A DNA stretch of 38,379 nucleotides, from positions 1-38,379 of the forward strand of contig VAWY01000055.1 in the NCBI GenBank assembly GCA_005888335.1, read 5' to 3'. The position numbers and the translations under genes are program-made. Source of the DNA: Actinomycetota bacterium. GTDB lineage: Bacteria > Actinomycetota > Thermoleophilia > Solirubrobacterales > Solirubrobacteraceae. Shown here piece after piece: positions 1 through 38,379 of this stretch (within the stretch, counting starts at the first letter, position 1; every line of letters starts with the position of its first letter). The notes under the pieces were generated by a model that had not been told where the DNA came from, searched no databases, and saw only the letters and a list, made by a program, of their open reading frames with translations.

Positions 1-500
<500 letters not shown>

Positions 501-622
501 CGGATGCGCCGTTCGGTGGGGATGGAAGGAGTCCCGCGGTTGGCGGCGAACTTGCAGGGAGGCGGGCCAACCGATGGCCATGTCATGCTCTGGGTTCGCT
601 TTCCCCTGCAAGGAGCGTACCT

Positions 623-1723
623 CTGTCGTTCTTCGACGAGGGCGATGAGCCCCGTACACGAACGGTCCGCACCCCGCGGGCGCGGCGCCCGGCCCCTTCG
701 CCGGCCGCTGGGTCGCGGGCGCCGGACCCCCAGCAACTGCTCGTCCGGCGCGCCGCCGGGCTGGGCGGCGTGGTGCTCGTGCTCATCCTGCTCTTCTTCG
801 GGATCAAGGGCTGCGCGACGTCGGCCAAGAAGAACTCGCTGCGCGACTACAACACCGCTGTCGCCTCTTTGGCACGCGAGTCCGACACGCAGGTCGCGCG
901 GCCGTTCTTCCAGCTGCTCGGATCGGCGGGGCGCAGCTCGGCCGTCAACGTCGAGTCGCAGATCAACGACTACCGGGCGGCGGCCGAGGACCAGGCCAAG
1001 CGCGCGCGGCAGATCAGCGTCCCCGGCCAGATGGCCGAGGCGCACCGCGACGTCGAGCTCGCGCTCGACCTGCGCGCCGGCGCGCTGGGCAAGATCGCCG
1101 ACAAGATCCGCGCCGCGCTGGGGAGCGGGCCGGCGGCCGACACCGCGGTCAACCAGATCGCCGGCCAGATGCAGCCGTTCCTGGCCTCGGACGTGATCTG
1201 GTCGCAGCGCGTCGCGCCGCTCATCAAGGAGACGCTCGACGCGAACGACGTCGTGGGCCAGACCGCCGCCGTCAGCCGCTTCCTGCCGAACCTGGGCTGG
1301 CTGGACCCGACCACGGTCGCCGACCGACTCGGCGCGCAGGGCACCACGTCGACTGGCACGCCGGCCCCGGGCGCCCACGGCCACGGGCTCGTGTCGGTCG
1401 CGGTCGGCCCCACGACGCTGCAGCCCGGAACGGTCAACCGCATCCCCGCCTCGGCCAACCCGACCTTCACGGTGCGCTTCCAGAACCAGGGTGACAACCC
1501 GGAGCGCAACGTCGCCGTGACCGTGCGCATCTCCGGCGACGGAGCCGGCAAGGCGACCGTCCCGCAGACGACCCCGGGCCAGACCATCCAGACCAACGTC
1601 TCGATGCGCAAGCGCCCGCCGGTCGGCACCCCCGTCACGATCACCGTCGCCGTCGCGCCGGTCCGCGGGGAGAAGAAGACCGACAACAACAGCCAGGAGT
1701 ACCCGGCGCTGTTCACCCGCTAG
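623..1723 (+). CDS. Membrane-anchored protein with C-terminal CARDB-like domain
   Basis: The frame is open from before 623 to the TAG at 1721-1723. A GTG at 770 falls inside the transmembrane segment, so it is unlikely to be the true start. A good Shine-Dalgarno AAGGAG (609-614) lies 8 nt before a CTG at 623, giving LSFFDEGDEPRTR, so a CTG start is proposed. The protein has an acidic/basic Pro-Ala-Arg-rich cytoplasmic tail of about 45 residues and one transmembrane helix (VVLVLILLFFGIKG). An extracellular helical region follows, then a C-terminal beta-sandwich of about 110 residues with CARDB-like features (TFTVRFQNQGDNPERNVAVTV). Such domains are used for adhesion or cell-surface assembly. 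Function is not known; the fold call is from pattern only. An alternative is the shorter GTG 770 start. Confidence 0.75.
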   Translation: MSFFDEGDEPRTRTVRTPRARRPAPSPAAGSRAPDPQQLLVRRAAGLGGVVLVLILLFFGIKGCATSAKKNSLRDYNTAVASLARESDTQVARPFFQLLGSAGRSSAVNVESQINDYRAAAEDQAKRARQISVPGQMAEAHRDVELALDLRAGALGKIADKIRAALGSGPAADTAVNQIAGQMQPFLASDVIWSQRVAPLIKETLDANDVVGQTAAVSRFLPNLGWLDPTTVADRLGAQGTTSTGTPAPGAHGHGLVSVAVGPTTLQPGTVNRIPASANPTFTVRFQNQGDNPERNVAVTVRISGDGAGKATVPQTTPGQTIQTNVSMRKRPPVGTPVTITVAVAPVRGEKKTDNNSQEYPALFTR

Positions 1724-1777
1724 GAGCGGCCGCCGGGCGGGCGCCATCGCCGAGGTCCCGTTCTATCCTCCCCGGCC

Positions 1778-2296
1778 GTGGACGACCTGACGACGACCAC
1801 CGGCATCGTCGCCCTCGCCGCCGTCGCGCTCGCCCTCGCCGCGCTCGTCGCCGGCACCGTCGCCCTTGTCCGCCTGCGGCACCTGCGCGCCGCGCAGCGC
1901 GTGATCCTCGGCGGCCACGGCGAGCGCGACCTCGTGACCCACGGCGCCGAGCTGACCGAGGGCTTCGAGGCCCTGCGCGACTGGATCGAGGAGGTCGGCG
2001 CGCGCCTCGACGGGCGCCTGGCGGCCGCCGAGGAGCGCCTCGACGGCGCGATCGCCTACCGCGGACTGCTGCGCTACGACGCGTACAACGAGATGTCCGG
2101 GCGCCAGTCGACGTCGATCGCCCTGCTCGACGCCACGCGGTCGGGCATCGTCCTGTCCTCGATCCACCACCGCGACCAGGCCCGCCTGTACGCCAAGCAG
2201 GTCCGCGACGGTCAGGCCGAGCTGGAGCTGTCGCCCGAGGAGGCCGAAGCGGTGCGGCTCGCGCTCGCCGGCGAGGTGCAGGAAGCACCCCGTTGA
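1778..2296 (+). CDS. DUF4446 family membrane-anchored protein
   Basis: A 172-residue protein with an N-terminal transmembrane helix (about residues 8-30), a central helical stretch likely to form a coiled coil (residues 50-90) and a C-terminal domain matching DUF4446. The last is seen in YDAYNEMSGRQSTSIALLD, the SGIVLSSIHHRDQARLYAK stretch and a final SPEEAEAV helix. The family has no known biochemical role. The GTG start has no ribosome binding site. A -10-like TATCCT (1764-1769) sits 8 nt before it, which suggests a leaderless transcript. The TTGA overlap with prephenate dehydratase downstream (4 bp) indicates translational coupling, so the two are co-transcribed. Confidence 0.8.
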   Translation: MDDLTTTTGIVALAAVALALAALVAGTVALVRLRHLRAAQRVILGGHGERDLVTHGAELTEGFEALRDWIEEVGARLDGRLAAAEERLDGAIAYRGLLRYDAYNEMSGRQSTSIALLDATRSGIVLSSIHHRDQARLYAKQVRDGQAELELSPEEAEAVRLALAGEVQEAPR

Positions 2297-3132
2297 GGGT
2301 CGCCTTCCTCGGGCCGCCGGGGACGTTCAGCGAGGAGGCGCTGCGCGCCAGCCGGCTCGACGCCCTCGAGCCCGTCGCGATGCCGACGGTCTACGACGCG
2401 GTGATGGCCGTCCACGAGCGGTCGGCCGAGCGCGCGCTCGTCCCGATCGAGAACTCGCTGGAGGGCTCGGTCAACGCGACGCTCGACGCACTCGCCGTTG
2501 AGACGCGCGACGTGGTGATCGTCGGCGAGGCCGTCCTCCCGGTCCGCCACTGCCTGATCGCCGCACGCCACCTCGAGCTCGACGAGATCGAGGCGGTCGT
2601 CTCGCACCCGCAGGCCAACGCGCAGTGCGCGCGCTTCATCCGCGAGCGCCTGCCCGGCGCCGAGGTGCTCTCGGCGGCCTCGACGGCGGAGGCGGTCCGC
2701 CGCGTCGCCGAGACCCCGGAGCGCGCATGGGCCGCGCTCGGCACGCGCGTCGCCGCCGAGCTCTACGGCTGCGAGATCCTGCGCGCCGGCGTCGAGGACG
2801 TCGCCGACAACGAGACGCGCTTCGTCTGGCTCGCGCGCGCGGACGCCGAGCCGCCCGCCTCGCACGGTCCCTGGAAGACGTCGCTCGTGTTCTGGGGCGT
2901 CGGCGCGCAGGAGCCGGGCTGGCTGGTGCGCTGCCTGTCCGAGTTCGCGTTTCGGGGCGTGAATCTGACGAAGATCGAGTCGCGACCGCGCAAGCAGGGG
3001 CTCGGTCGCTACATGTTCTTCGTCGACCTCGAGGGCCGCCACAGCGACCGTCCGGTGGCCGACGCGGTGCGCGGTTTGAGCGCCCATTGCGAGGAGGTCA
3101 GGACGCTCGGCTCGTACCCCGCAGCCGCATAG
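2293..3132 (+). CDS. pheA: Prephenate dehydratase
   Basis: Converts prephenate to phenylpyruvate, the committed step of phenylalanine synthesis, in the cytoplasm. The 279-residue protein has the two-part catalytic domain (FLGPPGTFSEEA at the N-terminus, PIENSLEGS at 51-59, and the TRF motif at 175-177 that carries the catalytic threonine). A C-terminal ACT domain (about 195-275) carries the ESRP motif (229-232) that binds phenylalanine for feedback inhibition. Length and order are typical of monofunctional enzymes; no chorismate mutase domain is attached. The TTG start overlaps the stop of the DUF4446 gene (TTGA). Nothing is missing in the active site. Confidence 0.95.
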   Translation: MRVAFLGPPGTFSEEALRASRLDALEPVAMPTVYDAVMAVHERSAERALVPIENSLEGSVNATLDALAVETRDVVIVGEAVLPVRHCLIAARHLELDEIEAVVSHPQANAQCARFIRERLPGAEVLSAASTAEAVRRVAETPERAWAALGTRVAAELYGCEILRAGVEDVADNETRFVWLARADAEPPASHGPWKTSLVFWGVGAQEPGWLVRCLSEFAFRGVNLTKIESRPRKQGLGRYMFFVDLEGRHSDRPVADAVRGLSAHCEEVRTLGSYPAAA

Positions 3133-3170
3133 ATCCACCGGATTCGCCGCTATGCTCCGCTTCAAGCGCC

Positions 3171-3746
3171 ATGCAGGTAACCCCGCCAGGCCCAGTATCG
3201 TCCACGTCGCTCGACGAGCACCGGCGGCGTGGGCGTGATCGTGGGGGTCGGGTGCTCGTCCTCAATGCGACCTTCGAGCCGATCAACGTCTGCTCGGTGC
3301 GCCGCGCGGTCGTCCTTTTGCTCAAGGAGAAGGCCGAGCTGCTCGAGCGGGCGACGTGGGACTTGCACGCCGAGTCGACGACGATGCCGCGGCCGGTGGT
3401 CATCCGGCTGGTCGCCTATGTCCCGGTGCCGCGCGACACCCACAAGCGGCGCATCACGCGCCGTGCTGTCTTCGCGCGCGACGGCTGGACGTGCCAGTAC
3501 TGCGGCGCGCGCTCGAACCTCACCGTCGACCACGTCATTCCCCGGTCGAAGGGCGGGCCGTCGAGTTGGGAGAACATCGTCGCTTCCTGCGCACCCTGCA
3601 ACCGGCGCAAGGGGGACAACCTCCCGCGCCAGGCGGGCATGCACCTGCGCAAGACGCCACGCACGCCGCGGCCCGAGGTCTTCATCCACGTCGCCAGCCC
3701 GACGATCCCGACGGCCTGGCGGCAGTACCTCCCGCAGGCGGCCTGA
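3171..3746 (+). CDS. HNH endonuclease family protein
   Basis: A 191-residue protein. Its conserved N-terminal region (VLVLNATFEPINVCSVRRA) is followed at about 105-165 by an HNH/treble-clef nuclease fold. That fold shows a first zinc pair (CQYC), then DHVIPRSKGG with the catalytic His, an Asn in WENIVAS, and a second zinc pair (CAPC) followed by NRRKGD. All HNH residues are present. The family is chromosomal in many actinobacteria and cyanobacteria and is not tied to an obvious phage or restriction context; its role is unknown. ATG 3171 has a TATGCT -10-like hexamer at 3151-3156, so the mRNA leader would be very short. A GTG at 3251 is an alternative start that would remove only the non-conserved tail. 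The gene ends in a strong hairpin. Confidence 0.88.
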   Translation: MQVTPPGPVSSTSLDEHRRRGRDRGGRVLVLNATFEPINVCSVRRAVVLLLKEKAELLERATWDLHAESTTMPRPVVIRLVAYVPVPRDTHKRRITRRAVFARDGWTCQYCGARSNLTVDHVIPRSKGGPSSWENIVASCAPCNRRKGDNLPRQAGMHLRKTPRTPRPEVFIHVASPTIPTAWRQYLPQAA

Positions 3747-3764
3747 GGGCGCGGCCTGAAACGA

Positions 3765-3795
3765 CGAAGGGCGCCGTGATCCACGGCGCCCTTCG
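3765..3795 (+). terminator. Hairpin terminator after the HNH gene
   Basis: A perfect 14-bp stem (CGAAGGGCGCCGTG at 3765-3778 and its complement at 3782-3795) with a 3-nt loop lies 18 nt after the HNH stop codon. There is no clear T-tract, which is common in high-GC actinobacteria. It may work in both directions, since a putative minus-strand transcript from about 4006 runs towards it. Confidence 0.7.
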
Positions 3796-4056
3796 CGTGC
3801 CACTGGGACTGGATGAGAATCGGCGGCAACGTTGCGCGCTCATGTGGCGCGCGCCGGGGGGGACCAGCTCCGGCATGCCGTTCCGACGGTGGCCCGGGTT
3901 GGATTCCGCCAAGCGGCTCCAGCCAATTTCCGACCTAGCGGCCGGTCACCTCCAGGGTCCCGCAAGAACTAGAACTGTCGATACGGACCACCTCCTTTCT
4001 CTGGTACGCGCAGAGTAGCGAATGCGCGTGACGATTCATGGGGTAGTCGCCGGTCC
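3796..4056 (-). other. Intergenic element: anti-16S (super Shine-Dalgarno) sequence with a tiny ORF
   Basis: No ordinary gene lies between the HNH terminator and the oxidoreductase. Read on the minus strand there is a -10-like TACTCT (4017-4012), then AGAAAGGAGGTGGTCC (4000-3985). This is complementary to the whole 16-nt 3' tail expected for 16S rRNA, with one G-U pair. Right behind it a frame is open to TAG at 3935. From the in-SD GTG (3991) it would encode VVRIDSSSSCGTLEVTGR. From the non-standard ATC at 3982, 8 nt after GGAGG, it would encode 15 residues. Whether a peptide is made is unknown. The element could be a leader peptide, a tiny gene with an unusual start, or an RNA that binds 30S subunits. 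Confidence 0.4.
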
Positions 4057-4473
4057 ATGAGCGCCGACCGCCGCCTCAAGCGCCGGCTGAGCAGGTTCGC
4101 CACGGTTCGGCTCGTCAACCCGCTCGTCCGACCGCTGCTCGAGCGCGCCCGACTGCCCGGCTGGGCGCTGCTGGAGACGCGCGGCCGGCGCACGGGTCTG
4201 CCGCGGCGCGTCCCGCTCGGCGACGGCCTGCGCGGCGACGCGTTCTGGATCGTGACCGAGCACGGCTACGCCGCCGACTACGTCAAGAACATCCAGGCCG
4301 ATCCACGCGTGCGCGTCAAGGCCCGCGGCCGCTGGCGCGCCGGCACCGCCCGCATCCTGACCGACGACGATCCCGAGACCCGCATGCGCTGGCTGGGCCG
4401 CCCGATCAACGACTCGATGCTGCGGCTCGTCGGGACGCAGCAGCTGACGATCCGCGTCGACCTCGACCGCTGA
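4057..4473 (+). CDS. Deazaflavin (F420)-dependent oxidoreductase, Ddn/nitroreductase-like family
   Basis: A 138-residue single-domain split-barrel protein. Recognisable parts are TRGRRTGLPRRVPLG (phosphate-binding strand-turn), the AADYVKNIQADPRVRVK segment typical of this family, and a final beta-strand region. Members use reduced coenzyme F420, and some act on nitroimidazoles, quinones or aflatoxins; the substrate here cannot be predicted. The length matches the family. F420 use is common in actinobacteria and supports the taxonomic reading. ATG 4057 is the only sensible start; no strong SD is visible. The gene stands alone and converges on the YbaK-type gene 19 nt away. Confidence 0.85.
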   Translation: MSADRRLKRRLSRFATVRLVNPLVRPLLERARLPGWALLETRGRRTGLPRRVPLGDGLRGDAFWIVTEHGYAADYVKNIQADPRVRVKARGRWRAGTARILTDDDPETRMRWLGRPINDSMLRLVGTQQLTIRVDLDR

Positions 4474-4492
4474 GCGGCCACGCTCGCGCGCG

Positions 4493-5014
4493 TCAGATCT
4501 TGGGCAGGTCGTGGAACGGGCTGGCGCCCTCCTCGTGCTCGCAGACGTCCCCGACGCGCGGCTCGCACACGCGCAGCAGGTCGCGGGGGTCGAGGCGCAC
4601 GGCGTGGCGGTGGTCGCCTGCCGAGCAGAGGATCCGCTCGCGGTAGAGCAGGTGGACGTCGACGATCTCTGGCGTGGCGTGCGGCGCGAGTGGCGGCAGC
4701 GCGCCGACCTCGAACTCCGGGAAGTCGCGGGCAAGCTCCTCCTCGGTCGCCAGCCGCAGGTGGCGCGAGGCGCCCAAGAGCGTGCGCGCGCGGGAAACGT
4801 CGAGCCGGCGGTTCGCGGGCACGACGGCGAGGACGTAGGCGTCGTGGTCGCGCAGGGCGACGGTCTTCGCGGCCTCCCGCGGCTCGACGCCCGCGGCCTG
4901 GGCCTCGTCGAGCGCGCGGAAGGTCTCGTCGTGCTCGACGACCTCGTAGCTGACGCGCTTGCGGTCGAGCAACTCGCGCACCGCGTCGACCCCCTGCCGC
5001 CCGGGCTCGCCCAT
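4493..5014 (-). CDS. YbaK/ProX-type aminoacyl-tRNA deacylase domain protein
   Basis: A 173-residue single-domain protein of the YbaK/prolyl-tRNA synthetase-associated editing family. Visible are the N-terminal RVSYEVVEHDETF strand region, the REAAKTVALRDHDAYVLAVVPA core with the conserved Lys, the LDVSRARTLLGA helix and the EEELARDFPEFEVGALPP loop. Relatives hydrolyse mischarged tRNAs such as Cys-tRNA(Pro) or Ala-tRNA(Pro). Which mischarged tRNA this one clears is unknown. The C-terminus (VCEHEEGASPFHD) extends a little past the usual domain. The start lies 1 bp after the stop of the small upstream gene, so it is the last gene of the gyrB-gyrA transcription unit. Confidence 0.82.
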   Translation of the reverse strand: MGEPGRQGVDAVRELLDRKRVSYEVVEHDETFRALDEAQAAGVEPREAAKTVALRDHDAYVLAVVPANRRLDVSRARTLLGASRHLRLATEEELARDFPEFEVGALPPLAPHATPEIVDVHLLYRERILCSAGDHRHAVRLDPRDLLRVCEPRVGDVCEHEEGASPFHDLPKI

Positions 5015-5015
5015 G

Positions 5016-5254
5016 TCACTCCAGCGGCAGCGCGACCGCCCCGCCGCGCCGCGGCAGGATCGGACGCCGCGGCTCGCGCACCCCCGCGCCGCCGGGAGGG
5101 TCGGCCCAATCCGGAGGCACGCGCAGGTCCTCCTTCCACAGCACCCACCGGAACGTCCCTGCGCTTCGCGCGACCGTCAGGCGCCGCGCGGCGGGAAGCG
5201 GAACCGTGACGACCACCTCGTCATCGTCGCGCAGGGCGGCGCGAGACTCAAGCC

Positions 5255-5258
<4 letters not shown>
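5016..5258 (-). CDS. Small conserved-looking protein of unknown function between gyrA and the deacylase gene
   Basis: Unrecognised. The frame is open through the gyrA stop. A GTG at 5216 would give 66 residues, but the coding-like frame continues upstream ([17 protein letters not shown]...) to a CTG at 5258 that overlaps the gyrA stop codon (CTGA). That would give 80 residues, so translational coupling with a CTG start is plausible. The protein is basic, with a [17 protein letters not shown] segment that looks like a short beta-rich domain and a Pro/Gly/Arg-rich tail ending in LPLE. No signal peptide, membrane helix or Cys motif is visible. It sits tightly between gyrA and the YbaK-type gene (1-bp gap downstream), which supports a real gene. 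Confidence 0.55.
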
Positions 5259-7936
<2,678 letters not shown>

Positions 7937-7952
7937 CTACTCCACCTCCTCC

Positions 7953-10550
<2,598 letters not shown>

Positions 10551-10847
10551 TCAGGCTCCGGTCGCCACGCAGCGCAGCGACCGCACCACCTCCTCTCCGA
10601 TCGCGGCGTTGAGCCGGGCGACGAGGTCGGCGCCCATCAGGTCGAGCTCCTGCGCCCAGACCGCCGACCGGCAGCCGATCGTCACCACGCCGCGACGCTC
10701 GCCGATGGGTTGCGCCTCGGCGGCGATCGCGTCCCCGGCCACCTCGCGCCACACGCGCTGCACGGCCCCCAGCGCGGTCGCGGGCTGCAGGCCGGCGGCG
10801 AGCGCCTCAACCGCGCCGGCGAGAGGGCGCGGCGCCGACCGCCTCAC
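10551..10847 (-). CDS. DUF721 (DciA-like) protein
   Basis: A 98-residue protein of the DUF721 family: VWREVAGDAIAAEAQPIGERRGVVTIGC, then a WAQELDLMGADLVARLNAAIG helix. DUF721/DciA proteins are linked to replicative helicase loading in bacteria that lack DnaC/DnaI, and in actinobacteria the gene typically lies between recF and gyrB, as here. The GTG start overlaps the recF stop by 4 bp (GTGA), which shows co-translation with dnaA-dnaN-recF. It is short: only the KH-like core domain is present, without the long N-terminal extension seen in some homologues. A helicase-loading role is by family association only. Confidence 0.8.
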   Translation of the reverse strand: MRRSAPRPLAGAVEALAAGLQPATALGAVQRVWREVAGDAIAAEAQPIGERRGVVTIGCRSAVWAQELDLMGADLVARLNAAIGEEVVRSLRCVATGA

Positions 10848-11944
10848 GCCGCCACCGCCTCCTGGATGACCGCGCCGTCGGCGACGGCAACCCGGGCCAG
10901 GCCCGCTTCTCCTGCGCCCGGGACGTGCGCGAGGTCCGTGGTCGTGATGACTACCTGCCCGCCCCGCCCGAGCCGCTCGACCAGGCGCCCGCGCCGCTCG
11001 GCGTCGAGCTCGCTCATCACGTCGTCGAGGAGCACCAGCGGGATCCGGCCGCGGGCCTCGGCCAGCGCCTCGCGCTCGGCCAGCAGCAGGGCGAGCAGGG
11101 CGAGGCGCTGCTCGCCCTGCGAGCCGTACGAGCGCAGCTCGCGCCCGTCGCGGCGCAGCGCCAGGTCGTCGCGGTGCGGCCCGTGCCCGGTGAAGCCGCG
11201 CTCGAGGTCGGCGTCGGTGCGCTCGGCCAGCTCGCCGGCCAGCTCTTCCGCGGTGGCGGCCGAGGAGCGGGGCCGGTAGCGCACCTCGCCGGCGCCGGCC
11301 AGGCCGAGGTCGCCCGCCAGCTCGGCGAACCGCTCGGCGATGAGGTCGACAGCCGCGGCGCGATCGTCGCGCAAGACGATGCCGTGGCGCGCGAGCTCGG
11401 CATCCCAGGCCGGCAGCGAGACGCGCGAGGCCCGCCCGGCGCGCACCCGGGCGAGCAGCGCGTTGCGCTGCGCGAGCGCCTGCGTGTAGGCGCGCCGGGT
11501 GCCGGCGCGCGCCGGCCACGCCGCCGCGACGACCTGGTCGAGGTGCGCCCGTCGCAGCGCCGGCGCGCCCTTCACGAGCTCGAGGCGATCGGGCAGGAAC
11601 ACCGACACGAGCGGCCGCGTGGCGACGTCGAGGCGCTCGACCGGGGCGCCGTCGGCCCGCAGCCGCTTCGGTTCGCCGGGCTGGAACCCGACGACCAGGG
11701 TGTGCGGCCCGTCGTCGCCGGCGACCTCGACCTCGACTCGAGCGACAGCCTCGCCGAAGCGCACGACCTCGCGCTCGTTGGCCGTGCGGCACGATCGCCC
11801 GGTCAGGCCGAAGTACAGCCCCTCGAGCAGGTTCGTCTTGCCGGCGCCGTTGCGGCCGTGGACGACGGTCAGCTCCGGCCCGAGCGCGACGTCGGCGCTC
11901 GCGTAGCCGCGGAAGTCGCGCAGGCGGACGCGCGTGACGACCAT
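10844..11944 (-). CDS. recF: DNA replication and repair protein RecF
   Basis: An SMC/ABC-type ATPase that helps load RecA at gapped DNA together with RecO and RecR. 366 residues. Walker A is GRNGAGKT (30-37), the signature motif is SQGEQR (275-280) and Walker B is LVLLDDVMSELD (303-314). The N-terminal RLRDFRGY segment is characteristic. All ATPase motifs are intact. The ATG start lies 7 nt after dnaN, and the stop overlaps the DUF721 gene, placing it inside one dnaA-dnaN-recF-DUF721 operon. The C-terminus (VIQEAVAA) is short but normal. Confidence 0.95.
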   Translation of the reverse strand: MVVTRVRLRDFRGYASADVALGPELTVVHGRNGAGKTNLLEGLYFGLTGRSCRTANEREVVRFGEAVARVEVEVAGDDGPHTLVVGFQPGEPKRLRADGAPVERLDVATRPLVSVFLPDRLELVKGAPALRRAHLDQVVAAAWPARAGTRRAYTQALAQRNALLARVRAGRASRVSLPAWDAELARHGIVLRDDRAAAVDLIAERFAELAGDLGLAGAGEVRYRPRSSAATAEELAGELAERTDADLERGFTGHGPHRDDLALRRDGRELRSYGSQGEQRLALLALLLAEREALAEARGRIPLVLLDDVMSELDAERRGRLVERLGRGGQVVITTTDLAHVPGAGEAGLARVAVADGAVIQEAVAA

Positions 11945-11951
11945 CGCCCGC

Positions 11952-13061
11952 TCACACGTTGAGCCGGATCGGCATGATCAGATACAGGAACCCCGTTCCG
12001 TCGGCTGACTCGATCAGCCCCGGGCGCAGCGGAGAGATGAGCTTGAGCACGAGGTCGCCGGTGTCGACGCTCTCCAGGCCGTCGCGCAGGAACTCGGGGT
12101 TGAAGCCGATCTCGAACGGCTCACCCTGGAAGGGCACCGGCAAGGCCTCCGAGGCGTCACCGACGTCTGGGGTCTGGGCGGACACGGTGACCTCTCCCTC
12201 GCGGAACGACAGCCGCAGCGGCGCGTTCTTCTGCGCGAGCATCGACATGCGGCGCACCACCTCGGTCAGCTCGCCGCTCGAGAGCCGCAGCTCGTGCTCG
12301 TAGTTGTCGGGCAGCAGCTGGCGGTAGTTCGGGAATTGACCGTCGATCAGCCGCGAGGACAGCACGGCGCCGCCGACGTCGAAGACGACCTGGTTGGCCC
12401 GCACGCCGACCGACAGCGATTCCGCCTCGGTCGCCTGCGCGATGCGCGCGAGCTCCTGCAGCGCGCGCGCCGGCACGTTGGCCTCGAACGAGCCGTCCAG
12501 CGGCTTGTCCAGCGTCGTCTCCTTGACCGAGAGCCGGTACGAGTCGGTCGCCACCATGCGCAGCTCCTGGCCCGAGGCCGAGACCAGGATGCCGGTGAGG
12601 ATCGGCCGCGTCTCGTCACGCGACGCCGAGCGCGCGACCCGCTGCACGGTCTCGACGAACGCCTGCGCGGGCACCTCGACCACCGCATCGCCACCCGGCT
12701 CGGGCAGAGGCGGGAAGTCCTCGGCGCGCAGCGTGCGGATGTGGAAGGTCGCCGAGCCCGACCTGATCTCGACGTCGCCCTCGGTGGGGCGCAGCTCGAG
12801 TGTCACGTCGGCGGCCGGCAGCGCGCGCACGACGTCGAGCGTCAGCCGCCCGGGCAGCACAGCGACGCCCGGCCGGGTGACCTCGGCCTGCAGCGGAACG
12901 CGCAGGCCCACCTCCATGTCGGTCGCCCGCAGCTCGACGCCGCCCTCCTGCGCGGCCATCTGGACGCCGGACAGGGCCTGGACGGCGCTGCGGGTCGACG
13001 CGACGCGAGCGACGGTCTGCAGGTGAGCCAGCAGGTCGGAGCTCGAGCAGGAGATCTTCAC
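11952..13061 (-). CDS. dnaN: DNA polymerase III sliding clamp (beta subunit)
   Basis: Forms the ring-shaped dimer that tethers DNA polymerase III to DNA. 369 residues with the three repeated clamp domains. Recognisable are MKISCSSSDLLAHLQTV at the start, TRPILTGILVSA and ATDSYRLSVKE in domain 2, LIDGQFPNYRQLLP, and the C-terminal YLIMPIRL motif that forms part of the clamp-binding pocket. The GTG start at 13061 has an AGAAGG SD 8 nt upstream. It lies 123 bp after dnaA in the same direction. No anomaly is visible. Confidence 0.96.
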   Translation of the reverse strand: MKISCSSSDLLAHLQTVARVASTRSAVQALSGVQMAAQEGGVELRATDMEVGLRVPLQAEVTRPGVAVLPGRLTLDVVRALPAADVTLELRPTEGDVEIRSGSATFHIRTLRAEDFPPLPEPGGDAVVEVPAQAFVETVQRVARSASRDETRPILTGILVSASGQELRMVATDSYRLSVKETTLDKPLDGSFEANVPARALQELARIAQATEAESLSVGVRANQVVFDVGGAVLSSRLIDGQFPNYRQLLPDNYEHELRLSSGELTEVVRRMSMLAQKNAPLRLSFREGEVTVSAQTPDVGDASEALPVPFQGEPFEIGFNPEFLRDGLESVDTGDLVLKLISPLRPGLIESADGTGFLYLIMPIRLNV

Positions 13062-13184
13062 GACAAAAGCCTTCTCTGGAGAGCAGGAGTCATAGGGGCT
13101 GTGGACATGTGGACGGCGGGGCGGATCATGCGGTGGCGCTCGGGAATCTGCGGTGCGACGGCCTGTGGGGGACGTGTGAGTGTG
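13062..13184. other. dnaA-dnaN intergenic region with DnaA-box-like sites (oriC candidate)
   Basis: In most actinobacteria oriC lies here, but this gap is only 123 bp. It holds two overlapping sites, TGTGGACAT (13100-13108) and TGTGGACGG (13108-13116). These share the TGTGGA core of the DnaA box (TGTGGATAA) with 2 and 3 mismatches. No AT-rich unwinding element is visible. A TGTGGGGGA (13164-13172) is a weaker match. It may be part of a split origin with the region upstream of dnaA. Confidence 0.4.
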
Positions 13185-14546
13185 TCATGCGCGCCGGTCG
13201 TCACGCCGGGCGTGCAGGCGCTCGGTCAAGGCCCGGACCGTCTCGTACGCGCCGGCGTCGTCGGCCATCCGCTGGGCCGTACGCCGGCAGGCGTGCATGA
13301 CGGTCGTGTGGTCGCGGTTGCCGAAGGCCCGGCCGATCGCCGGCAGCGTCTGGTCGGTCAGCTCGCGCGCGAGGTACATGGCCACCTGGCGCGGCCAGGT
13401 GAGGCGCTGCGCCCGGCTGCTCGAGACGAGCTCGTCGCGCGTGACGCCGAACGCCTCGCAGGTGGCCGCCATCACCTCGTCGATCGAGCGGCGCACCTGC
13501 CGCGGCCGCGGGTCGAGCGCGTCGAGCACCTCCGCGGCCAGGGCGGCGGTCACCGGGCGGCTGGTCAGCGAGGCGAAGGCGACCACGCGGATGAGCGCGC
13601 CCTCGAGGGCGCGGACGTTGTCGGTGATGCGCTCGGCGATGACGTCGAGCGCGCCGGCGTCCTCGGGCGCGATCCCGTCGTGCGCGGCGCGCTTGCGGAG
13701 GATGGTCAGCCGCGTCGTGGCGTCGGGCGGGCGCACCTCGCAGACCAGCCCCGAGGAGAAGCGCTCGCGCAGGCGGTCCTCGAGCGCGAGGAGGTCGCGC
13801 GGGGGCCGGTCGGAGGTGAGCACGAGTTGGCTGCCGCTGTCGTAGAGGGCGTTGAACGTGTGGAAGAACTCCTCCTCGGTCCGCGCCTTGGCGGCGAGGA
13901 ACTGGACGTCGTCGATCAGGAGGACGTCGTTGTGGCGGAAGCGCGCCTTGAAGGCGTCGATCGACCCGCCGTGCAGCGCGGCGACGAACTCGCTGGTGAA
14001 CGACTCGACCGTCGTGTAGCGCACCGTGAGGCCGCCGCCGAAGGACCCGACGTAGTTGCCGACGGCGTGGAGCAGGTGCGTCTTCCCGAGGCCGGGCGGG
14101 CCGCAGATGTAGAGCGGGTTGTAGGCCTGGCCCGGCATCTCGGCGACGGCCAGCGCCGCCGCGTGGGCGAAGCGGTTGGAGTCGCCGATGACGAACTGGT
14201 CGAACGTCAGCTTCGGGTTGAACGGCGGGTCGGGCAACTCGCGGGTGTCGGGGGCCGCTGCGACATCGGGCGTGGCCGCCGGCCGCGCCGGGTCGGGGAT
14301 GGCATCCGGGGCGACGACCTCGACGCGCACGGCGGCGTCGAGGACATGGCGCGCGACGCGTTCGAGGAGTGGGCCATAGCGGTCGGCCACCCACGTGCGC
14401 AGCTCGTCCGGCGCCGCGACCACCAGGCGCCGGGGGTCAAGGTCGACCGGCCGCAGTGGCTCGAGCCAGATCGCGTACGTCGAGTCGGTAACGGCTCGCC
14501 GCATCTCGGCGGCGATGCGCTGCCAGGCATGATCGAGCTCCTGCAT
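13185..14546 (-). CDS. dnaA: Chromosomal replication initiator protein DnaA
   Basis: Binds DnaA boxes and ATP to open oriC and load the helicase. From ATG 14546 it has 453 residues. Domain I spans about 1-80 ([21 protein letters not shown]), followed by a short Pro/Ala linker (81-108). The AAA+ domain has Walker A GPPGLGKT (149-156) and Walker B LLIDDVQF (209-216). The DNA-binding domain IV carries the signature [10 protein letters not shown] (411-420). The frame is open further upstream, but homology begins at MQELDHAW. An in-frame GTG directly precedes the ATG, and a purine-rich GAGGGAGGAG is about 15 nt further up. The linker domain II is short. dnaA is divergent from rpmH, as in other actinobacteria. 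Confidence 0.96.
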
Positions 14547-14775
14547 CACGGCAGGGGTCGTCGACTCCTCCCTCGGGGACGTCCAGGATCTGACGAGGCG
14601 GGCGCCATCCGCTCTCGCGGCGGGCTCCGGGAAGCGCGGAGCGTACCTCGGTCCCTCCGCGCTCGTCGCGGCATCGGGAGCCCTCCCCGCACAGAGCGCG
14701 GAAAACGTCCGGCGACCGTCTGGGGAGCGCTGTGGACGGTGTGTGGATGAGCGCGCGCGGTATCCTCGGCCGCCC
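14547..14775. promoter_or_regulatory. Divergent dnaA/rpmH regulatory region with DnaA-box-like sites (oriC candidate)
   Basis: This 229-bp gap is the switch point of gene direction: everything left of it for 9 kb is on the minus strand and everything right for 5 kb on the plus strand, as expected around an origin. Two DnaA-box-like sites lie side by side: TGTGGACGG (14731-14739) and TGTGGATGA (14742-14750), the latter only one base off the consensus TGTGGATAA. They precede the rpmH -10-like TATCCT (14761-14766). A minus-strand TACGCT (14645-14640) could be a dnaA -10 element. Binding of DnaA here would be placed to regulate rpmH, dnaA or both. Confidence 0.45.
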
Positions 14776-14910
14776 ATGAAGCGGACCTACCAGCCGAAGA
14801 AGCGCAAGCGCGCCCGCACCCACGGGTTCCGGGCCCGGATGGCGACGCGCGCGGGGCGCGTCACGCTGAAGCGCCGCCGCCACAAGGGCCGCAAGCGCCT
14901 CACCGTCTGA
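14776..14910 (+). CDS. rpmH: Ribosomal protein bL34
   Basis: A 44-residue, very basic protein of the large ribosomal subunit. It starts [18 protein letters not shown], continues [13 protein letters not shown] and ends KGRKRLTV, matching the bL34 pattern throughout. The ATG has no SD. A TATCCT -10-like element ends 9 nt before it, so the mRNA leader would be only about 3 nt. It is followed 13 nt later by rnpA, the classical rpmH-rnpA pair. Confidence 0.97.
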
Positions 14911-14923
14911 GCCCGGGAGACGG

Positions 14924-15295
14924 ATGGCCGTCCGCCGAGCCAAGCGGGGCCGCCTCTCGCGCAGCGCGGAGTTCGAGCGCGTCTACCGCCAGGGGCGCTC
15001 CCACGCGAACCGGTTCCTCGTCCTCTACACGTTCCCGCGCGCGGGCGACGACCAGCCGCGCGTGGGCCTCTCCGTCTCGCGCAAGGTCGGGGGCGCGGTC
15101 GAGCGCAACCGCGTGAAGCGACTGCTGCGCGAGGCGTTCGGCGTGCTGGCCGATCGGCTGCCCCCGGGTCACGACGTCGTCGTGGTGGCGCGACCGGACG
15201 TCGGCGACCTGGCCGACCGCGAGGGGCTCGCCGGCGTCGAGCGCGCGCTCGAGGAGCTCGTCGCCAAGGTCGGTCCGTCCGAGGCCGACACGTGA
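14924..15295 (+). CDS. rnpA: Ribonuclease P protein component
   Basis: Protein subunit of RNase P, which works with the catalytic RNA to remove the 5' leader of pre-tRNAs. 123 residues. It shows [14 protein letters not shown] at the N-terminus, the [16 protein letters not shown] strand and the RNR signature helix ([12 protein letters not shown]) that binds the RNA. The C-terminal [10 protein letters not shown] strand completes the fold. Length is normal. The stop overlaps yidD by 4 bp (GTGA), giving translational coupling. Confidence 0.95.
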
Positions 15296-15555
15296 GCGCG
15301 CTTGCCCGCCGGGCGGCCGTCGCGCCCATCCTCGCCTACCAGCGCCTCGTCTCGCCGCTGCTCGGACGGCGGTGCAAGTACGAGCCCACGTGCTCGCGCT
15401 ACGCGGTCGAAGCGATCCGCGAGCTTGGCGTCGTTCGGGGGCTGGTCCTGGCCGCCTGGCGGCTCGTGCGGTGCAACCCGTGGTCGCACGGCGGCTACGA
15501 TCCCGTCTCGGCGCAGCGCCTGTTTCCCGTCCGCAGCGCTCCGCCGCGCCTCTAG
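15292..15555 (+). CDS. yidD: Membrane protein insertion efficiency factor YidD
   Basis: An 87-residue protein that assists YidC-dependent membrane insertion. The family core is clear: [20 protein letters not shown], then [11 protein letters not shown], and the final [16 protein letters not shown]. The conserved Cys residues (RCKYEPTCS and RCNPW) are present. The N-terminus is amphipathic, consistent with peripheral membrane attachment. The GTG start overlaps rnpA, and the stop is directly followed by the yidC ATG. Confidence 0.95.
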
Positions 15556-16452
15556 ATGCCCATCTCCGCGAACGTCCTCCAACCCCTCATCGATTTCTTC
15601 GAGGGGATCCTCAAGTTCTTCCACGACACCGTGGGGTTCAGTTGGGGCCTGTCGATCATCTTCCTGACGTTCGTCGTTCGTGCCGCGCTCGTCCCGCTGA
15701 CCGTCAAGCAGTTCCGCTCGATGCAGGCGCTCGCGCGGCTGCAGCCCGAGATCAAGAAGCTGCAGCAGAAGTACGGCGACGACAAGCAGCGCCTCAACCA
15801 GGAGATGATGCGCTTCTACCAGGAGAACAAGGTCAACCCGTTCTCCTCGTGCCTGCCGATCGCCGCGCAGTTGCCGGTGTTCTTCTCGCTGTTCTACATG
15901 CTGCGCAAGGACCTGCGCCGCGACATCTGCCCGTCGATCAACGGGCCCGGGACCGAGCACTACGCCAACCCGATCCCGTGCGGCGCCTCACACGCGGCGC
16001 ACTTCCTCGGCATTCCGGACATCACCGACAAGGCGACCGGGATGGTCCTCGTCGTCCTCGTCGTGCTCTACGTCAGTTCGCAGCTGCTGTCGAGCCTGCT
16101 GATGCCGTCGACGGTGGACCGCAGCCAGCGGATGATCTTCCTGGCCCTGCCGTTCATCTTCATCCCGTTCATCATCAACTTCCCAGCGGGCCTGCTCGTC
16201 TACTGGATCACGACGAACACATGGACGAGCGTGCAGCAGTACCTGGTGCGGCGAACCGTCGGGCCGATCGCGCCGCCACCTCCGGGTGACGGCGGGCTCT
16301 TCGACCGGCTGCGCCATCCACCGGATCGAGACGGGGGCGGCAACGGCGCAGCACCCGAGGTCGAGCAGAAGGAACGCGCGCGCGTACACGCGGGCGGCCC
16401 TCCGCCTCCGCCTCCGCGCAAGAAGAAGAAGCGCTCGGGGCGCCGGCGCTGA
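15556..16452 (+). CDS. yidC: Membrane protein insertase YidC/Oxa1
   Basis: Inserts membrane proteins alone or with SecYEG. 298 residues, the short Gram-positive type without the large periplasmic domain. The first transmembrane segment (SIIFLTFVVRAALVPLT) contains the groove arginine R42. It is followed by the cytoplasmic hairpin (LQPEIKKLQQKYGDDKQRLNQE) and further membrane segments (FPLFY-like SLFYML, VLVVLVVLYVSSQLLSS, IFLALPFIFIPFII, GLLVYWITTN). The C-terminus is a long basic Pro/Gly-rich tail (PPPPPPRKKKKRSGRRR), probably ribosome-facing. ATG 15556 abuts the yidD stop, and the gene overlaps jag by 1 nt. Confidence 0.95.
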   Translation: MPISANVLQPLIDFFEGILKFFHDTVGFSWGLSIIFLTFVVRAALVPLTVKQFRSMQALARLQPEIKKLQQKYGDDKQRLNQEMMRFYQENKVNPFSSCLPIAAQLPVFFSLFYMLRKDLRRDICPSINGPGTEHYANPIPCGASHAAHFLGIPDITDKATGMVLVVLVVLYVSSQLLSSLLMPSTVDRSQRMIFLALPFIFIPFIINFPAGLLVYWITTNTWTSVQQYLVRRTVGPIAPPPPGDGGLFDRLRHPPDRDGGGNGAAPEVEQKERARVHAGGPPPPPPRKKKKRSGRRR

Positions 16453-16913
16453 TGACCGCCGAGGTCGAGCGCGCCGTCCGCGAGCTGCTCGAGCTCCTGG
16501 TCGAGGAATTGGACCTCGACGCCGAGGTGGCCGTGCGCCGCGAGGGCGAGACCGTGACGGGCGCGCTCGTCGGCGACGACCTGGGTCTGTTCATCGGGCG
16601 CCACGGGCAGACGATCGAGGCCGTCCAGCACCTGGCCCAGCGAGTCGCGTTTCGCGGGCAGCCGTCGGACGTTCGCGTGGTTATCGACGCGGCCGGCTAC
16701 CGCGATCGCCGCGCGTCGGCGCTGCGCCGGGAGGCCGACTCCGCCGCCGAGGCGGCCGTTCGGGGCCGCCGCCCCGTGGCGCTCGACGCGATGACCGCGA
16801 GCGAGCGCAAGCTCGTCCACGAGTACCTGCGCGAGCGCGGCGACGTCGAGACCTACTCTGAGGGCGCCGAGCCCGATCGCCACCTCGTCGTCGCTCCGCT
16901 CGGGCACGGCTGA
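16452..16913 (+). CDS. jag: Jag/KhpB-type RNA-binding protein (KH and R3H domains)
   Basis: A 153-residue protein. The first half is a type II KH domain with the GLFIGRHGQTIEAVQHL loop (GxxG-type); the second is an R3H domain (MTASERKLVHEYLRERGDVETYSEGAEPDRHLVV). This pair defines Jag/KhpB, an RNA-binding protein coupled to yidC in most Gram-positive bacteria and linked to cell elongation and small-RNA control in some. The N-terminal Jag-N domain found in Firmicutes is absent, as is usual in actinobacteria. The ATG overlaps the yidC stop (TGATG). Confidence 0.92.
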   Translation: MTAEVERAVRELLELLVEELDLDAEVAVRREGETVTGALVGDDLGLFIGRHGQTIEAVQHLAQRVAFRGQPSDVRVVIDAAGYRDRRASALRREADSAAEAAVRGRRPVALDAMTASERKLVHEYLRERGDVETYSEGAEPDRHLVVAPLGHG

Positions 16914-16918
16914 GCCCG

Positions 16919-17001
16919 GCGTTTCACGTTTTACGCCCGCCGCGAGCGTTTCACGTTTTACGCTCGGCCCACCCGGCCCGCGAGCGTTTCACGTTTTACG
17001 C
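16919..17001. repeat. Three identical 18-bp direct repeats between jag and rsmG (possible ParB or other regulator sites)
   Basis: GCGTTTCACGTTTTACGC occurs identically at 16919-16936, 16946-16963 and 16984-17001, separated by 9 and 20 nt. Each unit has GCGT/ACGC ends and a central ACGT, an interrupted palindrome. The left part GTTTCACG equals the left arm of the canonical parS site, but the right arm is TTTTAC rather than GTGAAAC. The array ends 17 nt before rsmG, in front of rsmG-parA-parB. It could be a lineage-specific parS cluster or an operator for the rsmG-par genes. No gene fits in the 105-bp gap. Confidence 0.85.
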
Positions 17002-17018
17002 CCGCGCCGGCCGCCAGG

Positions 17019-17726
17019 ATGCCGGCTGTGAGCGGCTGGCGCGAGCGCCTCGACGAGATCGGCGACCGCCACGGTCTTGACCGCTCGCGGCGTGATCGCC
17101 TCGCCCGGCTGCTCGAGCTCCTCCGCGACGATCCCACCGCGCCCACGACCGTGCAGAACCCCGATGAGGCGGTCGACGTCCACGTCGCGGACTCGCTCGT
17201 CGCACTCGACCTCGAAGTCGTCCGCGAGGCGAAGCGGATCGCCGACGTGGGCGCTGGGGCGGGGTTTCCCGGGCTGCCGCTTGCGGTCGCGCTGTCCGAG
17301 GCGCGCGTGAGCCTTGTCGAGAGCGCGTCGCGCAAGTGCGGGTTCCTCGAGCGGGCGATTGCGGCGGTCGGCGTGGGCAATGCGGAGGTCGCGTGCGCGC
17401 GTGTGGAGGACTGGCCCGTGCGCGACCTCGACCTCGTCTGCGTGCGCGCGGTCGCTCCACTCGCCGTGCTCGTCGAGTACGCGGCCCCGATCCTGCGGAT
17501 CGGGGGGTCGCTTGTCGCCTGGAAAGGGCGCCCGGACGTGGCTGAGGAGCGCGCGGGCGCCGCTGCTGCGGAGTATCTGGGGCTCCGAATCGGCGGCGTG
17601 ATCCCGGTGAAGCCGTTTCCGGCAGCGGACCGACGGATGCTCTACCTCTACTCGAAGGTTCGCCCAACGCCCCCTGGATATCCTCGACGTGCAGGAATGG
17701 CCCGCAAACGGCCACTCTCGGGCTGA
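17019..17726 (+). CDS. rsmG: 16S rRNA (guanine527-N7)-methyltransferase RsmG
   Basis: Methylates N7 of G527 in 16S rRNA using S-adenosylmethionine; loss of the family enzyme gives low-level streptomycin resistance. 235 residues. Recognisable are the DPTAPTTVQNPDEAVDVHVADSL region (replacing the usual NLT-VRDPEEIVERHLLDSL), the SAM-binding IADVGAGAGFPGLPLAVAL and ARVSLVESASRKCGFLE, VCVRAVAPLAVLVEYA, and VAWKGRPDVAEE. The C-terminal tail (PPGYPRRAGMARKRPL) is the conserved end. ATG 17019 or GTG 17028 could be the start. It sits upstream of parA, the standard order. Confidence 0.94.
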   Translation: MPAVSGWRERLDEIGDRHGLDRSRRDRLARLLELLRDDPTAPTTVQNPDEAVDVHVADSLVALDLEVVREAKRIADVGAGAGFPGLPLAVALSEARVSLVESASRKCGFLERAIAAVGVGNAEVACARVEDWPVRDLDLVCVRAVAPLAVLVEYAAPILRIGGSLVAWKGRPDVAEERAGAAAAEYLGLRIGGVIPVKPFPAADRRMLYLYSKVRPTPPGYPRRAGMARKRPLSG

Positions 17727-17792
17727 AGTCGACGGTTCGTTCGGCAACGAATCGCACACGACCCGACCGCGACGCCCGCTACCGTCCGCCCC

Positions 17793-18551
17793 GTGGGCTC
17801 GGTCTACGCCATCGCGAACCAGAAGGGCGGCGTCGGGAAGACGACCACGGCGGTCAACGTCGCCGCGTGCATCGCCGAGGCGGGCTACGAGACGCTGCTG
17901 ATCGACATCGATCCGCAGGCGAACGCGACTGTTGGCCTGGGCCTGGCCAAGGACCTGCGGCCCGGCATCTACGAGGTCCTCGCGCGCGAGGCGACGCTCG
18001 ACGAGGCGCTGCGGCCGACCGACGTCGAGCGCCTGTCGCTCGTTCCCGCGGGCCCGGATCTCGCCGGCGCCAACGTCGAGTTGCCCCGGCTGCCAGGGTC
18101 CGAGGCCCGCCTGCGCGAGGCGCTCGGCGACGTGCGCGAGCGCTTCGCGTTCTCGTTGCTCGACTGCCCGCCGTCGCTGGGTCCGCTGACCGTCAACGCG
18201 CTGGTCGCCGCCGACCGTGTCATCGTGCCCGTGCAGACGGAGTACTTCGCGCTCGAGGGGCTCGCGGGCCTGCTCGACACCCTCGGTCTCATCCAGCAGC
18301 GCCTCAATCCGCGGCTGACCATCGCCGGGATGTTGTTGACCATGCACGACGGCCGCACGCGGCTCGCTCGCGATGTCGAGCGCGAGGTCCGCCAACATTT
18401 CCCGTCGCTGGTGTTCGACACCGTCATCCCGCGCAACGTGCGCGTGGGCGAAGCGCCGAGCTTCGGTCGCGCCGTGATCCATCACGATCCGCACTGTCCT
18501 GGCGCGGACGCATATTTCGAGCTGGCGAAGGAGGTCGCCGCCCGTGGCTGA
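17793..18551 (+). CDS. parA: Chromosome partitioning ATPase ParA (Soj)
   Basis: A Walker-type ATPase that moves ParB-parS complexes over the nucleoid. 252 residues with deviant Walker A KGGVGKTT (11-18), LLIDIDPQANAT (A'/switch region) and LLDCPPSLG (Walker B). The N-terminal extension is minimal, as in Soj proteins. The GTG start has no SD. A -10-like TACCGT (17780-17785) ends 7 nt before it, so the transcript is probably leaderless. A 6-bp inverted repeat TTCGTT-cggc-AACGAA (17736-17751) lies further upstream as a possible operator. parB follows after 69 nt. Confidence 0.94.
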   Translation: MGSVYAIANQKGGVGKTTTAVNVAACIAEAGYETLLIDIDPQANATVGLGLAKDLRPGIYEVLAREATLDEALRPTDVERLSLVPAGPDLAGANVELPRLPGSEARLREALGDVRERFAFSLLDCPPSLGPLTVNALVAADRVIVPVQTEYFALEGLAGLLDTLGLIQQRLNPRLTIAGMLLTMHDGRTRLARDVEREVRQHFPSLVFDTVIPRNVRVGEAPSFGRAVIHHDPHCPGADAYFELAKEVAARG

Positions 18552-18620
18552 ATCTAGGTGTGGCGGGCGGCGCCCGTATGTGTCGTGGCCCGCCCTGACG
18601 CCATGCGCGAGGAGCTTGCC

Positions 18621-19502
18621 ATGAGCGCCGGCCGCGGCATGGGGCGTGGACTGGCGGCGATCCTCTCGGTCTCCGGCGAGCCCGGCGAGGACGACGTCCA
18701 CCTCCGCGACATCCCCGTCGACCTCATCACACCGAATCCCCGCCAGCCGCGCCGGCGCTTCGATGAGGCGACGCTCGCCGGCCTGGCCGAGTCGCTGCGC
18801 CAGCGTGGCGTGCTGCAGCCGGTCCTCGTCCGCGGCGTGCCGGGCGGCACGTACGAGCTGGTCGCCGGCGAGCGCCGCTGGCGCGCGGCCCAGATCGCCG
18901 GCCTGGACACCATCCCGGCGCTCGTGCGCTCGCACGACGACGCCCAGGCGCTCGAGGTCGCACTCATCGAGAACATGGCGCGCGAGGACCTCAACCCCGT
19001 CGACGCCGCGCGCGCCTGTGCGGCGCTCGTCGAGGAACTCGGCCTGACGCGCGAGGAGGTCGGCCGCCGGGTCGGCCGCAGTCGCGTGGCGGTGTCCAAC
19101 CTCCTGCGCCTGCTCGATCTGCCCGACGAGGCGCTCGAGCTCCTCGAGGACAGCTCGCTCAGCGAAGGCCACGGCCGCGCGCTCCTGCTCGCCGGCGACC
19201 ACGCCGCCCGCCGGCGCCTCGCCCGCGACGCCGCCGCGCACGGCTGGTCGGTCCGCGTCCTCGAGGACAAGGCGCGCGCGGCGAACGACCACGCGCCCGC
19301 ACGCCGCCCGTCGCGCCCGCGCGGCCTGCATCCCGACCAGGCCGAGGCGGTCGGCCGCATCGCTGACGCCCTCAGCGCGGCCCTCGGCACCGACGTCCGG
19401 GTCCGCCCGTCCGGGACCGGCTACCGCGCGGAGGTCGACCTGGGCTCGCTCGACGCCGCCCTCGACCTCGCGCGCCGCCTGCGCCCCCGCGCCGTCGCCT
19501 GA
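18621..19502 (+). CDS. parB: Chromosome partitioning protein ParB (Spo0J)
   Basis: A CTP-dependent DNA clamp that binds parS and spreads. From ATG 18621 it has 293 residues. The N-terminal MSAGRGMGRGLAAIL includes the ParA-stimulating type of tail, followed by IPVDLITPNPRQPRRRF. The CTPase motif is GERRWRA (83-89) and the second motif is ENMAREDLNPVDAA (117-130). The helix-turn-helix follows (LTREEVGRRVGRSRVAVSNLLRLL), with a C-terminal dimer domain (SLDAALDLARRL). The start is chosen because GAGGAG lies 6 nt before it; upstream in-frame ATG 18603 and GTG 18558 have no SD. Confidence 0.94.
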   Translation: MSAGRGMGRGLAAILSVSGEPGEDDVHLRDIPVDLITPNPRQPRRRFDEATLAGLAESLRQRGVLQPVLVRGVPGGTYELVAGERRWRAAQIAGLDTIPALVRSHDDAQALEVALIENMAREDLNPVDAARACAALVEELGLTREEVGRRVGRSRVAVSNLLRLLDLPDEALELLEDSSLSEGHGRALLLAGDHAARRRLARDAAAHGWSVRVLEDKARAANDHAPARRPSRPRGLHPDQAEAVGRIADALSAALGTDVRVRPSGTGYRAEVDLGSLDAALDLARRLRPRAVA

Positions 19503-19561
19503 CGCGGTCCGGATCGCTCAAGTTCCGGGGGCGCCCCGCCGCTATCATGGCCGAGCACTCC

Positions 19562-19635
19562 GGGCGATTAGCTCAGTCGGTTAGAGCGCCTCTCTGATAA
19601 GGAGGAGGTCGGTGGTTCGAGTCCACCATCGCCCA
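19562..19635 (+). tRNA. tRNA-Ile (anticodon GAU)
   Basis: A 74-nt cloverleaf. The acceptor stem is GGGCGAT (19562-19568) with ATCGCCC (19628-19634). The D arm follows, then an anticodon stem CCTCT/GGAGG around the loop CTGATAA, giving anticodon GAT. The T arm GGTGG-TTCGAGT-CCACC and discriminator A close it. CCA is not encoded. A TATCAT -10-like element (19543-19548) lies 13 nt upstream. The 3' half of this tRNA is the insertion target of the element downstream. Confidence 0.97.
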
Positions 19636-19644
19636 CTCAGAAAG
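19605..19644 (+). repeat. Left attachment site copy (tRNA-Ile 3' end)
   Basis: Forty bases from the anticodon-stem 3' strand through the discriminator base and into the flank. The right copy at 21843-21882 differs at three positions (T to C, C to G, A to G). The intact tRNA gene includes this copy. Confidence 0.8.
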
Positions 19645-19860
19645 GCCCCGCACAGCGGGGCTTTTGTGGCTCGGGCGGGGCGTCCGAAGCGGTCGACTCG
19701 CCTCGCGACCCGGAAATGGTCCGGATCTCCACACGGGCCCCCGGGATCTCATCCTCGGTCGACACCTCGGCGAGCTCGTCGATGACGTGGCCGTAGGTGT
19801 TGAGCGTCATCGTCGGGCTGTGCCCGAGCTGCCGTGCCTCGCCACTCCGCCGGAGCGATG
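19637..19860 (-). pseudogene. Tyrosine recombinase/integrase C-terminal remnant
   Basis: On the minus strand, up to the stop at 19637-19639, the frame reads EARQLGHSPTMTLNTYGHVIDELAEV and a short tail. This is the end of the phage integrase catalytic domain: the LGHS motif and the TYGHV motif with the nucleophilic tyrosine. The upstream catalytic Arg and the rest of the protein are missing; the sequence before it is not integrase-like in any frame and the VOC gene starts at 19904. The stop lies inside the left attachment copy, the usual place for the 3' end of an integrase next to its att site. Confidence 0.75.
19641..19665 (+). terminator. Terminator after tRNA-Ile
   Basis: A GCCCCGC-ACA-GCGGGGC hairpin extended by G-T and A-T pairs on the outside and followed by TTTT, starting 6 nt after the tRNA. 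Typical rho-independent shape. Confidence 0.85.
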
Positions 19861-19903
19861 ACGATGGTCCAGCCCCACGAGCTGGGGCAGCTACGGTGCG
19901 CTG

Positions 19904-20254
19904 ATGGCCCTCGCGCTCTTCGCCGGGATCCGCGTACGCGAGTTCGCGGCGGCGCGCGCATGGTACGAGCGGCTGTTGGGAGATCCGTCGTTCTTCCCGC
20001 ACGCGACGGAGGCGGTGTGGATCCTCGCCGACGACCGGTCGGTGTACATCGAGGAGGACGCCGACCGCGCTGGCGGCGCGCTGATCACGGTCTTCGTCGA
20101 CGACCTCGACGCGGTCGTTGCGGAGATCGCCTCACGGGGATTGGAGCCGGCCGAGAGCGAGACCTACTCGAACGGTGTCCGCAAGGCGACCTACCGCGAT
20201 TACGACGGCAACGAGATCGGGTTCGGCGGCGCGCCGGCGTCGACCGAGCGTTGA
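19904..20254 (+). CDS. VOC (glyoxalase/bleomycin-resistance fold) family protein
   Basis: A 116-residue protein with one pair of beta-alpha-beta-beta-beta modules: FAGIRVREFAAARAWYERLLGDP at the start and TYRDYDGNEIGFG at the end, the standard VOC layout. Family members include glyoxalases, dioxygenases and drug-binding proteins; the substrate here cannot be told. Only some of the usual metal ligands can be guessed (a final Glu in NEIGF is present). The ATG lies exactly 6 nt after a TACGGT -10-like element (19892-19897), so the transcript is probably leaderless. The gene is cargo inside the decayed island. Confidence 0.85.
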   Translation: MALALFAGIRVREFAAARAWYERLLGDPSFFPHATEAVWILADDRSVYIEEDADRAGGALITVFVDDLDAVVAEIASRGLEPAESETYSNGVRKATYRDYDGNEIGFGGAPASTER

Positions 20255-20287
20255 CGTCTGGAAGGAGAAGGCTGGGGAACGCTGCGT

Positions 20288-20851
20288 TCAGCGCTCGAGG
20301 ATCCGGGTGCGCTCTAGCTCGATGTGCTCCGGAGCGAGGTTGTCGAAGAGACGGCGCCCTTGGCCGAGGAGCACCGGGATGACATGGATCTCGAGCTCGT
20401 CGAGGACGCCGGCAGCCAGCGCGAGCTGCGCGGTTCCGGCGCCGTGGACCAGCACGTTCTTGTCGCCCGCAGCCCGCTTGGCCTCGGACATCGCGGTCGT
20501 GACGTCGTTCACATAGGTGACGAGCGGCCACTGCCCCATTTCGCTGTCGGGGTCACGGCGGCTCAGGACGAAGATCGGCACGCCGTCGTGGTGATCGCCG
20601 CCCCAGCCGCCAGCCGGCTCGAAGGTCCCATGGCCGGCGACGACCGCGCCGGTCGCCATGAACTCGTCGACTACCTGGCCGTTGACGCCGGCCAGGCGGC
20701 CCGAGATTGCCTTGTGGTCGGCGTCGGCACCCGTCAAGAACCACTCGTGCAGGCGGTGCCCGCCGTCGCCGAGCCCGTTGCCAGGTCCCTCATTGGGCCC
20801 GGCGATGAATCCGTCGAGGGACATGGACATGTAAAGAACGGTTGCGGACAC
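20288..20851 (-). CDS. Dihydrofolate reductase-like (RibD C-terminal) family protein
   Basis: A 187-residue protein of the RibD_C/DHFR-like reductase family. It shows VLYMSMSLDGFIAGPNE at the N-terminus (substrate and NADPH pocket), a VVAGHGTFE segment, FVLSRRDP, and the NADPH-binding KNVLVHGAGTAQLALAAGVLDEL. The final IHVIPVLLGQGRRLFD is characteristic. Such proteins are common single-domain enzymes of unknown substrate in actinobacteria. The start GTG 20851 follows AAAGGAG by 5 nt. A GTG at 20875 lies before the SD and is unlikely. No active-site loss is seen. Confidence 0.85.
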   Translation of the reverse strand: MSATVLYMSMSLDGFIAGPNEGPGNGLGDGGHRLHEWFLTGADADHKAISGRLAGVNGQVVDEFMATGAVVAGHGTFEPAGGWGGDHHDGVPIFVLSRRDPDSEMGQWPLVTYVNDVTTAMSEAKRAAGDKNVLVHGAGTAQLALAAGVLDELEIHVIPVLLGQGRRLFDNLAPEHIELERTRILER

Positions 20852-20905
20852 GGCGTCTCCTTTCCTGGTCTGCACTCTCCTGGAGACCGTGGGGCGCCGC
20901 GCAAC

Positions 20906-20974
20906 TCATCGCTTCTCCGCCTCGGCGAGCTCGTTGATGACATGCCCGTAGTCATGAAGGAGCGAGTCGACTGC
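20906..20974 (-). pseudogene. Second integrase C-terminal remnant
   Basis: On the minus strand the last 23 codons before a TGA (20906-20908) read AVDSLLHDYGHVINELAEAEKR. The YGHVINELAE part matches YGHVIDELAE of the remnant at 19637-19860, including the nucleophilic Tyr. Nothing upstream in frame continues the integrase. It points either to a second integration event or to duplication of the integrase 3' end. Confidence 0.6.
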
Positions 20975-21094
20975 GTAACGCGGCGATGAGTTCAGCGCGA
21001 CGCGCCGGTCTTAACCGACGGGCCTCGACAGGCGGCCACCGGGGATCCACGAGCCGCGTACGGTGAGGTGACGAACGGCCAGAGGAGGCGCACG

Positions 21095-21832
21095 ATGCCC
21101 GAGCACAAGATCGGAACCCGGGAGGAATGGCAGGCGGCTCGCGATGAACTTGCGAAGCTCGAGGCCGAGCAAACCGAGCTCGGCCAGAGGGTGACCGAGC
21201 AGCGCCGTCAGCTTCCGTGGGTTCCGGTGGAGAAGCAGTACGAGTTCGACACCGAGGACGGGAAGAAGACGCTCGCCGAGCTCTTCGACGGGCGGTCGCA
21301 GCTCCTCGCCTACAACATCATGTTCGGGCCCGATTACGAGATCGGCGCCTGCCCCGGGTGCTCGAACCTGGGGGATGAGCTCGACGCCACCCGCGTGCAT
21401 CTGAACCACCGCGACGTGACGCTGATCTGTTTCTCGCGCGCGCCGATCGATCGGCTCATCGCCTACAAGCGGCGGATGGGTTGGCAGTTTCCCTACGTCT
21501 CGACGTACGGGACGGAGTTCCCCTTCGACTTCGGGCTCGCCCTCACGCCCGAGCAGGCGCAGGAGATCCCCGAGGTCAAGGAGGTGATCGACAACCCGCC
21601 CGAGTGGCTCCAGGACTGGGGGCGGCAGGTCGGAGCCAAGCTCGAAGACGGCCTGCGCGAGGGCCCGAGCTTCATCGCCTTCGCGCGCGAAAACGGGAGC
21701 GTCTATCACACCTACACGGTGATGGCGCCCGATCGGTTCGTTGCGCCGTACCACGCGTTCCTGCTCGAGCGAACGCCGAAGGCGCAGCCCGCGGAGCCCC
21801 GCGCCTGGCGCAAGGACGAGTACCCGGCCTGA
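21095..21832 (+). CDS. DUF899 (thioredoxin-like) family protein
   Basis: A 245-residue protein of the DUF899 family, predicted to have a thioredoxin-like fold. Recognisable are TREEWQAARDEL at the N-terminus, ELFDGRSQLLAYNIMFGPDYE, the CPGCSNLGDEL segment with its CxxC pair, DVTLICFSRAPIDRL and the final GSVYHTYTVMAPDR. The catalytic role is unknown. The start ATG 21095 follows GAGGAGG (SD). A TACGGT -10-like hexamer lies at 21059-21064. It is the last cargo gene of the mini-island, and the right attachment copy starts 10 nt after its stop. Confidence 0.85.
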   Translation: MPEHKIGTREEWQAARDELAKLEAEQTELGQRVTEQRRQLPWVPVEKQYEFDTEDGKKTLAELFDGRSQLLAYNIMFGPDYEIGACPGCSNLGDELDATRVHLNHRDVTLICFSRAPIDRLIAYKRRMGWQFPYVSTYGTEFPFDFGLALTPEQAQEIPEVKEVIDNPPEWLQDWGRQVGAKLEDGLREGPSFIAFARENGSVYHTYTVMAPDRFVAPYHAFLLERTPKAQPAEPRAWRKDEYPA

Positions 21833-21842
21833 TCGCGGTCAC

Positions 21843-21882
21843 GAGGTCGGTGGTCCGAGTCCACCATCGGCCACTCGGAAAG
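21843..21882 (+). repeat. Right attachment site copy
   Basis: A repeat of the tRNA-Ile 3' end plus flank, 37/40 identical to 19605-19644. It lacks the 5' part of a tRNA, so it is not a functional tRNA gene. It marks the right end of the decayed element. Confidence 0.75.
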
Positions 21883-21909
21883 CCCCGCTCGGCGCTCGGC
21901 GGGGCTTTC
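21878..21909 (+). terminator. Terminator at the right end of the mini-island
   Basis: A perfect 11-bp stem GAAAGCCCCGC (21878-21888) with its complement (21899-21909) and a 10-nt loop, followed by TTG. It resembles the terminator after the tRNA-Ile, and part of it falls in the att repeat. It would end the DUF899 transcript. Confidence 0.75.
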
Positions 21910-22026
21910 TTGCGTCTTGGGCCTGTTGCCGGGGGATGGCGAGATCCACCCCCTTGGTGTCTGGCCGACGGGCGCGCGGGGCCGCACGATCGAAGGCGTC
22001 AACCCTTCGACCCCCCGGAGCGCTTC

Positions 22027-23400
22027 GTGCCCACGCCCCAGCTTCGTGTCCGACCATGCGTCCTGCTTGCGTCCGCCGCCGTCCTCGGTGCAGCGGTGGT
22101 CGCTCGGCTCATCATCAACGGCGACCTCGCGACCAACGTTCTGGTTGCCCTCACGGTCGCGCTCGTTGCGGGATCTGCGGGGTTTGTCGACCTCCTTCCC
22201 CGCTCGCCGTGGACGTCTGCCGGCACGCCGGCGAAGATTGGCGCGGCGGTCCTGCTGGCCGTCGGCGCGGTCGTCCCGCTGCAGCTGGGCGTGTCCTGCG
22301 GGCCGGTGGCGGTGGCGATGGCCCTGGGGGCGCTGCCGCTGTATCTCTGGCTCGCGCTGCGCATCGATCGCCGCGAGCGCGAGCCGCGGCGTCTGCTCGT
22401 GGCCACGTTCCTCTGGGGAGCCTGCGTGGCGCTCTCGCTCGGCGTGACCCTCGAGTCGCTCGGCAGTGGGATCGTCGAGTCAGCGCTCGGGGGGCACGCG
22501 GGCGCGATCTTCGACAACTCGATCTCCCCCGGCGTGGTCGAGGAGTGCGCCAAGGCGGCCGTGCTGGTGATCATCTACCGGCGGTTCCGCGGCGAGTTCG
22601 ACGGCGTGCTCGACGGGATCGTCTACGCGACCATCGTCGGCCTCGGCTTCGCGACCACCGAGAACATCGGGTACTACGGCACGGCCCTGAGCCAAGGGCA
22701 CGTGTCCGACGCTGCGGTCGCCTTCTTCGCGCGTGGCATCTGCACGCCGTTCATGCACCCGCTGCTGACCTCGCTGACGGGCGTGGGCCTCGGCATCGCG
22801 AGCCGCTCGAGCAAGCGCTCGACGCGCGCCGCCGCGCCGCTGCTCGGGCTCTTCGCCGCCATGGTCCTGCACGGTCTGTTCGACGCGGAGCAGATGCTGG
22901 GCGAGGTCGCGGGGATCGTCATCGTGTTCCTTGTCTTCGTGCCGCTGTTCGTCGGCATGCTCGTCTTCATCCGCCGCACCGTGAAGGCCGAGCGCCGGAC
23001 GATCGCTCGCTACCTGGCCGCCGATGTCGAGGCGGGCCGTCTGACGGCGGTGGACGTTGACGTGCTCGCGTGCGGGCGCGCGCGACGGCGGGCGCTCAAG
23101 GCGGCCAAGCGCGTGGGCGGCAAGCAGGCCCGTCGTGCGCTGGCGGCCTTCCATCAGGCCGCCGGCGAGCTGGCGCTGCTGCGCGGACGTCTTGCCGAGG
23201 CCCGGCGGGCATGCGACGCGGGCATCGCGGAGCGGCACGAACGCTGCGAGGCGCGCGTCAGCGAGCTGCGTGGCCAGCTCGGTTCCATGGCCGTGCTGCC
23301 CGCGGCCATCCGCCCGGCGCCGCTGTTGCACGTCGTCGTCGCCGAGCGGCCGCCGCACGCTCCGCACACCGAGCGCGTGCTCGCGACCGTGGTGGCGTAG
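22027..23400 (+). CDS. PrsW-family intramembrane metalloprotease-like protein
   Basis: A 457-residue membrane protein of the PrsW/CAAX-protease clan. Eight or so hydrophobic segments span about residues 10-325. The motifs are PGVVEECAKA with the two glutamates (about 170-180), FATTENIGYY, HPLLTSLTG and HGLFD, which carry the expected metal-binding Glu and His residues; all are present. The C-terminal 130 residues are a soluble Ala/Arg-rich helical region not typical of the core family. In Bacillus PrsW acts on the anti-sigma factor RsiW; no anti-sigma gene is next door, so the substrate is unknown. GTG 22027 follows CGGAG by about 6 nt. Confidence 0.85.
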   Translation: MPTPQLRVRPCVLLASAAVLGAAVVARLIINGDLATNVLVALTVALVAGSAGFVDLLPRSPWTSAGTPAKIGAAVLLAVGAVVPLQLGVSCGPVAVAMALGALPLYLWLALRIDRREREPRRLLVATFLWGACVALSLGVTLESLGSGIVESALGGHAGAIFDNSISPGVVEECAKAAVLVIIYRRFRGEFDGVLDGIVYATIVGLGFATTENIGYYGTALSQGHVSDAAVAFFARGICTPFMHPLLTSLTGVGLGIASRSSKRSTRAAAPLLGLFAAMVLHGLFDAEQMLGEVAGIVIVFLVFVPLFVGMLVFIRRTVKAERRTIARYLAADVEAGRLTAVDVDVLACGRARRRALKAAKRVGGKQARRALAAFHQAAGELALLRGRLAEARRACDAGIAERHERCEARVSELRGQLGSMAVLPAAIRPAPLLHVVVAERPPHAPHTERVLATVVA

Positions 23401-23444
23401 CGGGGCCGGATGGCGGCAGCGCTGCGGCAGCGCGACGCGCTCCC

Positions 23445-24329
23445 TCACCGCCGGCTCGCGATCGCTCGCAGCACGTGGGCGTCGACCGCGGTGGTCTTTC
23501 CCTTGAGCTCGAGCGTCACCGGCGTCGCCTTCGCGTGACGGTCACGGACGTGGTCGAACACCGCGTCGGACATCACGATCTCCCCGGGCCGCGCGCACGC
23601 CTGGAGCCGCGCCGCCGTGTTGACGACGTCCCCGACGGCCGTGAAGTCCTTGACCGCTCCGTCGCCAACGTTGCCGACCCGCGCGACGCCGAAGTTGAGC
23701 CCCACCCCGACGGGGAGCGAGTCCTCGGCGGCGTCGAGCCGGCGCAGGAGCTCCTCGGCGCTGTGCACCATCACCGCGCAGGCGCGCGAACCGTGACCGA
23801 GCAAGGGGAAGCTGGTCAGGAACAGCGCCATGACCTCGTCGCCGACGAGCTTGTCGATGATGGCGTCGTGCTCGCCCATGACCGCTGTGGAAACCGCGTA
23901 GAAGCGATTCAGCGCACGCTCGACCTCCTCGGGTTCGCGGCCCTCGCACCATGCCGTGAACCCGCGGATGTCGGCGAAGAGGACGCCGACCTCCATCTCG
24001 TGCGCGCCAAGCGGCGCCATCTCGAAGCAGCCCATGCAGAAGTTCGGGTTCTTCCGCGAGGGTTTGATGCCGAGGATTCGACCTGCGCCGGCGAACGGGG
24101 CCAGGCAGAAGCGGCACCGCGGCGCTGCGGGCAGCCGTCGGTTGAGCCAGCGGTATCGCGTCATCACTCCCGACGCGCACGTGGCGAAGAAGTAGGTGTC
24201 GTCGCGCGCGCGGCGGCGGGCGTCGACGCGCGGTGACAGCCAGTTGAAGAACCACCGAACGCCGACGACCAGCGCGAGCGCCAAGGCCAGGACGATCGCG
24301 AGGACGGCCAACCAGATCACGGGTGCCAT
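23445..24329 (-). CDS. Membrane-anchored class III adenylate cyclase with a two-CxxC segment
   Basis: A 294-residue protein. One N-terminal transmembrane helix (about 3-29) is followed by a linker with two Cys pairs, CRFC (72-75) and CMGC (98-101), that could bind zinc or a metal cluster. The cyclase catalytic domain follows. Metal-binding Asp residues lie in VLFADIRGF (D120) and VGDEVMALF (D164). K160 in DKLVGDE is the adenine-selecting lysine, and the transition-state Asn/Arg lie in DVVNTAARLQ. So it should make cAMP. The start is ATG 24329, since homology begins at the membrane helix. It is divergent from arsR and convergent with the PrsW gene. Confidence 0.9.
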   Translation of the reverse strand: MAPVIWLAVLAIVLALALALVVGVRWFFNWLSPRVDARRRARDDTYFFATCASGVMTRYRWLNRRLPAAPRCRFCLAPFAGAGRILGIKPSRKNPNFCMGCFEMAPLGAHEMEVGVLFADIRGFTAWCEGREPEEVERALNRFYAVSTAVMGEHDAIIDKLVGDEVMALFLTSFPLLGHGSRACAVMVHSAEELLRRLDAAEDSLPVGVGLNFGVARVGNVGDGAVKDFTAVGDVVNTAARLQACARPGEIVMSDAVFDHVRDRHAKATPVTLELKGKTTAVDAHVLRAIASRR

Positions 24330-24373
24330 TCTCCGCCCAGCGGGGCTTCGGCGGCGCTCGACGGGAGGAACAC

Positions 24374-24403
24374 TTAGGCGATCGCCTAACTGTTTGCTAC
24401 GGT
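24374..24403. promoter_or_regulatory. ArsR operator palindrome and promoter
   Basis: TTAGGCGATCGCCTAA (24374-24389) is a perfect 16-bp palindrome, followed by a -10-like TACGGT (24398-24403) just 7 nt before the arsR GTG. The palindrome therefore overlaps the -35 region, the expected position for autorepression by an ArsR-type regulator. It could also affect the divergent adenylate cyclase, whose start is 45 bp away. Confidence 0.75.
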
Positions 24404-24410
24404 CCCTCGG

Positions 24411-24752
24411 GTGCCCGCCGAAGCCGACGCCACGCTCGACAGGGCGTTCCACGCGCTCGCCGATCCGAGCCGGCGCTCGATCGTCGTCCGGCTCAGCCGG
24501 GGCCCGGCCTCGGTGAGCGAGCTCGCCGAGCCGCTCGCCATGTCGCTCCCGGCCGTCGTGCAGCACATCGACGTCCTGCAGAAGAGCGGCCTCGTCCGCT
24601 CCGAGAAGGTCGGCCGCGTCCGGACATGCCGCCTCGAGCCCGCGCCGATGCGGTCGGTCGAGCAGTGGATCGCGCAGCACCGCGCGACCTGGGAGGGCCG
24701 GCTGGACCGGCTGGGCGACGTCCTGAACGCGACGTATGGAGGGAGCGAATGA
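24411..24752 (+). CDS. ArsR-family winged-helix transcriptional regulator
   Basis: A 113-residue winged-helix protein: HALADPSRRSIVVRLSRGPASVSELAEPL, then a recognition helix region SLPAVVQHIDVLQKSGLV and the RSEKVGRVRTCRL wing. It lacks the Cys metal site of the classical ArsR metal sensors, and it belongs to the type that sits before SRPBCC/AHSA1 genes. The signal is unknown. The GTG start has no SD and is 7 nt from the -10-like element, so it is probably leaderless. It overlaps the downstream SRPBCC gene by 4 bp (ATGA). Confidence 0.9.
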   Translation: MPAEADATLDRAFHALADPSRRSIVVRLSRGPASVSELAEPLAMSLPAVVQHIDVLQKSGLVRSEKVGRVRTCRLEPAPMRSVEQWIAQHRATWEGRLDRLGDVLNATYGGSE

Positions 24753-25210
24753 GCGTCACCCACGCCGACTTCACGATCGAGCGCCACTACGCGGCCACCC
24801 CGCAGCAGGCCTTCAGCGCGTTCTCGGACCCCGACCTCAAGCGGCAGTGGTTCGCCAATCCGGGCAACTGGCCGGACCCGCAATGGGAGCTCGACTTCCG
24901 CGTCGGAGGCGGCGAGGTCAACAGCGGCGGCTCGCCCGGCGGCAGGCACAACGCCTTCAGGAGCCGGTTCCACGACATCGTCGAGAACGAGCGAATCGTC
25001 TTCGCCTACGACCTGCTGCACGACCACCGGCTCGTCTCGGTCTCGCTGACGACGATCGAGTTCTTCGCCGCCGGCGATGGCACGCGCCTGGTGTTCACCG
25101 AGCAGGGCGCGTTCTTCGACGATCTCGGCGACGCGGCCGAGCGGGAGCACGGGACGGGCAAGCTGCTCGACCGGCTCGAGCGGCTCCTCGCGGGCGAGCC
25201 GGTCCGATGA
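24749..25210 (+). CDS. SRPBCC (AHSA1-like) family protein
   Basis: A 153-residue helix-grip protein: FTIERHYAATPQQAFSAFSDPDLKRQWF at the start, a beta-sheet with FRSRFHDIVENERIVFAYD and a long C-terminal helix (LLDRLERLLAGEP). This AHSA1/START-like fold binds hydrophobic ligands; the ligand is unknown. Placement between an ArsR regulator and a GST gene with 4-bp overlaps on both sides shows strong co-expression and suggests a joint role, such as handling an electrophile or xenobiotic (inference). Confidence 0.88.
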   Translation: MSVTHADFTIERHYAATPQQAFSAFSDPDLKRQWFANPGNWPDPQWELDFRVGGGEVNSGGSPGGRHNAFRSRFHDIVENERIVFAYDLLHDHRLVSVSLTTIEFFAAGDGTRLVFTEQGAFFDDLGDAAEREHGTGKLLDRLERLLAGEPVR

Positions 25211-25869
25211 CGCTGACGCTGCACGAGCATCCCTTCGCGGCGTACTGCTGGAAGGCGCTCGTCGCCCTGTACGAGCGCGACGTGCCCTTCGAGCGCCACT
25301 TCGTCGGCGGCGAGGCGGACCGCGCACGGCTCGCCGAGCTGTGGCCGATGGCCAGCATCCCGGTGCTCGTCGACGACGCCGCAGCGCTCACGCTGCCCGA
25401 GTCCACGACGATCGTCGAGTACCTCGACGGCCACGGCGACGCGCCCCCGCTGGTGCCCGCCGACCCGGCGCACGCGCTGCAGGCGCGGCTCTGGGATCGC
25501 GTCAGCGACGGACACGTGATGACGCCGATGCAGAAGATCGTCGGCGACAACCTGCGGCCGGACGGCCGGGGCGACCCGGAGGGCGTCGCCGAGGCCCACG
25601 CCGCGCTCGACCGCGCCTACGCGCTGCTGGACGCGCACCTGGCGGACGGCGGCTGGGCCGCGGGACCGGCGTTCACGCTGGCCGACTGCGCCGCCGCGCC
25701 GGCGCTGTTCTACGCGCGCATCGTGCACCGCTGGGACGAGGAGCGCCTCGCGAACCTCACGCGCTACTTCGCCGCGCTGACGGCGCGGCCGTCGGTCGCG
25801 CGCGTCATCGAAGAGGCGCGCGAGCACCGGCACCTCTTCCCGCTGCCGTGGCCCGACTACGTGCCGTAG
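25207..25869 (+). CDS. Glutathione S-transferase family protein
   Basis: A 220-residue protein with the N-terminal thioredoxin-like domain (LTLHEHPFAAYCWKALVALYE, WPMASIPVLVDDAAALTLPEST, TIVEYLD) and a C-terminal all-helical domain (AGPAFTLADCAAAPALFYA). The catalytic residue is not certain; Tyr or Cys near position 14-15 is a candidate. Most actinobacteria use mycothiol rather than glutathione, so the true thiol cofactor is open. ATG 25207 overlaps the SRPBCC stop by 4 bp. Confidence 0.85.
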   Translation: MTLTLHEHPFAAYCWKALVALYERDVPFERHFVGGEADRARLAELWPMASIPVLVDDAAALTLPESTTIVEYLDGHGDAPPLVPADPAHALQARLWDRVSDGHVMTPMQKIVGDNLRPDGRGDPEGVAEAHAALDRAYALLDAHLADGGWAAGPAFTLADCAAAPALFYARIVHRWDEERLANLTRYFAALTARPSVARVIEEAREHRHLFPLPWPDYVP

Positions 25870-25884
25870 ATCCAGCGGCGGCGA

Positions 25885-26286
25885 TTACGCGCTCGGCGCC
25901 GCCCGCTCGTGCATGGCGCGGTGGCGCAGCGTGCCGCCGAGCGCGCCGAGGAGCGAGCCCACCACGGTCGTGAGCACCGCGAGCAGGATCGCCGGCTTGG
26001 GCAACGTCGCGGCGCGGTGGCCGACGACCGTCGCGTCGGCGAGGACCAGGGCGAGGCCGAAGAGGAGCCCGCCCAACGCGCCGCGGCGCGCGCCGGCGGC
26101 CGCGCCGTCGTGATCGAAGCCCGCGGCCACGCCGCCGAGGATCGCGACGACGTTGGCGACCACCCACAGGCCCGCGGAGCCCGCCAGCGTCCAGCCGGTC
26201 AGAAAGCCGCCGATCAAGGGCAGCGCGACCGGAACGGTGAGCTGCACCGCCCGCGGGCGCTCGGAGAGCAGCTGCAGGCGACCCAT
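25885..26286 (-). CDS. Small membrane protein of unknown function
   Basis: Unrecognised. A 133-residue protein with a short basic N-terminus (MGRLQLLSERPRAV) and four likely transmembrane helices: LTVPVALPLIGGFLTGW, LWVVANVVAILGGVAAG, LGGLLFGLALVLAD and AILLAVLTTVVGSLLGALGG. It ends in a short basic tail (RHRAMHERAAPSA). The start ATG 26286 is provisional. It converges on the GST gene with a 15-bp gap and is separated from the peroxidase gene upstream by a strong hairpin terminator, so it has its own transcript. Confidence 0.65.
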   Translation of the reverse strand: MGRLQLLSERPRAVQLTVPVALPLIGGFLTGWTLAGSAGLWVVANVVAILGGVAAGFDHDGAAAGARRGALGGLLFGLALVLADATVVGHRAATLPKPAILLAVLTTVVGSLLGALGGTLRHRAMHERAAPSA

Positions 26287-26337
26287 GATGCGACGCTCGC
26301 CGATCGCGGGCCTCCGTGTCAAGCGGCCCCAGAAACG

Positions 26338-26367
26338 GCGGAGGCCCCGGCGAACCGGGGCCTCCGC
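26338..26367 (-). terminator. Terminator after the peroxidase operon
   Basis: A perfect 13-bp stem (GCGGAGGCCCCGG at 26338-26350 and its complement at 26355-26367) with a CGAA tetraloop. It lies 27 nt after the stop of the cytochrome c peroxidase-like gene, separating that operon from the membrane protein gene downstream. Confidence 0.8.
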
Positions 26368-26393
26368 ACTCGTCCCTGGGGGGTGGACGCTTC

Positions 26394-28781
26394 TCAGCGC
26401 TTGGCGGCGAGCCGCCGGCCGAGGGAGTCGAGCGAGCGCGCGCTGACCAGCGTCACGTCGACGCGCGTCACCTTGTTGCGCGCCGAGCGGACCTGGATGT
26501 TCGCGTAGCGGCTGGAGCTCAACCGGATCACCGCCCGCCACGCGCCGGCGCGGCGGTCGAACGCGGTCCGGCCGAGCGCCTTGCGCATGCGCGCCAGCGC
26601 CGTGCCGTAGCCGATGCCGTGGGCGCCCGCGTACTTGCGGCTGCGCACGGTCACCGAGGTCACCCGGCTCTTGGTCAGGCGCAGGACGAGGCCCTTGCCG
26701 TAGCGCCACCGCTGGCGCGAGCCGGAGCGGACGGCGCTGGTCGGGCGGCCGAGGCACGCGACGACGCGCGAGCCGGCCATGCCGATCAGGCCGACCGTCG
26801 CGTGGTGACCCACGCGGGTGATCCACCGGGCGGCCGAGCAGTCCGGCTTCGCGCCGGGCTTGACGGTCGTCTGGGTCTGGGTCTCGACGTGCGAGCCCGA
26901 GCCCGCCGCGGGCTGGGCCGTCGGCGCCTCGAGCGGAGGCGCGGTGTCGCAGGGCGGTCCCGTGAAGTTCGGGAACCGCGCGAGCGCCGCGCCGCCGCCG
27001 CCGCCGGTGGCCGGCACCTCCTTGAAGCAGTCGACCGCGCGGCCGCTGCTGTCCGTGACGACCGAGCCGTCCGCGTTCGTCTGCTCGCCCGCTGCCACGA
27101 ACAGCTGCGGGTGGTCGAACGGCGCCGACTGGTTCTGCACGCGCGGGTCGGTCAGCGCCTCGAGGAACGCGACGAGCGCGTCCTTGTCGGCCGAGCTGAG
27201 CCCGAGCGCGTTGATCGCCTTGTTCGGGTCGGAGAAGTCCCCGCCCCGGCTGTAGAAGTCGACGACCTGGCGCAGGGTGAGCTCACCGCCGTTGTGGAAG
27301 TACGGCGCGGTGAGCGCCACGTTGCGCAGATCCGGCGTCTTGAACGTCCCGGGGACGTTCGTTCCCGCGCCGCCGCTGAGCAGCGACACGGACAGCGGGT
27401 TGCCGAACGGATCGGTTCCGCCGATGCCGGGATCGGTCGCCGTCGGGCGCACACCGATGTTGTGGAAGCCGGTGTCACCCGCTGCCGTCGAGACGCCCCT
27501 GGCCGCGACGTTCGCCACCGTGGCGTCCGTGAAGGCCGGGCCCTCGTGGCAGCTCTCGCAGCCGCCCTTGCCGGCGAAGATGCTCATGCCCTGCTGGGCC
27601 TGAGCGCTCAGCGCGCTGGTGTCGCCGCTGAGGAACTTGTCGACCGGGGTCTGGTCGGAGACCAGGGTCGACTCGTACGCCTGGATGGCCAGGCCCCAGA
27701 ACAGCGGGAAGTTGAACTGCATCAGCGAGTAGCTGTTGCCGTTCGGCGCGGTGACCGAGCTGCTGGAGTTCCACCACTCGGACTGGAACGCCGCCTTGAT
27801 CATGTCCGCGTAGGAGGCGTTCAGGCCGCTCCCGGACGCCGTGACGTCGCTCCCGAGCATGCTGTCGGCGCGGCTGACCTGCTGGGTGCCGAGCGGGCGC
27901 ACGGACAGCAGCTTCTTGCCGATGTCAGACAGCGTCCGCCCGTCGGAGGACATCTCCACCGGGTTGCCTGGAGGGCCGTCGGCCTGCGAGGCCAGCGACG
28001 AGTTCGCGATGCTGACCGCGACCTTGTCGACGCCGCCGGAGGCGTTGACCTGCCCGACGCGCGCGTCGACGTCGCGGTTGCCGAACGGGTCGACGCCGTT
28101 GAATTCGTTCTGCGCGCGGCCGTCCCAGAAGTTGCGGTTGTTGAAGACCGCGTTGATCACGGACGGCGTGTTGCGCCCGGTCGTCCGGCGCACGTTGACC
28201 GACCCGACGTGGAAGTCGGTATCGAGCGCGTCGAAGCTCTGGACGTCGAACGGATCGCCGGCGTTGACGCCGGTGAAGTGCGACGGCAGGACTCCGGCGG
28301 AGCCAACCACGTTGTCGGTGTCAAAGCTCACCGCAGAAGCGGCGTCGTCGGGGTTCACCAGCTGGTGAAGCGGGAAGTCCGCGGCCGTCAGCTGCGCGTT
28401 GGCCGCCTTGCCGCGGAAGTTGAAGCTTCCGCCGCGGGGGTTGATCTGGTTGCGCGAGCGGTTGTCGGCGCCCGCGTTGTAGTGGCACGACGCACAGGCC
28501 TGTCGCCCGTCGCTGCCTGCCTGCATGTCCCAGAACAGGGCCTTGCCGAGCTTCTGGGCTGCGCTGTTGTCCTTGATGAACCGCTGGATGTCGGGCGGGC
28601 TCGGGACAGGCAGGGTGCTCAGCGAGGCGAGAGCCACACCTCCGCCTCCATTGCCGCCCTGCGCGCCCGCCGGCTGCTGCAGCCCACCGACCGCGAGCGC
28701 GGCCAGGCTGGCGCCGGCGAGGACCGCGATCAGCAGTCTGATCCTCCGCGCGGGTCGAGGGTTGAACTTCAGAGCATGCAC
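26394..28781 (-). CDS. Secreted di-heme cytochrome c peroxidase/MauG-like protein with a C-terminal extension
   Basis: A 795-residue exported protein. The GTG start (28781) follows AGAGAGGA (SD) and is followed by a signal peptide (RLLIAVLAGASLAALAVGG, AGAQG). Two c-type heme sites, CASCH (96-100) and CESCH (408-412), lie in a CCP/MauG-type domain whose second half has FKTPDLRNVALTAPYFHNGG and the LRQVVDFYSRGG helix. Family members reduce H2O2 or carry out di-heme oxidations outside the cell. Residues about 630-795 form an unrecognised basic domain (HHATVGLIGMAGSRVVACLGRP, ARMRKALGRTAFDRR) after a Pro/Thr linker. It is the last gene of the operon starting at 32733. Confidence 0.88.
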   Translation of the reverse strand: MHALKFNPRPARRIRLLIAVLAGASLAALAVGGLQQPAGAQGGNGGGGVALASLSTLPVPSPPDIQRFIKDNSAAQKLGKALFWDMQAGSDGRQACASCHYNAGADNRSRNQINPRGGSFNFRGKAANAQLTAADFPLHQLVNPDDAASAVSFDTDNVVGSAGVLPSHFTGVNAGDPFDVQSFDALDTDFHVGSVNVRRTTGRNTPSVINAVFNNRNFWDGRAQNEFNGVDPFGNRDVDARVGQVNASGGVDKVAVSIANSSLASQADGPPGNPVEMSSDGRTLSDIGKKLLSVRPLGTQQVSRADSMLGSDVTASGSGLNASYADMIKAAFQSEWWNSSSSVTAPNGNSYSLMQFNFPLFWGLAIQAYESTLVSDQTPVDKFLSGDTSALSAQAQQGMSIFAGKGGCESCHEGPAFTDATVANVAARGVSTAAGDTGFHNIGVRPTATDPGIGGTDPFGNPLSVSLLSGGAGTNVPGTFKTPDLRNVALTAPYFHNGGELTLRQVVDFYSRGGDFSDPNKAINALGLSSADKDALVAFLEALTDPRVQNQSAPFDHPQLFVAAGEQTNADGSVVTDSSGRAVDCFKEVPATGGGGGAALARFPNFTGPPCDTAPPLEAPTAQPAAGSGSHVETQTQTTVKPGAKPDCSAARWITRVGHHATVGLIGMAGSRVVACLGRPTSAVRSGSRQRWRYGKGLVLRLTKSRVTSVTVRSRKYAGAHGIGYGTALARMRKALGRTAFDRRAGAWRAVIRLSSSRYANIQVRSARNKVTRVDVTLVSARSLDSLGRRLAAKR

Positions 28782-28801
28782 GAAACGTCCTCTCTGGTCG
28801 T

Positions 28802-30976
28802 TTACGCCTCGGGTGCCGCCGAGGCCTCGGTGGTTGGCATGTGCCGGCGGCGCAGCTGATCCAGCTGGGCCGCGGCGTGAAGGGGCATGGGAAGTCGTCG
28901 GGCGGTGCGGGCGCCGAGGTCGAGCACCGCCCACACGAGCGCGACGGTGTCGGCGTCGCCGGGCAGCTCGTCCACCGGACGCTTGGCGGCGGCGATCGGC
29001 GCAAGCGCCCGCTGCATGACGGTGGCCGAGCGCAGGGTCCGGCGGTGCTCGGCCGGGAAGGCGAGGTGCGCGGTGAGCCGCTCGAGGCGGCGCGCCAGGA
29101 CGGCGATGCGGGCCGGCGCGGCCTCGCGGAAGTCGGCGAGGACCGTCTCGAGCTGCTGGCACGCCTCGCTGCCCGAGCGGGCGGTCTCCAGCGCGTTGCC
29201 GAAGCGCGCGCGCAGGTCGCGCCGCTCGGCCTCGCCCAGGCCCGCGCAGGCCTCGCCCAGCGCGCAGCGGACGGAGTGCTGCATCGCCGCGTCGGGCCAC
29301 AGCTCGCCGATCACGCGCCACACGCCCGGGGCGCCGTCGGCCACGACGAGGGCAGGCTGATGCATCCCGCGCTCGACGAGGTCGGCGCCCAGGGCGCCCC
29401 AGGCGGTGGCGCGATCGCGGCTGCCCGTCCGCAAGCCGAGCAGCACGCGCTTGCCGTGTCGCGTGACGCCCCAGGCGCCGAGCAGGTCGTGCTCGGCGGG
29501 GGCGTCGGGCGACGCGGGGAGGCTGACGGCCTCCAGGAACAGATAGACGACGTCGACCTGGGCGAGGGACTGCGTCGCCCAGGCGCGGTGGCGCCGGGTC
29601 ACGTCGCGGCACAGCGCGGCCAGCTCGCCGGTGCCGAGCGGCGGCGCGAACGACGCGGCGACCTCGTCGCCCGGCGTCCCGCGCAGCAGCGAGCACAGGG
29701 CCGTCGCCTCGATCGGGTGCTCGCGCGCGCCGGTCGTGCCCGTGACGCGAGCGGCGAAGCGCAGGTCGGCGGGGTCGGCCGGGCGGCGCCGCGCCGGCGC
29801 GGACCGCACGAGCGGCTCGCGCGGCTCGGCGACGGCAACGGCGACCGCGTCGGCCGCGGGCGCGTCCTCCGCCGGCTCGGCAGGCCGCGCCGCGGCGGGC
29901 GGCACCGCGACCGCGCTGAGGCCGAGCCCCATCAGGCCGGTCAGGCCGACCGCGCCGGCGGCGAGGTCGAGCGGCACCGTGCGGTGGTGCAGGACCGCCA
30001 GTGCGACGAGGTAGACGCCGGCGAAGGCCAGCGACGTGGCTAACGCGAAGACGCGGTAGCCGGCGGTTCGCTCGCCCGAAGCCGAGGGCTGCAGCCGCTT
30101 GACGGTCGTGTCGGCGACGAGGCCGGCGGCCAGCGCGGCGAGCACGCTCCCGGCGAGCGTCAGGTTGCGCAGCGCGGCGCTCAGCGTGCCCGCGAGCGTG
30201 AAGACGAGCGTGACGCTGCCGAACGGCAGGCGGAACCGCCGCACGGCGAGCAGCGCCGGCCCGACGAGGATCAGGTTGGTGACGATGATGCGCGCTATCA
30301 CGACGGTCTGGAGGCTCTGGACGACGGCCTGGTCGGCGCGGACCTTGGGCGGCAGGCTCGCCGGCGAGACGCTCGGCTTCCAGTCGCTGAACGCCGACAT
30401 CCACTGGAAGGCGAAGAGCGCCAGCGCGGTGACAAGCGTCAGCCCGAGCACGACGGGCAGCGCCTGCCGGAAGGACAGCGGGCCGTCGTAGTCGCGCGAG
30501 GCCCACGCGGAGCGCAGCGGGCTGGTCAGCAGCAGGCCGGCCCCGAGGAAGAGCACCAGGTGAGACGGGGCGATGACGCGCGCGATCCCGGACTCGGTGC
30601 TGAGAATCGTGTGCCAGGCGATGTCGCTCATCAGCCCGAAGATCGCGACCGCCAGGCCCGCGAGCCCGAGGCGGTAGCCCACCGGCGTGACCTCCAGGGC
30701 CCAGCGCAGCCGCGCCACGACCGAGCCGCGCGGCCCCGCGTCGACGCGGGCGGGCGGCGCCGGACGGCGCCGCGGCGGCGCGGGCGGGCGCAGCGCGAGG
30801 CGGATCAGCAGCCAGCCGCCGGCGGCGGCGAAGCACGCGTACATCGCCTCGCGGTGGCCGGTGATCGCGCCGATGGTCATGACGCCCGCCAGGAGGGCGA
30901 GCATCGCGCCGTCGAAGGCGAGCAGCGGCTGCTCGGCGCTCGGGCGCTTGGGGGCGGATTCGTGCTCGGTGCTCAC
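28802..30976 (-). CDS. Multi-TM membrane protein fused to an inactive IS256/Mutator-type transposase domain
   Basis: A 724-residue chimera. Residues 20-360 hold about eight or nine hydrophobic segments, including DIAWHTILSTESGIARVIAPSHL. A Pro/Ala/Asp linker (361-420) follows. Residues 424-700 match the IS256-family DDE transposase layout: VDVVYLFLEAVSLP, WGVTRHGKRVLLGL, PALVVADGAPGVWRV, AMQHSVRC, FPAEHRRTLRSATVMQRAL. The first catalytic Asp is Glu482, the second Asp (D547) is kept and the final Glu is Gln655. The CxxH pair is Ser568/Cys571. It should not transpose, and no terminal inverted repeats are seen. GTG 30976 follows GAGGAG. Neighbours are 15 and 20 nt away. Confidence 0.82.
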   Translation of the reverse strand: MSTEHESAPKRPSAEQPLLAFDGAMLALLAGVMTIGAITGHREAMYACFAAAGGWLLIRLALRPPAPPRRRPAPPARVDAGPRGSVVARLRWALEVTPVGYRLGLAGLAVAIFGLMSDIAWHTILSTESGIARVIAPSHLVLFLGAGLLLTSPLRSAWASRDYDGPLSFRQALPVVLGLTLVTALALFAFQWMSAFSDWKPSVSPASLPPKVRADQAVVQSLQTVVIARIIVTNLILVGPALLAVRRFRLPFGSVTLVFTLAGTLSAALRNLTLAGSVLAALAAGLVADTTVKRLQPSASGERTAGYRVFALATSLAFAGVYLVALAVLHHRTVPLDLAAGAVGLTGLMGLGLSAVAVPPAAARPAEPAEDAPAADAVAVAVAEPREPLVRSAPARRRPADPADLRFAARVTGTTGAREHPIEATALCSLLRGTPGDEVAASFAPPLGTGELAALCRDVTRRHRAWATQSLAQVDVVYLFLEAVSLPASPDAPAEHDLLGAWGVTRHGKRVLLGLRTGSRDRATAWGALGADLVERGMHQPALVVADGAPGVWRVIGELWPDAAMQHSVRCALGEACAGLGEAERRDLRARFGNALETARSGSEACQQLETVLADFREAAPARIAVLARRLERLTAHLAFPAEHRRTLRSATVMQRALAPIAAAKRPVDELPGDADTVALVWAVLDLGARTARRLPMPLHAAAQLDQLRRRHMPTTEASAAPEA

Positions 30977-30991
30977 GTGGATCTCCTCGCG

Positions 30992-32185
30992 CTAGCCGGG
31001 GCCGGGGCCGCCGTGCTTGGGGCCCGCCGGCGGCGTCGGCGACGGAGCGGGCGTCGGGGTGGTCACGGGGGTCGGGCCGGCGGTCGGCGTGTTCACGGGG
31101 TCGGCCGGCTTCGTCGCCGGGGTAGGAGCGGCGCTCGGGCTGTTGGCGACCGTCGTCGTCGTGGTGGTCGTGATGACCGTCGGCGCCGCGGCCGGAGCGC
31201 CGGGGACGACCGCAGGTCGCCACGCCGGCCGGCGCCGATGACGGCGGACGGGCGTCGTCGGCGCCGGCCGTGCCGCGGGACGGCGGCGGTGGACGACGAC
31301 CCGCGGGCTCGGGGCGACGCGCCGCGCGTGGACGCGTTCGGCGCGAACGCGCGCGTGGTGCGACGCAGTGACGCGGCGCGCGCGAGGAGCGGCGGTGGCC
31401 ACGCGGCGGGCCGCCCGGTGGCGCGGGGTCGCCGCCGCGCGGGAGGCGCTCGACGACGGGCGCGCGGCAGCGCGGGCGTGGACGGCGGGCGCAGGAGCGC
31501 GTTCCCGCGCGGGCGCGGGCGCCTCGGCCTGCGCCTTCGGGCGGGCGGCGACGGCGGCAGAGCTCACGCGGTCGGCGGGCTCGCGCGGCGACGTCCCGCC
31601 GAAGGCGACGAAGGCGATGGCCGCCGCGCCGGCCGCCGCCAGGGCCGCGATCGCGATCCGGCGGTCGAAGCCGACCATGCCGGTGACGGCGCGGAGCGTG
31701 ATCGCGCGCCCGACCACCGCGCGCACCGCGACGACGAAGACGATCGCGGCGCCGGCGACGACCAGGAGGTTGAACGGGGGAGCGAGCGCCTCGCCGGCCG
31801 GCCGCGCTCCCGTGGTGCGGGCGATCGCGTCGCCGACCACGCCGACGGCGGCGATCGCCAGCCCGACCAGGATCATCCCGAGCCCCGGCGGACCCGCGGC
31901 CACGCGGCGGCCGCCGCGCCCGCCTCGCGGCGCGAGCATCAGCCGCAGTCGCTCGTTGCGCGTGATCGTCCAGATCGCGCACGCGTTGAACCCGGCGTAG
32001 AGCGGGATGTGCCAGGGCGTGAAGAACGAGCCGTCCTGGCCGTTGGCGAGGTAGAGGTGGTGCCAGCCGTCGAGGAACAGGCCGGCGATCAGCAGCCCGC
32101 CCGCCAGGACGGCGATCAGGTCATCCCGCCACGCCGTCCGCACCGGCGCGTCCGCGCCGGATGACCCCCCAGGAGCGCCGCTCAC
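30992..32185 (-). CDS. Multi-TM membrane protein with long Ala/Arg/Pro/Thr-rich tail
   Basis: Unrecognised function. 397 residues. Five hydrophobic segments fill about residues 20-195, with His residues close to the membrane: LFLDGWHHLYLANGQDG and SFFTPWHIPLYAGFNA. The first is reminiscent of DIAWHTILSTESG in the following fusion protein, so the two may share a membrane domain. Residues 200-397 are low-complexity: Ala/Pro/Arg/His-rich, then a run of seven threonines and Pro/Thr/Gly repeats ending GPKHGGPGPG, likely disordered or cell-wall spanning. The GTG start overlaps the Usp-like stop by 4 bp, and the stop is 15 nt before the fusion gene. Confidence 0.72.
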   Translation of the reverse strand: MSGAPGGSSGADAPVRTAWRDDLIAVLAGGLLIAGLFLDGWHHLYLANGQDGSFFTPWHIPLYAGFNACAIWTITRNERLRLMLAPRGGRGGRRVAAGPPGLGMILVGLAIAAVGVVGDAIARTTGARPAGEALAPPFNLLVVAGAAIVFVVAVRAVVGRAITLRAVTGMVGFDRRIAIAALAAAGAAAIAFVAFGGTSPREPADRVSSAAVAARPKAQAEAPAPARERAPAPAVHARAAARPSSSASRAAATPRHRAARRVATAAPRARRVTASHHARVRAERVHARRVAPSPRVVVHRRRPAARPAPTTPVRRHRRRPAWRPAVVPGAPAAAPTVITTTTTTTVANSPSAAPTPATKPADPVNTPTAGPTPVTTPTPAPSPTPPAGPKHGGPGPG

Positions 32186-32733
32186 TGTCCTGTGCCCCTG
32201 GCGGGCGCAGCGGCTTCGTCGACGCCGAGCACCCGGGCGGCGCCCTGGCCGTCGAGGTACACCGACCGCCGGCCGCCGTGCCGGCGCTCGTCGGCGCGGT
32301 CGACCAGTCGCGTCTGCGAGCCCACGACGTGCGTGACGGGCAGCCCGGTCGCCGCGCCGACGCGGTGCGGCAGGCTCAGGCGCAGCCAGCGGCTCACGTG
32401 CCGCGGCATCGTGGAGACGACGACCTCGTCGTACGTGTCGAAGTGGATCGCGTCCATGACGGCCGCGAGCGGGTCCGGATCGCCGAGGCGGGCGCTCGCC
32501 ACGTCGAGGCCGGCGGCGCGGTAGCGCTCGACGGCCGCGTCCAGGTAGCGCTCGGCGTCGATCCCGCCGGAGTACATGTCGGCCAGCCACGCCCAGCCGT
32601 GGGGGGTGGCGGGGACCAGCAGGGTGAAGGTCGCCGGGGACTTGGCTGCGCGGCGGGTGAGAAGGTCGACGAGCTCCGGACAGGCAGCTGTCCGGGTGGC
32701 GACGGTCAGGACCTTGGCAGGCTGGGGGCGCAT
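32182..32733 (-). CDS. Universal stress protein (UspA)-like fold protein
   Basis: A 183-residue protein. It begins KVLTVATRTAACPELVDLL and contains TFTLLVPATPHGW, a long helix (IDAERYLDAAVERYRAAGLDV), and YDEVVVSTMPRHVSRWLRLSLPHRV followed by TGLPVTHVVG. This is the alternating Usp/HUP-like fold. The classical ATP motif (G2xG9GS) is not clear, so nucleotide binding is doubtful. It is the first gene of the four-gene minus-strand operon and overlaps the next gene by GTGA. ATG 32733 is supported by where homology begins; the SD is weak. Confidence 0.7.
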   Translation of the reverse strand: MRPQPAKVLTVATRTAACPELVDLLTRRAAKSPATFTLLVPATPHGWAWLADMYSGGIDAERYLDAAVERYRAAGLDVASARLGDPDPLAAVMDAIHFDTYDEVVVSTMPRHVSRWLRLSLPHRVGAATGLPVTHVVGSQTRLVDRADERRHGGRRSVYLDGQGAARVLGVDEAAAPARGTGQ

Positions 32734-33036
32734 CTCGCTCTCGCTTCGGTCTGGCTTGCGGAAGGACGGGGACGGCGGCTTGGCGGGCCCTCGTCTCCGA
32801 CCGAGGCGAGACTCCCACCGGCGGCCGGTGCGGCACATGAGACTCGCTCGCCGATGTGGGCGCGCGAACTCGCGCCATCCAGGCCATGACTGCCTAGTGC
32901 GTCCCTGCAGCCCTGCGTAGGCAGATCGCGCACTTCTGCGCGCATTCACGGAAAGAGCAGAAAACCTCCACGATTTCTTCACACGACCGCCCGACGCTTC
33001 TCGCGCCTCCGGTCCAGCGATGTGAGGAGGAATGGC
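32734..33036. promoter_or_regulatory. Divergent intergenic region between the peroxidase operon and the response regulator
   Basis: A 303-bp gap without a gene. It holds a 7-bp inverted repeat (CTGCCTA at 32890-32896, TAGGCAG at 32918-32924, 21 nt apart) that could be an operator. A relatively AT-rich patch lies at 32942-32990, and the response-regulator SD AGGAGG at 33025-33030. It must carry both divergent promoters, but no confident -10/-35 pair was identified. Confidence 0.4.
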
Positions 33037-33675
33037 ATGAGGATTCGGGTGCTCGTCGCCGACGACTTCCCATTGATGCGAGCAGCCGTGGTCTCGGCGC
33101 TCGAGAGCGATCCAGACATCGAGGTGGTGGGGGAGGCGGCCGACGGCGAGGAGGCGCTGCAGCTTGCGCGCGAGCGCAGGCCTGACGTTCTGCTGCTCGA
33201 TCTCTACATGCCCGAGCTGAGCGGCCTTGGCGTCCTCGCCCGCATCCGCGAGGAGCTTCCCGGCACGCGCGTGCTGGTCATGACCGCCAGCGAGCGCCAC
33301 GAGACGCTCGTCCAGGCGGTCGGCGCCGGCGCGGCGGGCTACATCACCAAGCGCTCGAACGTCACCGAGCTGTGCGCAGCGGTCAACACCGTCCACGGCG
33401 GCGGCGCCGCGGTGTCCCCGGCGCTCACCGCGCACCTGCTGCGCGCGTTCTCCAGTGGCGCGACGACCGCCCCGCGCAGCAGCGCCCAGCTCGGGCAGCG
33501 CGAGCTCGAGGTCCTGCGCCTGGTCGCCGACGGCCTCACCGACGACGAGATCAGCCGGCGGCTGTTCATCTCGGCCCGCACGGTCCAGGCCCATCTGGCC
33601 CGTGTGCGCGACAAGACGGGCGTCCGGCGCCGGTCGCAACTGGCCCGCTGGGCCACCGAGCAGGCCGTCCTGTAG
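33037..33675 (+). CDS. NarL/FixJ-family response regulator
   Basis: A 212-residue two-component response regulator. In the receiver domain (1-120) the acidic pair is ADD (8-10), the phosphorylated Asp is D55 in LLLDLYMPE, the switch Thr is T83 and the conserved Lys is K105 in YITKRS. In the LuxR-type HTH (about 148-205) LGQRELEVLRLVADGLTDDEISRRLFIS, RTVQAHLARVRDKT and RSQLARWA are complete. No sensor kinase lies within the window, so its partner is unknown. ATG 33037 follows AGGAGG by 6 nt. It is divergent from the peroxidase operon and could regulate it (inference from position only). Confidence 0.92.
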   Translation: MRIRVLVADDFPLMRAAVVSALESDPDIEVVGEAADGEEALQLARERRPDVLLLDLYMPELSGLGVLARIREELPGTRVLVMTASERHETLVQAVGAGAAGYITKRSNVTELCAAVNTVHGGGAAVSPALTAHLLRAFSSGATTAPRSSAQLGQRELEVLRLVADGLTDDEISRRLFISARTVQAHLARVRDKTGVRRRSQLARWATEQAVL

Positions 33676-33763
33676 ATCGCTTTCTCGGCCCTCGCAGAGG
33701 GGTCGGGAAAGCCCCTACGGCGTCGCTAGACTCCGAAGGCCCCGAGTCGAAAGGGCCTTCAAC

Positions 33764-34255
33764 GTGCAGGAGATGGTCATCTACGGCGTGAGCTTCGACA
33801 TGGTCGGCAAGCAGCCGATCGTCCTGCTCAAGGCCGTCGACAGCAACAAGTTCCTGCCGATCTGGATCGGGCACCCGGAAGCGGCGGCCATCCTCATGAA
33901 GCTTCAGGGCGCGTCCACCCCGCGCCCGATGACGCACGACCTGCTCTGCGACATGCTCGGCGAGCTCGACGTCACCTGCAAGCAGGTCTCGGTCACCGAG
34001 CTGCGCGAGAACACCTTCTTCGCCTCGATCACGCTGCAGGCCAACGGCCGCGAGCTCGAGATCGACTCGCGACCGAGCGACGCCCTCGCGCTGGCGGTCC
34101 GCTCCGGCGCGCCCATCTTCGCGGCCGAAGAGGTCATCGCCGAGTCCGCGATCGAGTTCGAGCACGACGTCGAGGACACCGAGGAGGTCGTCGAGAAGTT
34201 CAAGGACTTCCTCGACCAGGTGTCCCCCGAGGACTTCGCCGCCGGCGAGCAGTAA
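33764..34255 (+). CDS. Bifunctional nuclease (BFN/DUF151) family protein
   Basis: A 163-residue protein with the BFN-type domain: YGVSFDMVGKQPIVLLKAVDSNKFLPIWIG, HDLLCDMLGELDV, ENTFFASITL and the SRPSDALALAVRSGAPIF signature. The plant member has nuclease activity; the role in bacteria is unclear. The C-terminus is an acidic helix (EDTEEVVEKFKDFLDQ). GTG 33764 follows AAAGGG by about 8 nt; ATG 33773 is the alternative. A TAGACT -10-like hexamer (33727-33732) gives a short leader. It lies 88 bp after the response regulator in the same direction. Confidence 0.9.
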   Translation: MQEMVIYGVSFDMVGKQPIVLLKAVDSNKFLPIWIGHPEAAAILMKLQGASTPRPMTHDLLCDMLGELDVTCKQVSVTELRENTFFASITLQANGRELEIDSRPSDALALAVRSGAPIFAAEEVIAESAIEFEHDVEDTEEVVEKFKDFLDQVSPEDFAAGEQ

Positions 34256-34259
34256 CGCA

Positions 34260-34319
34260 GGTTTTCGGTCGCCGGCGCGTTACCAGGGCTAACGCGCCCC
34301 GACTTCCCGACCGAAAGCC
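34260..34319 (+). promoter_or_regulatory. Two-tier inverted repeat before the BNR-protein gene
   Basis: Nearly the entire gap between two genes folds. The outer 12-bp stem is GGTTTTCGGTCG (34260-34271) with CGACCGAAAGCC (34308-34319), including one G-T pair. The inner 9-bp stem is GGCGCGTTA (34274-34282) with TAACGCGCC (34290-34298). It ends 2 nt before the ATG at 34322 and covers where an SD would be. It may terminate the BFN transcript or control translation of the BNR gene. Confidence 0.6.
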
Positions 34320-34321
34320 TC

Positions 34322-37300
34322 ATGCTGCTGAACCCGCGCCGTCTGGCCCTGCTCCTCCTCCCGCTCGCCCTCGCCGCCCTCGCGGCGTGGCTCCTGATCT
34401 CCCGCGGCGCGAGCACGCCGTCGCTCGGCGAGCGCATCGCCGCCCAGCGCGCCGTGCTCGGCCGCTGCCTGCAGGAGCGCGCGCGCCACGCCGACCGCGT
34501 CCAGGACGGAGGCGAGCGCGAGTGCCCGGGCGCGCCGGAGTCCCCCGAGGACCTGGCGAAGCTCAACGACTCGGTGACCGCGCGCCTGGGCAGCAGCGAC
34601 TCGCGGCTGGCGCTGAGCCGGGCGCTGCGCCAGCGCGACCGTCTCGCCGCGCACGCCGCCCAGGCCAACGTCCCCGGCACCGGCGGCACCTGGGAGCCCT
34701 ACGGCAAGGGCTCCCTGCGCTTCGACGACCCCGACTACCCGGCCTCGTACGGCGACGGGTTCGGCCGCGTCAACGGCCGCGTCAACGACCTGCTCTACGT
34801 GCCGCAGACGAAGAAGCTCTACGCGGCCGTCGCCCAGGGCGGCGTCTGGGAGTCGACCGACCAGGCCAAGACGTGGCGGCCGATCGGCGACACGCTGCCG
34901 ATCGGTTCGACCGGCGCCGTCGGCTGGACGCCGGCCGACGGCGGGACGCTGATCGTGGCCACCGGCGATCACGCCTTCTCCAACGACTACGCGGGCGTCG
35001 GCGTCTACTGGACCGGCGACGACGGCGTCACGTGGGTCAAGGCCAAGGGGGTGCCCGACGGGGCGCTGTCGTACCGGGTCGCGGTGGATCCGACCAACCC
35101 GCAGATCGTCTACGTGGCCACCGGGCTCGGCCTGTTTCGCTCGACCGACGCCGGCCGCTCGTTCACCAACGTCAACCTGCCGACCGGCGACTGCGCGGGC
35201 GACTCGTTCAGGCCCAACTGCTTTTTGGCCAACATCGTCACCGACGTGGTCGTGCAGCCCAAGGACTCGTTCGGCCACAGCGGCGGCGCCGTCCTGGCCG
35301 CGGTCGGCTGGCGCTCCGGCCAGCGCCTGAACTTCGCCGGCAAGCCGGAGTCGCCCAACAACGGCGCCTACCGTTCGGACACCGGCGCGCCCGGGACGTT
35401 CACCAAGGTGCCCGACAGCGCCGGCTTCACGCCGACCGCCAAGGCGGGGCGCGCCGAGTTCGGCGTCGCCGACGGCCCCGGCCAGAACGCCAACTACGTC
35501 TACGCGATGGTCCAGGACGCGCAGGCGTTCGCCAAGCAGGTCGGCGGCGAGAACGACATCCCGCTGGTCGGTACGCCGTCGGTCCTCGACGGCATCTACG
35601 TCTCCAGCGACTTCGGCAAGACGTGGACGCAGATGGCCGGGCGCGACGACTTCTTCCTGCCCACCAACGGCTCGACGCTCTCGCAGCTGACGGCGCTTGG
35701 CATCGGGCCCGGCTACCAGGTGACCTACAACCAGTGGATCAAGCCCGATCCGACGCGCCAGTCGGGCGGCGTGCCGACCCGCCTGCTGTTCGGCATGGAG
35801 GAGGTCTGGACGAGCGCCATCCCCGGCCAGCCGCAGAACGGCAAGTCGACGTTCCGGACGTTCGGGCAGTACACGGCCAACGGCAGCGCCTGCCTGGTCG
35901 TCCCCGAGGTGTGCGGCACCAAGCAGCAGGCGACGCCGACCAACACGACGACCCACCCCGACCAGCACGGCGAGGCGATCATCCCCGACGGCCAGGGGGG
36001 CCTGACGCTGGTCGTCGGCAACGATGGCGGCGTCTACGCCCAGCACGCGGCGTCCGGCGAGGAGTTCGACCAGAGCCGCTGGGGCCTGGGCAACAACGAC
36101 GGCTTCTACACGCTGCTGCCCTACGGGGTGGCGGTCGCCAAGGACGGCACGGCCTACGCCGGACTGCAGGACAACGGCCAGCTGAAGATCGACCCTGACG
36201 GCACGCAGCGCTCGGTCTACGTCGGCGACGGGACGTTCGCGATGGTCGACCCCGACAACTCGCAGGTCAACTACGACGAGCTGCCCAACGCGGGGATCAA
36301 CGTCTCGACGGACGGCGGCAAGTCGTACTCGTCGATCGACCCCAACCTGACCAACCCCGACTTCGTGGCGCCGATGGTCATGGACCCCGGCGACGCGAAG
36401 CACCTGATGGTGGTCGGCCGCGAGGTCAAGGAGTCGACGTTCGGGCCGGACACCACGACGCCGTGCGACCCCAACGACCCGACCCAGGCGCCGTGCGACA
36501 ACTCGACGTCCTGGACCACGGTCTACGACCTGGGCACGCGCCAGCACCCGGGTGACCCGAACGCCGGGCGCCCGGATCCCAGCGAGGCCGACCCGCAGAA
36601 CCACGGCACGGCCGCGCAGGTCATCGGCGACGACGCCTACGTCGGCTTCTGCGGCTCGTGCGACCCGGTCAAGCTCAAGCAGCGCTTCCACAACGGGGTC
36701 GCCACGAACGTCGGCGGCGCCAAGCCGGCCAAGCGGATGACCGGAGACGGCTGGCACATCGCGGCGGCCGCGGGGCTGCCCGACCGCATCATCACCTCGG
36801 TGACGATGGACCCGGGCGACCACCGGACGGTCTACGTCACGCTCGGCGCGAGCGCGGCGCGCTACTGGGCGCCGCTGGGCTCGCAGGGCGAGGACGCCTC
36901 CGACGCGGCGGGCGGCTTCGTCTACAAGTCGACCGACGCCGGCGCGAGCTTCCGCGACATCTCCGGCGACCTGCCCAAGGCACAGGCGACGTGGTCGATC
37001 GTGCGCAACGGGCAGCTCATCGTGGCCACGTCGGTCGGCATCTTCGCCTCGCGCGGCACGGACGGCGGCGAGTACGTGCCGCTGGGCAGCGGCCTGCCGC
37101 CGACGGCGACCTACTCGATGACGCTCAAGCCGGGCGACCCCGACACGCTCGTGGCGGCGACCTTCGGGCGCGGCGTCTACCGCTACCACTTCGCCGATCC
37201 GCACGGGGCGTCGAGCCGGCCCGGGCCGGGCTGTCGCGACACCTCGGGCCCGACGTCGCGGTTCAAGCGCACGGCGCGGACCGCCTCGGCGCGCCGGCTG

Positions 37301-37618
37301 CGGCTCAGCGGGACGACCACCGACCGCGGGTGCGGCGCGAGCCGTCGCGGCACGGTGCGGCGGGTGCGCCTCGCGATCGCCCGCCGCACCGGCAAGCGCT
37401 GCCGGTCCCTGCTGCCGTCGGGGCGCCTGGCGCGCCGCGCCGTGAGCTGCCGGCGGACCGCCTACGTCAACGCCAGGGGCACGACGCGCTGGTCGTTCAC
37501 CGCGCGCCGGCGCCTGCCGCGCGGGCGCTACGAGATCTGGGTCCGCGCGATCGACGCGGCGGGCAACGTCGAGCGCAAGAACCGCAAGCGCAACTTCACG
37601 CGGCTCGTGCTTCGCTGA
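34322..37618 (+). CDS. Large secreted BNR/sortilin-type beta-propeller protein
   Basis: A 1098-residue exported protein. An N-terminal membrane helix/signal (about 6-26) is followed by an extracellular helical region and a propeller made of repeats with Asp-box (BNR) motifs: STDQAKTW, TGDDGVTW, STDAGRSF, SSDFGKTW, STDGGKSY and STDAGASF. These fit a sortilin/VPS10 or glycosidase-type propeller. No sialidase catalytic set can be assigned, so binding is as likely as catalysis. The last 130 residues are a basic beta-sandwich (YEIWVRAIDAAGNVE), typical of extracellular domains of this lineage. Paired Cys (CDPNDPTQAPCD, CGSCDP) suit an exported protein. The 3' end overlaps ddl convergently by 23 bp. 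Confidence 0.82.
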   Translation: MLLNPRRLALLLLPLALAALAAWLLISRGASTPSLGERIAAQRAVLGRCLQERARHADRVQDGGERECPGAPESPEDLAKLNDSVTARLGSSDSRLALSRALRQRDRLAAHAAQANVPGTGGTWEPYGKGSLRFDDPDYPASYGDGFGRVNGRVNDLLYVPQTKKLYAAVAQGGVWESTDQAKTWRPIGDTLPIGSTGAVGWTPADGGTLIVATGDHAFSNDYAGVGVYWTGDDGVTWVKAKGVPDGALSYRVAVDPTNPQIVYVATGLGLFRSTDAGRSFTNVNLPTGDCAGDSFRPNCFLANIVTDVVVQPKDSFGHSGGAVLAAVGWRSGQRLNFAGKPESPNNGAYRSDTGAPGTFTKVPDSAGFTPTAKAGRAEFGVADGPGQNANYVYAMVQDAQAFAKQVGGENDIPLVGTPSVLDGIYVSSDFGKTWTQMAGRDDFFLPTNGSTLSQLTALGIGPGYQVTYNQWIKPDPTRQSGGVPTRLLFGMEEVWTSAIPGQPQNGKSTFRTFGQYTANGSACLVVPEVCGTKQQATPTNTTTHPDQHGEAIIPDGQGGLTLVVGNDGGVYAQHAASGEEFDQSRWGLGNNDGFYTLLPYGVAVAKDGTAYAGLQDNGQLKIDPDGTQRSVYVGDGTFAMVDPDNSQVNYDELPNAGINVSTDGGKSYSSIDPNLTNPDFVAPMVMDPGDAKHLMVVGREVKESTFGPDTTTPCDPNDPTQAPCDNSTSWTTVYDLGTRQHPGDPNAGRPDPSEADPQNHGTAAQVIGDDAYVGFCGSCDPVKLKQRFHNGVATNVGGAKPAKRMTGDGWHIAAAAGLPDRIITSVTMDPGDHRTVYVTLGASAARYWAPLGSQGEDASDAAGGFVYKSTDAGASFRDISGDLPKAQATWSIVRNGQLIVATSVGIFASRGTDGGEYVPLGSGLPPTATYSMTLKPGDPDTLVAATFGRGVYRYHFADPHGASSRPGPGCRDTSGPTSRFKRTARTASARRLRLSGTTTDRGCGASRRGTVRRVRLAIARRTGKRCRSLLPSGRLARRAVSCRRTAYVNARGTTRWSFTARRRLPRGRYEIWVRAIDAAGNVERKNRKRNFTRLVLR

Positions 37619-38379
37619 GGGCCAGCTCGACCACCCGGGCGACGAGGTCGTCGAAGCCCATGCCCGCCGCGTCGGCGGCCATGGGCAGCAGCGACGTCTC
37701 GGTCAGTCCGGGGACCGAGTTGACCTCGAGTACGCACAGGTCGCCGCCGGCGTCGTCGCGCATCAGGTCGACGCGGGCGAAGCCGCGGCAGCCGAACAGC
37801 TGCCAGACGTCGCGGGCGAGCGCCTGGGCGCGCGCGGTCTCCTGGTCGTCGATGGCGGCCGGGCAGACGAACGCGGTCTGCCCGATCGTGTAGCGCGCGG
37901 CGAAGTCGTAGAAGTCCTCGCCCTGCGGGACCGCCTCGACGACCGGCAGCGGCTCGCCGTCGACCAGCGAGACCGCGAGGTCCCGGCCGGCGACGTGGCG
38001 CTCGAGCAGCACCTTGCGGTCGTAGGAGAACGCCGCGACCAGCGCCGCGGGGACCTCGGCGGCGGTCCGGGCGAACTTGATGCCCAGCGCCGAGCCCTGG
38101 CCGGCCGGCTTGACGACGATGGGGAACGCGAGGCGCTCCTCCATGGCGCCGAGCGCCTCGGCGGCGCCGAGCTCGCGAAACGCGGTCTCGTTGAAGGCGT
38201 AGAAGTCGGGCGTCGGCAGGCCGGCGTCGCGCATCAGGTGCTTGGCCAGCACCTTGTCCGAGCAGCGGATGCACGCCGAGACGCCCGAGCCGGTGTACGG
38301 GATCCCGGCGACCTCGAGCAGCTCCTGGACCGTGCCGTCCTCGCCGTCGCGGCCGTGCAGCGCGACGAAGGCGACGTCG
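37596..38379 (-). CDS. ddl: D-alanine--D-alanine ligase, C-terminal part (cut by the window edge)
   Basis: ATP-grasp enzyme that makes the D-Ala-D-Ala dipeptide for peptidoglycan. The visible 261 codons begin inside the N-terminal domain with VALHGRDGEDGTVQELLE and GIPYTGSGV. The ATP-grasp domain follows: FPIVVKPAGQGSALG, LLERHVAGRDLAVSL, ARVDLMRDD and the metal/substrate motif EVNSVPGLTETSLLP. All visible active-site residues look normal. The segment SACIRCSDK replaces the usual SA-AMDK and carries two Cys residues. The start lies beyond the right edge. The stop lies inside the 3' end of the BNR gene on the other strand. Confidence 0.92.
   Translation of the reverse strand, partial: DVAFVALHGRDGEDGTVQELLEVAGIPYTGSGVSACIRCSDKVLAKHLMRDAGLPTPDFYAFNETAFRELGAAEALGAMEERLAFPIVVKPAGQGSALGIKFARTAAEVPAALVAAFSYDRKVLLERHVAGRDLAVSLVDGEPLPVVEAVPQGEDFYDFAARYTIGQTAFVCPAAIDDQETARAQALARDVWQLFGCRGFARVDLMRDDAGGDLCVLEVNSVPGLTETSLLPMAADAAGMGFDDLVARVVELALSEARAA

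Follow-up and report, generated by a model that had tools for sequence, protein, structure and literature searches.

The DNA analysed here (the window, a stretch of 38,379 nucleotides) is chromosomal and lies close to replication genes: Pfam recognises gyrase A, gyrase B and DNA polymerase III beta, and we take other genes, by eye, to be dnaA, recF, rnpA and yidC. Three genes follow one another on its minus strand in the order UP, TMcat and a di-heme peroxidase gene. TMcat (28802..30976) is an ORF of 724 aa with a GTG start, coding for a ten-TM membrane half, a linker and an IS256-derived domain, as read from profile matches, an AlphaFold2 model and 14 fused homologues. The upstream partner UP (30992..32185; 397 aa) is a relative of the first part of TMcat's membrane family and ends in a C-terminal tail of ~197 residues rich in Ala, Pro, Arg and Thr. 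Downstream lies a protein of the di-heme cytochrome c peroxidase/MauG type (26394..28781; 795 aa) with CXXCH motifs at positions 96 and 408 and a hydrophobic N-terminus. TMcat is 15 nt from its upstream and 20 nt from its downstream neighbour, as in the original prediction, which placed it 15-20 nt from operon partners. The GTG start of UP shares the four bases GTGA with the preceding stop; the small ORF before UP (32182-32733) has this GTGA overlap with it, and the two are likely in the same operon. Other ORFs of the window include a 1098-aa protein (34322-37618) with a Sortilin-Vps10 match, a BNR repeat and a bacterial Ig-like end, and an ORF (23445-24680) that contains the catalytic domain of adenylate/guanylate cyclases (Pfam E 5e-16).

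The membrane half of TMcat (residues 20-357; 29906..30919, minus strand like all segments given here) contains ten predicted TM helices. It is followed by a Pro/Ala/Glu-rich linker (residues 363-394; 29795..29890) modelled with low confidence (pLDDT < 50), a degenerate HTH-like region (residues 402-470; 29567..29773) and an RNase H-like domain with a helical insertion (residues 471-712; 28841..29566). The similarity of the C-terminal part to IS256 profiles is far beyond chance: residues 452-685 correspond to positions 98-335 of the 338 of the NCBIfam IS256 transposase model (E 2.2e-30; 105.8 bits, under the curated cut-off of 150), and positions 137-369 of the 379 of Pfam Transposase_mut are matched as well (E 2.2e-18; 66.7 bits, over the cut-off of 21). 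Structures of the IS256 family (Mutator-type) are available for ISCth4 TnpA (PDB 6xg8, 6xgw, 6xgx; PMC7780238), and the structural comparison proposed in the original prediction aligns residues 420-712 of the AlphaFold2 model on ISCth4 114-406, HTH domain included. The RNase H-like fold with its helical insertion domain, a membership feature of the family, is thus predicted in TMcat. The IS256 pattern had been placed at residues 424-700; the match holds, while the limits have to be widened to a homologous part of ~402-712 that includes the HTH. The N-terminal dimerization and NDB domains of the family (DD 1-56 and NDB 56-108 in ISCth4, according to PMC7780238) are absent from TMcat, the best-fitting alignments beginning at ISCth4 residue 114; one looser structural row (rmsd 6.8) begins at residue 61. 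The full model has a pTM of 0.48 and therefore does not predict the relative placement of the two halves.

That the transposase part is fused in frame behind the membrane domain, as originally proposed, is borne out by composition and recurrence. GC3 is 0.94-0.99 in all four TMcat segments (residues 1 to 715), which fits a single coding frame. A protein search yielded 27 proteins: P0001, 99% identical to TMcat and located on a separate contig of 11,233 bp, 14 fused homologues (P0002-P0015; 51-84% identity across the domain) and, in addition, 12 free transposases that are 420-442 aa long. The homologue search suggested at the outset thus recovers the fusion in P0001 and 14 further proteins. Two of these, P0008 and P0014, are cut N-terminally, yet still pass from membrane helices to the domain; in P0006 the first helix is missing. 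Since P0001 and the 14 homologues share the junction, it is not an assembly error of the window contig. Within this analysis, the fused clade is represented solely by the window and by protein clusters (sources ena, jgi, src) taken to come mostly from metagenomes. No fusion was read in the overlapping sets of 5, 201, 146, 232, 399 and 129 whole genomes scanned, with five, seven, four, two and eight candidates scored per genome in the last five sets, respectively. Pattern scans gave 168 matches in genome contigs (with A1; 0 relatives by tblastn) and 47 in viral contigs (0 relatives). One candidate fusion, G155:C260 (query 259-567, one stop), was rejected: given a profile overlap at 403-582, we read it as a free transposase whose alignment had been stretched.

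A phylogenetic tree of 48 rows placed the 14 fused rows (the window and 13 homologues, P0008 being left out) on one side of a single branch (100/100); their stem is itself long, at 1.07 changes per site. Five free transposases, all encoded in relatives of the window's lineage, group with the fused clade (98/89). This tree includes L119 and the divergent L147, its midpoint root serves for drawing only, and long branches meet elsewhere in it, which calls for caution. Among these free relatives is a mobile one: genome G038 carries a 1,440-bp IS256 element in three copies that are 99.9-100% identical and have long imperfect inverted ends (L151 878-2317, L152 and L153); the element looks recently active. 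Such near-identical copies in a related genome would suit an artefact or a recent IS insertion at the TMcat junction, a reading to which we give virtually no weight, as it is already contradicted by the even GC3 and by the finding of P0001 and 13 of the 14 homologues on contigs of their own from three kinds of source (P0009 has no listed contig). The inverted ends of this nearest IS were likewise not found in the window between 28000 and 31500, where the best match, with 9 mismatches in 26, may be a chance one. The GC-rich stretch around TMcat holds 97 other inverted-repeat pairs, counted as a set, among which terminal repeats of the gene may lie.

The frame is open through the domain in 15/15 rows, at a divergence of up to about 45%. 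Mean pairwise identity (78 pairs, 13 rows) is 0.667 in the catalytic and insertion part, 0.592 in the membrane half, 0.512 in the HTH-like part (0.51 for residues 398-470), which is the least conserved folded part, and 0.451 in the linker (0.45 for 365-397). One could regard the domain as a tolerated passenger, a by-product of an old fusion without a function of its own, in keeping with the long stem branch and with the lack of a known function. This is very improbable given the frames kept open and a domain conserved more strongly than the membrane half while the linker falls to 0.45.

The original prediction had the first catalytic Asp replaced by Glu, the last Glu by Gln and the C-H pair by Ser-Cys, and these are indeed read as Glu482, Gln655 and Ser568/Cys571. 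It was silent on the second catalytic Asp, which we found kept as Asp547 and invariant (the reference set in ISCth4 is D175, D241 and E348). Among the 15 fused sequences, position 482 is always Glu and position 547 always Asp, position 655 is Gln in 10, Asp in 2, Glu in 2 and His in 1, and none has a complete DDE set. Cys and His of the C/DxxH motif of the insertion domain occur together only in P0005 (1/15). Gln566 and His644 are likewise kept. All five of the nearest free transposases have Asp at the first two catalytic positions, and four have Glu at the third, the exception being L119, whose end looks like another frame. The missing catalytic set implies immobility, and TMcat thereby combines an inferred inability to transpose with conservation by descent, a single origin and a new domain context. 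The single origin, the loss of DDE in 15/15, a conservation above that of the membrane half and the lack at the gene of recognisable ends of the nearest IS together give good support to the domestication with loss of catalysis that had been predicted, and the IS256-derived part is almost certainly a domesticated dead transposase domain.

Features facing DNA in the transposase have eroded as well. Over residues 402-710, net charge ranges from -13 to +6 in fused domains (mean -5.1, n=15) whereas it ranges from +3 to +25 in free transposases (mean +11.5, n=32; 20 of the 22 genome transposases, omitting the divergent L147 and L119 with its odd end, plus the 12 from the protein search; P0008 is counted here). 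The basic arm that follows the third acid in the nearest free relatives (RRRTK-like) is absent from 15/15 fused sequences, 8 of which have a deletion at that place. Where ISCth4 has Lys148, 28/32 free transposases have Arg in the alignment; the fused ones never have Arg there, and 2/15 have Lys. Ser at 435 occurs in 32/32 free transposases and is altered in 8/15 fused ones (the ISCth4 numbering of HTH contact positions is our own mapping, with a three-residue offset). To judge from these alignments, the catalytic core is constrained and the DNA-facing features are not, and the TMcat domain appears to have lost both the cutting chemistry and much of what is needed for holding DNA.

Two uses had been put forward originally, membrane-tethered DNA binding and a structural role. 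The former, with the domain holding DNA at the membrane or controlling transcription from there, could draw on the retained HTH-like region and RNase H-like fold, on a predicted cytosolic location and on the positive net charge of four of the 15 fused domains (the window, P0002, P0003 and P0005 at +3, +6, +3 and +2), the window value equalling the lowest among free transposases. We nevertheless consider it distinctly unlikely because the dimerization and NDB domains are absent, the charge has shifted, the basic arm and HTH contact positions are lost and the HTH-like part is the least conserved folded one; the TMcat domain probably does not bind DNA. The structural role fits better, and we lean towards a scaffold rather than a rebuilt site. 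Pure scaffolding does not, however, require the invariance of E482 and D547, and a repurposed active site is an alternative. Glu482 and Asp547 would bind a metal or nucleotide in a domain that is linked to the membrane unit and acts as a cytosolic sensor or as a hydrolase with another substrate than before, with the third acid free to vary, Gln566 and His644 retained and the fixed D-to-E change suggesting selection at that point. There is no third conserved acid at the family position, the C-H pair is lost in 14/15 and the conserved residues may be structural, so that we hold such a site to be rather unlikely. Its specific form, in which the rebuilt cytosolic metal or nucleotide site serves as sensor or gate for a membrane redox unit that is divided between two subunits and cooperates with the di-heme peroxidase, is quite unlikely; if true, a mobile-element enzyme would have become a membrane signalling or enzyme domain.

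The membrane half has a history of its own, and the original prediction missed that an ancestral membrane protein seems to be split between TMcat and its upstream neighbour. Used alone as a query, the membrane half of TMcat retrieves P0031, a protein of 348 aa without a transposase part, which aligns with TMcat 94-328 (41%) and with UP 15-140 (37%); UP and TMcat hence derive from one membrane family. Genome G410 has one membrane gene that matches both UP and TMcat, and directly after it comes a peroxidase of the same type as in the window (52% identity). Further relatives are found in Deinococcus, Nonomuraea and Paenibacillus (4 records; among plasmid contexts of relatives, two are annotated and two are without annotation), and the family occurs in 19/396 sampled genomes of the phylum of G410, G410 included. 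Identity of the TM half to these relatives is roughly 26-44%, and none of those examined has a transposase domain (P0028, also without the domain, appears to shift frame towards its end, two other proteins, P0029 and P0030, are short, and the wrong-frame ORF L123_4982 was ignored).

The family is marked by two D-H/H pairs in one chain: pair 1 consists of D-G-W-A-H and F-F-T-P-W-H, and pair 2 of D-x-x-W-H and S-P-x-H. Counted beside L126 in 24 rows (L156-L179; 23 distinct genes), pair 1 keeps its Asp and its two His in 20/21 rows reaching it, L176 having lost them, and pair 2 keeps its Asp, Trp and two His in 24/24. UP has pair 1 (LDGWHH, FFTPWH), with DAIART and APPFNL at the positions of pair 2. 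TMcat does not have both pairs in its chain: pair 1 is missing, its counterpart lying in the upstream gene, and pair 2 is present as DIAWHT and IAPSHL (D118, W121, H122, P137 and H139), invariant across the 17 sequences of alignment A4. The loss is complementary, which is what a duplication would lead one to expect, and suggests that UP and TMcat belong together; that the two form one membrane unit seems reasonably probable. The residues of the motifs are located at the ends of helices 3 and 4, which the inferred topology would put near the outer face. For P0031, UP and the TM half, matches to Pfam and NCBIfam models all stay below the respective cut-offs, a PDB profile search with A4 returned nothing for the membrane half, and Foldseek gave no significant match for the TM model; a resemblance to the six-TM S-component fold of ECF transporters and to AMO/pMMO proteins was kept out of the argument.

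The downstream peroxidase matches Pfam CCP_MauG (E 9.8e-24; 85.1 bits against a cut-off of 25.6), contains two CXXCH motifs and has relatives in the PDB. It scores 118 bits against TIGR04039 (MbnH-family di-heme; cut-off 363) and 98 against TIGR03791 (MauG; cut-off 444). MauG and MbnH act on Trp residues of partner proteins. A conserved Trp is also present in the membrane motifs. The peroxidase is presumably exported, and the membrane motifs close to it might have a metal or redox role. Its link to the membrane genes is thin. Besides the window, membrane gene and peroxidase are directly side by side only in L126; no peroxidase relative occurs in the fetched stretch (~1.5 kb each side) of the 24 loci L156-L179, and the seven large-genome TM loci L127-L133 contain no UP-TM-peroxidase set, the gene layouts of five of them showing no informative shared neighbour. 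At E <= 1e-60, one peroxidase was found among 232 genomes in the order of G004 (G206) and one, that of G410 itself, among 129 genomes in the order to which G410 belongs; the G206 gene has no membrane gene before it, and the contig stops just after it. Equal-sized contigs tie peroxidase and fused gene in 2/13 homologues, among the matches listed (120 of 5,778 peroxidases). On balance, we slightly favour a membrane unit that works with the peroxidase.

The fusion, its single tree origin, the DDE loss, the charge shift, the conservation, the complementary motif loss and the gene spacing are read from sequence or model; the cytosolic side, the heteromer, the peroxidase link, the loss of DNA binding and the protein-binding role are our inferences. 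Two genes would have arisen from an ancestral membrane protein that carried two D-H/H pairs on one chain, as do P0031 and L126, the upstream gene retaining pair 1 and the middle one pair 2, and both together would act as a single membrane unit serving the downstream-encoded peroxidase, which would work on the outer face. Once, in the ancestor of the clade, the C-terminal end of the middle gene would have been joined to an IS256 frame minus its first ~100 residues. The captured domain, placed in the cytosol on the basis of the even number of predicted TM helices and the Arg-rich loop 63-98, would then have lost catalysis and most or all DNA affinity to become a folded module that binds a protein partner, with the task of stabilising or assembling the complex or of relaying its state to the cytosol. 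As a whole, this split membrane unit for a peroxidase with a dead transposase fold as cytosolic protein-binding scaffold is an explanation with a little more for it than against it.

Domesticated transposases and host-transposase fusions are already known, and the familiar examples of domesticated transposases mostly retain DNA cutting or DNA binding. TnpA-REP (RAYT) proteins, which are Y1 HuH enzymes of a different fold, resemble TMcat in being transposases kept by the host outside an IS. Unlike TMcat, which has lost catalysis and forms part of a membrane protein, TnpA-REP may, according to its published description, mobilise REP DNA, which would tie its role to DNA. In eukaryotes, F-box genes captured the HTH of Tc1/Mariner transposases, according to one account (PMC12062965); TMcat shares the capture by a host gene, but with a dead catalytic domain on a bacterial polytopic membrane protein. 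A search of the open literature found no described case of a bacterial dead IS transposase domain on such a protein, a weak absence as most subscription papers lay outside that search. With ISCth4 TnpA, TMcat has in common the HTH region, the RNase H-like fold with helical insertion and the second catalytic Asp; it differs by lacking the DDE set, by a broken C-H pair and by a membrane half in place of the dimerization and NDB domains, and differs from IS256-family transposases at large by its lower net charge and, to judge from the ends of the nearest IS, by a lack of recognisable inverted ends.

In an uncultured actinobacterial lineage, a transposase cutting domain thus appears to have been captured once and retained as a domain on the inner side of a membrane protein with ten helices. 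Its catalytic set is gone and its DNA-facing features largely so, its fold is more constrained than the membrane domain that carries it, and the reuse of a transposase fold as a membrane-associated protein module can here be put to the test in bacteria. The motif pairs split over neighbouring genes also provide a direct handle on an uncharacterised membrane family of Actinomycetota, Deinococcus and Paenibacillus. The P0031 family, with the Deinococcus proteins WP_225523738.1 and WP_012695295.1, aligns with the TM half of TMcat and shares pair 2; unlike TMcat, these relatives are single-chain proteins, none seen with a transposase domain, that nearly always have both motif pairs.
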